NCBI GenBank assembly: GCA_013154235.1
Contig: JAADCV010000019.1
Location: 1 to 57,025 of the forward strand
Length of the DNA stretch: 57,025 bases
Direction: 5' to 3'
Source: Thermoproteota archaeon
GTDB taxonomy: Archaea > Thermoproteota > Thermoprotei_A > Sulfolobales > Ignisphaeraceae
Part shown: positions 1 through 57,025 of the stretch, piece after piece
How positions within the stretch are numbered: the stretch's first letter is position 1
How the letters are laid out: every line of letters begins with the position of its first letter
Position numbers and translations under genes: made by a program
Notes under the pieces: model-generated
Databases searched by the model: none
What the model was told of the DNA's origin: nothing
What the model saw: only the letters and a program-made list of their open reading frames with translations

Positions 1-1
1 G

Positions 2-523
2 TTCATGGTTATAGCTACCCAGAACCCCATAGAGATGGAGGGAACATTCCCACTACCAGAAGCACAACTAGACAGATTCCTAGCAAAGATAATTACCGGG
101 TACCCAAGCCCCAAAGGATTTCGGGAGCTTCTTCGCAATGCTGACGCGATAGAGCAGGGTATCGAGTCTCTAAGACCCGTTGTATCCAGAGACGAGGTGC
201 TGCAAGCAATCAGCGATGCAAAGAAGGTGCGAGCTGACGATAGCATCATAGACTACATAGCGTCTATTGTTGAGGAAACCCGTAACCATCCAGCAGTAAA
301 GCTAGGTGGCTCCCCTCGTGCTGGAATAGCTATCCTTAGACTCTCTCGCTCATGGGCTTACCTAAGCGGCCGCAACTACATAATTCCAGACGATGTCAAG
401 GCTGTAGCTAAGCCAGCTCTCATACATAGGATAATACTCAAGCCCGAGTACGAGATCGAGGGGATTACTGCCGAGAGGGTTGTCGAAGATGTTCTTAAGA
501 GGGTCCCGGTGCCTAAGCCATGA
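2..523 (+). CDS. MoxR-family AAA+ ATPase, C-terminal part (cut by window edge)
   Basis: Only the last ~174 residues are present; the reading frame enters from the left edge, so the first ATG at 5 is internal. The sensor-1 strand (VIATQNP) is followed by the MoxR signature [13 protein letters not shown] with the arginine-finger region, and the sensor-2 segment GSPRAG precedes a C-terminal helical lid. MoxR ATPases act as chaperones that help assemble or activate partners, typically VWA/DUF58 proteins. Here the gene heads an operon that ends in a DUF58 gene, and its stop overlaps the next start (ATGA). The Walker A and B motifs lie upstream of the window. Confidence 0.95.
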
Positions 524-1542
524 ATGCTAGATCTCTAGGTACTATCCTCGCCCTTATCCTCGTCCTTACCCTAGCTTGTACTCACCAATCTCTAGCTGCA
601 GACTCAGCAAGCGGCTGGCCTTGGGCTATACCTAGGCACACCCTAGGGTTCCCCAACGGCATTAATGTAACAGCACTTCGAGAGCTCCTAAAGCAGCTCC
701 GCATAAGCACCAACATAACCAGCTCCATAGGCTCCATATCGGAGACCCAGCAAGTGATATACACAGCGTCAGCAAAGCTAGGCGTGCCACCATCATATGT
801 AGAGAACATCCTCAAGTCCATAAATAACCCCGAGGTTAGGCAAGAGCTACTGAACTTACTCCGAGCTTACGCTAACAACAAGATAGGAACTCAAGAGATC
901 CTAAATGCATTGAGGTTGCTCATACATGCATACGCAGCTGGGAAGCTGAACCCTAGCGCTTACACCGCAGCGCTAGACCTTATACAGCGCGTTGCAAAGT
1001 CGACTGGCGTTAATGTAGGCGAGCTCTACAAGAATCTCGTCAACGAGCTGCACGTGCCTAAGTACTTGAGCTCTGTAATAGGTGGTTTACCGAAAGCTAG
1101 CTTACCAGCCGTGCCTTCCCTACCGGAGATTCCAGCTTCGCTCAGCAACAAGATTCTGCTAACAGCTGCCATAGCGATAGCTGCTGTATTCGCCATAGCA
1201 GCCATGACCCTCTTCATGAAGAGGCTAAACATAGTGCCTAGGATTCGCGCCTCTAGGATTGCAAGGATTGTCGAGTCGCGATTCGGAAAGCCCGTTATTC
1301 GAGATTACTGGAGAGCTGTTGCAATAATCGAGGGCAAGCTAGGAACTAGAAAACTAGACCATGAGACCCACTGGGAGTTCTTTAACAGAGTTAGCAAATC
1401 CCTTGGATATGCTTCAGAAGCGTTTAGAAGACTAACTAAGCTGTACGAACTCTCTAGGTTTGGTGGGCTAGAAGACGCTAGGATGCAGAGCGAGGCCAGA
1501 AAGTGCGTCGAGGTGATAGAGAGGTGGAGCGCATCAATATGA
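520..1542 (+). CDS. Secreted/membrane protein with C-terminal DUF4129 domain
   Basis: 340 residues. An N-terminal signal peptide (about 1-27) leads into a helical extracytoplasmic region, one membrane helix at about 210-234, and a cytoplasmic tail containing the T-x-WEFF ... L-x-x-Y-E-x-x-R-F-G pattern of DUF4129. DUF4129 proteins are usual companions of MoxR and DUF58 proteins. The ATG overlaps the MoxR stop, so the genes are probably translationally coupled. Its molecular function is unknown; membrane anchoring of a MoxR-dependent complex is an inference from context. Confidence 0.85.
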
Positions 1543-2630
1543 GGCTGCTTTTCGAGATCGTCCCTAGGCTAATCGCTCTAACCATACTGTGGAGCTACAT
1601 ACCTACGCTCCTCAGCACGATATACTCGTTCTCCCTTCCATCAGCGTCTATATCCTCAGTACCATCGATACTGACGCTAGCAACGTCAGCTCTCGCAATC
1701 GCGACAGTCATAACAGCTAGCCCATTAATCTACGCCATTACAGTCATCTTATCGCTGCTTACATCCCTTCAAGGTGGTAGTCATCTATCGGTACTAGTAT
1801 CGATAGCTGGGTTGGTTGCTCTCTTAGTATTAGATACTCTTAGGTACCTTTACCAGCCTCGTCAAAGGGTGCGAGGCTTGTCTCCTGCAAAGGTAGCTAT
1901 TTCAGTAGTCTTGCTAGCAGCCTTCGTCGTAGCGATATGTGTAGTTCCTTCACGATACGCTGCTACACTCGTTCAAGGGGTTGTATCCTATGTTTCTAAG
2001 TCGCCTAGCATAGTGCTAAGGCTTCTAGCGGCCAACCCAGCATTCGTACTAATACTCTCTGTAGCGTTGACTGCAGCACTATTCGTTTTAATAGTCAACG
2101 CGATTGAGATCTTAGCTCTATTCGCCCTTCCATCACGCGAGCTCTCGTTAAGAACGCTCACCTCACCGTCTATTATAAACGCTGTTATCGACGCTCCGCT
2201 GAGAACTTTGAGAATACTAATAATTGCAAGCTTGCTAGCTCCACCTCTCTATGCAGCACTCACTCGGATAATCCTTCCATACATAGCGATGCACGTACCG
2301 TGGGTCGGTATATTGACTTCCTCCAAGATAGGCGCGATAGTGCTAGCAATAATAACGTACATAGTTTCAGCAGCTGCAATAAGACCAGTAGTATCAAGTA
2401 TCGGGATGAATCCTGGTCGAGCTCTAGCTGCTGCGCTCGCGGTTCTAGGCATTGTCTACGCTAGCGGCGTCATAGCATCGATGATGCTCACCGGAAATCT
2501 CTTCTATTCGCTTACGCACCCTAGCCTCGGGATTGTGGGTAGCGTTATGGCGAGCATATACGTCGGTTTCTACGCACAATTCTTCTATATACTGGAGGAT
2601 CTACTACGTATGTTAGGTGCAGCGCCTTGA
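1539..2630 (+). CDS. Polytopic membrane protein of the MoxR/DUF58 operon
   Basis: About 363 residues, almost entirely hydrophobic, with roughly ten predicted membrane helices and few charged loops. I chose the ATG at 1539 because it overlaps the previous stop as ATGA, the pattern used throughout this operon; an in-frame GTG at 1503 would give 12 more residues inside the upstream gene. I recognise no family. Position between DUF4129 and DUF4350 genes suggests a membrane scaffold for the same system. Confidence 0.8.
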   Translation: MRLLFEIVPRLIALTILWSYIPTLLSTIYSFSLPSASISSVPSILTLATSALAIATVITASPLIYAITVILSLLTSLQGGSHLSVLVSIAGLVALLVLDTLRYLYQPRQRVRGLSPAKVAISVVLLAAFVVAICVVPSRYAATLVQGVVSYVSKSPSIVLRLLAANPAFVLILSVALTAALFVLIVNAIEILALFALPSRELSLRTLTSPSIINAVIDAPLRTLRILIIASLLAPPLYAALTRIILPYIAMHVPWVGILTSSKIGAIVLAIITYIVSAAAIRPVVSSIGMNPGRALAAALAVLGIVYASGVIASMMLTGNLFYSLTHPSLGIVGSVMASIYVGFYAQFFYILEDLLRMLGAAP

Positions 2631-2866
2631 GGACGTGGGTAAAGATCGCTACGTACATGGCTATAGGCACGATCCTATTCTCCTTCTCAATTCTATTCTT
2701 TCTATGGAGCGTTAGCTACATGGAGCACGCCATGGTAGCAACATCGCTCCTCTCAGCCCTAATAGGGTTCTCCCTTCTCTCGGGTTCGCTATACATGTTC
2801 CGGTTATCGGCCTATGTCTACGGGGTTGAGAAGGGTGCCTCGCCAAGGCAAGAGACGCAGGTATAG
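2627..2866 (+). CDS. Small membrane protein, two predicted helices
   Basis: 79 residues beginning at a TTG that overlaps the preceding stop (TTGA). Two hydrophobic segments (about 8-28 and 36-58) followed by a short polar tail. No family recognised. The last 53 bases overlap the 5' end of the next gene, unusual even for this compressed operon, so either the downstream start is later or the tail is non-essential. Confidence 0.65.
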   Translation: MRTWVKIATYMAIGTILFSFSILFFLWSVSYMEHAMVATSLLSALIGFSLLSGSLYMFRLSAYVYGVEKGASPRQETQV

Positions 2867-4259
2867 GCTCGTTCCTAGATACGTAACCGCGCTCCTGGTG
2901 CTCATAGCGATAGTCGCGCTAGTAGCTAAAGGACCCCCGCAGATCTACCTATACGCTGGCCCCTCCCCCTTCAACCAAGGATCTCTAGGTACATCTCAGC
3001 TCGTTATATTGCTGAGGCACGACTATCCTAACACCTATATAGTAACCTCCCTTAGGGATATAGAGATGTATTCAAAAGGAAGATACTGCCTATACATAGT
3101 AGTATCTCCTCAAAAACCGATAACTCCTAGGGAGGCATCTAGAATCATTAGCTATTTGAGACAGTGCAAGCACTACGCTATACTGATAGCCGACGAGTCT
3201 AGAAACTCAAACGATCTCGCAAGGGCCTTAGGAGCGCAGACTATAGTCGAAGGATCGATAGTTCTCGATGCTAAAACCAAGAGCCCCTACCCTATAGCTA
3301 CCTTTGACGTAGATGGCAAGGTATATCGGCTGAAGCTCGATATCGCATCGTCGATCTCCGGATGCAGAAAGGAATTTGGGTACGTTAGTAACGCAATCAT
3401 TCTGTACCCTAACAAAACGTTTGTAGTAGTTCGCCGCGCTTGCGTAGGATCAATCATTCGTGGAGATAGGTGGACTCTAGCGGTGGTTAGCGATGGCTCA
3501 ATATTTCTAAACCAGGTTCTACTCAGTGACGTTGGAGCGAAATACAGGGACTTCATACTTAGGCTTGTCTCTGAGCTCTGCGATAACACAAGCTCGTGCA
3601 GCATAATGGTTGACGGCTATCACTATCTAAGGATATCGCCACTGCAGGTATTTCGGTCACCATCCCTCGCAAGGTTCATCAATCCATTTGCGCTTGTTCC
3701 CGCGCTCATAGCGTACATCATTCATCCTGCAGTCTGGCTTCCACCCGCACTTCGGTTAGCTAACAAGGCTTTTGCATACGCCCTATCTAGCTACGGATTA
3801 TCGATACTTGTGCTAGGGCTCCTAGCCCTAATAGCGTATGCCATAGCGCGCAGAATAATTGGGTCCGGAAGCGAGCAGCGTGTATCTCCTTCGCCTGAGT
3901 GGGGCTCGGTATTCTCTACGGAGCTCCACGACATTATAGCGAGGGGCAGGTACTCCTTTAGCCGGGAGGACTTTCTGAACCTCTACGCGCTAGTCGACGA
4001 GGCTCTCAAGTCGATAGTTGGGCTAGGTTTATCTGATCCTAGGTGCGTGGATGTGCTATCAAGCTATGTGGGGCGCGAGCACGCCGCGAGATTCGTTAAT
4101 GCAATGAATAGATACCTCGATAAGGCACGGAGGAAGAGGATCCTGCCCATAGTGCTATCATGGAATAGGCTCGTCAGAAGGATGCTTAAGGAGGCGGAGG
4201 AGATCCTGAACTCCGTGGGTACCTCAATAGCTGAGAAGCATAGGGTGCTTAGAGCATGA
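2814..4259 (+). CDS. DUF4350-like membrane protein
   Basis: Up to 481 residues. A basic N-terminus is followed by a membrane helix (about 24-42), then an extracytoplasmic DUF4350-type domain with a G-P-S-x-F-N-x-G-S-x-G-T-S opening and alternating strands and helices resembling a glutamine-amidotransferase-like fold. A second membrane pair lies near 290-360, then a cytoplasmic helical tail. DUF4350 proteins recur beside MoxR-DUF58 genes. The start is uncertain: ATG 2814 overlaps the previous gene by 53 bases, and TTG 2826 or GTG 2835 are alternatives. The end overlaps the next ATG. Confidence 0.8.
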   Translation: MSTGLRRVPRQGKRRRYRLVPRYVTALLVLIAIVALVAKGPPQIYLYAGPSPFNQGSLGTSQLVILLRHDYPNTYIVTSLRDIEMYSKGRYCLYIVVSPQKPITPREASRIISYLRQCKHYAILIADESRNSNDLARALGAQTIVEGSIVLDAKTKSPYPIATFDVDGKVYRLKLDIASSISGCRKEFGYVSNAIILYPNKTFVVVRRACVGSIIRGDRWTLAVVSDGSIFLNQVLLSDVGAKYRDFILRLVSELCDNTSSCSIMVDGYHYLRISPLQVFRSPSLARFINPFALVPALIAYIIHPAVWLPPALRLANKAFAYALSSYGLSILVLGLLALIAYAIARRIIGSGSEQRVSPSPEWGSVFSTELHDIIARGRYSFSREDFLNLYALVDEALKSIVGLGLSDPRCVDVLSSYVGREHAARFVNAMNRYLDKARRKRILPIVLSWNRLVRRMLKEAEEILNSVGTSIAEKHRVLRA

Positions 4260-5593
4260 GTGGGATTGCAGCTGCTCATATTAGTCCCACGCACCGCGTC
4301 TCGGCAGTTATTCTACTAGCTTCAGCACTCATGGTGCTATCGCTACTTCGCCACGCCTTCCTCTATGCCAGCGTGTCGCTATTCCTGCTAATTGCATGCT
4401 GTAGAGGGATAGCGTCCCTCGAGGCTTCAGCACTAGCGAGAGCTCACGTACACATAGAGGCTATTGGGAGAACAGAAGGCGACGAGGTGCTCGTCTCTGT
4501 TGTGATAGAGAACACAACGCTTGTACCTATACCAATTGCAGAGATAGCCGTAGACCATTCACCTCACCTACGACTTGTAAAGGGATCCAAGCTTGTGCTA
4601 GCTTGCGTACCTCCAAGGTCCAGAATAGCCATATACTTATCCTTTGAGCCGCGAATAGGTAAGCACTGGATAGGGCCTCTAAGAGCCTCTGTCAGAGACC
4701 CTCTAGGAATGTTTAGGAGCTCGGAGTTCAGCGTAGGGAGCCGCGTATATGTTAGGATAGCGCCTAAGGTTAGCGAGGCTACGATAAGGAGGCTCTTAGT
4801 TAGGACGCGAAGCAGCGGCTTTGTGAGAGGTAGGGAGCCCGGAACGGGAGTCGAGTTCTATAGCGTGCGCGAGTACAGGCCTGGAGATGATTTAAGAAGA
4901 GTGGACTGGAAGCACTTTGCAGCAACATCGAGGCTCGTGGTTAAGGAGATGGAGCGCGAGAGCTACCAAAGTGTTCTCTTCCTAGTTGATGCAACCCCAA
5001 GAATGCTCTACGGACCTAGAAAGAATACTCCTCTCGAGCACACGCTACGCATCGTAGCATCGCTATCGATGTACTTAGCTCGCCGTGGCGACCTTCAGTC
5101 CGTGATAGTATTCCAGAGAAAAGGTCTCGCATCATCGTCTCTGTCTAGAGGTAGGAGAGCGTTTAACGAGGTAATGCACGTGCTGTCATCCATAGAGTTG
5201 GATACTGAGCCTCTAGACGATAGCGATAGAGCATCGCTACTGATGAGAGCGGTAAGGAAAGCTATATCTATGCTTCCTAGGGAGAGGAACGCCGTATTCA
5301 TATTTACTTCAAGCGGGAGCCGGGAGTACCTAGATGCTCTCTGCAACGCGATAACTAAGCTCTCCTCCATGGGCAACATTGTCTATGTGGTACTACCACT
5401 AGTAACGCTATACCAAGCTACAGACCTCCCCAAGTGGGCTAAACTCGCATTCACAGTAAAGACCTATGAGCTCGTGAAGCTCGAGGAGGAGTTTGCAAGC
5501 TCGTTAAGGCAGCGCGGCGCCAAAGTAATAATAGCTATGCCCCAGTTCATACCCGCAACGATTGCGAGCATAATAGAGAGAATAGCTTCGTAA
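4256..5593 (+). CDS. DUF58 domain protein (VWA-like), MoxR partner
   Basis: 445 residues. Two N-terminal membrane helices (about 15-50), a beta-rich middle domain, then the DUF58 signature around 200-235: G-T-G-x-E-F-x-x-x-R-E-Y-x-P-G-D-D, then R-R-V-D-W-K-H-F-A-A. The remainder is a VWA-like fold beginning LFLVDAT, a variant of the metal-site D-x-S motif. DUF58 proteins are the standard partners of MoxR ATPases. It is the last gene of the five-gene overlapping operon that starts with MoxR. The starting ATG overlaps the upstream stop. Confidence 0.93.
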   Translation: MSGIAAAHISPTHRVSAVILLASALMVLSLLRHAFLYASVSLFLLIACCRGIASLEASALARAHVHIEAIGRTEGDEVLVSVVIENTTLVPIPIAEIAVDHSPHLRLVKGSKLVLACVPPRSRIAIYLSFEPRIGKHWIGPLRASVRDPLGMFRSSEFSVGSRVYVRIAPKVSEATIRRLLVRTRSSGFVRGREPGTGVEFYSVREYRPGDDLRRVDWKHFAATSRLVVKEMERESYQSVLFLVDATPRMLYGPRKNTPLEHTLRIVASLSMYLARRGDLQSVIVFQRKGLASSSLSRGRRAFNEVMHVLSSIELDTEPLDDSDRASLLMRAVRKAISMLPRERNAVFIFTSSGSREYLDALCNAITKLSSMGNIVYVVLPLVTLYQATDLPKWAKLAFTVKTYELVKLEEEFASSLRQRGAKVIIAMPQFIPATIASIIERIAS

Positions 5594-5598
5594 CACGC

Positions 5599-6633
5599 TC
5601 ACTGCTTCTCCAAAAGACATACAAAGAACCCTTGCATGAAGTGCTCATGAGGCCATATCCTAACGCATTTAGAGACCTCGGCACTCAAGCTGAGGTTCGG
5701 TATCGCTTGTATACCCCTAGACCCGATGGCTATTCTCGCATTCACGATCTTAACGTCTCGAAACATCTCTAGGACTCTACTAACAACGTACTCGTTCTCC
5801 TCAGGAGCTATGCTACACGTGGAGTACACCACTCTACCGCCTGGCTTAGCGAGCTCGATAGCTGAAGCTAGTAGCTCTATCTCGCGAGCTACGAGCTTAG
5901 CTAGTTCATCTACTGTTGTCTTGGTTTTCCTGCTTGGATCAAACATTATCCCTCCCTCAGCACTACATGGAACATCAGCTATAACGTAGTCAAAGCGCAT
6001 CTCGGTAAGCCTCGGTAGGTCGCGTGCGTCTACGCGAGTAACGATATAGGATGTCATTCCGAGCCTAGCGAAGTGGGATACAAGTATAGGTATCCTCGAT
6101 CTAGCCTTATCGTTAGCGAGGAGGAGCCCTCTATCCCTCATTAGCTGCAGCGCGTGAGTAGCCTTGCCTCCGGGAGCTGCGCATATATCGACTGTTATAG
6201 AGCTAGGTCTCGGATCAAGCACTATTGGGGGTATCGTTGGGGCTGGGTCTCTGTACACGAAGTACAGCCCCTTTAAGTACTCGTGGGTAGCACCCACGCT
6301 CGGATAGCTTGGAGCCCTAACAACCTCTAGGCAGTAGTCGCACCAGTCGAGGGGCCTTAGATGAAAGCCGAGCTCCTCGAGCCTTCTCCTGACCTTTGAA
6401 ACGCTCGATCTTAGTGTGTTGACTCGTATCGTTACTCTAGGCCTAAATTTCTCGAAGGTTTCTAGGAGCCTCAGCGTCCCTTCAATTCCAAGAAGCTGCT
6501 CGTACCTACAGACCATGTAGTCTAGGTAGCCGTATCTCCTAGCTAGCGATCTAGCTTCCTCGCTACAGCGCCACCACTGAATATCTCTAAGTATCGAGCT
6601 TGCTGGCACACCCCTCAACGCTATCCCCTTCAC
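5599..6633 (-). CDS. RsmB/NSUN-type RNA cytosine-C5 methyltransferase
   Basis: 344 residues, with an N-terminal extension carrying R-V-T-I-R-V-N-T-L-R-S, then the Rossmann methyltransferase core. Visible motifs are the SAM loop D-I-C-A-A-P-G-G-K-A-T-H, motif IV D-V-P-C-S with one catalytic cysteine, and S-T-C-S with the nucleophilic cysteine, both needed for m5C transfer. Archaeal members modify tRNA or rRNA; which one cannot be told from sequence. It converges with the DUF58 gene with only 5 bp between stops. Confidence 0.93.
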   Translation of the reverse strand: MKGIALRGVPASSILRDIQWWRCSEEARSLARRYGYLDYMVCRYEQLLGIEGTLRLLETFEKFRPRVTIRVNTLRSSVSKVRRRLEELGFHLRPLDWCDYCLEVVRAPSYPSVGATHEYLKGLYFVYRDPAPTIPPIVLDPRPSSITVDICAAPGGKATHALQLMRDRGLLLANDKARSRIPILVSHFARLGMTSYIVTRVDARDLPRLTEMRFDYVIADVPCSAEGGIMFDPSRKTKTTVDELAKLVAREIELLASAIELAKPGGRVVYSTCSIAPEENEYVVSRVLEMFRDVKIVNARIAIGSRGIQAIPNLSLSAEVSKCVRIWPHEHFMQGFFVCLLEKQ

Positions 6634-6693
6634 TGTCGAAGCGGCTAGCAGAGCTTTAGATCCCTCTAGCTCTTAGTCTGTAGCTGGTTGACG

Positions 6694-7821
6694 ATGCGGG
6701 CTAGTGCATGCAGTACTGCAGCACTGCTAACGCTACTCACGCTAGCGCTAGCTGTAGCTAGCTCAATAGCGATAGCATACGCATCATCGATAGCATCGCT
6801 AGCAGCAACCGTAGCAATGTACCCAAACAACACTGCTCTACCCCTATACAACAAGACTCCCGCTTTCCTTATCACCCCCAATAGAACCGAGCTAGGTGTG
6901 CTCGTTAGAGCTAGCACCAATACTCAGAACCTTGTCTACGGCACATTCGATATAGGTGTCGATGGGTGGAGATACAACGAGACCGATCCAGATAACCTCC
7001 TGTACTGGGTCTGGGTCAATGCTAGCGGATATCGAGACTGGGGATATACGGGGTTCGTAGCTCTAAACATTCCCAGCAGCCTACTCAACGCCGGTTCTCG
7101 GTATGGGACCCAGCTCATCTATGTCAACTTCACGGTGCCTAGCGACGCTATTAACGTGTCGCTCAGCTTCGCCTACTACTTCTGGTCCTCAACAATCCTT
7201 CTCTTCGGTGCAACAGCATTCGTTGGTATATACGATTGGTCTACGGGTAATTTGACAACGGTAGCTACAGCAACCTTCAGCCTTCCGCAAGGGACTAGCC
7301 CCCTGCCTTCCTCTAGTGACTGGAGGACCGCAACACTTAACCTAACTAGCTACGTGACTCCTGGCAAGACCTACGCACTAGTTATAGGAGTAGAGTGGTA
7401 CGAGCAGCTCCTCGGGTCGTACAACGCGACCTTCTTCATAGATGACGTGAACCTCACCGCATACAGATCGACATATACATTCAGCGGAGATGTCGCTCTT
7501 GCTAACTACAGTTACTCGTCGACGCTCTCAGTTAGGATCGAACTAAGCAGGCTCTCCTGCCTAAATTCCTCAGCGTTGATATACCTAGTCACTGGATTAG
7601 GAAGGTCTCAGCCAGCCATAAACATCACTAACTGCACCGTGTATCAACCAGCTAGCGGCTGGGTAACAGTCTCGAATGCTGTTCTCCAGAACACCATGTA
7701 TATCGAGCTTCAGTACAGCGGATATCAAGGTGGGTACCTAAACGCATCACTAAGGATAATCGCCGTTAGCGGTGGTCACGAAGTCGTAGAGAAGCTTTAT
7801 CTAAATGCATCTGCTGGATGA
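6694..7821 (+). CDS. Secreted glycoprotein-like protein of unknown function
   Basis: About 375 residues from ATG 6694 (a TTG at 6688 is the alternative). A signal peptide covers roughly 1-30. The mature part is rich in aromatic residues, Gly, Ser/Thr and N-x-S/T sequons, with a stretch (about 90-235) of alternating strands that looks like a carbohydrate-binding or jelly-roll fold containing F-D-I-G-V-D-G-W and an F-F-I-D-D-V-N ending. No catalytic motif was recognised. Its stop codon lies inside the C box of a C/D RNA. Confidence 0.75.
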   Translation: MRASACSTAALLTLLTLALAVASSIAIAYASSIASLAATVAMYPNNTALPLYNKTPAFLITPNRTELGVLVRASTNTQNLVYGTFDIGVDGWRYNETDPDNLLYWVWVNASGYRDWGYTGFVALNIPSSLLNAGSRYGTQLIYVNFTVPSDAINVSLSFAYYFWSSTILLFGATAFVGIYDWSTGNLTTVATATFSLPQGTSPLPSSSDWRTATLNLTSYVTPGKTYALVIGVEWYEQLLGSYNATFFIDDVNLTAYRSTYTFSGDVALANYSYSSTLSVRIELSRLSCLNSSALIYLVTGLGRSQPAINITNCTVYQPASGWVTVSNAVLQNTMYIELQYSGYQGGYLNASLRIIAVSGGHEVVEKLYLNASAG

Positions 7822-7873
7822 TGATACAGGCCGTGACCTGAGCCAATGATGATGGACTCCGAAGCTGATCAGC
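7813..7873 (+). ncRNA. C/D box guide sRNA
   Basis: All four boxes are present in order: C ATGATGA (7818-7824), D' CTGA (7838-7841), C' ATGATGA (7846-7852), D CTGA (7865-7868). Guides are 13 nt (7825-7837) and 12 nt (7853-7864), D'-C' spacer 4 nt. Flanks GCTG (7813-7816) and CAGC (7870-7873) form a terminal stem. This is the standard archaeal layout for 2'-O-methylation guides loaded with L7Ae, Nop5 and fibrillarin. Predicted targets are sequences complementary to the guides; I cannot assign them. The RNA fills the whole gap between two convergent genes and overlaps the upstream stop codon. Confidence 0.88.
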
Positions 7874-8384
7874 CTCCACGCATTCTTAGCCATGGTTCAT
7901 AGCAGATTCTTCTCCATATCCCCCTGATAACCGCTCTATTCCTCTTCAAGAGCTCTAGAAGTTCATTGACTTCACACCCCTTTAACATAACGACATCGTC
8001 TTCAAAGCTGCAGAGAGCTCGAACAAGGAGCTCAGTAGCGTTAGGCTCTGCTGCAAAAAGCTCGTCCACGAGAATCTCGCGGTAGCCCATAGAGCGAAAT
8101 AGCTTCCGCGAGCCATCGTTATCCACGGTAGTGGAAGCTACAAAGATTCTGCATCCCCGAAGCTCTAGAATCTCCTCGGATGATGCTAACAGTACCTTAC
8201 CTAGCCCCCTTCTCTCGAGATCCTCGTGCACCGCGATGTAGTAGATTACTCCAATCGAGGGCTTTAGAGGAATTGTGTAGAGTATGGTCGCACCCGCAAG
8301 CCTATTACCCACTCGTAGGCATAGCCACGTGCCAATGCTGCTCCTAGCTACAGCTTCAGCATAGTAGCGGTGCCACCAACCCAT
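7869..8384 (-). CDS. GNAT-family N-acetyltransferase
   Basis: 171 residues. The acetyl-CoA binding motif A is clear: Y-Y-I-A-V-H-E-D-L-E-R-R-G-L-G-K, the R/Q-x-x-G-x-G/A pattern, followed by a helix and the strand S-T-T-V-D-N-D-G-S-R-K-L-F-R-S-M-G-Y typical of RimI-like enzymes. Substrate is unknown. The ATG at 8384 may not be the true start: the frame stays open 14-20 codons upstream with plausible residues, but with no ATG/GTG/TTG, and a C/D RNA gene occupies the region above that. Confidence 0.85.
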   Translation of the reverse strand: MGWWHRYYAEAVARSSIGTWLCLRVGNRLAGATILYTIPLKPSIGVIYYIAVHEDLERRGLGKVLLASSEEILELRGCRIFVASTTVDNDGSRKLFRSMGYREILVDELFAAEPNATELLVRALCSFEDDVVMLKGCEVNELLELLKRNRAVIRGIWRRICYEPWLRMRGG

Positions 8385-8429
8385 TCTCCGCTCGATGAGT
8401 TCGAGAGCTTCCTTAAGGGGGCACCTCTC

Positions 8430-8494
8430 CTCTGCTATCAGCCTTGAAACACCTCATCACTAAGTCAGCGTTCACAGCCCACATCATCCAGAGA
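8430..8494 (-). ncRNA. C/D box guide sRNA with a recognisable 23S rRNA guide
   Basis: On the minus strand: C ATGATGT (8487-8481), 12-nt guide, D' CTGA (8468-8465), 4-nt spacer, C' GTGATGA (8460-8454), 12-nt guide, D CTGA (8441-8438). CTCTG (8493-8489) pairs with CAGAG (8434-8430) as a 5-bp terminal stem. The D guide (8453-8442) is complementary to CUUGAAACAC, a conserved large-subunit rRNA segment; by the N+5 rule the modified base would be the G of CUUG. The rRNA match is from memory of the conserved sequence. It lies directly upstream of the GNAT gene. Confidence 0.88.
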
Positions 8495-8542
8495 ATCACA
8501 CTTAGTATAGAAGGTAAAGTGCCTTAGGAAAAATGGGGTGTA

Positions 8543-8884
8543 TTACCTAAGAAGGTAGGAGGCTAGTGCAATACCTATGAAGCTTAGAGCAAGCGCAATT
8601 TTGTGCCAGAGCATTATCCTATGAATGTTCTCCTCGGTTGCCTTAGCCTCTAGGAAGGTGTGGAACTTCATCTGCATAAGGTGAAGCTTCGAGCCCCCGC
8701 TTGCTAGAGCTTGAATCACGCTGTACCCAAGGTAATCGAAAGCCCACTTGATCCTCCTTCGGATTCGAAGCATCTTCTCTCCGAGGAAGTCAAAATAAGT
8801 AGCTCCTACGTTCACGACCGCCACCAGGTATAAACTCGGAGTCGCAGAATATAAACTGATATATACTATAGGCGCTGTTAGCAT
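8543..8884 (-). CDS. Small membrane protein of unknown function
   Basis: 113 residues with an N-terminal hydrophobic segment (about 5-27), a basic middle containing R-I-R-R-R-I-K-W, a His/Met-containing helix, and a C-terminal membrane helix (about 93-112). No family recognised. A TATA-like element at 8909-8918 lies about 25-30 bases before the ATG, supporting this start and a short or absent leader. Confidence 0.55.
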   Translation of the reverse strand: MLTAPIVYISLYSATPSLYLVAVVNVGATYFDFLGEKMLRIRRRIKWAFDYLGYSVIQALASGGSKLHLMQMKFHTFLEAKATEENIHRIMLWHKIALALSFIGIALASYLLR

Positions 8885-8908
8885 ATACCTGCATAAAAAC
8901 AGGTTGGG

Positions 8909-8918
8909 CTATGTTTAT
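8909..8918 (-). promoter_or_regulatory. Probable TATA box for the gene starting at 8884
   Basis: Minus-strand GTATAAACAT lies about 29 bases upstream of the ATG, the spacing expected for a leaderless or near-leaderless archaeal transcript. Confidence 0.5.
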
Positions 8919-9024
8919 ACAGGTAATAACGGGTCGGTCAAATGCCTTGTCATCACTGGTCAGAGCCGGGAGTAATTCGTCATTCCCTCTACGCGCATAG
9001 CGCTGCCCAGCTATTAGTTTTAGC

Positions 9025-9738
9025 ATGGCTGGGGCTAGCGCTAACCCCTTCCAAAATCAGAAGCACCGGGTTCATCACTTTTCAGCGCTCAGCTATCTCA
9101 TCACCGCGGGGCACGCGAGACTCATGCTCTATAGAACCTCTACTGCATCTACTAGTAAAGTGTTTAACCTAACGCTACTCAGCCTGCTATCTAGGCTAAA
9201 GGATAGGATCATTGGAGTGTTCTACTTGCCTAGACTGAGAACCGTAGTTCCGCTGCTTGACTATCCGGGCAGGTTACCAAGACCTTTCTTCTACCCTATT
9301 GAAGAATTCGAGCTATCTAATGCTATAGAGATGACTTGCTTGAAGTGCGGTGCTTGCTGTGAAACGCGCTCTGGCGTGTTTGCGTTCGAGAACGAACTCC
9401 TCGAGATCGAGCAGTATATAGGGAATCGTGTAAACGTTGAGCATTGCGAGAACATAAGACTTCTCACCGGGGAATCCACTCGAGTTTGCACTATAGCTAG
9501 CGGCAAGTGCCCCTTCTACGATGTTGATACCCGTCAATGTGCTATCCATAGGGTAAAGCCGATTATATGTAGAGTGTTCTTCTGCACCCTTGTAGGTAAG
9601 AAAGGTTCTCGGGTGTACGTAAAGGTCAGGGGACCACAAGGTGCTCCACTATATGTTGAGTGGACTAGCGATATCGCTACGCTGCGCAAGAAGGTTAGAT
9701 CCTTTAGCTTGAGGCTTGCTGCTAGAAGCTCCTTCTAA
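9025..9738 (+). CDS. YkgJ-type zinc/iron-chelating cysteine-cluster protein
   Basis: Up to 237 residues. The C-terminal half holds the family pattern C-L-K-C-G-x-C-C-E-T (about 111-120), then a spaced C, C-P-F-Y and C-A-I-H-x-x-K-P-x-x-C-R-V-F, the arrangement of the CxxCxxCC family thought to bind a metal or Fe-S cluster. The function is unknown. The first ~75 residues are not obviously family-like, so a later start such as ATG 9124 is possible. The 3' end overlaps the convergent iron-sulfur subunit gene by 17 bases. Confidence 0.8.
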   Translation: MAGASANPFQNQKHRVHHFSALSYLITAGHARLMLYRTSTASTSKVFNLTLLSLLSRLKDRIIGVFYLPRLRTVVPLLDYPGRLPRPFFYPIEEFELSNAIEMTCLKCGACCETRSGVFAFENELLEIEQYIGNRVNVEHCENIRLLTGESTRVCTIASGKCPFYDVDTRQCAIHRVKPIICRVFFCTLVGKKGSRVYVKVRGPQGAPLYVEWTSDIATLRKKVRSFSLRLAARSSF

Positions 9739-11263
9739 TGCACTGCAGCACCAGCTCTTGAATCGATATATTTCTAACTTCTATACCAACCCTCTGACAC
9801 GCCTCTGATAGCTGCACCTTACACGTTGGGCATGCATGCACGATCGCGGTTACTCCCGGCGGAAGATCCCGTCTCACTCTATCAACCCCTATTCTTATCG
9901 ATAGCTCTGGGTTTGATATCCTAACATTTCCTCCAGCGCCGCAGCACTGCGCATACATTTTCCTCCTCCTCATCTCGATGAATTCCCTCGCGCAAGCCTC
10001 TATGACGGCTCTAGGCTCTTCGAATACGCCTTCGTGCCTACCTAGGTCGCATGGATCATGGTAGGTTACAGCAGTATCCACCCGCTTATCAATTCTAAGA
10101 ACACCTTTATTAATGAGCTCCGCAACGAGCTGCACTGCGTGCACAACCTCTACGTTCTCTAGCTCGACCCCAAGCTTGGGGTACAAGCTCTTGAACATCC
10201 TGTAGCAGCTAGGACATGGGGTAACCACGGTCTCCACACCGAGCTTCCTGAAGATCTCAGTATTCCTTCTAGCTACATCACGTGCTTCCTCCAAGGCTCC
10301 AGCTAGATACAGCGGCATACCGCAGCACAGCTCATCACTACCGAGAACCGTATACCTGATTCCGCAAGCCTCCAAGATTTTTCCTAGCGCTACAGCGCTT
10401 TCCCTATCGACGTAGCTAGCCATACAGCCAGCAAACAGCAGTACCTTAGCCTTAGAGCTAGGCTTCAAGTATTCTATCCACGCGTTCCTGTCAGCACGAG
10501 GTAGCCACAGCGGGTTTCCGTACTCTTCGTCTAGAATCCCGTCCAGAGCATCTCTAATCTTTGAAGGTGCTAGACCGGCTTTCCAAGCTCTAGACCTAAG
10601 CTCGACGACCGCGCTACCAACATCGATCTCCTGCGGACAAACTGCTGAGCAGGTATCGCATACAAGACAGTTGTAGAGACCACTAGCTACCGCCATAGGT
10701 ACTCGATCTAGTGCATCGCGTGGATCAGCAGATCTCTCAGCGATAGCTCTAAGCGCTACTGGGCCTCCAAACCTCTTGTCCACGCTAGCCACCGGGCACG
10801 ATGCTACGCATGAGAAGCACAGAGAACACTTTCTATAGCTGGATACCCTATCGGCATCCTCCTTGCTAACTCTTTCAGGAGGTATGTACGGCTCTAGCCT
10901 ATGTATCCAGTACCTAGTAATATCCATAACGCGAAGCGCTCTCGATCTATCAACAACAAGATCTTTTAGCCGAGGGAACAGCGGTAGTGGCTTCACAACA
11001 ATCTCCTTTCCTAGGCACTCGATCACCGTACTCATGGTTACCGAACACGCTGGTAGCGCAACATCGTTGACTAGGACTGCGCATGACCCGCAGACTCCTC
11101 TCCTGCAGCTGTATGGGATTGATATCGTTGGATCAGCGCTCTCTATCTGCATCAGAGCGTCTAGAAGCGTTGACCTTGGCTCTACGTCTAGCTCGAACCA
11201 CTGCACGTAGGGTGACTCGTCTTTAGACGGGTCGAACCTCTCTACACCTATTCTAACCTTCAA
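9722..11263 (-). CDS. Fumarate reductase/succinate dehydrogenase iron-sulfur subunit fused to HdrB-like CCG domains
   Basis: 513 residues, about twice a normal SdhB. In order: a 2Fe-2S plant-type ferredoxin domain with C-R-R-G-V-C-G-S-C (about 53-61), two cluster motifs C-S-L-C-F-S-C-V-A-S-C-P and C-L-V-C-D-T-C-S-A-V-C-P, then two CCG domains (G-C-M-A-S-Y, C-C-G-M-P, P-C-P-S-C; then D-P-C-D-L-G-R, C-C-G-A-G-G, A-C-P-T-C). CCG domains hold the catalytic cluster of heterodisulfide reductase HdrB. The architecture matches methanogen thiol:fumarate reductase TfrB. It overlaps the flavoprotein gene by 4 bases. Confidence 0.93.
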   Translation of the reverse strand: MKVRIGVERFDPSKDESPYVQWFELDVEPRSTLLDALMQIESADPTISIPYSCRRGVCGSCAVLVNDVALPACSVTMSTVIECLGKEIVVKPLPLFPRLKDLVVDRSRALRVMDITRYWIHRLEPYIPPERVSKEDADRVSSYRKCSLCFSCVASCPVASVDKRFGGPVALRAIAERSADPRDALDRVPMAVASGLYNCLVCDTCSAVCPQEIDVGSAVVELRSRAWKAGLAPSKIRDALDGILDEEYGNPLWLPRADRNAWIEYLKPSSKAKVLLFAGCMASYVDRESAVALGKILEACGIRYTVLGSDELCCGMPLYLAGALEEARDVARRNTEIFRKLGVETVVTPCPSCYRMFKSLYPKLGVELENVEVVHAVQLVAELINKGVLRIDKRVDTAVTYHDPCDLGRHEGVFEEPRAVIEACAREFIEMRRRKMYAQCCGAGGNVRISNPELSIRIGVDRVRRDLPPGVTAIVHACPTCKVQLSEACQRVGIEVRNISIQELVLQCIRRSF

Positions 11264-12948
11264 GGCTTAACCCTCGTTATCCTAACTGGAGAGAAGCCAA
11301 CAACAATGGCGTTTCCTCTGAGCGATACAGTGATGTGCTTAAGCCATCTGCTATCATCTCTGCGGGGATAGTCCTCCCTATAGTGTGCACCCCTAGACTC
11401 TTCTCGTGCTAGAGCCGATACTGCAACAGCTCTAGCTACTAGAACCATGTTCACCGTCTCTAGGGCCCTCAGCGCCTCTACGGAGAACGATGCACCTTGG
11501 TCTACGCCTAGAAGGCAGAGGCTCTTCTCGAGGGACTCGAGCTCTTTGATTAAGCTTCTAAGACCTTCACCGCTTCTAACTACACCTCCATACCTCCACA
11601 TGACTGAGCGAAGCCTCTTCCGAATAGTCTCGTATCCGACCCCTTTTTCTCTACTCCTTGATAGCACACTACGCACTCTCTCAATAGCGATGTTGAGCCT
11701 CTCCCTGTCTATGCTTGGCGCGGTAGACGAACGCGCAACACGCGATGCTGATGCACCAGCTCTGCGACCGAAAACGAGTCCCTCTGCAAGCGAGTTGCCT
11801 CCTACCCTATTAGCTCCGTGAACTCCGCCCGCTGCTTCACCGCATGCGAAGAGCCCTTTAAGCGCCGTGGAGGCATCGACGTCTATCTCTATACCACCCA
11901 TGAAGTAGTGGGCGGTTGGAGAAACCTCGATTGGCTCCCTACACATATCTATCCCTAGCCTTCGCAAGAGTCTGTAGGTCGACTCTAGCCTCTCCCTAAT
12001 TCTCTCGCACGGAACATGCGTTATATCTAGGTAGACCCCGCCGTGCTCGGTACCTCGACCCTCGCTAATCTCCCTCCATATCGCTCTAGCAACAACGTCG
12101 CGCCCAGCAAGCTCCATTTCCTGAGGCGCGTACCTAGCCATGAAGCGCTCTCCCAGCGCATTTCTAAGAATCCCGCCCTCGCCTCGAACAGCCTCAGTAA
12201 TCAGAATGCCCTTAGCTGACTCCGGAAAGGCTAATCCTGTGGGATGGAACTGAACCATCTCCATATCCTTCAGCTTCAAGCCCGCTCTCAGGGCAATCGC
12301 GTAACAGTCCCCCGTAGCCTCTTGAGGAACCGTAGTAACTTCGTAGATCTGCGCAGCACCACCACAGGCCAGTATAACAGCCTTTGATCTATACACTTCT
12401 GGCTCCCACGCTCTCGTGTCCCAAGCGAGAACGCCCGCTGCCCTAGCACCGTCATCCGATAGAAGTACATCGCTAGCGAACCTATTCTCAACGATCTCTA
12501 CTCCAAGGCTTCTAGCAACGCTGAGAAGAGTTGTAACGATCTCGTGCCCCGTCCTATCGCTCGCGTAGCACGTCCGCCTCCTGCTCTGCTTACCAAAAGC
12601 CCTCTGAGCTATCAAACCATCGTCCGTTCTAGAAAACATCGCACCCCACTCCTCAAGCTCGTAGATGCGCTCAACGATCTCCTTACAGAGCACCTCCACA
12701 AGATCCTGGTCGTTTAGGAAGGCTCCAGCACGAACAGTATCGATGAAATGCTTCTCCCAGCTATCATCCTTATCAACATTCGCTAGCGCAGCGTTGACAC
12801 CTCCTTCAGCCATTATGGAGGCACTGCACGTAGCTCTAGTCTTGGTTAAGACAACTACATCAAGCCCGTTTAGCGCAGCCTCGATAGCAGCCCGGAGCCC
12901 AGCAACCCCGGTGCCCACGACAACAACGTCGCGGGATACCCACTCCAT
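11260..12948 (-). CDS. Fumarate reductase/succinate dehydrogenase-type flavoprotein (TfrA-like)
   Basis: About 562 residues from ATG 12948, which sits 4 bases after the gcvH stop and behind GGAAGG; an earlier in-frame start at 12972 overlaps gcvH. The Rossmann FAD site is G-T-G-V-A-G-L-R-A-A near the N-terminus, followed by the active-site region Q-F-H-P-T-G, H-Y-F-M-G-G-I, and G-E-A-A-G-G-V-H-G-A-N-R-x-G-G-N-S-L. The segment corresponding to S-H-T-V-A-A-Q-G-G in SdhA/FrdA reads S-A-S-I-M-A-E-G-G, so the histidine that covalently binds FAD is absent, pointing to non-covalent FAD as in soluble fumarate reductases and NadB. No membrane-anchor genes are nearby. Confidence 0.93.
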   Translation of the reverse strand: MEWVSRDVVVVGTGVAGLRAAIEAALNGLDVVVLTKTRATCSASIMAEGGVNAALANVDKDDSWEKHFIDTVRAGAFLNDQDLVEVLCKEIVERIYELEEWGAMFSRTDDGLIAQRAFGKQSRRRTCYASDRTGHEIVTTLLSVARSLGVEIVENRFASDVLLSDDGARAAGVLAWDTRAWEPEVYRSKAVILACGGAAQIYEVTTVPQEATGDCYAIALRAGLKLKDMEMVQFHPTGLAFPESAKGILITEAVRGEGGILRNALGERFMARYAPQEMELAGRDVVARAIWREISEGRGTEHGGVYLDITHVPCERIRERLESTYRLLRRLGIDMCREPIEVSPTAHYFMGGIEIDVDASTALKGLFACGEAAGGVHGANRVGGNSLAEGLVFGRRAGASASRVARSSTAPSIDRERLNIAIERVRSVLSRSREKGVGYETIRKRLRSVMWRYGGVVRSGEGLRSLIKELESLEKSLCLLGVDQGASFSVEALRALETVNMVLVARAVAVSALAREESRGAHYREDYPRRDDSRWLKHITVSLRGNAIVVGFSPVRITRVKP

Positions 12949-12952
12949 GGCG

Positions 12953-13393
12953 CTACCTTCCCTTGCGCACACCCCTGCGCTTGATATCCTCCTCGATTCT
13001 TTTGAGCGCCTCCTCGCCAGTAACCAGAGACCTCAAACCCTCCTCCAGATTGCTGGGCCTCATTTTAACAATCCATGCATCGTAGGGCTTCCTATTAACT
13101 AGGAGGGGTCTCCTGATAACTTCCTGATTCACGTCAACGACAGTGCCATCCATGGGGGCCGGCAGCGGGCCTACCCACTTCACAGACTCTAGCATCGCTA
13201 CTGGCTCTCCCTTCTTCACGGCTGTCCCCGGCGGCTTCGGCTTGATAAATACTATCCTTCTGGCTAAGTACTGACCTACGTCATCTAGCCCAACCAGAAT
13301 CTCGCTGTCAACAACCTTCACCCAGACGTGGTTCTCAACATCGTAGTAGAGATCCTCCCTAATCTCGAAACCCTCGATAATAGCCATTCTCAC
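12953..13393 (-). CDS. gcvH: Lipoyl carrier protein, GcvH family
   Basis: 146 residues. The glycine-cleavage H fold is clear: H-V-W-V-K, V-G-L-D-D-V-G-Q-Y-L, and the lipoylation site L-E-S-V-K-W-V-G-P-L-P-A-P (lysine near residue 72). H proteins carry lipoamide between partners. No glycine-cleavage genes (gcvT, gcvPA/PB, lpd) lie nearby; the next genes are the CCG-containing fumarate reductase pair, 4 bp away. The start is GTG 13393, or ATG 13387, after a GAAGGTG ribosome-binding sequence; a TTAAAA promoter element lies near 13425-13430. Confidence 0.93.
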   Translation of the reverse strand: MRMAIIEGFEIREDLYYDVENHVWVKVVDSEILVGLDDVGQYLARRIVFIKPKPPGTAVKKGEPVAMLESVKWVGPLPAPMDGTVVDVNQEVIRRPLLVNRKPYDAWIVKMRPSNLEEGLRSLVTGEEALKRIEEDIKRRGVRKGR

Positions 13394-13443
13394 ACCTTCG
13401 ATATATGGACGTGCAGAGAACTTTTAAGATAGCTACCGAGAAG

Positions 13444-14586
13444 CTACAAGTACTCGATAACCTCCTTGAATATATCCCTAAGCACATGCATAGCGTCGGG
13501 AGGTATCCAGCCTCTACCCGATGTTGCTAGCTCTTTCCCTAACATGCATGGAACGCCAAACCTAACTCCAGACCCTCTTCTGCTTAGGAAGTACTCTACT
13601 AAGCTAGCGCCAGCTAGCTCGCCAACGCTCTCTAGCTCCTTGATGAGCTCGTTAGCTCGGGTCATCTGCCAGAACACGTTAATAAGCATCGTTCCATCGC
13701 TAGATAGCGCCACAGCGCCAAAAACCGGGTGTTTAAGTAGTGCTCTAGCGAATCTCCTAGCTTCGCTATAGCTTCTACCCCTCATTATCACTAGGAGTGA
13801 CGCATCGCAGATCCCGCGTATCTTTGAGAGGAATAGTAGTCTCACGCCCCTAGTAACTTTCCTACTCTCGTTAGCAACTCTCAAGGCAATTGATTTAGCT
13901 TCGCCTGGCTCAATGCTACGACCCTCCTCTCTAAAAGACTCCTCTATGTACGAAGCTATTTCGTCGATTTTAGCAAGCGGCTCGTTCTCGAATTTCGAAA
14001 GAGTGACTAGGAGCTCGTAGCTAACATCCACGCTGCTACTCTCGTAAGCCTCGCTGCATCCGCTATCGCATTCGTCGAGCGCTGGAATCACTATGCTGCG
14101 AATCGATTCCGTGGAAACAAACCACTGAGGCTCCTTAGAGACCCTATCGACGTACCTCCACAGCTCAAACCTATTCTTTAACCTATCCTCGGCTAGGTAA
14201 ACCCCTTTGTTTAGGATACTGCGCTCAACGGACCTCGGTTTAGGCATGTACAGAGTTATTGCAACCCCCCTCGGCAGCAGAGGGGCTATGCTTCTAACGT
14301 AGGGCAGTGAGCGTTTCAGAGCCTCCTCACGCACCCTAGCGTTGCGCAACACCACAACTACTAGGCACAGACCGAGCGCCCCAAGATCTATCTCGGTCGT
14401 TAGCCTAAGTATTCCCTTCTCGATGGCTTGCCTAACTCTATAGAGATACCTTCTAGCATTGCTAATGCTCATGCTAAACTTCGATGCGAGCTCCTTGCAG
14501 AGCGTGTAGAACGATATTCCTCTAGCTCTGTAAAGCATGAACAAAGCCTTTGCTACAGTGCTAAGACCCCCTGATCCTCCCCTCAT
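13444..14586 (-). CDS. Predicted HTH transcriptional regulator, unknown family
   Basis: 380 residues. The N-terminus (about 8-55) looks like a helix-turn-helix (F-Y-T-L-C-K-E-L-A-S-K-F, then S-I-S-N-A-R-R-Y-L-Y-R-V), followed by two alpha/beta segments (about 65-115 and 255-335) that resemble a split Lrp-like ligand domain. The middle contains an acidic region with three cysteines. It is upstream of gcvH on the same strand with 50 bp between, and could control that operon, but this is inference from position. Confidence 0.55.
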   Translation of the reverse strand: MRGGSGGLSTVAKALFMLYRARGISFYTLCKELASKFSMSISNARRYLYRVRQAIEKGILRLTTEIDLGALGLCLVVVVLRNARVREEALKRSLPYVRSIAPLLPRGVAITLYMPKPRSVERSILNKGVYLAEDRLKNRFELWRYVDRVSKEPQWFVSTESIRSIVIPALDECDSGCSEAYESSSVDVSYELLVTLSKFENEPLAKIDEIASYIEESFREEGRSIEPGEAKSIALRVANESRKVTRGVRLLFLSKIRGICDASLLVIMRGRSYSEARRFARALLKHPVFGAVALSSDGTMLINVFWQMTRANELIKELESVGELAGASLVEYFLSRRGSGVRFGVPCMLGKELATSGRGWIPPDAMHVLRDIFKEVIEYL

Positions 14587-14653
14587 GGCATTTGTTTTCC
14601 TCGCACTTTGTTAGAGAGCGAATGCTACTTTATCAGCGTTCATCTCGGCTTAG

Positions 14654-15895
14654 TCAGAGTAGGAACACGTATATGCCTAGCGCTACGAGTATCAGTCCCG
14701 AAGCTACTGAGAGCTTGTCCCCGTTGCTAATTATGAACCTCTGAACGGACTCGAGCTTCGACACTGAGGTTACAGCACCAAGTATCGCGAGCATGGGGCT
14801 TACGAACACTAGGTTGTATAGAAGGACTAGTGGAGCGAAGTACGCGGATCCAAGCTCCTTGAGCACCAGAGATACGAATAGCACGTAGGGCCCAGCTGAG
14901 CACGGGAGTAGCGTAAAGGTGACTAAAAGTCCTAGAGCAAAAGACGCCGCAGCTGACGAAGCTGCACGTGGCACCCAGCTAAGCACGAATCCCTTTCCAG
15001 CAACCCTACTCTTTCTAGCGACTCCCGTAGCAATCGTCCATCCTCCGAACCCTATCGCTATAGCTGCAGCTATCTTTGAGTACATAGGTACATAGGATAG
15101 CGCCTTGAGTAGACCGAAGCCTATGGACACGTAGCCTACGTATATAGCGACAACAAACGACAAACCAACAATTAGGACGTTGCGCACCTTAATCCTACTG
15201 CCCCCTGCATAGGCCGATAGAGCTGCAGCTAGGAGCAGAACAACATAGAGATAGAGCGCGCAAGGATTAACGGAGTCGCTTAGCGCTAGGAGCACCATGG
15301 TCGGCAGTATAGCTGCAACGCTGCCGATGGCTGTTCCGCTCACCTTAGAACCTCCGTGGGAGACTCTAATTACGTACCCACTGAACTTCACAGACATGTT
15401 GCTAGGGGCGCTGAATAGCTGTGGTGCCACTGAGATCGTAAACTCTCTAAGATCTCTGCTATCGTTGAACACTAGGTACTCAAAGAGCGATGTTCCAGCA
15501 TATACCGGGACCCGGTAGCTGCTGTGGTTGGAGCTTACAATCGAGCGCCAAAACCCTACATCATCAACCTCGCCGATAACTATGGCTTTAACACATCCGT
15601 TGCACACTACCACGGTTAGAGGAACCACGGGCTCCATACCTATTATCTTGTAGAGCTCAAGCAGTCTCCTCCTACAATACTCGCAGTGATTTATCCCACA
15701 GAAGTAAACACTGCTCGACCCAAAGGTCTTTACCAGCAGTTCGTGAAGAGCTCGGCAGTGGGGGCACGTGCTCATTCCATACATGTAGAACTCGGCATTC
15801 AAAGCAGAAGCATGTATCGCGATTGGCTGTAGAGCTACCGGTACAAGTGCTATCGCGAGGCCTACCAGCGCTAGCGCTATTAGCCTACTGCTCAC
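14654..15895 (-). CDS. Thioredoxin-like domain fused to CcdA/DsbD-type membrane domain
   Basis: 413 residues. A signal/anchor helix (about 1-28) precedes an extracytoplasmic thioredoxin-fold domain with the redox motif C-P-H-C (Y-G-M-S-T-C-P-H-C) plus extra cysteine pairs. From about 190 on are six or more membrane helices with the paired cysteines of CcdA/DsbD: V-N-P-C-A-L-Y and L-L-P-C-S-A-G-P-Y. CcdA proteins carry reducing equivalents across the membrane to extracytoplasmic thioredoxins, so the fusion supplies both donor and acceptor in one chain. Confidence 0.87.
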   Translation of the reverse strand: MSSRLIALALVGLAIALVPVALQPIAIHASALNAEFYMYGMSTCPHCRALHELLVKTFGSSSVYFCGINHCEYCRRRLLELYKIIGMEPVVPLTVVVCNGCVKAIVIGEVDDVGFWRSIVSSNHSSYRVPVYAGTSLFEYLVFNDSRDLREFTISVAPQLFSAPSNMSVKFSGYVIRVSHGGSKVSGTAIGSVAAILPTMVLLALSDSVNPCALYLYVVLLLAAALSAYAGGSRIKVRNVLIVGLSFVVAIYVGYVSIGFGLLKALSYVPMYSKIAAAIAIGFGGWTIATGVARKSRVAGKGFVLSWVPRAASSAAASFALGLLVTFTLLPCSAGPYVLFVSLVLKELGSAYFAPLVLLYNLVFVSPMLAILGAVTSVSKLESVQRFIISNGDKLSVASGLILVALGIYVFLL

Positions 15896-15997
15896 GCACG
15901 CTACCCCAGACCTCTACCTCATTGGAAGAGCTTATAGCTAGTTCTCACCGCTCATACGCTGGGCACCTAAGTACTGAAGTAGCGCGGTGACCTATAG

Positions 15998-17119
15998 TTG
16001 GAAGTGCTAGTATCTATAGTGATTCCGACATTCAACGAGGCATCCAACGTCCCTAAGCTCTTCGCAGAGATCTCGGAGAGCCTAAGGAATCTCAGCTACG
16101 AGGTGGTTATCGTCGACGACAATAGTCCTGACGGCACTTGGCTAGAGGCCGCGAAGGAGATGATTAGGCGTGGTATGAATGGCATTGTAGTTCGGCGCAT
16201 TGGCATGCGCGGTCTTGCAACGGCGGTTCTCGATGGTATAGCTATGTCTAGAGGTGCGTATGCCGTGGTTATGGATGCTGATCTCCAGCATCCCCCTAGC
16301 TACATACCAGAGCTCGTTAACGCGCTAGCTAGAAGCTCGTGCGATATAGCTATAGCTAGTAGGTACACTCCGGGAGGAGGTGTTGCTGGATGGAGCTTCG
16401 TGAGAAAGGTGATATCTAAGACTGCTACGCTAGTGGCTAAGCTTCTTCTTCCAGAGGCTAGAAGAGTAAGCGATCCTATGAGCGGATTCTTCGCCGTTCG
16501 AAGGGATCTCGTTGAGGTATCGAGGGACAAGCTCAATCCTATAGGCTATAAGATACTACTTGAAATAATATCTAGGGCGAGCCCGAGGTGCATTGTTGAA
16601 GTGCCCTACATCTTTAGGCCTAGAGCAAGCGGCAAGAGCAAGCTAGGGCTAAAGCAGATAGTTTACTTCATCTTGCACGTGCTGACGCTAAGCGGATGGA
16701 GGCCCTTCAAGTTTGCGCTCGTTGGCCTCGCCGGAACAGCTGTCAACCTTGCGGTGCTCACTCTACTCTCTATATCTATACCCCTGCTAACCTCCACTCT
16801 ATTCGTTCTAGGTAGCGCGATAGCTATAGAGGTAAGCACGCTCTTCAACTTCTCGCTTCACGAGCGCTGGACCTTCCGAGATAGGAGAAGCGGGAGCACC
16901 TTAATGAGGCTGCTGCGCTTCCACCTGTCAGTGGCGCCTGCGATAGCAACCCAGTACCTCGTAGCTAACGCGCTCAAGTACTTGATAGGAGCTAACCCCA
17001 TCCTAGCGCAGTTCATAGGAATAGTACTGGGGTTCACCGTTAACTACCTCCTGAGCGAGCTAAAGGTATGGCGTGGTAGGAAGCTCCGCGTTCTCAGGGC
17101 ATCTCCGCAACAAAGATAG
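15998..17119 (+). CDS. Dolichol-phosphate mannosyltransferase-like GT2 fused to GtrA domain
   Basis: 373 residues. The N-terminal GT-A domain has I-V-I-P-T-F-N-E-A-x-N-V, V-D-D-N-S-P-D-G-T, the metal-binding D-A-D-L-Q-H-P-P, and D-P-M-S-G-F-F-A as in Dpm1. A C-terminal GtrA domain (about 230-360) of four membrane helices begins F-K-F-A-L-V-G-L-A-G-T and contains the R-W-T-F motif. It likely transfers a sugar to a polyprenyl phosphate for S-layer N-glycosylation, consistent with sequon-rich secreted proteins in this window. Start TTG 15998 or GTG 16004. Confidence 0.92.
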   Translation: MEVLVSIVIPTFNEASNVPKLFAEISESLRNLSYEVVIVDDNSPDGTWLEAAKEMIRRGMNGIVVRRIGMRGLATAVLDGIAMSRGAYAVVMDADLQHPPSYIPELVNALARSSCDIAIASRYTPGGGVAGWSFVRKVISKTATLVAKLLLPEARRVSDPMSGFFAVRRDLVEVSRDKLNPIGYKILLEIISRASPRCIVEVPYIFRPRASGKSKLGLKQIVYFILHVLTLSGWRPFKFALVGLAGTAVNLAVLTLLSISIPLLTSTLFVLGSAIAIEVSTLFNFSLHERWTFRDRRSGSTLMRLLRFHLSVAPAIATQYLVANALKYLIGANPILAQFIGIVLGFTVNYLLSELKVWRGRKLRVLRASPQQR

Positions 17120-17158
17120 TAGGCGGTGCTAGCGCAAACCTATTTAGATACATAACGC

Positions 17159-17623
17159 TTGTCCATAGTCACTGCATATAAAGAACATACAGATGAACCT
17201 TGTCACATAGCGAAGCATCTATTCACTTCCACCCCACACCCCCTCCCGGAGGCCTTGAAGGCTATGCTATTGATAGACGCGCGAAAAACCTTTGGGTACG
17301 CCCTAGCTTCGGGACGCGTCGAGGATGGGGTGTATAGAGCAGAGGTATGCATGGACTCCGGAGAGAGGTGCCTAAGGTACTGGTTCCGCGTAGAAGGATC
17401 GAAGATATCCTCGATATACGTTAAGCTCGTCAACGGAACCTACTCGCAGGAGCTAGCTCCTATAGATATAAGGTATGCTCTCCTACACTTATTCGCATCC
17501 CACATAGATGAGGTGCACAGACTGAATTTCGATATAAGGGATGTTGGCTGGTACGCTCCGTCTCCAGAGGATCTAATCTTTGCGTTTCGCGCCTTACGGC
17601 AACTCATCAGCGATGCTGAGTGA
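17159..17623 (+). CDS. Hypothetical protein
   Basis: 154 residues from a TTG start; no family recognised. It looks like a small alpha/beta protein: a helical N-terminus, a run of strands around 45-100 (G-V-Y-R-A-E-V-C, R-Y-W-F-R-V-E-G), and a helical C-terminus. No membrane segments. A TATA-like CTATTTAGATA lies just upstream (about 17141-17151). Its 3' end overlaps a candidate minus-strand C/D RNA. Confidence 0.6.
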   Translation: MSIVTAYKEHTDEPCHIAKHLFTSTPHPLPEALKAMLLIDARKTFGYALASGRVEDGVYRAEVCMDSGERCLRYWFRVEGSKISSIYVKLVNGTYSQELAPIDIRYALLHLFASHIDEVHRLNFDIRDVGWYAPSPEDLIFAFRALRQLISDAE

Positions 17624-17663
17624 GAAGCATCATCGTTCAATGCCGGCCCAGCGTCATCATCGT
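17605..17663 (-). ncRNA. Candidate C/D box sRNA (imperfect)
   Basis: Minus strand: C ATGATGA (17660-17654), 13-nt guide, D'-like TTGA (17640-17637), 3-nt spacer, C'-like ATGATGC (17633-17627), then 16 nt to D CTGA (17610-17607). AAC/GTT flanks could form a short stem. The D' and C' boxes are degenerate and the second guide is longer than the 12 nt seen in the other guide RNAs here. The duplicated TCATCGTTCA on the plus strand reflects the repeated box segments. Confidence 0.35.
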
Positions 17664-17704
17664 TCAGTGGGGCGGGAGAGCCCGCACCTGTATATATGCA
17701 GCGT

Positions 17705-18019
17705 TTAAAAAGCTTGGTCCGCAGGAGCGCACTGAGCGGTTAGCACGAGGTTGGGGTACTCATCGCTAGATACAATCCTAAATATGTAGCGATTCTCGTC
17801 CAGCAAGCTAAGCACCTCTCTATTCATCTCCAACAGATTCTCTAGGCATTCCCTACACTCTATGCAATCGCAAAAGCTTTCTCCTAGGATTGCTGCGCTC
17901 TCAGCAAGAACCGCAAGATGCATGCCGAACCTAGTGTTCAATGACCTACACGCTGCCGCGAAACCTATGTTGCATAGATACCGTAGGAATTCACCTAAAT
18001 CGAGATACCGAGTGGTCAA
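17705..18019 (-). CDS. Hypothetical cysteine-containing protein
   Basis: 104 residues, mostly helical, with a cysteine cluster F-C-D-C-I-E-C-R-E-C-L that could bind a metal. No family recognised. It is divergent from the KaiC-like gene; the longer upstream version of that gene would overlap it, one reason to prefer a later KaiC start. It could be a small regulator of the ATPase, but this is only positional. Confidence 0.55.
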   Translation of the reverse strand: MTTRYLDLGEFLRYLCNIGFAAACRSLNTRFGMHLAVLAESAAILGESFCDCIECRECLENLLEMNREVLSLLDENRYIFRIVSSDEYPNLVLTAQCAPADQAF

Positions 18020-18179
18020 GTACAGCCATACCTACTCGTCTAGCTCTACCCAAAGTAATATGTGGAGAAGCGCTCTTACAGAGCCTATATGCGTTCTACC
18101 TAATGCACATACACCATGTATTGCGGGCAAAGAGATATATGCTGATTCCAGCCACGATATATCTAGGGATAGAGTCCTC

Positions 18180-19526
18180 TTGGAACGCGTTCCAACGGGC
18201 ATTAAGTACCTTGATGACGTGCTTGGCGGAGGCCTCCCTAAGAGCTCCTCCATACTGCTAGCCGGGAACCCGGGAGCCGGCAAAACAACTTTTGGCGCCA
18301 CCTTTCTCTACCGAGGAGCCATAGATTTTGGGGAGCCAGGGCTCTACGTCAGCTTTGTTGAGGATAAAAGGAGCTTTCTGAACTACATGTCAACGCTCGG
18401 AATGGATTTCGATAAGCTTGAGCGCGAAGGACTGTTCGCATTCATGGGAGTGCCATACGTCGACATATCTAGGAGCTTGGAGACAATAGTCTTTAGAATA
18501 CTTCAGCTAGCCCGGGAGAAAGGGATTAAGAGAGTTGTAATAGATAGCGTATCAGCAATAGCCCAGGCGCTGAGATCGCAGGAGCGAGTGAGAGCGTTTC
18601 TGCACAACACATTCATATACGGATTGAAGAAGGCTGGCGACGTAACAACGATACTCGTTGCTGACCTGCCCTACGGAGCTACAACTATAGGGCTAGGAGT
18701 AGAGGAGTTCGTTGTCGATGGAGTGCTCGTTCTAAAGGTCGAGAGACTCAAGGGACTCGTCCTGCGCTACCTCGAAGTATGGAAGATGCGGGGTGTCGAG
18801 GTAGGAAGATCAATAATACCTTTCACGATCGGTAAAGGCGGATTCATACCGGTGCTCTTCACAAGATGCTTCAATAATCACAGCGGCGTTTCAGCCCTGA
18901 GCCCACTAACAACCACACTCCGAAGATTGTTCACTGCTATACCTACAGGCGCAACAATTCTGGTTGCAGGTCCTCCGGGCTCCGGCAAGAGTATGCTTGT
19001 CTCCGAGCTAGCTTTGAATGCCGCTATACAGGGATTCAATGTCCTATACGTTTCTCTCGAGGAGCGTGAGAGTAGCGTCCGCAGCAGGATGTCATACATA
19101 GCTAAGAAGTGCTTTGGCAGAACAACCCCCGAGGTCGTTGAAAATATACACGTTGTATCTATAGATCCATACCAGTACGAGATAACCGATGTCTGCTCCT
19201 ACATCATGAGACTCATCGCAAAAATAGACCCCCTCGTAATAGTGCTAGACGGAAGCGATGCCCTAGAGCCTCTAACAGAAAGCTCAGCCTTTCTATCGAT
19301 AGTTCGAAGCTTCGTCGAATCTGTAAGGAGGTTCGGCAGAATAGCTATAGTGACTAAGAGCAGCGCTGTAGGCATGCCCAAGATAAAGCGCGGATTCGAT
19401 GGCTTAGCAGACATCCTAATCTCGACTACGCATGATCGGAAGAGCCCAGGGAGGAGGCTTGTGCACGTTCTAAAGACCCGCATAGGCTTTGTAAAGGAGT
19501 TCAGCGCGGTGATAGGCATTGGCTAG
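18180..19526 (+). CDS. KaiC-like ATPase with two RecA domains
   Basis: About 448 residues. Starting at TTG 18180 gives the family N-terminus E-R-V-P-T-G-I-x-x-L-D-x-x-L-G-G-G-L-P; the frame is open further upstream (ATG 18060) but those residues are not family-like. Domain 1 has Walker A G-N-P-G-A-G-K-T-T and a strand V-V-I-D-S-V as Walker B. Domain 2 has G-P-P-G-S-G-K-S and a hydrophobic strand ending V-L-D-G. Archaeal KaiC-like (RadC-type) proteins are ATPases and sometimes autokinases linked to signalling. An ATATATCT element near 18154 could be its TATA box. Followed by a small overlapping gene. Confidence 0.88.
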   Translation: MERVPTGIKYLDDVLGGGLPKSSSILLAGNPGAGKTTFGATFLYRGAIDFGEPGLYVSFVEDKRSFLNYMSTLGMDFDKLEREGLFAFMGVPYVDISRSLETIVFRILQLAREKGIKRVVIDSVSAIAQALRSQERVRAFLHNTFIYGLKKAGDVTTILVADLPYGATTIGLGVEEFVVDGVLVLKVERLKGLVLRYLEVWKMRGVEVGRSIIPFTIGKGGFIPVLFTRCFNNHSGVSALSPLTTTLRRLFTAIPTGATILVAGPPGSGKSMLVSELALNAAIQGFNVLYVSLEERESSVRSRMSYIAKKCFGRTTPEVVENIHVVSIDPYQYEITDVCSYIMRLIAKIDPLVIVLDGSDALEPLTESSAFLSIVRSFVESVRRFGRIAIVTKSSAVGMPKIKRGFDGLADILISTTHDRKSPGRRLVHVLKTRIGFVKEFSAVIGIG

Positions 19527-19872
19527 GGGGACGATAGGCAGGCGCAGGACTCTGTGGAGGATCGTAATAGCTGTGCTTAGGAGAAGGGGGCTCTCGTTTG
19601 TTGTCGAGCCCCTAGCGAGCTACATGAGGAACATCAAGAACGTTGATCCGGGTAAGTGCCTTGAGGAGTCGCCATGCATGTTCTACTCGATAGCCATGGA
19701 GTACTTCAATGGGGATGAGGAGGCCGTACGGTTCTTCCTCGACTACATATTCTCCGCTATCGCTCCAGACAAGTTCTCGCTGAGAATGGAGATAATCAAC
19801 AGCATGAAGGAATGCAACGAGAAAAAGGCTAGGGATTTGATAAAGTCGCTAGCTGATGGCGCTACAGCTTGA
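19519..19872 (+). CDS. Hypothetical helical protein coupled to the KaiC-like gene
   Basis: 117 residues from TTG 19519, overlapping the KaiC-like stop by 8 bases, so probably co-translated. Basic N-terminus (R-R-R-T-L-W-R-I) then helices; no known motif. Co-transcription suggests a partner of the ATPase. The stop lies inside the convergent beta-propeller gene, with an 11-base overlap. Confidence 0.6.
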   Translation: MARGTIGRRRTLWRIVIAVLRRRGLSFVVEPLASYMRNIKNVDPGKCLEESPCMFYSIAMEYFNGDEEAVRFFLDYIFSAIAPDKFSLRMEIINSMKECNEKKARDLIKSLADGATA

Positions 19873-22120
19873 TTTCTGCTATAGGTCTCCACGATACTGC
19901 ACTAAACACCTTTATCTCGTTTGGCGATACAGCAAACACTTTCTCCCCTATCCACACCGCCCTTATCGCGTTTGGAGCCTCTAGTATCTTGACTAGGGAC
20001 ACCTCATTGTCTGCATAGCTCACTACTGCTATTCCAACGCTTCTCCACGATACGGATATCGGGAACATGAGGATCTTTCTGGAGCTCCAGAACGTTATAG
20101 CGTGGTAGTCGTATAGGGCCGGCGTCCATCCCCTACTTATTACTAGCTTCGATACCTCTCTGATTCTCTTCAAGTTAGTTACATTGAATAGCTCTATCTT
20201 CAGGCTACCCTTCTCCATGCCTATTCCAAGCAGCAGTCCCCTCGAAATTGGGTGCAGATAGGTTAGGTACCCGGGAAGCTTTACGTAGCCCACAACCTTA
20301 GGCTTCGTTGGGTTGCTGAGATCTATAGCGAAGAGGGGATCTACAACTCTGTTCGTTACTAGGAAGAGCGTTGTTCCAACAAGCCTTGCTCCGAAGACGT
20401 ACTCGTTGCTGATAACCTTAGGTATCGATGCCGCTATACGCATCGTGCTAAGATCTACTACGTACACTCCAACACTGGACACGCTGAATCTAGGATATAT
20501 GTAGTACCGAGGTGACGTCGGGGTTCTCGAGTGCGTTATGGTTATGTAGCTAACTCTTGTCGTGGTCGTTTCGCCGACCTGCTTGTATATCGTTACAGGG
20601 ATTCTCGTTGCCCCCGGCGGAGTGATTATCGGGATCTTGTACACGCTGAATACAATACTGTACCTCACGGTAGCTACCACAAGGTACTTGCCTAGCTGAT
20701 TAACAGCGAACTGCCTCGTAACTACTCCCGGTACATCGACGTAGCCATCCTTAGCAATGCTCAGCCCATTGATGGAGAACACGAACACTCTAGCGTAGGC
20801 TCCCTCTCTACCCACCATAGCCTCGAGGGTCTTGACAAGGCTCTCTACTCTACCATAGCTTCTGCTAGCCCAGCTGAGGAGCTCGTAATAAGCCTCCATA
20901 AACTTGCCTTTCGATATGAGCTCGCTGAGCTTCTTCGATAGATCCTTAGGTAGCTGGCTAGCGTAGCGCTCTATTAGCTGCGGAACAACTCTGTATACTC
21001 CGAAGAGATTCGATACGACAACTAGATGATCCTTAGACATGTACACGATGCTCGCTCTATTGATTAGGTACGCATAGGCTCTTCCTCTTAAGCTACTGAG
21101 GTTCAGCGCGAGAACAGTCAGGTATGTGTCTCCCGGTGTGAGGACCTCGATGTTGCTTGGCTTAGCTACAGCGTTCCCCACAACAGGCATCACAAGCCTT
21201 CTATTGATGAATGCTGGGCTCTGCGCGAGCACATAGAGTACGCCGTTATACAGCCTCGATGATAGGTAGTAGCCGCTCATCGTTATGTTAGCTATGAGCT
21301 TGGGACTGCGGATGTTAGTCACGTTATACACGAGTATCTGGATGCTGTTGGGGATGTACATCGGCGGGTAGTACGATAGCCACAGTATCCTTATCGGGGC
21401 TCCGCCACATATTGCGATCAGCTCGTTGTTCCAGACGTAGATTCCCCTTACGTATCTCGGAACCTTTAGTGTGTAGGCTAGGCTTAGGCTTGTAGCGTTC
21501 ACGATGTATATATTCGTGTTCTTCGAGTAGAATAGCGCGCGCCCGTTAGTCTTCACCACATCTAGCTCATCGATGCCACTAACCTGCACGTTCGTTGTCG
21601 AGTGCGCTATCGACGCTTTTCCGGCTAGCGCTACGGTGGCTACCGTAGCTGGGGTTACCGTAGCTACGGTAGTTGCAGCCCTAAAGCCGGCTAGAGCATA
21701 CATAAGACTTGTAAAGCTCGAAGGGGTGCTCGCTGCTAGCCTCACTACTTCCTCTAGTCGCTGCAGGCTCACCGAGCTAATAGAGGCGAATTCTATCCTC
21801 GCCCCGCTAGCATAGCTAGGGATGGGGGCTAGAGTATAGCTCGTGGATTTGGTTACGCTGCTCACTGTTGGTGTAGCGCTACTCACCGTGCTAGTTGCTT
21901 GCGCTGAGCTTGTTGAAGTTAGCGAGCTGCTTACCGTCGTCGTAACGAACGTTGTTCTGGTGATCGTCGTCACCAAAGTCCTAGTCACTGTGCGTGGAAC
22001 AGTGTGATACACCGTGGTGATGCTAGCTGGCGCTCTGTAAGCTACGCTAAGCTCGTAGCCAACGAAGGCAGCTACTACGAAGGCTACTACCATAGCTGCC
22101 ACTACCCAAGCCTTACCCAT
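19862..22120 (-). CDS. Membrane-anchored extracellular beta-propeller protein
   Basis: 752 residues. An N-terminal membrane anchor (about 4-25), a Ser/Thr-rich linker (about 30-100) likely O-glycosylated, then a large domain of repeated four-strand blades containing S-G-I-D-E-L-D-V-V-K-T-N-G. This matches the archaeal beta-propeller family of cell-surface proteins (Pfam Beta_propel). Function is unknown; such propellers often bind proteins or sugars outside the cell. No catalytic residues recognised. Confidence 0.85.
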   Translation of the reverse strand: MGKAWVVAAMVVAFVVAAFVGYELSVAYRAPASITTVYHTVPRTVTRTLVTTITRTTFVTTTVSSSLTSTSSAQATSTVSSATPTVSSVTKSTSYTLAPIPSYASGARIEFASISSVSLQRLEEVVRLAASTPSSFTSLMYALAGFRAATTVATVTPATVATVALAGKASIAHSTTNVQVSGIDELDVVKTNGRALFYSKNTNIYIVNATSLSLAYTLKVPRYVRGIYVWNNELIAICGGAPIRILWLSYYPPMYIPNSIQILVYNVTNIRSPKLIANITMSGYYLSSRLYNGVLYVLAQSPAFINRRLVMPVVGNAVAKPSNIEVLTPGDTYLTVLALNLSSLRGRAYAYLINRASIVYMSKDHLVVVSNLFGVYRVVPQLIERYASQLPKDLSKKLSELISKGKFMEAYYELLSWASRSYGRVESLVKTLEAMVGREGAYARVFVFSINGLSIAKDGYVDVPGVVTRQFAVNQLGKYLVVATVRYSIVFSVYKIPIITPPGATRIPVTIYKQVGETTTTRVSYITITHSRTPTSPRYYIYPRFSVSSVGVYVVDLSTMRIAASIPKVISNEYVFGARLVGTTLFLVTNRVVDPLFAIDLSNPTKPKVVGYVKLPGYLTYLHPISRGLLLGIGMEKGSLKIELFNVTNLKRIREVSKLVISRGWTPALYDYHAITFWSSRKILMFPISVSWRSVGIAVVSYADNEVSLVKILEAPNAIRAVWIGEKVFAVSPNEIKVFSAVSWRPIAEIKL

Positions 22121-22216
22121 TCAACTTCACCCGTAGTATCGTACAGCGCTAGGCAGCATATAGAGAAAGAGCTGGAATAGCTATAGCAAGCCCGTTTGAA
22201 CAATAACAGCAATTGA

Positions 22217-22271
22217 CTCTCAGTGCCGCCTAATATCATCACCTATCAGTAGTCGGACTCCTCAGCATCTG
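22217..22271 (-). ncRNA. C/D box guide sRNA
   Basis: Minus strand: C-like ATGCTGA (22268-22262, one mismatch to RTGATGA), 12-nt guide (22261-22250), D' CTGA (22249-22246), 3-nt spacer, C' GTGATGA (22242-22236), 12-nt guide (22235-22224), D CTGA (22223-22220). The two exact 12-nt spacings are the archaeal norm. No good terminal stem is visible. It lies in the 214-bp gap between the beta-propeller and Lrp genes. rRNA targets not assigned. Confidence 0.68.
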
Positions 22272-22334
22272 GGGTGAAAGCCTACTTACACCCTAAAAGA
22301 GTACGTAGCACTGGATCTCACGGGGAGGTGTGAG

Positions 22335-22784
22335 TTGGCACAGAACCCTACTCTCGACGAAAAGGATCTAGCAATTCTTCGTTTGCTGGCTTTGAACGGC
22401 AGAATGCCCTTCACCGAGATTGGGAGACGCGTAGGGCTTAGCGACGTTGCGGTCATCAAGAGAGTTAGGAGACTCGAGAGCTCCGGCGTTATCAAGCGCT
22501 ACACGATAGAGGTGGATCCAGCGAAGCTGGGGTACCGAGCGGTTTCGATAACCGGTATAGATACAGAGCCCCAAAACCTGTTCCAGGTAGTGGAGAAACT
22601 CAAGGCTATGGACTGCGTTAAGTACATAGCGTTGACCAGCGGAGACCACTCAGTCATGACAATAATATGGGCTAGAGATGGGGACGACATGGCCAGAATA
22701 CATGAGAGCATATCAAAGCTGCCCGGGGTCAAGAGGGTTTGCCCCGCTGTCATATTAGAGGTCTTTAAGGACGAGCGGGTCTAG
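22335..22784 (+). CDS. Lrp/AsnC-family transcriptional regulator
   Basis: 149 residues. The N-terminal winged HTH is textbook: L-D-E-K-D-L-A-I-L-R-L-L, then F-T-E-I-G-R-R-V-G-L-S-D-V-A-V-I-K-R-V-R. It is followed by the RAM ligand-binding domain with a G-x-H-S-V-M-like stretch. TTG 22335 is chosen because GGGGAGGTGTGA, a strong Shine-Dalgarno sequence, ends four bases before it. Target genes and effector cannot be deduced. Confidence 0.93.
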   Translation: MAQNPTLDEKDLAILRLLALNGRMPFTEIGRRVGLSDVAVIKRVRRLESSGVIKRYTIEVDPAKLGYRAVSITGIDTEPQNLFQVVEKLKAMDCVKYIALTSGDHSVMTIIWARDGDDMARIHESISKLPGVKRVCPAVILEVFKDERV

Positions 22785-22787
22785 CTC

Positions 22788-22796
22788 GTTATAAGG
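22788..22796 (+). promoter_or_regulatory. Probable TATA box for the HerA-like gene
   Basis: GTTATAAGG lies ~36 bases before the ATG at 22828 and just after the Lrp stop, so the HerA-like gene probably has its own promoter with a short leader. Confidence 0.5.
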
Positions 22797-22827
22797 TTAC
22801 GGAGACTCAGAAGCTGACTAGGGTACT

Positions 22828-24474
22828 ATGCCAACACTAGGTTTTGTACTGAGCGGCTCGACAACGCAGGTAGCGTACGCCCAGCTCACAAGCTACGGCG
22901 AGGCCCATGCTCGCGAAGGAATGCTCGTAGGGATAAGGAGCAGTTATGGAACTCTTTTAGCTCGCATCGACAGAATGCGGTTCGAGTCCCCCGCCTTTAG
23001 GGTTGGGGATCCCTGGGGGCTAGCCCGCCGAGAAGGCGCGGATCTCCGCTCTATCGCAACCGCAATAGGGATGTACTGCGTTGCTGAGCTATCAATACTT
23101 GGTAGGATAGGAGACACTGGACTCGAAGAGGTGTACGCTCCTCCAAAGCCTGGAGACAGTGTTATAGATCTTAGCGAGCTCAGCGAGCCGGAGATCTTCG
23201 GGCTTCGGAGGAATTACGGGATAGTGTGGATAGAGAGGCTGGCCGGCTACAGCGAGCTAAAGGTTCCTCTGGACGTAGAGGCGCTAACCATGCACCTAGG
23301 CGTCTTTGGCGAGACCGGCAGCGGAAAGAGCTACACCATGGGGTACCTAATAGAGAAACTCAGCTCGATACCTACCCCCAAGGGACCTAGGGCTCTCCCA
23401 ACGATAGTTGTTGATGCGAACGGGGATTACCTAGATATGCACGAGGCTTACTCGAAGAGCGGAAAGCTAGGAGCTTTCAGCGAGGTGCTACGCTTAGTAT
23501 TCCCAACTTCCCGCTTTGCACGTAAGCCATTCACGAAAGCTATCACTATAGACCTCGACGAGCTCGACCCTAGGGATCTAGCAACGCTCGTTGTCGCATA
23601 CCGCTTCGGATCCCCTGAAGCTAGCGAACTGCAGCTCCACGCAATAACTAGGCTCTTCGAGAGCGCGCAGGATAAAGGAGTAGGAATCAATGAGCTTATG
23701 CACGCTCCTAGCTACATGGATAAGCTTGTAGACGAGGTATGCCAGGAGCTACAGCTCCATCATCAGACAGCAAGAGCTATGCGCTCAGCTCTATCCAAGT
23801 TTAGGCACGATATTGCCGAGAGGTTTAGGCTAGTACCGAGAGAATCGCCGAAAGATGCTAAGGGTAGAGCTACGCTATCAAGGGAGTTCATAGAGCAGTT
23901 AACCAAGAGTCCCTCGCTAGCGATAATAGACTTTTCACCTGATGGAGCTCCTGGCGTTCCCCTAATAGTTAAACAGTTTGTGATAGCTTACCTAGCCACA
24001 CTACTGTACGATACGTTTACCGAGTACAAGCTTAGGGGCAACGAGAGATACCTTCTCTTCGTTATAGAAGAGGCTCAGAACTACGTTCCTAACCCGAGAA
24101 CATACCCGATAGGCTTCAGCGTTGCTAGAGAAAAGATATCGCTAATAGCAACCCAGGGAAGGAAGTTCGGAATCTGCCTAGCTATAGTCTCGCAGAGACC
24201 CGCATTCATAGACCCCGTAGTCCTCTCCATGATAAACTCGTGGTTTATACACCGAGTAGCTCCGGAGGATGCTAGCTACATCTCGAGAATCTGCGGGGGG
24301 CTACCACCATCACTTGAATCAAAGCTCCCGAAACTACCTCGAGGAACATGCGTTTTCATGGGGCAACTAAATCCTCTCGGAACGCCACTACTGCTGAAGA
24401 TAGGTCGTAGAGCGGTTAGCCACAAGATGGGGAGAACAGCTCTCGTCGATACGCTAGCAGAGCTAAGCTCATAA
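22828..24474 (+). CDS. herA: HerA-family ATPase/DNA translocase
   Basis: 548 residues, the usual HerA length. An N-terminal beta-barrel (HAS-barrel-like, about 1-115) is followed by a RecA/FtsK-type core: Walker A G-E-T-G-S-G-K-S (about 158-165), I-V-V-D-A-N-G-D-Y-L-D, Walker B-like L-L-F-V-I-E-E-A-Q-N-Y, and I-A-T-Q-G-R-K-F-G plus S-Q-R-P sensor segments. HerA forms a hexameric DNA pump working with NurA, Mre11 and Rad50 in end resection; none of those is adjacent here, so it may be a stand-alone paralogue. Confidence 0.9.
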   Translation: MPTLGFVLSGSTTQVAYAQLTSYGEAHAREGMLVGIRSSYGTLLARIDRMRFESPAFRVGDPWGLARREGADLRSIATAIGMYCVAELSILGRIGDTGLEEVYAPPKPGDSVIDLSELSEPEIFGLRRNYGIVWIERLAGYSELKVPLDVEALTMHLGVFGETGSGKSYTMGYLIEKLSSIPTPKGPRALPTIVVDANGDYLDMHEAYSKSGKLGAFSEVLRLVFPTSRFARKPFTKAITIDLDELDPRDLATLVVAYRFGSPEASELQLHAITRLFESAQDKGVGINELMHAPSYMDKLVDEVCQELQLHHQTARAMRSALSKFRHDIAERFRLVPRESPKDAKGRATLSREFIEQLTKSPSLAIIDFSPDGAPGVPLIVKQFVIAYLATLLYDTFTEYKLRGNERYLLFVIEEAQNYVPNPRTYPIGFSVAREKISLIATQGRKFGICLAIVSQRPAFIDPVVLSMINSWFIHRVAPEDASYISRICGGLPPSLESKLPKLPRGTCVFMGQLNPLGTPLLLKIGRRAVSHKMGRTALVDTLAELSS

Positions 24475-24478
24475 GACG

Positions 24479-24859
24479 CTACTTCCTAACATGCGCGATT
24501 AGAGCGCCAACGATGAACCCAACCGTAACGGGAGCTATCACCAGTATTCCAAGCGCAGTCACAAGCGAGTAGACTATACTCCAGACGCTGTGGGCTACAC
24601 CCGCTAGCGTCTTGAAAGCATCGTAAACGCTGTTACCCAAGCTCCAGACGCCAAGCACTATGCCCAGAAGTATTATGCCTACAGAAGCCAGCAGGTACTT
24701 CAGCGCTCTCATAGCTACGTACCCTAGGGCTAGCCCCAGCAGAAACTCTATCGCTGTTACAACAACAGCGTTAGGATTCGTTATTAGCGCACCTATGAGG
24801 CTATCGATGTTTAGAGAGGGAGCTGCGGTACTGTTTAGTGCAGCTATGAACCCTATCAT
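24479..24859 (-). CDS. Small polytopic membrane protein (FUN14-like hydropathy)
   Basis: About 126 residues with three to four membrane helices and a conserved-looking L-G-L-A-L-G-Y-V-A-M-R-A-L-K-Y run reminiscent of the FUN14 family; that assignment is tentative. I prefer ATG 24859, behind GAGGTAGAGG and about 40 bases from a TATA element (CTTATATAC near 24900-24908), over the upstream ATG at 24943, which lies before the TATA element. Confidence 0.6.
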   Translation of the reverse strand: MIGFIAALNSTAAPSLNIDSLIGALITNPNAVVVTAIEFLLGLALGYVAMRALKYLLASVGIILLGIVLGVWSLGNSVYDAFKTLAGVAHSVWSIVYSLVTALGILVIAPVTVGFIVGALIAHVRK

Positions 24860-24954
24860 TTCCTCTACCTCCTCTTTTCGAGCACCAAACTCAGTACTAG
24901 GTATATAAGTCTCGTAGTTAATCTCGAAGAAGCAACACATCAATTATGGGTTTG

Positions 24955-25060
<106 letters not shown>

Positions 25061-25088
25061 GCACCAGTCTACGGGGTGTGTTGGCGGG

Positions 25089-25098
25089 GCTTATAAGC
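25089..25098. promoter_or_regulatory. Symmetric TATA element shared by tRNA-Lys and the phosphoesterase gene
   Basis: GCTTATAAGC is a perfect palindrome lying 30 bases from the tRNA 5' end on one side and 33 bases from the TTG start on the other, so it could position TBP in either direction. Confidence 0.5.
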
Positions 25099-25130
25099 TG
25101 TTGTTCGCCTTGATGTGAAGCGGGGGCTGC

Positions 25131-25901
25131 TTGAGCGAGAGACTGAGGAAGCTCACTAGAGGACTGTACGCTATTCATGACCTTCCAGCAGCGTTTATCC
25201 CTAGGTACAGCGCTATCCTAGTCGCCGATATACACCTAGGCTTCGAGGAGGAGATGGCCTCTAAGGGCATCTTTCTTCCCAGAATGCAGGTTAAGAGGGC
25301 CGCAGAGGTTATTCAAAGGTGCCTAGAGCTAACATCAGCTAGAAGGCTGATCATTGTAGGAGATCTAAAGCACCTCTTTGAGAGGCTAGGCCGACGTGAA
25401 GCTAAGGACGTTAGAGAGTTCCTAGAGAGAGTTGTCCCAATGTTTAGATCCGTCGTGCTGATTCGCGGTAACCACGATACCTTTGTGTACATAAGACTGC
25501 GCGAGTTTGGTGTAGACGTTGTTGACGAGCTCCTTATAGATGACATGCTTATCGTCCACGGGCACCGCAGGCCGTCGATTGATGGAGGCTACTCAATTCT
25601 GGTAATGGGTCACGAGCATCCTAGCATCGCGATAAGGGATCCCTTAGGTACGGTGGCTAAGCTACCCTGCTTCCTCGTAGTACCTCTATCTAATGGGGCT
25701 ACCGCCGTAGTGCTCCCAGCGCTAGGAATGTACCAGAGCGGTACATCAGTGTCTACCTCGCCGGAGGCTTACCTATCACCAATACTAAGAAGCCTGGCAA
25801 TTCTCGAAGAAGCTAAGCCGTATGCGATTGTCGAAGGGGAGGGCGCGTATGAACTCCCTAAATTAGGGCTTATTGAGGGCTTCCTTCAAGCAACTTTATA
25901 A
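25131..25901 (+). CDS. Metallophosphoesterase (calcineurin-like)
   Basis: 256 residues. The metal-binding motifs are in order: D-I-H-L-G near residue 30, V-G-D-L-K-H, R-G-N-H-D near 115, V-H-G-H and M-G-H-E-H-P. This resembles the PdeM/YprB-type archaeal phosphoesterases, smaller than Mre11 and lacking its capping domain. Substrate unknown. Start is TTG 25131; no ATG is available near it. It precedes the TBP gene in the same orientation. Confidence 0.88.
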
Positions 25902-25903
25902 AT
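25894..25903 (+). promoter_or_regulatory. TATA box of the TBP gene
   Basis: CTTTATAAAT is centred about 26 bases before the CTG at 25925, so transcription would begin at or next to that codon, giving a leaderless message. It overlaps the end of the phosphoesterase gene. Confidence 0.55.
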
Positions 25904-25924
25904 CCTCAGAACCGCTTTATACCT

Positions 25925-26650
25925 CTGGATAAAAGCTTAGATGAGCGTGAGACCATAGCAGAGAGCTACCATGATGAATTAGCTAGGAAGTACTTCAGCG
26001 ATCTGGATTCTAAGATAAGCGTTAAGATAGAGAATATCGTGGCGACAGTATCGCTGGATCAGACGCTGGACCTCGATTACATAGATAAGACCTTGCCCAA
26101 CGTTGAGTACAACCCCGACCAGTTCCCGGGATTGATATTCCGGCTGGACTCTCCGAAAGTCACAGCGCTCGTATTCAAATCTGGGAAAATGGTAGTAACA
26201 GGCGTCAAGAGCACTGCAGAGCTCATAAGGGCCGTTAAGAAAATCATAAAGACCTTCATAAAGTACGGCATTCCGATAACTGGCAAACCAAGGATACAGA
26301 TACAGAATATCGTAGCTTCCGCATCGCTAGGAGTTGAGGTAGCACTAGAGCGAGCCGCTTTCATGCTAGAGAACTCGATGTATGAACCCGAGCAGTTTCC
26401 AGGATTGATACATCGAATGAGCGATCCTCACGTGGTTCTACTGATCTTCAGCAGCGGCAAGATGGTGATAACTGGAGCTAAAAGCGAGGAGGAGGTGTAT
26501 CAAGCGGTTAGAAAGATTTACCTAAAGCTTAAAGAACTCGGATGCATAAGGAAGCCTGAAGAGGAGGAAAGGCTGCTCGAGAGCGAGCTTGAGGCTGTTG
26601 GAACCACGAGAAGGAGGAGGAAGCTTACTTACGAGGACTTCATGTTCTGA
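25925..26650 (+). CDS. tbp: TATA-box-binding protein, probably with a non-canonical CTG start
   Basis: The two TBP repeats are unmistakable: [12 protein letters not shown] ... [10 protein letters not shown] and [11 protein letters not shown] ... [10 protein letters not shown], each with S-G-K-M-V. The first ATG/GTG/TTG in frame is GTG 26039, but that codon is the valine of N-I-V-A-T-V and starting there would delete the first strand of the saddle. The frame is open from 25877 with coding-like residues, and contains CTG at 25925 and 26003. CTG 25925 fits the TATA spacing (241 residues); CTG 26003 would give a normal-length protein. An acidic tail with R-R-R-R ends the chain. Confidence 0.93.
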
Positions 26651-26711
26651 TTTTTAGGCTTGTGACGAGCTCACTGCACCTACCTAACTCTTCTAACGCT
26701 TCTAGCGTAAG

Positions 26712-26742
26712 AGCTCAATACAACCTTTACATTTATTGAGCT
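26712..26742. repeat. Perfect 9-bp inverted repeat between tbp and the Lon-like gene
   Basis: AGCTCAATA (26712-26720) and TATTGAGCT (26734-26742) are separated by 13 bases. It lies in the 220-bp gap after tbp. It could be a regulator site or an RNA hairpin; no T-run follows it. The tbp stop itself is followed by TTTTT, a possible terminator. Nothing else certain was seen in this gap. Confidence 0.55.
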
Positions 26743-26870
26743 ACGGATTCAGAGTGAGACTAGGCTCTTCATCCCCTGAGGGTCACAGGCTGCCCGCGTC
26801 ATCACGTCTCATGAGGTATCTATCTGTTAGGCTGAAATAGGTTTATGCCTAACCGCATGGTGGTGAAATA

Positions 26871-28574
26871 GTGGCTCACGAGAGACTTGCAGCAGCACTA
26901 ATACTATTAGCAATCGTGTCGAGCGTACTAGCTCTCTATGCAGATGCATCGCGTGAGATTGGGTGTGTCAATGCCTACTTCTTAGCTTACAACAACGAAA
27001 CCAAGACCGGATCCGTTGTTCCAGCGAGAATATGCGTGTTCAGCAGCTCGCGCCCCTCGGTAGCTATAGTGGGTGTAAGATACAATCCGAGCGTGCTGGA
27101 CTCGTTCCTCGTAGCTCTACATACGATCTCTAGGTTCTGCACACCTAGGGCTAACCATGTTCGCGTGGTTGTGTACTTTAACGGTGGCAATCTATACGTA
27201 GAGGGCGCTAGCGGATCCCTTCTCTTTGCACTATCTGTGCTGAAGATCCTCAACGCTACAAGAATCATGAATGTTAGCTCCGCTACAGGAGTTCTATCGA
27301 TCGACGGTTTTATCGACCCTGTCGGAGCTGTTCGAGAGAAGCTTGCTGCAGCGTACCGTAGACACATAGCTACAGTGCTGGTACCCCTCCTAAACTACGT
27401 TATGGCTAGAAACGCTTCGCCTAAGCCTAAGGTAGTGTACGTAGATACTATTCTAGATGTATGCAAGAAAAGGTACCGAGCCCCCTTAGCTTCTCCCGCA
27501 ACTATGAACGTGAACAGAACTATAGTCTCGAAGATGTACAGTGTGCTACGAGACGACGTCTATAGGTTTACGCGGCTAGCTAACTCTACGCTAGCTAAGC
27601 TACCTCCGAAAGCTAGAGCTTCGCTTACAAAAACCTTCGAGACCTACCTTCGAATAATCCGTAGGCTCGTTAAGGAGAACCACATCTATAGTGCTGCTAG
27701 CCAGAGCTTTGGCCTCTACATAACGGTTGCTAACGCATCGCTTAGCTACACCAATCTAACTTACTTGTCGAGGCTGGTCGATGAAGCGGTTAACATAGTG
27801 AATAATGTGTATGAGAAGCTGGAGAGGTCCAAGTCTATAAGTGTAAATGCAATACCGTTCGTTCTAGTGCTGCTCAACCGCATAAAGGATACGGTGTTCT
27901 ACGCAAACGTGTTTAGAAACATAACTGTGACCCTACCACCGAAAGCTATCCGTGTGTCGAGGCTCGCTTCAATAGTTTCATACACGTACGGAAGGGGGCT
28001 CACATCGCAAACATGGTTCAAGCTCTTCACGATAGCCAACAGCAGCGGGGGGCCCTACCTACCCTCTAGGATAGTGCTTCGCGCGTCGTGGAAGGTGCTT
28101 AACCTAGTTTCAGGAATGATAGAGCTAGGGCGTGCGTACTCACCTCTCTCGTTAGATACTATAGCTAGCACTAGGGGGTACCTAGCAGCGTTAAGCGGTA
28201 ATTCTAGCCTCGAGAGAAAGGTCTTTAATGACATACGCGAGCTTCTCACTATAAACCTCGAGAACCTGACGCCTGTACAGAGGATAATACCGTACTTCTA
28301 CACTCTCTACTCAAACGATCTTAGGAAACTCAGGAACGTGTCCATAGATACGCAAATAATGTTCTACTCGCTATCCGATCTAATAGCTAGCGCAACAATA
28401 AATACTGAGGAGGCCATACGCGCCGTATCTGCACCACAGCGAACCTGGAGCCCTCCGAATAGCCTTGTGTACGGAGCTATCTACGCGTCGAGTATAATAT
28501 CAGCGGGTGCAATGATTGTCGCCCTACTTCTTCTTAAGGTAATCGAGAAGCGACTTCGTGCCGCGTCCGCTTGA
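26871..28574 (+). CDS. Membrane-anchored Lon-like (S16) protease-domain protein
   Basis: 567 residues. N-terminal membrane helix (about 6-24) and C-terminal helix (about 537-558) flank an extracytoplasmic body with many N-glycosylation sequons. Residues ~100-170 look like a Lon proteolytic domain: V-E-G-A-S-G-S-L-L-F-A-L-S-V supplies the serine, and G-F-I-D-P-V-G-A-V-R-E-K-L-A-A-A the lysine of the Ser-Lys dyad. There is no AAA+ domain. Long helices follow. Start GTG 26871. The 3' end overlaps the uracil-DNA glycosylase gene by 51 bases. Confidence 0.78.
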   Translation: MAHERLAAALILLAIVSSVLALYADASREIGCVNAYFLAYNNETKTGSVVPARICVFSSSRPSVAIVGVRYNPSVLDSFLVALHTISRFCTPRANHVRVVVYFNGGNLYVEGASGSLLFALSVLKILNATRIMNVSSATGVLSIDGFIDPVGAVREKLAAAYRRHIATVLVPLLNYVMARNASPKPKVVYVDTILDVCKKRYRAPLASPATMNVNRTIVSKMYSVLRDDVYRFTRLANSTLAKLPPKARASLTKTFETYLRIIRRLVKENHIYSAASQSFGLYITVANASLSYTNLTYLSRLVDEAVNIVNNVYEKLERSKSISVNAIPFVLVLLNRIKDTVFYANVFRNITVTLPPKAIRVSRLASIVSYTYGRGLTSQTWFKLFTIANSSGGPYLPSRIVLRASWKVLNLVSGMIELGRAYSPLSLDTIASTRGYLAALSGNSSLERKVFNDIRELLTINLENLTPVQRIIPYFYTLYSNDLRKLRNVSIDTQIMFYSLSDLIASATINTEEAIRAVSAPQRTWSPPNSLVYGAIYASSIISAGAMIVALLLLKVIEKRLRAASA

Positions 28575-29183
28575 CTCCTGCGCTGAGCCTCCTTTTTCTA
28601 GCACTTCCTTAGCTCTCCTCAGATCCTCTATTAGTGTGCTCCTGAGAGACGGGTTGTATAGAGCAGCAGCCGGGTGTATTGTTGGAACTACGCTTAGCTT
28701 GAGCCCAAGCAGATTAACCTCGTAAACTTTGCCTCGCATTCGCGTTACACCACCCCACTTCATTCCAGCTCGTGTGAAGACCCATTTCCCAGCAACATTA
28801 CCAAGGGTTACAATAACTATGGGTTTAAGCAGCAGTATCTGGCTCTCGAGGTAGGGAGAACACGCTTCTATCTCTTCCTCTCGAGGTTCTCTATTCCCCG
28901 GGGGCCTGCACTTAACCACGTTAGTTATGTAAACGCTGCTTCGAGGAAGCCCGATGCTCTCTAGAGACATCGTGAGAAGCCTACCAGCTGCCCCAACGAA
29001 AGGCCTACCAAGCTCGTCCTCTGTAGCTCCAGGAGCCTCGCCTATCAGCATAGCTCTAGCATCCTTAGGTCCCTCGCCAGGGACAGCGTTCTTCCTGCTT
29101 CGATGGAGTGGGCATCTAGTGCAGTGCTTTATGGCGTTCTCGAGCTCTTCCCAGGAGCTGAATCGCGTTTGCGTGAATATCAC
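28524..29183 (-). CDS. udg: Uracil-DNA glycosylase, type 4 (UDGa)
   Basis: 219 residues. The [4Fe-4S] ligands begin C-T-R-C-P-L near the N-terminus, with later C-R-P-P-G-N-R and C-S-P-Y. The active-site loop G-E-A-P-G-A-T-E-D-E-L-G-R-P-F-V-G is characteristic of family 4, as is H-P-A-A-A-L near the C-terminus. It removes uracil from deaminated DNA, important at high temperature. The C-terminal 50 bases overlap the convergent Lon-like gene. Confidence 0.95.
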   Translation of the reverse strand: MIFTQTRFSSWEELENAIKHCTRCPLHRSRKNAVPGEGPKDARAMLIGEAPGATEDELGRPFVGAAGRLLTMSLESIGLPRSSVYITNVVKCRPPGNREPREEEIEACSPYLESQILLLKPIVIVTLGNVAGKWVFTRAGMKWGGVTRMRGKVYEVNLLGLKLSVVPTIHPAAALYNPSLRSTLIEDLRRAKEVLEKGGSAQESSGRGTKSLLDYLKKK

Positions 29184-29250
29184 CTAGTGTATCCTCCCCA
29201 TCAAGGATGTTTTTATAGGGTTCTCTTCACTTCTCTTGAGGGGCTTGCAT

Positions 29251-29457
29251 ATGGCGCTAAAGCACCGCAAGTATGTGTACGTTGAGAGAAGCGATGGGTG
29301 GTATGTCAAGGTTAGGGTTCTTAAGGGTAGAGCAGAAAGCGATCCATCTAGATACATAGTTGTGGGGCCTAAGGTTCGCGAGCCCCCGTTAACCGCTGAG
29401 GTAATTAGGGAGGCGTCGCTACCCGAGGAGGTGAGGAAGAAGCTCTACGAGGTATAG
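29251..29457 (+). CDS. Small conserved-looking basic protein, unknown function
   Basis: 68 residues from ATG 29251 (an earlier in-frame start at 29236 is less likely). It is compact: two or three strands (K-Y-V-Y-V-E-R-S-D-G-W-Y-V-K-V-R-V-L) and a C-terminal helix, no cysteines or membrane segments. A TATA-like GTTTTTATAGG at about 29208-29218 and a GAGGGG ribosome-binding sequence support expression. The stop codon abuts the C/D RNA that follows, so the two may share a transcript. Confidence 0.7.
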   Translation: MALKHRKYVYVERSDGWYVKVRVLKGRAESDPSRYIVVGPKVREPPLTAEVIREASLPEEVRKKLYEV

Positions 29458-29514
29458 CCAGTGATGATGCCGACGTAGACCGATGTAGTGACGAAGGGTC
29501 GATATGCTGAGGCT
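29456..29514 (+). ncRNA. C/D box guide sRNA aimed at 23S rRNA domain V
   Basis: C GTGATGA (29461-29467), 12-nt guide, D' CCGA (29480-29483), 4-nt spacer, C' GTGACGA (29488-29494), 12-nt guide, D CTGA (29507-29510), with terminal stem AGCC (29456-29459) / GGCT (29511-29514). The D guide ends GTCGATATG, complementary to CAUAUCGAC, a highly conserved stretch near the peptidyl transferase region of 23S rRNA. The D' guide contains GCCGAC, partly complementary to the nearby conserved GUCGGC. N+5 would place a methyl on the second U of CAUAU. Target matches are recalled, not computed. Confidence 0.92.
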
Positions 29515-30221
29515 CAACCCTTCAATTCCATACACACGCTGCGAGCCACCTCCTTTAGAGCGCCCTTGAAAGCCATGTCAGCTAAAGCGCCTAGTCCGAA
29601 CCTAGAGACAAGTTCTTGAAAGAGCCTCGTATGCTTGCATCCGTACTCAGCTTCTAACTCCTTGAGCACGCTGAGCACTCTTGACTGAAGATATTCGCCT
29701 ATCTTAGCATCGACCGAGTCTGCTAGATGAACTACCAGCCCCTCTACTGTAGATATAGGTACAGTTCCGTGAACCTCGCTGAGGACCCTAAGAAGCTTCT
29801 CGGGGCAGCCGCGCTTGGAGGCTTCAGCGACGATAGCGTAGTCGTGGCTAAAGTACCAGTCGACACGAGGTTTGTAGCATCCATCAAGTTCGCTGTACTC
29901 GTACTGATAGTACTTGTATAGATCGTGGAGTATGGATGCAGCGATAACGAGATCTACGTCTAGCTCCAACTCATAGACCCTCTTAAGGATTTCAGCTATG
30001 CGGATCGCAGTCATTGTAACGGCGATCGTATGGTGAACTAGACCCCCTCTATACATATGGTGCTTTCGTGGAGCAGCTGGCGACTCCTCTAGACTTATCT
30101 TAGGCTCTGCGCTCGGGGCTACACTCAATCGAGGATTCTCGATGAAGGACTCTAGGCATTTCCGCAGCTCTCGCTCTTTCACTTGCAGCACCATCCTCCT
30201 AAGATCCTCTAGGCTATGCAT
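29514..30221 (-). CDS. HD-domain phosphohydrolase-like protein
   Basis: About 235 residues from ATG 30221, whose codon overlaps the stop of the upstream methyltransferase (ATGCATAG); an alternative start at 30263 lies deeper inside that gene. The metal site reads H-H-M-Y-R-G-G-L-V-H-H, then A-S-I-L-H-D-L-Y-K, then H-L-A-D-S-V-D-A-K, the H...HD...D order of HD hydrolases related to RNase Y/nucleotide phosphohydrolases. Substrate unknown. It ends at the terminal stem of the C/D RNA on the other strand. Confidence 0.85.
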   Translation of the reverse strand: MHSLEDLRRMVLQVKERELRKCLESFIENPRLSVAPSAEPKISLEESPAAPRKHHMYRGGLVHHTIAVTMTAIRIAEILKRVYELELDVDLVIAASILHDLYKYYQYEYSELDGCYKPRVDWYFSHDYAIVAEASKRGCPEKLLRVLSEVHGTVPISTVEGLVVHLADSVDAKIGEYLQSRVLSVLKELEAEYGCKHTRLFQELVSRFGLGALADMAFKGALKEVARSVCMELKG

Positions 30222-30831
30222 TCGAGACACCACGTAGAGACCTAGAGCGTAGCCTAGAAACAAATAGGCCTAGGTTCTTAGCGATGCCGACTCTTCTAGC
30301 CTTAGGATTTGAGAGGCCCGTTACGTACATCCATAGAACCCTATCGAATTTGTTTTCATCAACTAGAACTCTGGCATAGACTGGGCTCCATCCCCTTATA
30401 GCGAAGTCGAGGGTCACGATAATTGTTCCATCGCTCAGCTCATCCTCTAGCTTTGGAGACAACTGTTCTAGCACCGATGGATAGAGGTATGCATAGACAA
30501 TCGTTGGATTAACGGACCCTAGATCTACATCGAAGAAGCTCTTGCAAATCACCTCAACCCGATCTTCAACACCCTCAACACGCGCCCAGATCTCCGTTAC
30601 GTTACAAAGCACCCTATCTATCTCTACACATACGCTCCTAGCCCCACGCTTAGCCGCCTTCACAACCACCCTACCATCACCGCACCCAAGATCTACAAGC
30701 ACATCCCTTGGCCCAACCCCTAGCATCTCCAGCATACGCTCCACCACAAGCTTTGGACTAGGTATCCAAGGGACTGCCACAGCCTGGAATCCCTCAATAA
30801 GCCCGGCTACAGAGGGTTTTAGGGGAATCAT
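30214..30831 (-). CDS. SAM-dependent methyltransferase, aKMT-like
   Basis: About 205 residues from ATG 30831. Motif I is D-L-G-C-G-D-G-R-V-V, with an acidic end of strand 2 (C-V-E-I-D) and P-S-P-K-L-V-V-E-R-M-L just before the fold, as in the crenarchaeal protein lysine methyltransferase aKMT. It lacks a DNA/RNA MTase N-P-P-Y motif. ATG 30831 shares the four bases CATG with the ATG of the divergent radical SAM gene; GTG 30780 is a plausible later start that would leave room for a promoter. Confidence 0.8.
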   Translation of the reverse strand: MIPLKPSVAGLIEGFQAVAVPWIPSPKLVVERMLEMLGVGPRDVLVDLGCGDGRVVVKAAKRGARSVCVEIDRVLCNVTEIWARVEGVEDRVEVICKSFFDVDLGSVNPTIVYAYLYPSVLEQLSPKLEDELSDGTIIVTLDFAIRGWSPVYARVLVDENKFDRVLWMYVTGLSNPKARRVGIAKNLGLFVSRLRSRSLRGVSNA

Positions 30832-31963
30832 GGGTAGATGCGCGCAGTGCGGTGCTAAAGGCTCCACAATCTCGGATGCTATAGGGCTCTGCGCCAACTG
30901 CATCAAGAACCTAGACGCTGATAGCCTTAGAGATCTCGTGCAGAGAGTGCACAGGGTCTCTAGAGAGCGATACGGGCTTCCGCTAAAGCCTCCAGATGAA
31001 GGTGAGGCTAGATGCAGTATATGCGTAAATGAGTGCAGAGTGCCTAACGGAGCCATCGGCTTCTGCGGCTACTGGAGATGCAATAGAGGCTCTCTAGAGC
31101 CCTTGTTTGGAAGCAGCAACCTTTTCGTGGAGTACTACCTCGACCCCCTTCCAACGAACTGCGTAGCGACACCCGTGTGCCCTGCTGCCACTGGATGCGG
31201 GTACCCTAGGTACGCCGCTAAGCCAGGTACCGAGGACGGCTTCTATAATCTTGCAGTCTTCTTATCTGCATGCAATCTCGATTGCCTATTCTGCCAGAAC
31301 CATATCTACAAGAGGGCGCTTAGCCTTAAGCTTAGAGAGTATATCAAGCCTATAGAGGAGATTGTTTCAGCTGCTGAGGATCCTCGCATAACCTGCGTGT
31401 GCTACTTTGGTGGAGACCCTACACCCTTCGCCCCACAGCTCATTCGCGCTTCTAGAGCTATACTCGATAGAAGTAAGGGTAGAGTCAAGAGAATATGCTG
31501 GGAGACTAACGGACTCGCGAACCCCGAGCTCATGAGAAGGATGGCTGAGATAAGCTTGGAGAGCGGCGGAATCGTCAAGATCGATTGGAAGTGCTGCGAC
31601 CCAAAGATATACTCCGTACTAACGGGAGTCGACGGCTTCAGAGCTATCGAAAGAATTAAGAGGAACATCAGGCTCGTAGCAGAGATGGCGAGACGCAGAC
31701 CCGAGGTACCGCTGCTCGTAGTAAGCACACTGCTTGTTCCAGGCTACGTAGATTGCGAGGAGGTCGAGAACATAGCTAGGTTCATCGCATCTATAGACCC
31801 CTCCATACCATACATACTGCTAGCCTTCCACCCAGATCACCTCCTCCGCGACCTGCCACCAACCAGCCTATCACATGCTAACGAGGCACTAAAGCGAGCT
31901 AGAGAAGCTGGCCTCGAACGCGTATACCTAGAGAACGCGTGGCTCCTCGGCAACTACTACTAG
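30830..31963 (+). CDS. Radical SAM protein, PflA/AmmeMemoRadiSam-like
   Basis: 377 residues from ATG 30830. The N-terminus carries two cysteine pairs (C-A-Q-C-G ... C-A-N-C, then C-S-I-C-V-N-E-C) as in zinc-ribbon-bearing PflA-like proteins. The radical SAM motif C-N-L-D-C-L-F-C (C-x3-C-x2-C) is at about 149-156, followed by F-G-G-D-P-T-P and E-T-N-G. Such enzymes activate glycyl-radical proteins or have unknown partners; no glycyl-radical enzyme is visible in the window. The reading frame is open further upstream but only as antisense of the methyltransferase gene. Confidence 0.9.
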   Translation: MGRCAQCGAKGSTISDAIGLCANCIKNLDADSLRDLVQRVHRVSRERYGLPLKPPDEGEARCSICVNECRVPNGAIGFCGYWRCNRGSLEPLFGSSNLFVEYYLDPLPTNCVATPVCPAATGCGYPRYAAKPGTEDGFYNLAVFLSACNLDCLFCQNHIYKRALSLKLREYIKPIEEIVSAAEDPRITCVCYFGGDPTPFAPQLIRASRAILDRSKGRVKRICWETNGLANPELMRRMAEISLESGGIVKIDWKCCDPKIYSVLTGVDGFRAIERIKRNIRLVAEMARRRPEVPLLVVSTLLVPGYVDCEEVENIARFIASIDPSIPYILLAFHPDHLLRDLPPTSLSHANEALKRAREAGLERVYLENAWLLGNYY

Positions 31964-32070
31964 AACGCCTCAGACAGCCACCGCATCTTCATCTGCTCCG
32001 CGTGGTCGGAAACTCTTCATCGGCTAAAGGCAGCTACTCAAGAACTACACTAGCAGAAGGGTGCTCTAAA

Positions 32071-33375
32071 GTGATTAAGGATCTAAAAGAACTCCGTGAG
32101 GAACTTGAAAAGCTAACCGATGAGCTTAGGAAGCGCATTAAAGTTGATGAGCATGGAATAGCTAGGTTCAGCACGGACTCTGTAGAACCCATGGACAAGA
32201 TAAAGGATACTCTCATAGACTTCTTTGTTGGAGAACAGCTATCTGAAGCCGAATACTGGCTAGATCAAGTTAGGCGCGAGGTCCGTCGGTTAGTTAGAAA
32301 CCTTGATCTACGAGGCTTCACTTATCCCAGGGAATTCAACTCATTTATATCTGATCCTAGAGCGCATCTAAGGAAGAAGCTCTTCAACTATATAGATGAC
32401 TTAGCTTGCGGAAGAATAGATGTAGAGGAGCTGCTACGCAAAGCAGCGGCAGCACTGCGCACATCTCTTAGAACGAACCTGCGCAGCGCCTACCAAATAT
32501 GGTGCGTAGCAGCAATAATCAACGAACTTCACGAGAAACTGAGCTATGTGCTTGAATTTCCAGAGCATCGATTCCTAAACTTCGATAGGAGTGGTAAGCA
32601 GAGGCTTGGCATAATACCACCGAACTTAGTACTGATTCGATACAGCAAGGGGTATCTAAGTTTCTTCCACGAGGCTCCGAGACCCATAAGCTGGGAGGAT
32701 ACTCCTGATCTTAAACGAGTATGGAGTCTATACACAGCACTTCGTCCAGATATGCTTGTCTACAGCGGTAAGGTAATGAACATCGTTAACATTCCCAACG
32801 ATCCTCCGATAAAGAGACCAAACGTACTGATAGAAATCAAGGAGACTCCAGACTGGTATAACCGGGTTAGGGATCTGAAAGGATACCTGCGCAAACCCCT
32901 AACGGCAGAAGAATGGAGATCTAAGTGGAAGGAGGGACTACATATAAGCCTAGCAAGCATAGCGAATGTACTAAACGTTAAGAGATCCGAGGTTAAGCGC
33001 CGCGTTGAAGAAGGTGCCTCTCTCAGGGTTAGAGAGTACAAGCTACTGCATCTCTATGTATCGACATATAGTCCAGATAAGGCTGTTCTGATAAGCAAGC
33101 ATCCTCTACCAGACGATATAAGAGAGGATATAGAGTCTCGGAATGTTCTTGTCCTAGATGATGTTGGCTTCGATAAGCGGAAGCTAGCACCGCTTGTTGA
33201 AATTCTGGACTCTATAGCAACCTTTGGCGACTGCAGGTCTGTTTCAGTGAGTCTTCGCGTGGAGACTCTTAAGAAGGTGATGCGTATGTGTGCAAAAATA
33301 GGTCTTGAATCCGAGAGCCCGGAGATGTGCATAGAGAGCATTATTGAGAGGCTTAGCCGTGGCCACGGGTCCTAG
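32071..33375 (+). CDS. Predicted PD-(D/E)XK nuclease-like protein
   Basis: About 434 residues from GTG 32071; a longer frame from 31939 adds a low-quality N-terminus that overlaps the previous gene. It starts with a coiled-coil-like helix (L-K-E-L-R-E-E-L-E-K-L). Around 225-265 is R-P-D-M-L-V-Y-S-G followed by V-L-I-E-I-K-E, the spacing of D...(E/D)xK in restriction-endonuclease folds. A possible HTH follows (L-A-S-I-A-N-V-L-N-V-K-R-S-E-V). Function is unknown. It overlaps the convergent secreted-protein gene by 23 bases. Confidence 0.65.
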   Translation: MIKDLKELREELEKLTDELRKRIKVDEHGIARFSTDSVEPMDKIKDTLIDFFVGEQLSEAEYWLDQVRREVRRLVRNLDLRGFTYPREFNSFISDPRAHLRKKLFNYIDDLACGRIDVEELLRKAAAALRTSLRTNLRSAYQIWCVAAIINELHEKLSYVLEFPEHRFLNFDRSGKQRLGIIPPNLVLIRYSKGYLSFFHEAPRPISWEDTPDLKRVWSLYTALRPDMLVYSGKVMNIVNIPNDPPIKRPNVLIEIKETPDWYNRVRDLKGYLRKPLTAEEWRSKWKEGLHISLASIANVLNVKRSEVKRRVEEGASLRVREYKLLHLYVSTYSPDKAVLISKHPLPDDIREDIESRNVLVLDDVGFDKRKLAPLVEILDSIATFGDCRSVSVSLRVETLKKVMRMCAKIGLESESPEMCIESIIERLSRGHGS

Positions 33376-35383
33376 TGGTGGTGCTAGTGCTGCTTGTGGT
33401 TGTTGTAGTTGTTGTTTGACCTCCCTGCTGTGATGATATCAGCTCCTCTAGCTCCTTTAGGAATCCTTTGACTATCTTTAATAGGTACTCGATGTTCGCT
33501 AAGTACTTCTTGCACTGCTTTATGTTGTTCTTCTCTATTTGCTGCACGGCGCATAGCAGATACTTTAGGCTCTCGTTAATCACTTCCTTAATCTTCTTTA
33601 TGAGGTTCTTAACGATTGTCGACACGTGCTTTGGAAGCATCTTGGTTATGTTGTTGAGCATCTTCGTTACCATCTCTATGCTTATAGAGACGTTGACGTA
33701 CTGCCTCACCACCGGTATCACTATCGCGATTTTCTCTATCTTCTCAAGCGCGTTAAGCTCATTGTCGATAATCTTCATAGTGATGTTCATGTTGATGCTG
33801 CTCGAGTTCATGAGTGCAGCGATGCTAGAGTTCATCAATACAGTCATGTTTTTGAGCTCGTTTAGCCACTTGCTTACTGTCTTATTGAGGTAGCTGTTAG
33901 CTTCCTTAGTCACGTTCTGCCACTTCGCTAGCTTACTCATCATCTTAGTTAGCTCAGTGCTGACGTTAACGAACATCGTGTTTAGATTGCTTGCTAGCTC
34001 TATAGTTATCGAGTTTAGCTCTCTGGAGACGTTCATTAGGCAGCGCAGCTTCTCGGTATCGTTACTTAGAGACATGCACTGATTCGCTTTAGCCGCAAGC
34101 TTATCGAGCTCCCTCGAGATGTTTGTTGCAGTGCTCACCACTACCGTCATGTTAATCTCTTTACCTACCTTCATCATTTCGTTGATAACTGTCTTCAGAT
34201 GCTCTATAACTATCGTAATGTTGTGGAACGTGCTGTTTATGGTCTCCTTGATATGCTTAACGCTCACCTGAATCTGGTGCTCAACAGTGATCTCTACGAG
34301 CAGCGACTTCGCCTCCGCAATGTCGGCAGCAATCTTCTTCACTATCGCAACGGCCTTTTCTGTAGGTATCTTGCCGCTGATGATCTCCTTAAGCATCTTA
34401 CTGTCGTTGAGCAGGATCTCGAGCATCTTATAGATCTTGCTCTTAATGCTAGCGTTCTTAACGTTCTTCAACGCTTTCTCTAGCTTCCGTATCGTGGTGT
34501 TTAGCTCGTAGCTCAGCTTCTTAAGTAGCTCACTGCTTAGCTTTTCGGCCGCCTTACCATGCTTATGCTTCTCATGCTCATGGTGCCTAGCGCTCTTCGA
34601 CTTCTCTATCATCTTCATTATCTGCTCTAGGTGCTTAGCCTCAGACATTATGCTGTTCATGATCTTCTTCATTAGCTGCTTCAGATGCATGTGCATGTGC
34701 ATCATGACGCTCTTGTTGAGCATTAATATCGTTCTGTTGAGAATCCTCAGCATCTTTAGCGCATCAATGAGCTTTCTCTCTATCTTCGTCACGTTTATAC
34801 CTGTGACGTTCGCTGGTATTGTGCTGTTTATGATTGATACTATCTTGCTCGCTTCATGCGCTACAAGTAGTGGTACTAGCTCGATCTCTATGCTCATTAG
34901 GGCCTTCTTCATCTCCTTCATGCTGTGGCACTTGCTCAGCATCTTTACTATGCTGACGTTCATAGTGATGTTAAGCGCCTTGCTCAGCACCGATACTCTC
35001 TTAGCCACCTCCACCGCTATGCTTCTTGCGACGATTGTGGTGTTCTCTGCGTTTACGGGCCTCCCCGCATTCTTGATCTCATTGAGTAGTGCGGTGCAGC
35101 TCGATATGTAGTTCTCGAGCTCGCTTGCAGTCATTGCAGATATGTTAGCTTTTATGAGCTTCTGCGCCTGTTCCATTAGCTGAGGAGGTACTACATACAC
35201 TGATATCGCTCGCTCGATCATTATCTTCAGCAGCGTAGCTTCGGATCTCAGTTGCTCTATGGTTACCGTTACCTGAGTAGTTACGCTTGTGTCAGCAGCG
35301 CCTATAGGAGCTATCACCATAGATGCTAGCAGTATTGAGAGCATTATCACTGAGGCTATCGACACGAGGCCGAAGGACTTCAT
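33353..35383 (-). CDS. Secreted helical protein, Met/Lys/Asn-rich with Thr-rich tail
   Basis: 676 residues. Signal peptide (about 1-29), then an almost entirely helical, coiled-coil-like body packed with I/L/M, K and N-x-S/T sequons, and a Thr/Ser-rich tail of ~20 residues. A His/Met cluster (M-M-H-M-H-M-H near 230) and H-E-H-E-K-H-K-H-G near 270 could bind copper or other metals. No C-terminal membrane helix. Resembles archaeal cell-surface stalk proteins in composition only. Adenine-rich codon choice makes it stand out from its neighbours. A GGGTGAGG ribosome-binding sequence precedes the start. Confidence 0.8.
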   Translation of the reverse strand: MKSFGLVSIASVIMLSILLASMVIAPIGAADTSVTTQVTVTIEQLRSEATLLKIMIERAISVYVVPPQLMEQAQKLIKANISAMTASELENYISSCTALLNEIKNAGRPVNAENTTIVARSIAVEVAKRVSVLSKALNITMNVSIVKMLSKCHSMKEMKKALMSIEIELVPLLVAHEASKIVSIINSTIPANVTGINVTKIERKLIDALKMLRILNRTILMLNKSVMMHMHMHLKQLMKKIMNSIMSEAKHLEQIMKMIEKSKSARHHEHEKHKHGKAAEKLSSELLKKLSYELNTTIRKLEKALKNVKNASIKSKIYKMLEILLNDSKMLKEIISGKIPTEKAVAIVKKIAADIAEAKSLLVEITVEHQIQVSVKHIKETINSTFHNITIVIEHLKTVINEMMKVGKEINMTVVVSTATNISRELDKLAAKANQCMSLSNDTEKLRCLMNVSRELNSITIELASNLNTMFVNVSTELTKMMSKLAKWQNVTKEANSYLNKTVSKWLNELKNMTVLMNSSIAALMNSSSINMNITMKIIDNELNALEKIEKIAIVIPVVRQYVNVSISIEMVTKMLNNITKMLPKHVSTIVKNLIKKIKEVINESLKYLLCAVQQIEKNNIKQCKKYLANIEYLLKIVKGFLKELEELISSQQGGQTTTTTTTSSTSTTTRTRGHG

Positions 35384-35501
35384 TGCGCCTCACCCAGCAC
35401 CCGGGGCTCTCTGTAGCTGAAGGAGCTTATTAGGAACCCCCTGAAGATGGGAGTTTCATCTGGTTACAATTGAATAGGGAAAGACTAAAACAAATTGATT
35501 G

Positions 35502-36785
35502 TTAGAGCTTGCGCTCTAGAACTATCTTGTTGTACCCACCCTCTTTCAACACCTTAACTATCCCAAGCTTCTCAAGCTTCCTTATGTGCCTCCAGAGGGT
35601 CGTTTTTGGAACTCCTAGCCTTTTTTGGAGCTCGCTCTGCAGTATCGAACCTCCATTCTGCTCTATAATGCTAATGATGTCTCTATCTAGAGGAGATAGC
35701 TCCGAAGATAGGGCTGCAGTAGCTCCGCTCCCACCTCTTTTTCTCAGCCCCAGGCCTACGCCTATACCTACCGCAGCAGCGATAGCAGCTCCGATGCCTG
35801 CCCATAGATAGGGAGGTGCTGCAGATGACGACCTAGTGCTTCTCGTAGCGCTGTGCACTGTGCGTATCGTGCTAGTGGTTACGGGACTTACTCTAGTGAT
35901 GCTGCTCACTGCATGCGTTGTTATGGCGCTAGTCGCTGTGCTAACGGTGCTTGTAGTGTGCACTGCTGTGGGTACCGCAACAGTTGCTGATCTAGATGTG
36001 ACTGTAGTCGTTGACGTGCTTACGGTTGTTGTCGAAGGCGTGGTTCTAGTTTTCGTAACCGACGAGGATGTTATCGATGCCTTGATCGGCGATGTTGTTA
36101 CCGTGACGCTAGATGTCGTCACATAGCTACTAGTGATGGTGCTTGTGGTAGTTGTGGGGGTTGTTGTACTTGGCTGCGTCGTGGTTATGCTAGTAGTTGT
36201 CTGCGTTGGCTTTACAGATGTCGTGCTTCTAGTGGTGGTTATGGTGCTCGTACTCGTCGTTGATGTAGTAGAGGGTGCTACCGTGCTTGTGGTTACCGTG
36301 GTGGTACTTGTGGTTCTTGTGGTTACTGTACTGACCTTTCTAAGCACGTACTGGACTAGCTGCGGACCGTAAGCAATGACTACCAGGTTACCATTATGGT
36401 AGTATACGTTTGTCACATTGTTTAGCAGATTTAGCAGAACTACATTGCTACTAATCACTAATTTGTAGCTATAGTTCGCAGTTATTGTGAACTGAAGTAT
36501 TTCTTTCTGCACAGTAACATTAGCTACGTAATCAATTATTGCCTCGCCCGCTTTAGGAGCGTATATGTAGAGCGTACCATTTTGATACACCGGAACTAGG
36601 ATCTGACCGCTCTCGTTTACTATAATGCTAGGCACGATAGGCGGTACTGGGAGCGGTACCTCGTTTAAGCCTTCGTTAAGCTGGACAATCATCGTCACGT
36701 GTACGGCGCCCGTAGGGGTTATCGCTATATTAACGCTCACCAAACTCAGAGCCATTAGCACTAGAAGAGCTTGGCCCACAGCCAT
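35502..36785 (-). CDS. Membrane-anchored winged-helix regulator with extracellular beta domain
   Basis: 427 residues. Signal/anchor at 1-22, an extracellular beta-sandwich of about 130 residues, a ~170-residue Thr/Ser-rich stalk, a membrane helix (about 327-348), and a cytoplasmic C-terminal winged helix (about 365-427): L-D-R-D-I-I-S-I-I, L-Q-S-E-L-Q-K-R-L-G-V-P-K-T-T-L-W-R-H-I-R-K-L-E. The layout is that of crenarchaeal one-component membrane sensors that bind DNA while anchored. It sits directly upstream of, and in line with, the secreted helical protein gene (118 bp gap). Confidence 0.87.
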   Translation of the reverse strand: MAVGQALLVLMALSLVSVNIAITPTGAVHVTMIVQLNEGLNEVPLPVPPIVPSIIVNESGQILVPVYQNGTLYIYAPKAGEAIIDYVANVTVQKEILQFTITANYSYKLVISSNVVLLNLLNNVTNVYYHNGNLVVIAYGPQLVQYVLRKVSTVTTRTTSTTTVTTSTVAPSTTSTTSTSTITTTRSTTSVKPTQTTTSITTTQPSTTTPTTTTSTITSSYVTTSSVTVTTSPIKASITSSSVTKTRTTPSTTTVSTSTTTVTSRSATVAVPTAVHTTSTVSTATSAITTHAVSSITRVSPVTTSTIRTVHSATRSTRSSSAAPPYLWAGIGAAIAAAVGIGVGLGLRKRGGSGATAALSSELSPLDRDIISIIEQNGGSILQSELQKRLGVPKTTLWRHIRKLEKLGIVKVLKEGGYNKIVLERKL

Positions 36786-36845
36786 TGTCTAGTCCCTCTG
36801 TCTACCCTTGGCTGAAATGAGAAAAGCGTGTTTAAAACGATTGTG

Positions 36846-36909
36846 TTGAATCAGGAAGGACGTCCTTCATCACTAAAGCTCTTCAGTGACCAGAGCCCTC
36901 ATCACGCAA
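36846..36909 (-). ncRNA. C/D box guide sRNA
   Basis: Minus strand: C GTGATGA (36905-36899), 12-nt guide (36898-36887), D' CTGA (36886-36883), 9-nt spacer, C' GTGATGA (36873-36867), 12-nt guide (36866-36855), D CTGA (36854-36851). Flanking TTG and CAA can pair. The C box overlaps the TGA stop of the transaldolase-like gene, the same arrangement as the RNA at 7813. The D guide contains the self-complementary AGGACGTCCT, which could dimerise or fold on itself. Targets not assigned. Confidence 0.88.
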
Positions 36910-39124
36910 GCCCTAACTCCCTAGCTAGCTGCTTAAATGTCTCTACGCACTTATCGCGGAACCTTAAGTACGCGTTGATGAACTCCCTCATCGTTTTTAG
37001 GCAGGGACCATACTTAGGCCATTCATCGGTTCTCACACCCCGCGATCCATACTTAAGCTCTATACCAACGCTCTTCAGAAGCTCGTTTACCTCTGGCGAT
37101 GCCTCATACGCCTTTACGAAGTCCTCGTACTTCATTAGTACGTCCAGGGCTTCCTTATCCAAGGGCTGCATTACTGACTCTCTTAGCTTATCGATATCGA
37201 TCTTCTTTTCCTCAACCTCTTTAACTACCTTGAGCTGGTGATTCGGGAACTCGGTATTGGTCATGTTTCTAGAGGCAAACGTGTAGAGCGTGTCTATGGG
37301 CTTTCTCTTAGATGCCGGTAGGAGATCTAGCCTATCGATAACGAACTCTGCTTCCTCTCTACTAATCCCTACCTCCTTAACGAGGTACTGCACCCACTTC
37401 TCGCGATTCCATGGAGCAAACAGTATCTCGTACACTCTCTTAGCCACGAAGGTTCCCGAGAGCTTAAGTGCTCGCTCTATAGGCTCGAGCATCCTCTCGA
37501 TATCATCTCTAGACCCAAAGGCGCCGCTCTCAGCAAGTGCTTCAATGAACTCCCTTCGCAGCAGATCTCTCCCGAGGACTCTCTTCCCGCATAGGAACTC
37601 TATGCGACTCTCTAAACTCTCCGACTTTAGCTTGCTCCACGCATCTCTAGGAGCACCTAGCCTCTCAGCTAGCTTATCGAGGAACTCCTCTCTCTTACTA
37701 TCCTCAATGCTACTAAGCGCTTTCCTGAGGAGGCTCGCCGCTATGGTCTCTCTTAGATGATCCTCGAGCCTTCCACCCATGTTGGTGTCGTAGGTCTGCG
37801 TAGGAATGATCCCTCTCCTTAGCGCTCTTGCCATACCTCTGAGCGCAGCAACACCAACTAGGATCTCCTGAGCTACGCTGTAGCTAACGGTAATGTTCTG
37901 GCCTATGCCTAGCTCGTTAAGCCTCTCAGCTATCTCCATGGACTCTGGATAAGCTGCTGCAACCTTAATCACTAGATTCGGCCTTCCTTTCTCGGGAACA
38001 TCATAGCCCCACAGCAAGTACTCGTCGTATACCTTAAGGTCGCGCTCTAGCCTCCGATAGAACTCCTTGGCTGCCTCAACGCTCTTACCAACGTCGTTAG
38101 CTATCAATGGGTTCAGCTGGTAACTAACGAGCCCATCATGGTACTCTGAAAGTATAAAGGGAACCCTAAAGACTAGGAAGTTCTCCATAAGCCCGAAGCG
38201 CGTAGCCTCCATAGCTATATCATCGGCGTACCTCTCGGGGTCCTTAAACCACTCCGGGTGCTCTTTCGATAGAACCTCTATAGCGTACTCCCTGAATCTC
38301 TCCCAAAGCTCTGGATCATCGTCGTAAGCTCTGGCCGCTAGAGCGGGGTTCGTAGATACCTGCACGTAGCCTAAATGCCTTAGCCAGCGTAGACCAAGGG
38401 CATAGTCATTGCCGAACTTACACATTCCCCTTTCGTACACTACCCTGTACAGATTGCTCCTCATCTCCCTAGCCATAGCGTTGAAGTAGCTACTAGCTAG
38501 GTTGGAGGAATCGAGCTCCTTCTCTACTCTCTCAGCTATCTGCGCTAGCATGCTATTACCCTTATTCACTATCTTCATGCTTCGTAGCTGCTCTTCAATG
38601 ACCGCTCTAAGCACCGTAGGCTCTCCGTACTCTCTCCGCTCAATGCTTTCAAGATCTTTTATCAGTGCGAGCACAAGCTCTATACCTTTCTCAACCTCGC
38701 ACGGGTCCAGCCTAGCCCACTGAGGCTCAACGCCTACTAAGTTCCAGAGGATTTCGAGTAGTAGATCATATATCAGAGCACGCGAGAGAATTCTCCTAGT
38801 GAGATCACTGTCGTCAGACGCTTTGGAGGGGGAGCTATCAATGAACTCTATGTATGCTCTCCTACTTAGTGATCCCAGAACCTTAACCAGTTTTCCCCTC
38901 ATCGATGGGTGCAGGATGTGATCAGCTGCGAGCTTCGTATGCCCTTCTAAGGCTGTGAGAAGCATGTGATCAGCATGGTCGGCCCGAGGAGGAACGGGAA
39001 GCTCAAGCTTTCTAGGGCGGAAGGATCTTAGAGCATCCCTAACCCTATCAAGGTCGAGAACTGTACTCAATCTACGTGCACCCAAGCTATGGTCGATACC
39101 GATTATTATAAGCCTAGACTTCAC
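36902..39124 (-). CDS. Long transaldolase-family protein
   Basis: 740 residues, more than twice a classical transaldolase. The transaldolase barrel is recognisable in the middle: Q-V-S-T-N-P-A-L-A, N-L-V-I-K-V-A-A with the Schiff-base lysine, and N-I-T-V-S-Y-S-V-A-Q. Flanking regions of ~250 residues on each side are helical. Long single-chain members occur in Crenarchaeota and may act on aldol substrates of pentose or glycolytic metabolism; the exact substrate is not evident. The sugar-catabolic cluster begins 1.5 kb downstream, but on separate transcripts. Confidence 0.8.
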   Translation of the reverse strand: MKSRLIIIGIDHSLGARRLSTVLDLDRVRDALRSFRPRKLELPVPPRADHADHMLLTALEGHTKLAADHILHPSMRGKLVKVLGSLSRRAYIEFIDSSPSKASDDSDLTRRILSRALIYDLLLEILWNLVGVEPQWARLDPCEVEKGIELVLALIKDLESIERREYGEPTVLRAVIEEQLRSMKIVNKGNSMLAQIAERVEKELDSSNLASSYFNAMAREMRSNLYRVVYERGMCKFGNDYALGLRWLRHLGYVQVSTNPALAARAYDDDPELWERFREYAIEVLSKEHPEWFKDPERYADDIAMEATRFGLMENFLVFRVPFILSEYHDGLVSYQLNPLIANDVGKSVEAAKEFYRRLERDLKVYDEYLLWGYDVPEKGRPNLVIKVAAAYPESMEIAERLNELGIGQNITVSYSVAQEILVGVAALRGMARALRRGIIPTQTYDTNMGGRLEDHLRETIAASLLRKALSSIEDSKREEFLDKLAERLGAPRDAWSKLKSESLESRIEFLCGKRVLGRDLLRREFIEALAESGAFGSRDDIERMLEPIERALKLSGTFVAKRVYEILFAPWNREKWVQYLVKEVGISREEAEFVIDRLDLLPASKRKPIDTLYTFASRNMTNTEFPNHQLKVVKEVEEKKIDIDKLRESVMQPLDKEALDVLMKYEDFVKAYEASPEVNELLKSVGIELKYGSRGVRTDEWPKYGPCLKTMREFINAYLRFRDKCVETFKQLARELGLA

Positions 39125-39322
39125 AACTTGTTACAGAGTAACCTCCATTAATGCGATACTATATTACCGAGTTGAACGTGGGTGGAACTGCAGTACCTAA
39201 ATTAGACCCCGCCGCTTGCGTACATACTGATATAACTGCTACTCATTAGCCAAGCGCAACACCTTAAGTACGCGTATAGTTGAAGCTATGACGTAGCCAA
39301 CGTACATATGTGAGGCACGAAA

Positions 39323-40636
39323 ATGGTGATGCACGGAGGGGCGAGCACCATGGGGCTGGGGGTCGAAGCCATAATCTACAACCTCTTCGTAGTGCTGCTA
39401 ATAGGAGTCGCAGCGCTGCTCGTAGCTAAGAGAACGAACGTTTCCTTCGTCCCGCTGCTAATAATATTCGGTCTCGTAATAGGCTCAGTACTAAGAGTAA
39501 TGAATACCTACGTTGTTAGGAAGCTCTTTGATTACGTGCGTGTACTCGGCCTAGTCATAATACTCTTTAGCGAGGGACACAACCTGCACTGGCCAATACT
39601 GCGCAAGCACATCACAACAATAGGAGTTCTAGACACAGTGAGCCTAGTGATAACAGCTATCATTGCTGGCTTCGTCTTCTCCTACGTGTTTCACTTACCG
39701 TTTCTAGCGGGCTTTCTATACGGTGCAATAATATCTGCTACCGACCCCGCAACGCTAATCCCGCTGTTCCGGCAGCACAAGATACGCGAGGATCTCAGAA
39801 CTATACTGGTTACGGAATCGATATTCAACGACCCCCTCGGGATAGTGCTGACAACGCTAGCCGTAGCTCTAGTTCTGCCAACCGCCCCTAGCGCTAGGCT
39901 ACTAACATCGATAGCTAGGTTCATGCCTATCTACGCAGCTTCCGTCGTGTACTTCATCTACGAGATAGCGATATCTATAGCCATAGGAGTCGCAATGGGT
40001 GTTCTAACCTACTACATAATAAAGCTGCTAGGCTTCGAGAGAGGCGATGAGCTCTTCCTATTCTCGCTAGCTATGGCATTCCTAGGCTTCTTCGTAGGCG
40101 AGAAGCTCGGTGCTTCAGGCTATCTAGTTGCCACTGTGATAGGCATAGTGCTTGGAAACCACCACACGTTCTTCAAAGAGAAGGCTGCTGAAGCGCTAAG
40201 AATGCAGACACTTATAGATACTGAGGTTCACTTCAATGAGATCCTCGCAACATTCGCTACCGTCTTCATATTCGTGCTGCTGGGAGCAAGCATTAGGCTA
40301 GACGTCTTGATCAAGGCTGCAATACCCTCGATAATAACCGCGATTGCAGTGATACTGCTTGCAAGACCTGTTGCAGCGCTGCCCATAATCCCCGTGGGCA
40401 AGTGGAGTTGGAAGGAGTACCTATTCATGTCGCTTGAAGGGCCTAGAGGAGTAGTCCCATCGGCGCTAGCAGGACTACCGCTCTCGCTAGGCCTTGTATA
40501 CCACGTGCCCAAGCTGATATACTGGGGAGAGTACATTCTGACAGCCACATTCGTAACCGTGCTACTATCGATAATAGTGGAGACCTCCTGGCTACCATAC
40601 ATAAAGAGATGGCTGCTCGGAATGGAAAGCGAGTAA
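39323..40636 (+). CDS. Na+/H+ antiporter, CPA1/NhaP family
   Basis: 437 residues with about twelve membrane helices. Diagnostic motifs are S-A-T-D-P-A-T-L and E-S-I-F-N-D-P, the CPA1 ion-binding aspartates, and E-G-P-R-G-V-V-P-S in the cytoplasmic half. It exchanges cytoplasmic Na+ for H+. Start ATG 39323, with ATG 39350 as an alternative. The 198-bp gap upstream contains A/T-rich promoter-like segments but no other gene that I can see. Confidence 0.93.
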   Translation: MVMHGGASTMGLGVEAIIYNLFVVLLIGVAALLVAKRTNVSFVPLLIIFGLVIGSVLRVMNTYVVRKLFDYVRVLGLVIILFSEGHNLHWPILRKHITTIGVLDTVSLVITAIIAGFVFSYVFHLPFLAGFLYGAIISATDPATLIPLFRQHKIREDLRTILVTESIFNDPLGIVLTTLAVALVLPTAPSARLLTSIARFMPIYAASVVYFIYEIAISIAIGVAMGVLTYYIIKLLGFERGDELFLFSLAMAFLGFFVGEKLGASGYLVATVIGIVLGNHHTFFKEKAAEALRMQTLIDTEVHFNEILATFATVFIFVLLGASIRLDVLIKAAIPSIITAIAVILLARPVAALPIIPVGKWSWKEYLFMSLEGPRGVVPSALAGLPLSLGLVYHVPKLIYWGEYILTATFVTVLLSIIVETSWLPYIKRWLLGMESE

Positions 40637-40644
40637 GTTTTTCT

Positions 40645-41466
40645 CTAGCTAAACACCCTTAGCACACCAAGTATTGTTCTAGCTGCCTTCTCCAGGGTGT
40701 GCCTCGTAGTAGGGCTAGGCAGAGCCTCAACCGATACGAACCCTTGGTAACCACAGCTCCGTACAATAGACAAAAACTTTAGCCAGTCTATCATCCCTTC
40801 CCCGGGAGCACGCCTATTAGAATCAGCGACGTGTATGTGCCTAACCCACTCCCTAACCTCTAGGTATGCCTCGTAGGGGTCGCGCTCCTCTAGCACAGCG
40901 TGGAATGTATCGAAGAGTATGCCTATGCGATCTCTACCAACTTCTGCCGCTAGATCATTGACGAAGCGAAGTGCCTCTGCGCAACTACACACTATACGCG
41001 TCTCATACCTATTCAGAGGCTCTATTAACAGAGGGACCTTGCTCTCCTTCGTGTAGTTAACTACCTCACGTATACTTGCCTTTAGAAGGACCTTGCTCTC
41101 ACCCGATACACCCCTTCCTCTAGCTAAGCCCACAACCACGCCACTGCAATTCAGTTCTTCACATAGCTCTACGTACTTAACGAAGAACTCGATCGCCTTC
41201 CTCCGAGCCTTATCGTTGCAGCTACTAAGGGAGTACCCGTAAGTAACGTAGGATAGCCCAGTTGATATCGCGGAGACCCTAAGGCCTCGGGACCTCACCT
41301 CGTCTCTGAACAATTCGACGTCGAACTCGAATGGATTTGCGATGTTTGGCTCAATACCGTGGTAGCCCAAGCTCTTTATTAGGTCTAGAAACTCTCCTAG
41401 AGGCATGTCTGCTAGCACGTCGTAGCTCTTCGCAGTCTTGATAGCGTAGGCTACGGATAGAAACAT
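40645..41466 (-). CDS. Sugar isomerase/epimerase, xylose isomerase-like TIM barrel
   Basis: About 273 residues. ATG 41466 is chosen: it lies 7 bases after the upstream stop, while the longer frame (to 41583) only adds residues overlapping that gene. AP-endonuclease-2-type barrel with L-G-Y-H-G-I-E-P-N, metal ligands E-P-L-N-R-Y-E, I-L-F-D-T-F-H, I-H-V-A-D-S-N-R, F-V-S-V-E. Family members include 5-keto-L-gluconate epimerase (IolO), D-psicose/tagatose 3-epimerases and hydroxypyruvate isomerase. Within this cluster, an IolO-like role is inferred. Confidence 0.88.
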   Translation of the reverse strand: MFLSVAYAIKTAKSYDVLADMPLGEFLDLIKSLGYHGIEPNIANPFEFDVELFRDEVRSRGLRVSAISTGLSYVTYGYSLSSCNDKARRKAIEFFVKYVELCEELNCSGVVVGLARGRGVSGESKVLLKASIREVVNYTKESKVPLLIEPLNRYETRIVCSCAEALRFVNDLAAEVGRDRIGILFDTFHAVLEERDPYEAYLEVREWVRHIHVADSNRRAPGEGMIDWLKFLSIVRSCGYQGFVSVEALPSPTTRHTLEKAARTILGVLRVFS

Positions 41467-41473
41467 GCTTGCG

Positions 41474-42448
41474 CTAACCCTCAAAAATCTTCTCAGGAGG
41501 CTCCGCACCCCTTTCGGGTTTGTTAAAGTTGAAGTCCTTAGGATTAACCCAGGTCTGCGGGACCACACCTGGAGGGTATGCACTCTTTAGCCATTCAATG
41601 AACTCTATCATCCTCGCTATAGCAGTATCTACCAACACCTTACCTTTCTTAGGATCGGCCTTACATGGCCATCCCACAAATCCCTTAGGATAGTAGTATA
41701 GCTCTGGGGCGTGACTAACATCATACCAATTGAAAGCTTTGTCTGGAAACACGTTTCCAGCAGCGTTGACCCATCTGCTCGGAAGCACCCTAACGATACC
41801 CCACTTACCCTCCTTCCTAAGGGATTCCCTATCCACAAGGTCCGGAGCTACGTACCACGTAACGCTGGTCTCCACTTCATCAGCGTGCACAAAGGGCGTC
41901 TCCAGCTTAACACCCGGAGCTATCTCCTCGCCGGAGCCAGCTTTTCTAAGTAAGTCTTGAACCCACATCCACCAGCTAGTAACCATTATCAGCGCATGAA
42001 CCTCTTTCTCGAGTATGGCAACGTCCTTAGCTATGGGAAGCACATACTCCTGACCGTGGCTATTGAGAACAATTATCTTCTTGAAGCCAGCGTTAGCTAA
42101 CCACTTGATAACATCCGAGACGTACTCTATTAGCGTAGTCGCCCTAACCGGTATGGTTCCCCTAAGACCGTAGTGATGACTTGGGTGACTACCGTAGAAT
42201 ATGGGTGGTGCTACTGTTACCCCGGTCTCGTAAGCCACTCTCTCAGCTATGGATGCACCTATGATTGTGTCCTCGCCTACGGGGGCGAAGGGTCCGTGGG
42301 CTTCGGTTGAGCCCACGGGAAGTATAACTATATCGCATTCACGAACCCTTTCATCGATCTCCTTAAGCGTCATCTGATCGAGGTATATCTTCTTGCCAAA
42401 CTTGTTCAGAACGGGCTTTCCGAACCGTTCACTCAAGGGGCTTGACAA
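41474..42448 (-). CDS. Creatininase-family hydrolase
   Basis: 324 residues. Family signature: I-L-P-V-G-S-T-E-A-H-G-P, G-E-D-T, G-S-H-P-S-H-H-Y-G-L-R-G-T, and V-L-N-S-H-G-Q, which supply the Zn/Mn ligands. The family includes creatininase, FAPy deformylase ArfB and the mycofactocin protease MftE. Placed between an epimerase and a UxaE-like gene, it is a candidate for the ring-opening (diketo-inositol hydrolase) step of an inositol route; that is inference. Confidence 0.88.
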   Translation of the reverse strand: MSSPLSERFGKPVLNKFGKKIYLDQMTLKEIDERVRECDIVILPVGSTEAHGPFAPVGEDTIIGASIAERVAYETGVTVAPPIFYGSHPSHHYGLRGTIPVRATTLIEYVSDVIKWLANAGFKKIIVLNSHGQEYVLPIAKDVAILEKEVHALIMVTSWWMWVQDLLRKAGSGEEIAPGVKLETPFVHADEVETSVTWYVAPDLVDRESLRKEGKWGIVRVLPSRWVNAAGNVFPDKAFNWYDVSHAPELYYYPKGFVGWPCKADPKKGKVLVDTAIARMIEFIEWLKSAYPPGVVPQTWVNPKDFNFNKPERGAEPPEKIFEG

Positions 42449-42586
42449 TCATGCCACCATAGGATAGTATTATCATCGCTAAACTAATCCTTTCTGCTTG
42501 TATATGAGACGAGTAGTCATTAACTAAGTGTTAGGCTTTGCAATAAGATTCTAACAACACGAACATGGGTCTTAGGGGTGTAAAAA

Positions 42587-42988
42587 CTAGGCTACCTTTT
42601 CAACTCTGATCCTATCTCCATGCGCAACCTTATCAAAGACCCTAGGATCTACAAGCACCTTTCCAACCACGTTGACCGGGCTAGCGGGCCTAATCTCGTT
42701 AGGGTTACGGCTAGCTGGAGTGGGCCCCCAGAATATGCACAGCGCTCTACCCGGAGGCCAGTAAGCTATCGTTCCAGGTTCAACAACTTCGAATGGGTTC
42801 TCCTCCTCCACCTTTACAGGTGTTGAGAAGTACACTTCGCAGCCCCATCTATAAGCTATAGATTCTATCGGCAGAGCTTCGACTATAGCTTCGTAGGTCC
42901 TAGGACTGTATCTATCGAAGAGCTCAGCCTCGACGCAGCCTAGGGTCTGCGCGCAGATTCTCACTCTCGTAACCGCCAACTCTCGCAC
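42587..42988 (-). CDS. Cyclophilin-like fold protein (TM1367-type), short form
   Basis: 133 residues. A small beta-barrel pattern: W-G-C-E-V-Y-F-S-T-P, V-E-P-G-T-I-A-Y-W-P-P-G-R-A-L-C-I-F-W-G-P-T, ending V-A-H-G-D-R-I-R-V, matching the cyclophilin-like family of T. maritima TM1367. Those proteins lack the proline isomerase active site and have no known function. A second, longer member (47837-48571) sits at the other end of the same cluster. The 138-bp gap upstream toward 42448 contains nothing I can identify. Confidence 0.8.
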   Translation of the reverse strand: MRELAVTRVRICAQTLGCVEAELFDRYSPRTYEAIVEALPIESIAYRWGCEVYFSTPVKVEEENPFEVVEPGTIAYWPPGRALCIFWGPTPASRNPNEIRPASPVNVVGKVLVDPRVFDKVAHGDRIRVEKVA

Positions 42989-43014
42989 CTTCGGGAGAGC
43001 TTAGTATAGAGGGA

Positions 43015-44439
43015 TTAAAGGCTGTATCTGTAGACCGATCCTTCGTATCCAAGAATTCTGCACAGCCTATGAATTAGCTCGCTAACCTCCTTCCTATAGC
43101 GTTCTCTAAGATCCTTATCCTCGGCGAAAACCTCAACGAATGCCTCACGCAGCCAGCGATGACCTAACTCATCTCTTAGACACTGGAACACAAAGAAATA
43201 GTGCCTAAACACATCCTCCCTCGGATCCATGGTACCGCGATATCGCTCAAGCATGCTCTCCAGCTCTCTAGAATACAGCGCACTACGCATCTCCACAGTC
43301 CTCCTAAGGTGGTCTATGACCGCCTCATAGATTTCCTCGTATACCCTCCTAGGCCTCGAGCCTCGAGGAAACCTACTCATCACCTCGAGAGCCAGCTGTA
43401 CGAAGACCCCAGACATCTTGTACTTCACGGCGCCTTCTGTAGCCTCTCTAACTACGTGCCACACACCGAAGCCTTTATCGCTATACGGATTAGCACCGCT
43501 GCCCGAGTGAATCGCTATGTTGCACCCCATGAAATTAGCGATTATCGATAGCCTACGGAGCCTCTCGTATAGGTGCGAGAGAGACCCAGCGTAATCCTCG
43601 CGCTTCTTAAAACCTACGTTAGGCGCCACAAAGTCTGGCGTTAGGCCGCGTACCCTAATCTCGTTTAGAAAGAATAGCAAATCCTCTTCGCGGGTCTCAA
43701 CGGGCACTTCATCGAATGCCACCTCTATGCCTACAGCTCTACCCAGCTGCTCCTCAACGAGCTGCGCTAGCCTGACAACGTAGTCAATGCTTTTAAGATA
43801 TTTTAGTGCTAGCCTAGCAACACTAACCCTATCGAGCTTTATCGCAATGCAGCCCCTAGCCGATGCTAGAATAATCGGCCTATCGACATACCTTCTCTCG
43901 AGATCCCTCCTCGTACTGTAATCTATCTCGCTCTCATACCTAGCGACAACATCGCTATCGCTAAGAGAGTCCACGCTAAGGTCTATGAGCTCGCAAGTGT
44001 CTAGCGTTACAAAGTCCACACCCCCAGCCTCGCGAGCTTCGCTAAGCTCTTTCTCTATGTAGCTAAGAGAGAAGGCTATGTCCTCGTCACTCAAGCCTCC
44101 CTCGAATCCAGCCCCCGCAATCCTCTTTATTGCCCTCTCCACACTCTTCATCAGCGATACGTGGTCTGCTTCAATCTCCACAACCAGGTTTAGAGACCTC
44201 GAGACTGATCTGACAGCCGATATGAACTCGCTTATGGAGGTACCGGTGTGCCCTAGATACAGAGTTTTCTGGTCCGTAGACTCAATAACGTCTCTAGGCG
44301 CTGTTTCTCTATTAAACGAAAGCATGAATGATGCATAGCTACCGCAATCCCTTATTGCTCGAGCGATCGGCTCTAGCACAACCTCCGGAACTCTCACTCC
44401 AAAAGCTGGACGCGGTATACGCCCTAGGTACATAGCCAC
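43015..44439 (-). CDS. UxaE-like tagaturonate epimerase family protein
   Basis: 474 residues. The C-terminal half shows the family pattern: I-E-V-A-F-D-E-V-P, then P-D-F-V-A-P-N-V-G-F-K, then I-A-I-H-S-G-S-G ... Y-S-D-K-G-F, and Y-K-M-S-G-V-F. An earlier V-E-I-E-A-D-H-V-S-L contributes acidic metal ligands. UxaE interconverts D-tagaturonate and D-fructuronate in hexuronate breakdown. Its neighbours are sugar dehydrogenases and epimerases. The stop is 26 bases from the next gene, and it is probably co-transcribed with the dehydrogenase at 44455, 15 bases upstream. Confidence 0.78.
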   Translation of the reverse strand: MAMYLGRIPRPAFGVRVPEVVLEPIARAIRDCGSYASFMLSFNRETAPRDVIESTDQKTLYLGHTGTSISEFISAVRSVSRSLNLVVEIEADHVSLMKSVERAIKRIAGAGFEGGLSDEDIAFSLSYIEKELSEAREAGGVDFVTLDTCELIDLSVDSLSDSDVVARYESEIDYSTRRDLERRYVDRPIILASARGCIAIKLDRVSVARLALKYLKSIDYVVRLAQLVEEQLGRAVGIEVAFDEVPVETREEDLLFFLNEIRVRGLTPDFVAPNVGFKKREDYAGSLSHLYERLRRLSIIANFMGCNIAIHSGSGANPYSDKGFGVWHVVREATEGAVKYKMSGVFVQLALEVMSRFPRGSRPRRVYEEIYEAVIDHLRRTVEMRSALYSRELESMLERYRGTMDPREDVFRHYFFVFQCLRDELGHRWLREAFVEVFAEDKDLRERYRKEVSELIHRLCRILGYEGSVYRYSL

Positions 44440-44454
44440 GCGCCTGACCTAGAG

Positions 44455-45663
44455 CTAGGGCTTTATAGTTATCTTTCCATCTATCCTCTCTCTAGCCCTA
44501 TCGAACGCTTTCAACGCCTCAGTAAGCCTAAACCTGCTCGTGATTATCCTAGTCATATCTATCCTTCCAGAAGCCATTAGCCTTATCACGTTCCTAAACG
44601 TGCCCCACCCGGAATGACCCTGACTTCCAAATACTTGGGCTCTCCTGATCTGAAATACCTCAAAGTATATCGCCACCTCTTGAGGTGCTCTACCTATCCA
44701 CACCACCTTACCCCCTATTGCTATGCTCTTCTGCATCTGCGGGAATGTTTCAGCTGGCGCACCTGCTGCCTCTACATGCATATCAGCACCAGCACCTCCA
44801 GTAACCTCCAGTATCTTCTCCCACGGCTCTACACCTTTGCGCCTCAGCTCTAGAGGGTCAAAAACGTAGTCCGCTCCAACGTTTTTAGCTAGCTCCTTCC
44901 TAACGGGACTTATCTCGAAGGATATGACCTTGCTAGCACCTGCAGCCTTAGCTAGCTGTATCGCCGCTAGCCCTATGGGTCCAGCTCCCCACACAACAAC
45001 ATAGGCACCCGGCTTGAAGCCTCCACCACGATTAAACATCGCGTGGTATGCTACCGAAGTCGGTTCTACGAGGCTACCAGCCTCGATAGCTCTTTCATCA
45101 CTGCCATACCTCTCTACGAGACTATTGATCTTCCACACGTACCTCTCATGAACTAGTACGTACTCAGCCATCGCACCATCGTGAGTAAATCCAAGCTCTC
45201 CGAACTCTAGATCGCTAGGATCGTTAAGCCTTGTGCAATGATTCACGTAGCCAACCCTACAGGAGTCACATACGCCGCACCAGAGCATTTCTTCAGAGGT
45301 AACGAGATCTCCCGGCCTAACATTCTTGACTCCCGGGCCAACGTCCTCAACAACGCCTGCAAACTCGTGACCTATTACTACGGGTAGCCTGGTTAAGCCG
45401 GGGTATATCATGTATCCACTGCTATCGGTCTCAACCATATGAACATCGCTGCCGCAGATACCGCATGCCCTCACCCGTATCAGAACCTCTCCTTCTCTAG
45501 GTCGAGGAACCTCTTTCTCTATGAGCTTTATACGGGGATTTCTCCAGACCTTGTTACCGTCCTTAACTTTGCGCGTTCGCCTCTCATCATCTGATACGCT
45601 GTACTCAGGCTTGGGATCGAAATCAGCCTCTAGAAGGAGAGCAAGCATCTCGCCTTTATTCAT
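44455..45663 (-). CDS. Zinc-dependent medium-chain dehydrogenase (IolM/sorbitol dehydrogenase type)
   Basis: 402 residues. Catalytic zinc ligands C-G-I-C-G-S-D-V-H and G-H-E-F-A-G; structural-zinc segment C-G-V-C-D-S-C-R-V-G-Y-V-N-H-C; NAD(P)-binding G-A-G-P-I-G-L-A-A. A longer N-terminus (~45 residues) than typical alcohol dehydrogenases resembles scyllo-inosose dehydrogenases. First gene of the leftward operon; its promoter must lie in the 220-bp divergent region that contains several palindromes. Confidence 0.9.
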   Translation of the reverse strand: MNKGEMLALLLEADFDPKPEYSVSDDERRTRKVKDGNKVWRNPRIKLIEKEVPRPREGEVLIRVRACGICGSDVHMVETDSSGYMIYPGLTRLPVVIGHEFAGVVEDVGPGVKNVRPGDLVTSEEMLWCGVCDSCRVGYVNHCTRLNDPSDLEFGELGFTHDGAMAEYVLVHERYVWKINSLVERYGSDERAIEAGSLVEPTSVAYHAMFNRGGGFKPGAYVVVWGAGPIGLAAIQLAKAAGASKVISFEISPVRKELAKNVGADYVFDPLELRRKGVEPWEKILEVTGGAGADMHVEAAGAPAETFPQMQKSIAIGGKVVWIGRAPQEVAIYFEVFQIRRAQVFGSQGHSGWGTFRNVIRLMASGRIDMTRIITSRFRLTEALKAFDRARERIDGKITIKP

Positions 45664-45682
45664 TCACGCCCCTAGTCTCTAG

Positions 45683-45703
45683 CTATTCGAATAGAGATAT
45701 CTC
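45683..45703. promoter_or_regulatory. Two overlapping palindromes upstream of the dehydrogenase operon
   Basis: CTATTCGAATAG (45683-45694) and GAGATATCTC (45694-45703) are perfect palindromes sharing one base, 20-40 bases upstream of the dehydrogenase start. They may be regulator binding sites near its promoter. Confidence 0.45.
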
Positions 45704-45785
45704 CTCCGGGTGAAGCGGCATTACCAGCCCCATCGCCCGACAGAACTCCTAGTAATGGAAACACCCGCTTATAGTCTCCGCGAAG

Positions 45786-45821
45786 GCAGGGTGTTAGCCA
45801 CGAACTCTAGTAACACCCTGC
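45786..45821. promoter_or_regulatory. 11-bp perfect inverted repeat in the divergent control region
   Basis: GCAGGGTGTTA (45786-45796) and TAACACCCTGC (45811-45821), 14-base spacer. It lies midway between the divergent dehydrogenase and isomerase starts, where a single repressor or activator could control both arms of the catabolic cluster. Transcription of either arm past it could also form a hairpin. Confidence 0.55.
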
Positions 45822-45883
45822 TACACCACCTACGCATTCAATGCATAACCTCTCCAGCGATTAAGGTAGGCCCAGCTTAACTG

Positions 45884-46837
45884 ATGTCCTACGACTACAA
45901 AGACTCGGTGGAGTGCTTGCTCTACGCGGGGGTGAGGAAGAGGGGCCTCGAGCTCGTGGCCCGCTTCCCCTGGAGGATCGGGGTCGTGGTCTTCATGCTC
46001 TACCCCCAGCTGCTCAAAAGCGACGAGGGCGCCGGCGACAGGATCCTAGAGATAATACACGATCCCGTCATAGATCTATACGAAGTCTCGCATATGAGGG
46101 ACGAGGAGTGGAGCAAGGTAGCTTCGTTCGTAGGGTACAAAACGTTTGCTCTAGCCCTCCAGCCTGAAGTACTCGTGAGGGGACTCAACCCTAACGACCT
46201 TGATGAGAGTAAGCGCCGCGCTGCATCCGCTGAGCTCGCCAGCCTAATTAGGAAGGCTGGCGAGCGAGGAATGGTTGCAGCCGCTCTATGTTCTGGCCCC
46301 AACGTTCCTAACGAGAAGAAAGCTAAAGCTATAGAGTCTCTCGTAAAGACCCTTAGAGAGCTAGCCGAAGCTGCCTCTCACTACAAAATGAATCTGTATC
46401 TCGAGACCTTCGATTACAATAGAGATAAGAAGAGGCTTATCGGACCGATAGATCTAGCTGCTAGGGTTATAGAGGAGGTGCGCCAGACGCACCCTAACAC
46501 ATATATAATGTGGGATCTAAGCCACTCACCGCTTCTTAACGAGGAACCCGATGTTCTGCGCAGCTATCCCGATCTCATAGGCCATATCCACATAGGCTGC
46601 GCGAAACGCGTCGATGAGCGCCTCGTGGACTGGCACCCCGGATTCTACAGGCCCGGATCTCTAAACAGCGAGATAGAGGTAGCTAAGCTACTAGCTGTTC
46701 TCCACGACATCGGATACCGGGGAGCGATAAGCTTCGAGATAAAGCCTGAAGAGGGACAAACCCCTCGAGAAGCCTTAGCTAGTGCGAAGGCTGCGCTACT
46801 TCATGCGTTCCAGCTGTTTCTAAAGGGCTCGATCTAG
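45884..46837 (+). CDS. Sugar isomerase/epimerase TIM-barrel protein
   Basis: 317 residues. Barrel motifs with metal ligands: L-Y-L-E-T-F-D, Y-I-M-W-D-L-S-H-S, G-H-I-H-I-G-C, and I-S-F-E-I-K. This is a second, divergent member of the xylose isomerase-like family in the cluster. The first ~55 codons are far richer in G/C-ending codons than the rest of the gene and its neighbours. Four bases after the preceding A-A-C, ATG 45884 is the first start; the next gene begins 9 bases after the stop. Confidence 0.87.
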   Translation: MSYDYKDSVECLLYAGVRKRGLELVARFPWRIGVVVFMLYPQLLKSDEGAGDRILEIIHDPVIDLYEVSHMRDEEWSKVASFVGYKTFALALQPEVLVRGLNPNDLDESKRRAASAELASLIRKAGERGMVAAALCSGPNVPNEKKAKAIESLVKTLRELAEAASHYKMNLYLETFDYNRDKKRLIGPIDLAARVIEEVRQTHPNTYIMWDLSHSPLLNEEPDVLRSYPDLIGHIHIGCAKRVDERLVDWHPGFYRPGSLNSEIEVAKLLAVLHDIGYRGAISFEIKPEEGQTPREALASAKAALLHAFQLFLKGSI

Positions 46838-46846
46838 GGTAGCGCT

Positions 46847-47848
46847 ATGCACGCAATCAAGTACCTCGTTGCTGGGTTAGGTAGGATCGGAAGGCTACAT
46901 GCCGAAATGCTAAAGACCAGCATCCCAAACGCTGAGCTGCACGCTGTATGCGATGTTGTCGAGCCCCTAGCTAAGAGCGTTGCTGAGAGACTGAAGGTCC
47001 GTGCATATACAAGCTATGACAAGGCGCTGAGCGATCCCGAGATAGACGCTGTTGTCATTGCAACACCTACATTCCTACACAAAGAGATGACCGTAAAGGC
47101 TCTCGAAGCCGGTAAACACGTGTTCTTAGAGAAGCCTTTAGCTCCTTCGCTACCGGATGCTAAGGAGATAGCTAACCGTGTTAAGAGCTCCGGACTGAAG
47201 TTCATGATTGGATACATGCGTCGCTTCGATCACTACTATAGGAGAGCCAAGAGCCTCGTCGAGAGCGGGGCCTTAGGTAGAGTAATATCGTTTACAAGCA
47301 TAGCGAGAGACCCATCGCCGCCACCGGGCTGGGCCGCTGATCCACAGCTAAGCGGTGGGATATTCTTAGACCAGCTCTCACACGATTTCGACATAGCTAG
47401 ATGGATCGTTGGTGAGGTAAAGGAGGTTTACGTTGTTGGAGGCAACTACGTATCCGAGGAGATAAAAACGAAGGGCGACCTCGACGTCGTATCTATTATC
47501 GTGAAGTTCAACAACGATGCGCAGGGCTTTATTCACGGTGCTCGCAGGAACACCTTTGGATATGATTTGAGAACCGAGATATATTGCGAGAAAGGAACGA
47601 TATTCGTCGGGGTGCCAATGGATACGATGATGTCTATAGGCACCGGCAACGGGGTTTCCTATGGCGGAGTAGCATGGTTTGAGAAGCGCTTTCTCGAGGC
47701 TTACATGGAGGAGCTCAGGCACTTTACCAGCGCAATCATAGAGGACGAGGAGCCGCTGATCTCCGTAGACGATGGGTTGAGGCTCGTCGAGATAGCTGAA
47801 GCTTGCTGGAGATCGTATAGGGAGAGAAAACCGGTATCAGTAAGCTAG
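46847..47848 (+). CDS. Gfo/Idh/MocA oxidoreductase, inositol 2-dehydrogenase-like
   Basis: 333 residues. N-terminal Rossmann G-L-G-R-I-G-R-L-H-A, A-T-P-T-F-L-H, and E-K-P-L with the conserved lysine. The C-terminal half has G-Y-M-R-R-F-D-x-x-Y and G-G-I-F-L-D-Q-L-S-H-D-F-D-I-A-R, the catalytic D-x-x-x-H-D arrangement seen in IolG. Substrate could be myo-inositol or another polyol. It forms the rightward operon with the isomerase and overlaps the convergent cyclophilin-like gene by 12 bases. Confidence 0.9.
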   Translation: MHAIKYLVAGLGRIGRLHAEMLKTSIPNAELHAVCDVVEPLAKSVAERLKVRAYTSYDKALSDPEIDAVVIATPTFLHKEMTVKALEAGKHVFLEKPLAPSLPDAKEIANRVKSSGLKFMIGYMRRFDHYYRRAKSLVESGALGRVISFTSIARDPSPPPGWAADPQLSGGIFLDQLSHDFDIARWIVGEVKEVYVVGGNYVSEEIKTKGDLDVVSIIVKFNNDAQGFIHGARRNTFGYDLRTEIYCEKGTIFVGVPMDTMMSIGTGNGVSYGGVAWFEKRFLEAYMEELRHFTSAIIEDEEPLISVDDGLRLVEIAEACWRSYRERKPVSVS

Positions 47849-48571
47849 ATGCTTCTTGGCAAGCCAGAAAGCTCTAGCAACATCCTCTACGACCTCGATA
47901 AGCGCCCTCTTCTCGTCTCCGCAAGCCGTTATGACTACGAAGCCCTCCTCAGATACATCTAGTCTCGCATACCTAGAAACACCCTCGACAAGGTTCCTAA
48001 GTCTATTGAACTCCTTAACGTTAACGAGATCGTTGCTGTACCTAGCGAGAGCATCGCTTTCAACATGGAACCCGTACTCCTCAATGAATATCGATAGAGA
48101 GACTTCTACGTTACCAACAACCTTTCTAGCAACAACTATTCTACAACCTTGGTCTAGAGGCGTACCAACATCAAACCCCTCATTAGCTAACTGCATAACT
48201 ACATCCTTGTACTGGGTAGATACTTCATGCCTTCGAACCTCAATCTCGTCACCATCCTCAACAGTGAGTAGCCTAGAGGCTGGATCAACTACGTAGCCTA
48301 TCTCTAGCCCAGGAGTGTATATCTGGCTAATACCATAGAATAGGCAGATCGCTTTACCAGGCTTCCAGAAGTAGACCCTTCCCCTAGAGACCCTATGGCT
48401 ATGGACACCTTGCTCGATACTCATAGGGGTTTCAAAATACACCTCCTCCTTCCAAACCCTTGCTCTCGAAGCAAACGGCAACTTATCCTCAACTAGCTTA
48501 GCATACTGATCGTTGATGCGCACAATGAATGACGTGTCCTTAGCCTTATCTACGACCTCTATAAGCATCAT
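47837..48571 (-). CDS. Cyclophilin-like fold protein with extra C-terminal domain, long form
   Basis: 244 residues. The first ~115 match the short protein at 42587: V-W-K-E-E-V-Y-F-E-T-P, V-S-R-G-R-V-Y-F-W-K-P-G-K-A-I-C-L-F-Y-G, V-E-D-G-D-E-I-E-V. The remaining ~125 residues form an alpha/beta domain I do not recognise. A TATA-like CTTATATTG (about 48603-48611) lies upstream. The 190-bp region up to the tRNA remnant holds no clear gene. Confidence 0.75.
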   Translation of the reverse strand: MMLIEVVDKAKDTSFIVRINDQYAKLVEDKLPFASRARVWKEEVYFETPMSIEQGVHSHRVSRGRVYFWKPGKAICLFYGISQIYTPGLEIGYVVDPASRLLTVEDGDEIEVRRHEVSTQYKDVVMQLANEGFDVGTPLDQGCRIVVARKVVGNVEVSLSIFIEEYGFHVESDALARYSNDLVNVKEFNRLRNLVEGVSRYARLDVSEEGFVVITACGDEKRALIEVVEDVARAFWLAKKHLAY

Positions 48572-48761
48572 CTATCCCAATATCTCTAGCTACTATAGAG
48601 ACAATATAAGCTAGCTGCTAACTGGCCAAGGATGGAGACGCCTAATAAACAGCTAAGTGAGCTAGCTACACCGCAAGTATCAGAGCTATCGTACTTGATC
48701 ACTTCATCATTGAGAAGCTAACTTGTTGCACAGTATGAGACTCCAAGAGTATGAGGAGCTG

Positions 48762-48808
48762 TGGCGGGCCCGCGGGGATTTGAACCCCGGACCACCGGCT
48801 TAGAAGGC
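48762..48808 (-). repeat. 3' half of tRNA-Arg(TCT), attachment-site remnant
   Basis: 47 bases identical in form to the 3' part of an archaeal tRNA-Arg(TCT): last two bases of the 5' anticodon stem, loop CTTCTAA, GCCGG, GTGGT, T arm CGGGGTTCAAATCCCCG, acceptor CGGGCCC, G and CCA. Upstream of 48808 the pairing partner is lost, so no tRNA can fold. It lies next to a tyrosine recombinase gene, as expected for an att site made by integration into tRNA-Arg. A split-tRNA half is a less likely reading. Confidence 0.88.
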
Positions 48809-48811
48809 TCG

Positions 48812-48833
48812 TGCAAATGCATAGTTATTTGCA
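48812..48833. repeat. 7-bp inverted repeat beside the att remnant
   Basis: TGCAAAT (48812-48818) and ATTTGCA (48827-48833), 8-base spacer, four bases inside the element from the tRNA core. Candidate recombinase arm-binding site, or a terminator hairpin for the convergent flanks. Confidence 0.45.
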
Positions 48834-48902
48834 TGTTGCATGTCTTGGCCGTGCAATATTGGGAGCGTGTGTGCTGCGCACTAGGCATATCGAAGCAGTT
48901 GA

Positions 48903-50165
48903 CTATGGAAGAAGCCCTAGCTCGCGGATCCTCTCTACGACCTTCGGATATTCTCTATCTGCACGCGTTAGCAAGTCTCCGTAGCGTGCTTCCGAGATGC
49001 GCAGCTCTCCAAACCTGCTCTGGATGAATCTAGCGACGTCCTTATCGCTAACAACCTGTACCAGGATCCTCCAGTTCACCTTCCTCAGGTACTTAGGGCG
49101 TAGCAAGTTATGCCTAGCCGCGTACTTCGATACCTGGTCCCGCTTGATATCCACGCCTCGGCACCTCTCCAAGAGCTCTAGGGTCTCCCTCGAGAACCAT
49201 ATCCATTCACACGGCTTCTGCCCACCCCGAATCCCAACAAAGTACCTACAGTGCCTCTCGAAGCACACTAAGCGCTTCGTAACCACATCGATTTCGCGGA
49301 GCTCAACAACCTCGCTAGGATTGAACGTTTTGAGAACTCGTATTGCATGTGAGAGCCTTGCACCGCTCTCTAGCATCAACCTGTACAGAGCATAGTACTT
49401 CTCATGATGCTCTTTCAAGTAGATCATAGTCTTCCTAACGTCCTCTAGCTCTATCCTGTAAGGCCTAATATCAAGCCTGTAGCTACGACTGGGCACAACT
49501 TCCATCAACCAGCCGAATGTCTCGGGAGGAATCCTGCGCTTGTAGTACAGGTACTGTATGTAATGTCGAAACACATTCCTCAGCCATCGGTTCGGATGAC
49601 TAACTACATACTCGACGAGTTCTTCGCTAAGGGTCCTGCCTTCGAGATGTTCTCTAAAGAGGTTTCGATAGTAATTCAGGGTCTCCTCGGTAAGCACCTT
49701 TCTACGCTTCTTACGCTCTCTCAGGAAATGCTCAAAGTCTTCTGTCCAGCGAAACTCTACATGGGCAAGCGCTAAACCAAGCATCTTTCGTAGATCCTCG
49801 CGAAAGTTCTGCACTACGAACCGCAGAATTGCTTGCTTAAGGTATTCGTCCTGGCTAGCAAGAGCCAAGATCTCTAGCGCTAATCCATAGTCTATCGAGC
49901 CGTCTTCGCGAAGAATGCCCAGCGCTCTAAGTCTATCCCTAGCGGATACAACCTGCTCGAACTCTCGCTGCGTTAGATGCTGCAGAATCTTTAGCAAGAC
50001 GCTATCGGATACACGTACCTTCCTATTCCTTATCCTGCTGTAGGTGCTCCACGAGATCCCTAAGTCACTTGGTTTTAGACCCTTAACCTGGGTTACGTAG
50101 TCGAATAGCCTGTAGCGCTCCTCGTCACCTATCTTCGCTAGGTCTAGCTTCTCGTACCATTCCAC
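48903..50165 (-). CDS. Tyrosine recombinase (element integrase)
   Basis: 420 residues. An N-terminal HTH-like and SAM-like DNA-binding part (about 1-240) precedes the catalytic domain: first arginine in E-S-G-A-R-L-S-H near 270, the K-x-x-W-R-like box P-K-Y-L-R-K-V-N-W-R near 350, and the nucleophile in E-A-R-Y-G-D near 394. It resembles crenarchaeal plasmid/virus integrases. The gene is intact although the element is integrated, so it is not the SSV type that is split on integration. It ends 95 bases from the tRNA remnant. ATG 50165. Confidence 0.9.
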   Translation of the reverse strand: MEWYEKLDLAKIGDEERYRLFDYVTQVKGLKPSDLGISWSTYSRIRNRKVRVSDSVLLKILQHLTQREFEQVVSARDRLRALGILREDGSIDYGLALEILALASQDEYLKQAILRFVVQNFREDLRKMLGLALAHVEFRWTEDFEHFLRERKKRRKVLTEETLNYYRNLFREHLEGRTLSEELVEYVVSHPNRWLRNVFRHYIQYLYYKRRIPPETFGWLMEVVPSRSYRLDIRPYRIELEDVRKTMIYLKEHHEKYYALYRLMLESGARLSHAIRVLKTFNPSEVVELREIDVVTKRLVCFERHCRYFVGIRGGQKPCEWIWFSRETLELLERCRGVDIKRDQVSKYAARHNLLRPKYLRKVNWRILVQVVSDKDVARFIQSRFGELRISEARYGDLLTRADREYPKVVERIRELGLLP

Positions 50166-50236
50166 CTAGGAGCCCCGTAGCTATAGCTAGGTTCTTAGCG
50201 TGTTCGTAGTATATGCGGTGTTTCGTTCTGTCTAGC

Positions 50237-50782
50237 CTACGGTACTAATGCAAAGCAGTTCTCCCTGAGTTCGTAGACTAGTCCTCTGCTCCTCAGCTCG
50301 GTAAGTAGTTTTCTCGCAGCCTCCTCACCTATACCCCGTCTCTTAGCTCGCTCGAGGATCTTCGTGAGCTGCGCGCATTCCTCTTCGAGCGCGAGGTCTA
50401 CCACTACGAAGCATAGCACCCTCTTACGCTCATCCTCGAGTCTACGGCACACAGCGTTCGGATTGCTTAGCGGTAGCCCTAGGCTCCTGAGGAACTCGGT
50501 AAGCTCTCGATAGGCCTCTGGGAGAGTGGCGATGTCTCCCTGGAACGCTACGCAGATCTCTAGGAAGGGGAAGTGAGGGTCATCCGCGTGGTAAGTCACG
50601 AATACGTCGGTGCTAGGGATGCGTACCAGGGCATCTATGTGCTTCTCCCTAAAGGACACGTCTACGCCGTACCCCTTCTCCTCGACTCTCTTCAGCATCG
50701 ATAGCAGCCTCATCACTGTACTCACGGAGTTCCTTCCGGACACCGAGTAGGTTAAGCATAGAGTGTTTGGAGCTAGCATCAT
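50237..50782 (-). CDS. Hypothetical protein with possible C-terminal winged helix
   Basis: About 181 residues from ATG 50782, whose ATGA overlaps the previous stop; an upstream GTG (50797) is possible. The last ~40 residues (R-R-G-I-G-E-E-A-A-R-K-L-L-T-E-L-R-S-R-G-L-V-Y-E-L) resemble a winged helix; the first 120 form an alpha/beta domain with no recognised family. Last gene before the integrase on the same strand. Confidence 0.6.
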   Translation of the reverse strand: MMLAPNTLCLTYSVSGRNSVSTVMRLLSMLKRVEEKGYGVDVSFREKHIDALVRIPSTDVFVTYHADDPHFPFLEICVAFQGDIATLPEAYRELTEFLRSLGLPLSNPNAVCRRLEDERKRVLCFVVVDLALEEECAQLTKILERAKRRGIGEEAARKLLTELRSRGLVYELRENCFALVP

Positions 50783-51507
50783 CGTGCACACCCGCACCTC
50801 TCGACTACCTTCCTAGGGACTAGGTACTTCAGCGCTGTGCCTAGGTGATGGAGTAGCCGGCACAGTAGCAGGTCGTCTAGCCTCGCCTTGTAGTAGACTT
50901 TGGACACGAAGATTATGTCAGCGTGTCCGAGCCTCTCGAGCGCCTCCACCACCTCGTCTAGCTCTAGCTCTACCCCGTAGCGGTGCCTGATCATGTTCCT
51001 AACGATTCTCCCCAGACCCTCGCTCGGTGGCCACGATATGTATCCCTCGCTCCTAGGGTTAGCGCTCCTCTTCTCGAAGTATACCTCAGCAAATAGCCTC
51101 ACGACCAACCTCTCAGCATCGCTCATCTCCTCGCGGAACTTCTCTCGATACAGCTCCTCAGCTTCCCTCAGAACCGCCTCTACGAACCTTCGCTTCGTGA
51201 TCTTCCCCCTAAGCCTCTCCTCAACTAGGCTAAGACCGTACTCGACAGCTCTCCTAAGCCTCTCGGCTACGGAGTACCGGTTCCTACCATCCATGGTCTT
51301 CCTAACCACCACAACACCCTTCTCGATGTATGGCTTCAGGTAGCAGTACACGTGCTTCGATAGAATACCCACAGCCTCAGCGAGATCCCTAGCGAGGACC
51401 TCTCCCTTCCTAAGCATTAGCCACAGCATCTCAGCAACTCTTATAGACCTGGGGACGGGTATTGGAGAGCTCGACCCGACTCCCATCTCTGCACCCATCC
51501 TCTCCAC
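50779..51507 (-). CDS. Winged-helix DNA-binding protein
   Basis: 242 residues (GTG 51507, or ATG 51498 behind GGGGTGGAGAGG). HTH at about 25-80: E-V-L-A-R-D-L-A-E-A-V-G-I-L-S-K-H-V-Y-C-Y-L, with a basic wing R-K-T-M-D-G-R-N-R-Y. The rest is helical with no known domain and a C-terminal C-G-C. Probably an element-encoded regulator. Confidence 0.7.
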   Translation of the reverse strand: MERMGAEMGVGSSSPIPVPRSIRVAEMLWLMLRKGEVLARDLAEAVGILSKHVYCYLKPYIEKGVVVVRKTMDGRNRYSVAERLRRAVEYGLSLVEERLRGKITKRRFVEAVLREAEELYREKFREEMSDAERLVVRLFAEVYFEKRSANPRSEGYISWPPSEGLGRIVRNMIRHRYGVELELDEVVEALERLGHADIIFVSKVYYKARLDDLLLCRLLHHLGTALKYLVPRKVVERCGCAR

Positions 51508-51510
51508 CCC

Positions 51511-52533
51511 TCACCTCAATGCCTTCTCGAGGTGGTTCATGTATAGAAGAAAGTAGAGGATCCTCTCGTGCTCGTTTTTACACGACCATCCGTGGGAGGT
51601 TCTTGGGAAGGTCCACGCTGTCGAATCCCAGCTATCGTTAGGTAGAAGCAGCTTTTCCTGAATCAACTTCTTCGCTCCCGATAGGGAGGGGCCGAAGATG
51701 TGGAACGAGCATTCCCTACAGGCTTCCCTAGCCTTCCTAACGGTTTCCGCTATGATCGTAGCGGCTCTCGACGTGCATACGTTGGCTATGGCTATTCTGA
51801 AGCGCTTGTGCAACCCTAGCTGCTTCAGGATTTCGACGCTGTAGAAGATGCTCTCAGGAACATCTTCATAGCCCTGCGCTGGGATAAGCCACGGTATAGA
51901 TCTATCGCTATCCACTACCTGCAGGATGTTACTTAGGGTTCTATCGATATTCGTTACATAGTCACAGCACTCCTCGGTCCATAGAGCGTGTCTACGCCCC
52001 CACGTCCTCGAGTAGTCATCGCAGTAATCAGGAATGACGATCTCGTACGCGAAGCCATGTTCTCTAGACAACGACTTTAGGTAGTCGATAGCGTTCCAAA
52101 ACGCGTTCCAGTAATCATCACCGTAATCGCGGTTGATCGGAAGCTTATCGATAGACTTCTTCCACACCTTATCGACAGCAGCATCGAGGATAACGCTCTC
52201 GATCCTAGCACCTACCTCCCTATACCTATCGATGTAAGTGGCGAGAACATCGACGTTGAAGACGTTCACTAGGATCCAGGGCCAGGGAACGACAGCCTCT
52301 CTAGCGATTGGAGGTAGGGTGTAGAACCTAACGCCATACCTCTTTAGAAGAGCATATGCTTTCAGAACGCTATGTGCATACTCATCGAAGCTGATAAGAC
52401 CTGTAACCTCGAGCCAGCTGCGATAACCGTGGTACCCCACGTTTCTTAGCCAGTAGCTCAGCTGCCCTACCGAGACCCCGAGCTCTCTCGATAGAGACCT
52501 TAGCGAAGGTGTTTGAACAGCGAAGGTCTTCAG
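51511..52533 (-). CDS. DpdA/TGT-like TIM-barrel protein with N-terminal HTH, probable CTG start
   Basis: Up to 340 residues. The first standard start in frame is GTG 52440, but the 31 codons above it encode S-L-S-R-E-L-G-V-S-V-G-Q-L-S-Y-W-L-R-N, a textbook helix-turn-helix continuing into G-Y-H-G-Y-R-S-W. The segment begins at a CTG forming CTGA with the previous stop. The body carries, in the order found in tRNA-guanine transglycosylases, V-I-L-D-A-A (near 113), V-I-P-D-Y-C-D, I-P-A-Q-G-Y-E, R-I-A-I-A-N-V-C, F-H-I-F-G-P-S and D-S-W-D-S-T-A-W. The DpdA branch inserts 7-deazaguanines into DNA. Assignment rests on motif order only. Confidence 0.55.
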   Translation of the reverse strand: MKTFAVQTPSLRSLSRELGVSVGQLSYWLRNVGYHGYRSWLEVTGLISFDEYAHSVLKAYALLKRYGVRFYTLPPIAREAVVPWPWILVNVFNVDVLATYIDRYREVGARIESVILDAAVDKVWKKSIDKLPINRDYGDDYWNAFWNAIDYLKSLSREHGFAYEIVIPDYCDDYSRTWGRRHALWTEECCDYVTNIDRTLSNILQVVDSDRSIPWLIPAQGYEDVPESIFYSVEILKQLGLHKRFRIAIANVCTSRAATIIAETVRKAREACRECSFHIFGPSLSGAKKLIQEKLLLPNDSWDSTAWTFPRTSHGWSCKNEHERILYFLLYMNHLEKALR

Positions 52534-52772
52534 CGTTCAATCACCTTGCGCTTGCAGCATTTCTTCGGATGCAGCGGCACGACGATGATTACATCGATGC
52601 AGATTCCGTCTTCGCTAAGCTTCCTCCAAATGTCGTTTAGTTGAACTGGTAAGTAAACTTTGTATCGTTTTCCACGTCGTTCTGCAACAACCGCATGTTT
52701 TTTAACGATGAACGGTATTCCGTTTGCTAATATCCTGGCGAGCTCCTCGACGATACCTATCACCCTACTCAA
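52530..52772 (-). CDS. Hypothetical small protein
   Basis: 80 residues from TTG 52772. A helix, then strands (V-A-E-R-R-G-K-R-Y-K-V-Y-L-P-V-Q-L-N-D-I-W) and a basic Cys-containing tail (P-K-K-C-C-K-R-K). No family recognised. The stop overlaps the CTG start proposed for the TGT-like gene. Confidence 0.6.
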   Translation of the reverse strand: MSRVIGIVEELARILANGIPFIVKKHAVVAERRGKRYKVYLPVQLNDIWRKLSEDGICIDVIIVVPLHPKKCCKRKVIER

Positions 52773-52778
52773 CGAGAA

Positions 52779-53075
52779 TCACCTCGAGAAGATGACTTCC
52801 TCGATGATCCTCCTAGCCTCGTTCGAGGAACGGCTCTTTGTGCAAGTCCTAGGCTCTGGGAGGTAGCTCGATAACTTCGACTCTATCCTTATCAACACCT
52901 CCTCGAGAAGCTCTCTAGCCTTCCTAAGCTCTTCGTATAGCTCATCGTCTGTTCCACGCAGGTACGTAGCAGCGTATCCTAGGCACAGGTTGGCGGATCT
53001 CAGCATCGCTCGAGCTGACTGAAGGTCGTAGAGCTCGTTATCGCTGAAGCGTTTCCTCACGCTCATTTTAGCCAC
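52779..53075 (-). CDS. Helical protein, paralogue of the C-terminus of 53287-53940
   Basis: 98 residues, nearly all helix. Residues ~11-72 line up with the tail of the zinc-finger protein two genes upstream: E-L-Y-D-L-Q-S-A versus E-L-H-D-L-Q-L-A, then E-L-L-E-E-V-L-I-R-I-E-S versus E-L-L-E-E-L-L-R-R-I-D-S, ending L-S-x-x-L-P. So the module exists alone and fused to an HTH/zinc finger. Function unknown; a dimerisation module is plausible. The start overlaps the previous gene by 13 bases. Confidence 0.65.
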   Translation of the reverse strand: MAKMSVRKRFSDNELYDLQSARAMLRSANLCLGYAATYLRGTDDELYEELRKARELLEEVLIRIESKLSSYLPEPRTCTKSRSSNEARRIIEEVIFSR

Positions 53076-53290
53076 CTCAGCATGGTCTCGGTGATGGGCT
53101 TGAAGCGGCTACAGGTACCGACAAAGTACGTAATGGGCTTGTTCCATGCTTTGCACCATCCCTTGATCCTCCTCGGTTCGTAACCCCACTCCTCAACCGC
53201 TTTGCGCAGCAGGTCATCGCTCATAGCATCCCTAGGAACGAACCAGACGCACCTCCTGCAATCAGCCTCCCTAGTCACCATGCTCGTCAC
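53063..53290 (-). CDS. Small zinc-binding-like protein
   Basis: 75 residues with four cysteines, C-R-R-C near the N-terminus, G-W-C-K and G-T-C-S-R-F towards the C-terminus, spaced as a Cys4 zinc site. GTG 53290 overlaps the upstream stop (GTGA). Typical of crenarchaeal plasmids and viruses; function unknown. Confidence 0.65.
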   Translation of the reverse strand: MTSMVTREADCRRCVWFVPRDAMSDDLLRKAVEEWGYEPRRIKGWCKAWNKPITYFVGTCSRFKPITETMLRWLK

Positions 53291-53940
53291 CTCGATGGAA
53301 GCTCAACGGGAAGAAACTGGCTGAGTATCGAGTCTATTCTTCGTAGAAGCTCCTCGAGAAGCTCGTTAACTCGCTCCACCTCGCTACGTAGCTCGGTTCG
53401 GCTTAGGTATGCGATGGCGCTATGCACACGGTTAAGCGCTGCGCGGATATGTGTATGGGCTAGCTGCAAGTCGTGGAGCTCATCCAGGTTCTTCTCTAGG
53501 TGCTGCCGCCTGCAGCACTTCTTCAGGATCCCGATGATTCGATCCACGTGCTCCTCGACGACGTCTCTATGCATCGCGTGGATATGTGTGGTTATCGCGG
53601 TGCTGTCGAGGGTGAACGTGCGTTTGCATAGTGTGCACAGGGCGTAGCCATCCCTGGGCTCTATGATGGGCTTCACGAATCGCAGCACTAGGGGGGCTAG
53701 GTACTGGATGTATAGCCTAGCTCTGGATGCTCTTGCTGGACCTGGAACCTTCCTGAGGATCCTCTGCACCAATCCCCTCAGCTGATGCTTGCTGAGCCCG
53801 TAGCTCCTAGCGAGCTCAGCCACGCTCTCGCGACCGTCATCAACGAAGTAGGCGTGTAGAGCCTCCACAACGTTGCTCCTACCGCTGAGCTGCAGCGTAA
53901 CTAGGTACTCGAGAACCTCCCTAAGCCCCATGCGCATCAC
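53287..53940 (-). CDS. HTH / C2H2 zinc-finger protein with helical tail
   Basis: 217 residues in three parts: an HTH (about 35-60, S-V-A-E-L-A-R-S-Y-G-L-S-K-H-Q-L-R-G-L-V), a C2H2-like finger C-T-L-C-K-R-T-F-T-L ending H-I-H-A-M-H (about 101-123), and a ~65-residue helical module shared with the protein at 52779-53075. Likely a DNA-binding protein of the element. Confidence 0.72.
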   Translation of the reverse strand: MMRMGLREVLEYLVTLQLSGRSNVVEALHAYFVDDGRESVAELARSYGLSKHQLRGLVQRILRKVPGPARASRARLYIQYLAPLVLRFVKPIIEPRDGYALCTLCKRTFTLDSTAITTHIHAMHRDVVEEHVDRIIGILKKCCRRQHLEKNLDELHDLQLAHTHIRAALNRVHSAIAYLSRTELRSEVERVNELLEELLRRIDSILSQFLPVELPSR

Positions 53941-54181
53941 CCTCGGCCGCGTTCCTGAGCCAGAGCTTCACGATCCTCATGCTGCGAAGATCTATCGCTA
54001 CGCTGAGAAGACCAGCTTCCCTAACCCTATCGAGCATCCCTGGGTAGATCGTTTCCAGCTCTCGGCGATCCATGAGCTTTATATCCACCCTGCTGCTAGC
54101 CTTAGAGTCTCCTAGGACGTTGATGATTAGGAACCTCTTGCGCGGAGAGCCTAGGAACCTAGCGAGAGTCATTTCCACCAC
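53921..54181 (-). CDS. Hypothetical small alpha/beta protein
   Basis: 86 residues, GTG 54181. Alternating strands and helices (R-K-R-F-L-I-I-N-V-L-G, then V-D-I-K-L, then L-L-S-V-A-I-D-L). No family recognised. Overlaps neighbours at both ends by about 20 bases, so it belongs to the same transcription unit. Confidence 0.55.
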   Translation of the reverse strand: MVEMTLARFLGSPRKRFLIINVLGDSKASSRVDIKLMDRRELETIYPGMLDRVREAGLLSVAIDLRSMRIVKLWLRNAAEGDAHGA

Positions 54182-54599
54182 CTACGAAGGATCTTAGGAG
54201 CTCGGAGCACGGGGAGCGATCGAGGCATTCTCGAACAACCCACCACCCCAAGGCCTTCGCAAGCAGCCTAAGGACGTCGATGGGTCTAGAGACGCCAGCG
54301 CTCTCGAGAACCCTCCTACCCTTCTCGCTAGTCCTAGCAACACCGTCTACGAGAACCACGTAGCCGAGGACGCTAAGGAGCCTCAACTCGTACCTCACCA
54401 GCCTCCCTAGGCCAGGTACGAGCGCATCGAAGAACCTCTCCAGATCCCCAAGACCAGCACCGCCCCTAGCAATCGCCATCACGGCCAGGTCCAGGCTTAC
54501 AGGATCGATGTGTAGCAGAACCTGTTCCGCCTTAGCAGGCCCAACGCTTATAGCTCCACTCGAGCTACGAATGGATCTGGAGATCCGGGTCGTCGCCAT
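54159..54599 (-). CDS. Hypothetical protein, winged-helix-like middle
   Basis: 146 residues. The middle (L-R-L-L-S-V-L-G-Y-V-V-L-V-D-G-V-A-R-T-S-E-K-G-R-R) has the helix-hairpin look of a winged-helix wing; a Ser/Arg-rich N-terminus precedes it. No family assigned. It is the first gene below the strong hairpin at 54611-54655. Confidence 0.55.
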   Translation of the reverse strand: MATTRISRSIRSSSGAISVGPAKAEQVLLHIDPVSLDLAVMAIARGGAGLGDLERFFDALVPGLGRLVRYELRLLSVLGYVVLVDGVARTSEKGRRVLESAGVSRPIDVLRLLAKALGWWVVRECLDRSPCSELLRSFVGGGNDSR

Positions 54600-54610
54600 G
54601 GGTACCGCCC

Positions 54611-54655
54611 CTCCCGCCCCTCGGGGCCTTCAGCGGCCCCGAGGGGTCTCGGGAG
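54611..54655. repeat. Long GC-rich hairpin (18 bp, 3-base bulge)
   Basis: CCCCTCGGGGCC (54617-54628) and GGCCCCGAGGGG (54635-54646) are perfect 12-bp arms around TTCAGC. CTCCCG (54611-54616) pairs further with CGGGAG (54650-54655) across a TCT bulge. It sits between two leftward genes, so a transcript would carry a very stable stem: attenuator, terminator, processing site, or a DNA cruciform for replication or recombination. Confidence 0.9.
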
Positions 54656-54661
54656 GCTTCT

Positions 54662-54907
54662 TCAAGCACTTACTTTCTGAAGGGGTATCTCTCGAGCTAT
54701 TTGGAGGAGCTTCTCTAGTTCTTTCCATCCCTTTTCTGTGAGTACGTATTCCCTACCTTCTTTCGCTAGAAGGCCTTCGTATACCAGCTTCTGTAGAGCG
54801 TGGTAGATGTGTGAGCCTAGATGCGCAAGGTCCTTGGGTCTCGCTCTCCCTCCTCTCTTAGCCAATTCTATCATTACCTGGGCCGGGAAGGTGAGGAGCC
54901 TCGTCAT
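54662..54907 (-). CDS. Winged-helix regulator (small)
   Basis: 81 residues that are essentially one winged helix: P-A-Q-V-M-I-E-L-A-K-R-G-G, R-P-K-D-L-A-H-L-G-S-H-I-Y-H-A-L-Q-K-L-V-Y-E-G-L, and wing Y-V-L-T-E-K-G. A strong TATA element lies 35-45 bases upstream, and the leader ends in a GGGGC-TGC-GCCCC hairpin directly abutting the ATG, which could limit translation. Confidence 0.8.
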   Translation of the reverse strand: MTRLLTFPAQVMIELAKRGGRARPKDLAHLGSHIYHALQKLVYEGLLAKEGREYVLTEKGWKELEKLLQIAREIPLQKVSA

Positions 54908-54941
54908 GGGGCGCAGCCCCGGAGAGCTAAGCGATTTACCC

Positions 54942-54950
54942 CTATATAAG
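54942..54950 (-). promoter_or_regulatory. TATA box of the leftward winged-helix gene
   Basis: Minus-strand CTTATATAG, about 39 bases from the ATG at 54907, predicting a ~12-base leader that consists of the GGGGC/GCCCC hairpin. Confidence 0.6.
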
Positions 54951-55048
54951 CTCTGTACACTGCCTACTCGACAGTAGCCCTAAGGCCCTAGCCCCTTGCC
55001 AGGGTACCTAGTTAACTCGCTTCTCCGAAATCCGAGTGGGTCGAGGAT

Positions 55049-55330
55049 GTGCCTAGAGAGTGGTGGCACGCACCCATAGGCCACATCATACGCGCGTTAC
55101 GAACCCTCTACCGCGCTGAACGCGAAGGCCGCGAACTCAGCTTCACCGAACTCATCGAGGAATCCAGGATACCCGAAACAACGTTCTACAGAACCATCAA
55201 GCGAGCACTCATCGAAGGAGGCTTCATAACCATCGAGACCAACCCCCGAGAAAGAGTCATGGTAATCAAACTCACCGAGAAAGGAAGGAAGCTCGCTCAA
55301 TGCCTAGAAGAGGCAGGAATAGAAGTTTAA
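55049..55330 (+). CDS. Winged-helix protein, first of a tandem pair
   Basis: 93 residues, GTG 55049. Winged helix with I-P-E-T-T-F-Y-R-T-I-K-R-A-L-I-E-G-G as recognition region and N-P-R-E-R-V-M-V-I-K-L-T as wing. The next gene is a clear paralogue. Codons here mostly end in C or A, whereas the second copy looks more A/T-rich, suggesting different histories despite the tandem arrangement. Confidence 0.8.
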   Translation: MPREWWHAPIGHIIRALRTLYRAEREGRELSFTELIEESRIPETTFYRTIKRALIEGGFITIETNPRERVMVIKLTEKGRKLAQCLEEAGIEV

Positions 55331-55343
55331 TGAGGCTGAAAGA

Positions 55344-55610
55344 TTGGTGATAGGAAAACGGAAAGCAAGCTTTAGTCACGTAGTTAAAGCTTTGCTAACA
55401 TTGCTAAAGGCTGAGAAAGAGATGAGAGAATTCCTAAAAGTATCGGGAATACCGTCCTCAACCTTCTACACGACCATGCGAGACGCACTGATAGAGCTAG
55501 GACTGATAACCATCGAGTCCAACCCGCGAGAGCGAGTAGTCTCGATAAAGCTCACCGATAGGGGTAGGAAGCTTGCTCAATGCCTAGAAGAGCTCGGGAT
55601 AGAGTCATAG
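55344..55610 (+). CDS. Winged-helix protein, second of a tandem pair
   Basis: 88 residues from TTG 55344 (GTG 55347 next). S-T-F-Y-T-T-M-R-D-A-L-I-E-L-G-L-I-T-I-E-S-N-P-R-E-R-V is over half identical to the upstream copy, with the tail L-A-Q-C-L-E-E nearly invariant in DNA as well. Separated by 13 bases; probably co-transcribed. Small size suggests they bind as dimers, possibly heterodimers. Confidence 0.8.
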   Translation: MVIGKRKASFSHVVKALLTLLKAEKEMREFLKVSGIPSSTFYTTMRDALIELGLITIESNPRERVVSIKLTDRGRKLAQCLEELGIES

Positions 55611-55635
55611 GTGACGCGGATTAAGGCTATAGGTT

Positions 55636-56476
55636 GTGAGCATGCCCCGGGTTTACTCGGGGCGTGATTGTGGTAGGTTTATCGAGCCCTTGATTAGGAA
55701 TGCTAGGCGTAGGCTATGGATAGTCTCTCCATATATATCGAGGGAATACGCTGAGATCCTTGTTGAGAAGGCTCGCCAAGGTGTTGATGTTAGGGTAGTT
55801 ACGTGCGATGTTGAGGAGTCTCGCGATGCGATAAGGGTTCTTAGGCTCGGGATGGGGAAGCTCCTAGCTCTTCTAGGTGTTGCAACTCTAGCGGTGTTCA
55901 CGCTTGCTAACATTATGCATTTCGCGGGGATGAAGGGGGGTCGATTCCGCTACGCTTGCCATCTCGGGGCTCCTAGCAATTGTATGCAACCTGCTTCTAC
56001 TCATTCTGAGCCCGCGGCTATGGCTAGCCATGCTATGCGCTGCTGTAGCTATTGCCATAGCTCTATCTAGCTACTTCAAGGCTCCACTACTTCGCCTACT
56101 GCTAAATACAGTGATAATATATCAGGGGTATGCGGGTGCCGCAGCCCTAATCGCCCTATCTATGCGTAGGTCTCGCATAGCGAAGCTCGCTGCGTATCCA
56201 AGCGCTTCTCCAAAGGTGGTATCTAGGACGATACCTATATCCTCAACCGTTGGCTACAGCACAACGTATCAACCGCCTAGACCCCAGCTAAAGATCGTAC
56301 CTCCGGAGAGAATGATCCATAGCAAGATCTACATAGGGGACGATACCGCGATCGTGGGTAGCGCAAACCTTACGAAAGCGGGGCTCTGGCGCAACTACGA
56401 AACCATAACAATCTTCGAGGGGGACGAGGTGAAGGAGATAGAAAAGATGTTTCTAGAGATATGGAGCGCAGCGTGA
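55636..56476 (+). pseudogene. PLD-family membrane protein split by a frameshift in a G6 run
   Basis: Two overlapping frames make one protein. Frame one (from GTG 55636 or ATG 55642) begins with a PLD-like N-terminus (R-R-R-L-W-I-V-S-P-Y-I-S) and enters a membrane helix; after A-A-G-G-G-G-G-G (55933-55940) it turns into nonsense. Removing one G joins it to the second frame: more membrane helices and the phospholipase D motif I-H-S-K-I-Y-I-G-D-D ... G-S-A-N-L (H-x-K-x4-D). The repaired product is about 279 residues with one HKD motif. Causes may be mutation, sequencing error or programmed slippage. Confidence 0.75.
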
Positions 56477-56578
56477 GCTCGTAGCTCATAATCTATTTTG
56501 CGCGTCTGTCCATACAGAGAAATCCATAGTATGAGAGTACTTTACTCCATATCTCGGTTCCATGCTTTGACCGACCTT

Positions 56579-56860
56579 TTATCCCCATCTTCTCAGTGCT
56601 TTTCTGTATTCTTCCTCCTCGATCTTTAGCTCTAGATCCGTGATGATGCTTAGGAACCTGTTGTAGCATTTGCTGCAGACCTCCTCTCTTTGCCGCATTT
56701 CTCTAAGCTTCCTCCTTTCGAGGATCAGCATCCTGCGGATTTGACATAGAGCATCGCCATCTCTGCACTGCAGGAGGGTCTCTGCTAGGAGCGCTAGCGC
56801 TTCACTTGCTTCACTAGGTGCTTCGAGATGCCTTCGCCTAGGGCGCTGCCTGCGCCCCAT
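56579..56860 (-). CDS. Hypothetical helical protein with Cys pair
   Basis: 93 residues: basic N-terminus (R-R-Q-R-P-R-R-R), then a long helix rich in E/R and a C-S-K-C motif near residue 63 plus two further cysteines. No family recognised. The ATG overlaps the end of the next upstream gene by 23 bases. The ~100-bp gap to its left holds no feature I can see. Confidence 0.55.
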   Translation of the reverse strand: MGRRQRPRRRHLEAPSEASEALALLAETLLQCRDGDALCQIRRMLILERRKLREMRQREEVCSKCYNRFLSIITDLELKIEEEEYRKALRRWG

Positions 56861-57025
56861 GAATATCCCTCAGGATGATTTCTATGGCGTCGATCAGGAT
56901 CAGAATGTCGTTGAGCGTCTTATCGTCTATCTCGTTCCTGTTCCTAGCGTCGTATACGGCTCTACGGAGCTGGAGCAGCTCGCGGAGGGGCAAGGGTTTC
57001 ACCGCTACAGTGGTAGCGATGAGCT
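56838..57025 (-). CDS. Hypothetical small protein, possibly cut by window edge
   Basis: Open minus-strand frame from the right edge to a TAG at 56838-56840, with helical residues such as L-R-E-L-L-Q-L-R-R-A-V-Y-D-A-R and a D-I-L-I-L-I-D-A-I-E-I-I-L helix. A GTG at 57002 could be the start, giving 54 residues; otherwise it continues beyond the window. Not recognised. It overlaps the next gene as others in this unit do. Confidence 0.5.
   Translation of the reverse strand, partial: LIATTVAVKPLPLRELLQLRRAVYDARNRNEIDDKTLNDILILIDAIEIILRDIHGAQAAP

Follow-up and report, generated by a model that had tools for sequence, protein, structure and literature searches.

A putative DpdA-like transglycosylase with an N-terminal HTH on a crenarchaeal integrative element

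Does an integrative element of a hyperthermophilic crenarchaeon carry an enzyme that exchanges bases in DNA, and what would a DNA-binding head contribute to such an enzyme? The question is raised by a gene on a 57,025-nucleotide contig of a member of the Ignisphaeraceae (assembly GCA_013154235.1, contig JAADCV010000019.1), the whole of which was analyzed and is referred to here as the window. A sequence-only reading had recognized in its product the motifs of the tRNA-guanine transglycosylases (TGTs) behind an N-terminal HTH, and had proposed an enzyme akin to DpdA that would draw on the preQ0 of its host.

The gene is present as a single open frame, as that reading had it, and lies on the minus strand, which had been left unstated (Table 1). 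Its stop is at 51511 and its first codon is a CTG, the earliest in-frame ATG, GTG, or TTG being the GTG at 52440, downstream of the HTH. The CTG overlaps the stop of the upstream gene, which ends in CGC TGA, as CTGA, and a Shine-Dalgarno-like GGTGAT stands six bases ahead of it. The alignment with the nearest relative, from an Acidilobaceae MAG (55% identical), begins at VQTPSLR, and dN/dS between the two genes is ~0.25 over the whole gene, ~0.5 over residues 1–47, and ~0.2 over the remainder. Because of the CTGA overlap, the GGTGAT site, and an HTH segment that aligns to relatives, CTG 52533 is a credible true start, a start other than ATG, GTG, or TTG remaining a prediction from sequence. 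Initiation at GTG 52440 would remove the HTH; the conservation of the upstream HTH, the Shine-Dalgarno-like site, and the CTGA overlap rule against it.

Table 1. Coordinates of the candidate transglycosylase gene, its domains, and accompanying features of the element
Feature	Coordinates	Strand	Basis
Attachment site: 49-bp 3′ part of tRNA-Arg(TCT)	48760..48808	minus	100% identical to contig C84 copy
Archaeal phage-type integrase with N-terminal HTH	48903..50165	minus	PF16795 E 1e-27; phrog_5127 E 5e-22
Downstream gene, 242 aa, N-terminal winged HTH	50779..51507	minus	TrmB-like E 9e-4
HTH-TGT fusion protein (DpdA-like), 340 aa	51511..52533	minus	CTG start 52533; family alignments; AF2; Foldseek
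TGT-type (beta/alpha)8 barrel, residues ~70–340	51511..52325	minus	AF2 strands; invariant residues
N-terminal HTH region, ~residues 10–46	52397..52506	minus	AF2 helices; HTH_5 match of relative L003
Upstream gene, 80 aa, 4-nt overlap with TGT-like gene	52530..52772	minus	element homologues in G225 (L050), G181 (L062)

The surroundings of the gene agree with the crenarchaeal integrative element that had been supposed, as they comprise an integrase and a repeat of a tRNA 3′ part that is matched by the intact tRNA-Arg(TCT) elsewhere in this genome, on contig C84. A close homologue of the integrase lies beside tRNA-Arg(GCG) on the contig of genome G225 that bears a TGT-like gene. The window element runs off the contig end, and its far end is unassembled. 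The TGT-like genes of G225 and G056 are likewise followed by homologues of the downstream winged-HTH gene of the window. Other genes of the stretch include two tandem paralogous winged-HTH genes (55049–55610; 88–93 aa), three similar ones standing in a row at 5.5–6.3 kb of locus L057, and two genes (52779–53075 and 53287–53940) whose products are homologous in their C-terminal segments (phmmer E 1e-7), the longer product with an HTH/zinc-finger-like front. A PLD-type nuclease (55636–56476) is spread over two frames that overlap, its halves separated by a hydrophobic insertion, and may be a broken gene, a frameshift error, or two genes; its second half, ORF 56030–56473, matches DrmC (E 2e-9), RE_NgoFVII (E 2e-7), and DpdK (E 2e-6). 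Apart from these DrmC and DpdK matches, searches of the window neighbors with Pfam, PHROGs, and PADLOC found no DpdB, DpdC, or restriction genes. Elsewhere in the window, a 102-nt tRNA on the minus strand (24958–25059), seen by Rfam and missed by ARAGORN, likely contains an intron.

Taken alone, the protein obtained no family from Pfam, PHROGs, NCBIfam, PADLOC, or PDB sequences, and only the profiles of its relatives gave one. It matched neither of the DpdA models PF23859 and NF041059 and likewise failed to reach the Pfam TGT cut-off; the best family member scored E 0.002 against NF041059, below the DpdA cut-off. A tblastn search of the phage collection returned nothing, as did scans of viral and genome contigs with the single protein. 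The PDB sequence matches of the single protein (peptidylprolyl isomerase and myosin; E 0.05 or worse) and of the family profiles (E 0.2 or worse) were set aside as chance.

Profile–profile comparison by hhalign, with a query profile of 11 sequences, found the closest match in short archaeal DpdA-like proteins (probability 97.7, E 1.6e-12), followed by crenarchaeal ArcTGT (probability 93.6, E 2e-7), mycophage DpdA (probability 92.8, E 4e-7), and the DpdA of phage 9g (E 9e-4); the control, a sugar-phosphate-isomerase-like protein of the window with an unrelated TIM barrel, gave E 0.25. SIRV2 gp13 could be aligned only weakly (E 0.006) and was dismissed as a close relative. A bridge is provided by the protein of L021, which the family profile matches at E 1e-14 and the Pfam DpdA model PF23859 at 47.8 bits. 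The family profile also picks up authentic 500-aa TgtA and short DpdA-like proteins in the same genomes, and it scored 13 of 13 real ArcTGT/DpdA-like proteins above all 5,213 shuffled or reversed copies, the margin being narrow for the weakest real protein (8.9 bits, against 8.8 for the best shuffled or reversed copy). The TGT/DpdA-like identity first proposed from motifs is thus upheld by profile comparison, and we judge TGT-superfamily chemistry almost certain for this protein.

The structural model points the same way. Built by AF2 from an alignment of 11 sequences (pLDDT 86.6, pTM 0.89), it contains eight strands (69–72, 86–90, 113–117, 162–166, 215–219, 246–249, 277–279, and 301–303) alternating with helices. 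Foldseek against the PDB placed TGTs at ranks 1–4, all with probability 1.0 and E 7.6e-5 to 6.5e-4, the mouse and Zymomonas enzymes at the top, and the best viral structure match was a mycobacteriophage protein named queuine tRNA-ribosyltransferase. The TM-scores to TGT are modest (0.4–0.47) and other TIM barrels turn up at E ~1e-3; therefore the fold call rests on the sequence profile, the motif placement, and the Foldseek ranking together.

The active sites of TIM barrels lie at the C-terminal ends of their strands. In the model D117, A248, H278, and D303 occupy such ends, Q220 follows just after one, and D169 stands three residues beyond another. Across a 17-sequence alignment with a mean column identity of 28%, P85, D117, Y137, D169, N195, T199, Q220, H278, G281, S301, and D303 are invariant; among D117, D169, Q220, H278, G281, and D303, only G281 is not at or just after a strand end. 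The six motifs that had been read from the sequence occur in the claimed order (VILD 114–117, IPD 167–169, PAQG 218–221, IAIA 246–249, HIFG 278–281, and WDSTAW 302–307). By hhalign, D169 aligns with the aspartate of LDxPT in ArcTGT, Q220 with its QG, H278–G281 with HLFG, and D303 with FDSAS, and D117 aligns with the aspartate of LDSGAYH in the short DpdA-like proteins. H278 also aligns with a conserved DpdA histidine (position 196 of 9g), which does not single out DpdA because ArcTGT has a histidine there too. The two active-site aspartates that had been anticipated are thereby located as D117 and D303, each invariant among the 17 relatives and matched to an ArcTGT or DpdA-like position; neither is missing, and no other barrel family without a TGT match emerged. 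Motif order and profile alignments suggest that their counterparts in Z. mobilis TGT are Asp102 and Asp280, the catalytic acid/base and the nucleophile of that enzyme, respectively (PMC6165067).

Among known systems, the protein shares with crenarchaeal ArcTGT/TgtA the fold, the D/D/Q/G/D set, and the HLFG motif; unlike them, it lacks the zinc motif that follows the ArcTGT barrel (CxCxxC..H, absent from all 17 sequences and present as CSCPVC in the host TgtA), stops after the barrel with no C-terminal DUF5591/PUA domains (340 versus ~525 aa), and has gained an HTH. The short archaeal DpdA-like proteins (alignment A4, ~260 aa) carry the same catalytic set without the HTH. The DpdA of phages and archaeal viruses (PF23859, NF041059; 9g, CAjan, the solo mycophage DpdA, and SIRV2 gp13) has in common with it a TGT-type barrel, the motifs DSG-like, PD/LD, QG, G, HxFG, and (F/W)DS, and a solo position on a mobile element with the host pathway as a possible source of preQ0; it differs in having no N-terminal HTH, whereas the window protein falls below the family cut-offs, belongs to a separate, weakly supported group (57/61), and is one of a family found on integrative and conjugative elements. 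The bacterial dpd island, in which DpdB, DpdC, and restriction genes accompany DpdA, likewise contains a TGT-type enzyme predicted to modify DNA, and a DpdK-like PLD nuclease is found on the window element; however, neither DpdB, DpdC, nor any other dpd gene was found there, and the PLD gene is split and non-adjacent.

The HTH itself was recognized through the model and a relative. The N-terminus of the window protein scores only E ~0.1 against HTH families and E 0.003 against the mad1 HTH of PADLOC. AF2 places helices at 11–18, 22–29, and 37–44 in a block of pLDDT 92–96, and the equivalent segment of relative L003 clears the HTH_5 cut-off (E 4e-5), in keeping with the HTH initially reported. 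In the tree, whose deep branches are weak and in which the phage sequences have long branches, the six members with an HTH group together as a single clade (support 99/98), and the fusion was therefore probably gained once. The element-borne group that includes the window protein is separate from ArcTGT, with support of only 57/61 for the group as a whole.

Among 229 genomes of its class, eight besides its own gave a match: a relative in seven and a CRISPR spacer in the eighth. Further relatives came from one IMG/VR contig and from plasmid pTPEN01 of Thermofilum pendens, and a profile search added four more genomes of the phylum, not counting what is probably a copy of pTPEN01. Where the context of a relative can be read, it is mostly an integrative or conjugative element next to a tRNA gene, a plasmid, or a viral contig. 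The G225 relative is near tRNA-Arg(GCG) and the homologous integrase on the same contig, that of G056 near tRNA-Ser, and that of G037 near tRNA-His and a 413-aa ORF that resembles the same integrase type and has no Pfam match; those of G181 (Pyrodictiaceae) and of G173 and G174, from the same GTDB family, are at most 6 kb from tRNA genes. A conjugation-type coupling ATPase is carried by the G181 element, with a similar ORF near the G173 gene, and other relatives occupy MCM- or resolvase-bearing stretches. Because no clear second tRNA 3′ end (att copy) was found in the stretches examined around six relatives, the proximity to tRNA genes is suggestive only. Two TGT-like genes lie 3 kb apart in G404, and the tail of a second one lies upstream in L056. 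A TGT-like protein of another subgroup (L062:5987–7442, minus strand) adjoins a DPPW-motif ORF that weakly matches the methylase mad2.

On the IMG/VR contig (L042), a gene matching the C-5 cytosine DNA methylases (PF00145, E 1.4e-5) ends 2 bp upstream of the TGT-like gene. Upstream of three HTH-fused relatives, adjacent or one to two ORFs off, is a stand-alone DUF5591 gene (E 4e-6 to 2e-5, at the curated cut-off); the domain is also found within the 528–539-aa TgtA ORFs of the same genomes and, among control genomes, matches archaeal ones only. The stand-alone DUF5591 genes tie the loci to archaeosine chemistry and make no choice between DNA and tRNA; as DUF5591 is also part of the tRNA-acting ArcTGT, it counts against settling on DNA alone. 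Four relatives have, downstream of the TGT-like gene, a gene for a 79–89-aa protein, for a 200-aa protein, or for both. The AF2 model of the 200-aa partner (pLDDT 90) has the nuclease EndoMS as its sole Foldseek match below 1e-3 (probability 1.0, E 8e-4); its alignment holds no clear catalytic D...ExK set, and it is absent beside the window gene. In L057, a PP-loop ATPase ORF (1–366, minus strand; SGGKDS), cut by the contig end, overlaps the 3′ end of the TGT-like gene, and its best match is NAD synthase (E 5e-6), not QueC.

No deazaguanine synthesis genes had been noticed on this part of the element, and indeed neither QueC nor TgtA has a match on the window contig. Both are encoded on other contigs of the host (TgtA, 525 aa, E 3e-78; QueC, E 2e-39) and, judged by sequence, are a likely source of preQ0. 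The postulated host pool is to this extent corroborated, whereas QueD was not found in the host assembly, which is 79% complete, and a QueF-like match was marginal. DpdA alone inserts dPreQ0 into plasmid DNA in E. coli, the Salmonella phage 7-11, with DpdA as its only such gene, contains trace dPreQ0, and Mycobacterium phage Orion, with DpdA only and a host without the pathway, has no modified DNA (PMC6884629), a case that speaks against the reading given below; HRTV-29, an archaeal tailed virus with DpdA alone, has been suggested to draw on the preQ0 pathway of its host (PMC8651126). A second, divergent TGT-like ORF of 296 aa, without the N-terminal part of the barrel (PF01702, E 0.008), is present on host contig C20 (L063, 1165–2055).

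The best reading of these data, which we consider moderately likely as a whole, is that of an active DpdA-like transglycosylase, belonging to a tRNA-Arg-integrated crenarchaeal element, that puts host preQ0 into DNA with its HTH as a DNA tether. D303 would attack the glycosidic bond of guanine, D169, Q220, and the backbone near A248 would hold the base, and a 7-deazaguanine would be inserted after activation by D117, the donor being preQ0 from the archaeosine pathway of the host. The N-terminal HTH would dock the enzyme on DNA, such that guanines of the element, or those near HTH sites, would be exchanged, and the DNA so altered may become resistant to, or recognized by, nucleases. From homology we infer catalysis and the use of preQ0; with less support, we infer DNA as substrate, the HTH as tether, and protection as purpose. 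In a more specific version, the HTH would direct the exchange only to guanines near its own binding site, unlike phage DpdA, which replaces guanine generally, and the inserted 7-deazaguanine would serve the element as an epigenetic mark or switch; this version is speculative and rather doubtful.

DNA as the substrate of the window protein is, we believe, probable. Were the enzyme instead an element-borne second archaeosine-type TGT, acting on host or element tRNA with an HTH that only regulates its own gene, then the homology to ArcTGT, the ArcTGT domain DUF5591 standing alone beside three relatives, and the use of tRNA genes as integration sites would fall into place; this is nevertheless unlikely for a 340-aa protein that has neither the zinc motif nor the C-terminal tRNA-binding domains of the 525-aa host TgtA, that resides in a host already possessing TgtA, that branches separately from ArcTGT, and one relative of which neighbors a DNA methylase. 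Quite unlikely, too, is a Dpd-like restriction-modification or defense set in which DNA is marked by the enzyme and an element-encoded nuclease cleaves whatever lacks (or bears) the mark. The DrmC- and DpdK-matching PLD ORF on the same contig and the predicted EndoMS-like partner in four relatives would supply the nuclease, yet the PLD gene, divided between two frames, lies on the opposite strand 3.5 kb off, the 200-aa partner has neither a clear catalytic set nor a counterpart beside the window gene, and no other Dpd genes are seen among the window neighbors.

Two further explanations depart from nucleic acid modification, and we give each very little credence. Cap10 of type IV CBASS is a TGT-family enzyme remodeled for protein–nucleobase conjugation (PMC11996544), and a protein target of this kind could be argued from the place of Cap10 (9ntn), at only E 0.33, second among the PDB sequence matches of the profile, and from the overlap of the L057 relative with an ORF of QueC's superfamily; that ORF is closest to NAD synthase, however, no CBASS gene is seen, and the HTH points to DNA. 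A catalytically dead, regulatory relict serving as a DNA-binding repressor would suit the HTH and the surrounding genes, mostly small HTH proteins; it is hard to reconcile with base-site residues that are invariant in 17 proteins otherwise little alike and with a dN/dS of ~0.25.

Solo DpdA has already been published for crenarchaeal viruses, the Ligamenvirales and Bicaudaviridae, with precedent for the use of host preQ0 (PMC6884629), and TGT fusions or companions with other domains in defense loci were recently reported (PMC12839542). No paper on an HTH-TGT fusion or on an integrative-element clade was found in the open-access literature, a search that leaves most subscription journals outside; the fusion and the element-borne clade appear to be new. 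If the preferred reading, an element-borne DpdA-like enzyme with a DNA tether, is true, then 7-deazaguanine DNA modification is found on integrative and conjugative elements of hyperthermophilic archaea, and not in viruses alone, and a DNA-binding head has been added to a base-swapping enzyme in one clade. Whether a transglycosylase can be steered to chosen DNA sites then becomes a testable question. The window enzyme would also provide a thermostable base from which to develop the writing of modified bases into DNA.

A related archaeon seems to have met this gene family as foreign DNA, which counts in favor of the preferred reading. Genome G133, of the host's GTDB family, carries on contig C8 (~47.5–51 kb; L009/L059) a CRISPR array with at least 42 copies of the repeat GAAACTCCCAAAAGGGAGTAGAAAG. 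One of its spacers (L009, ~1500–1547) translates to DDYSSTWGRKHALWT, equivalent to the region of TGT-like residues 172–186, and matches the TGT-like gene of G053 at 38 of 48 bases, against 29 for the best of 3,000 shuffles; the array of this archaeon would have sampled the family as foreign.
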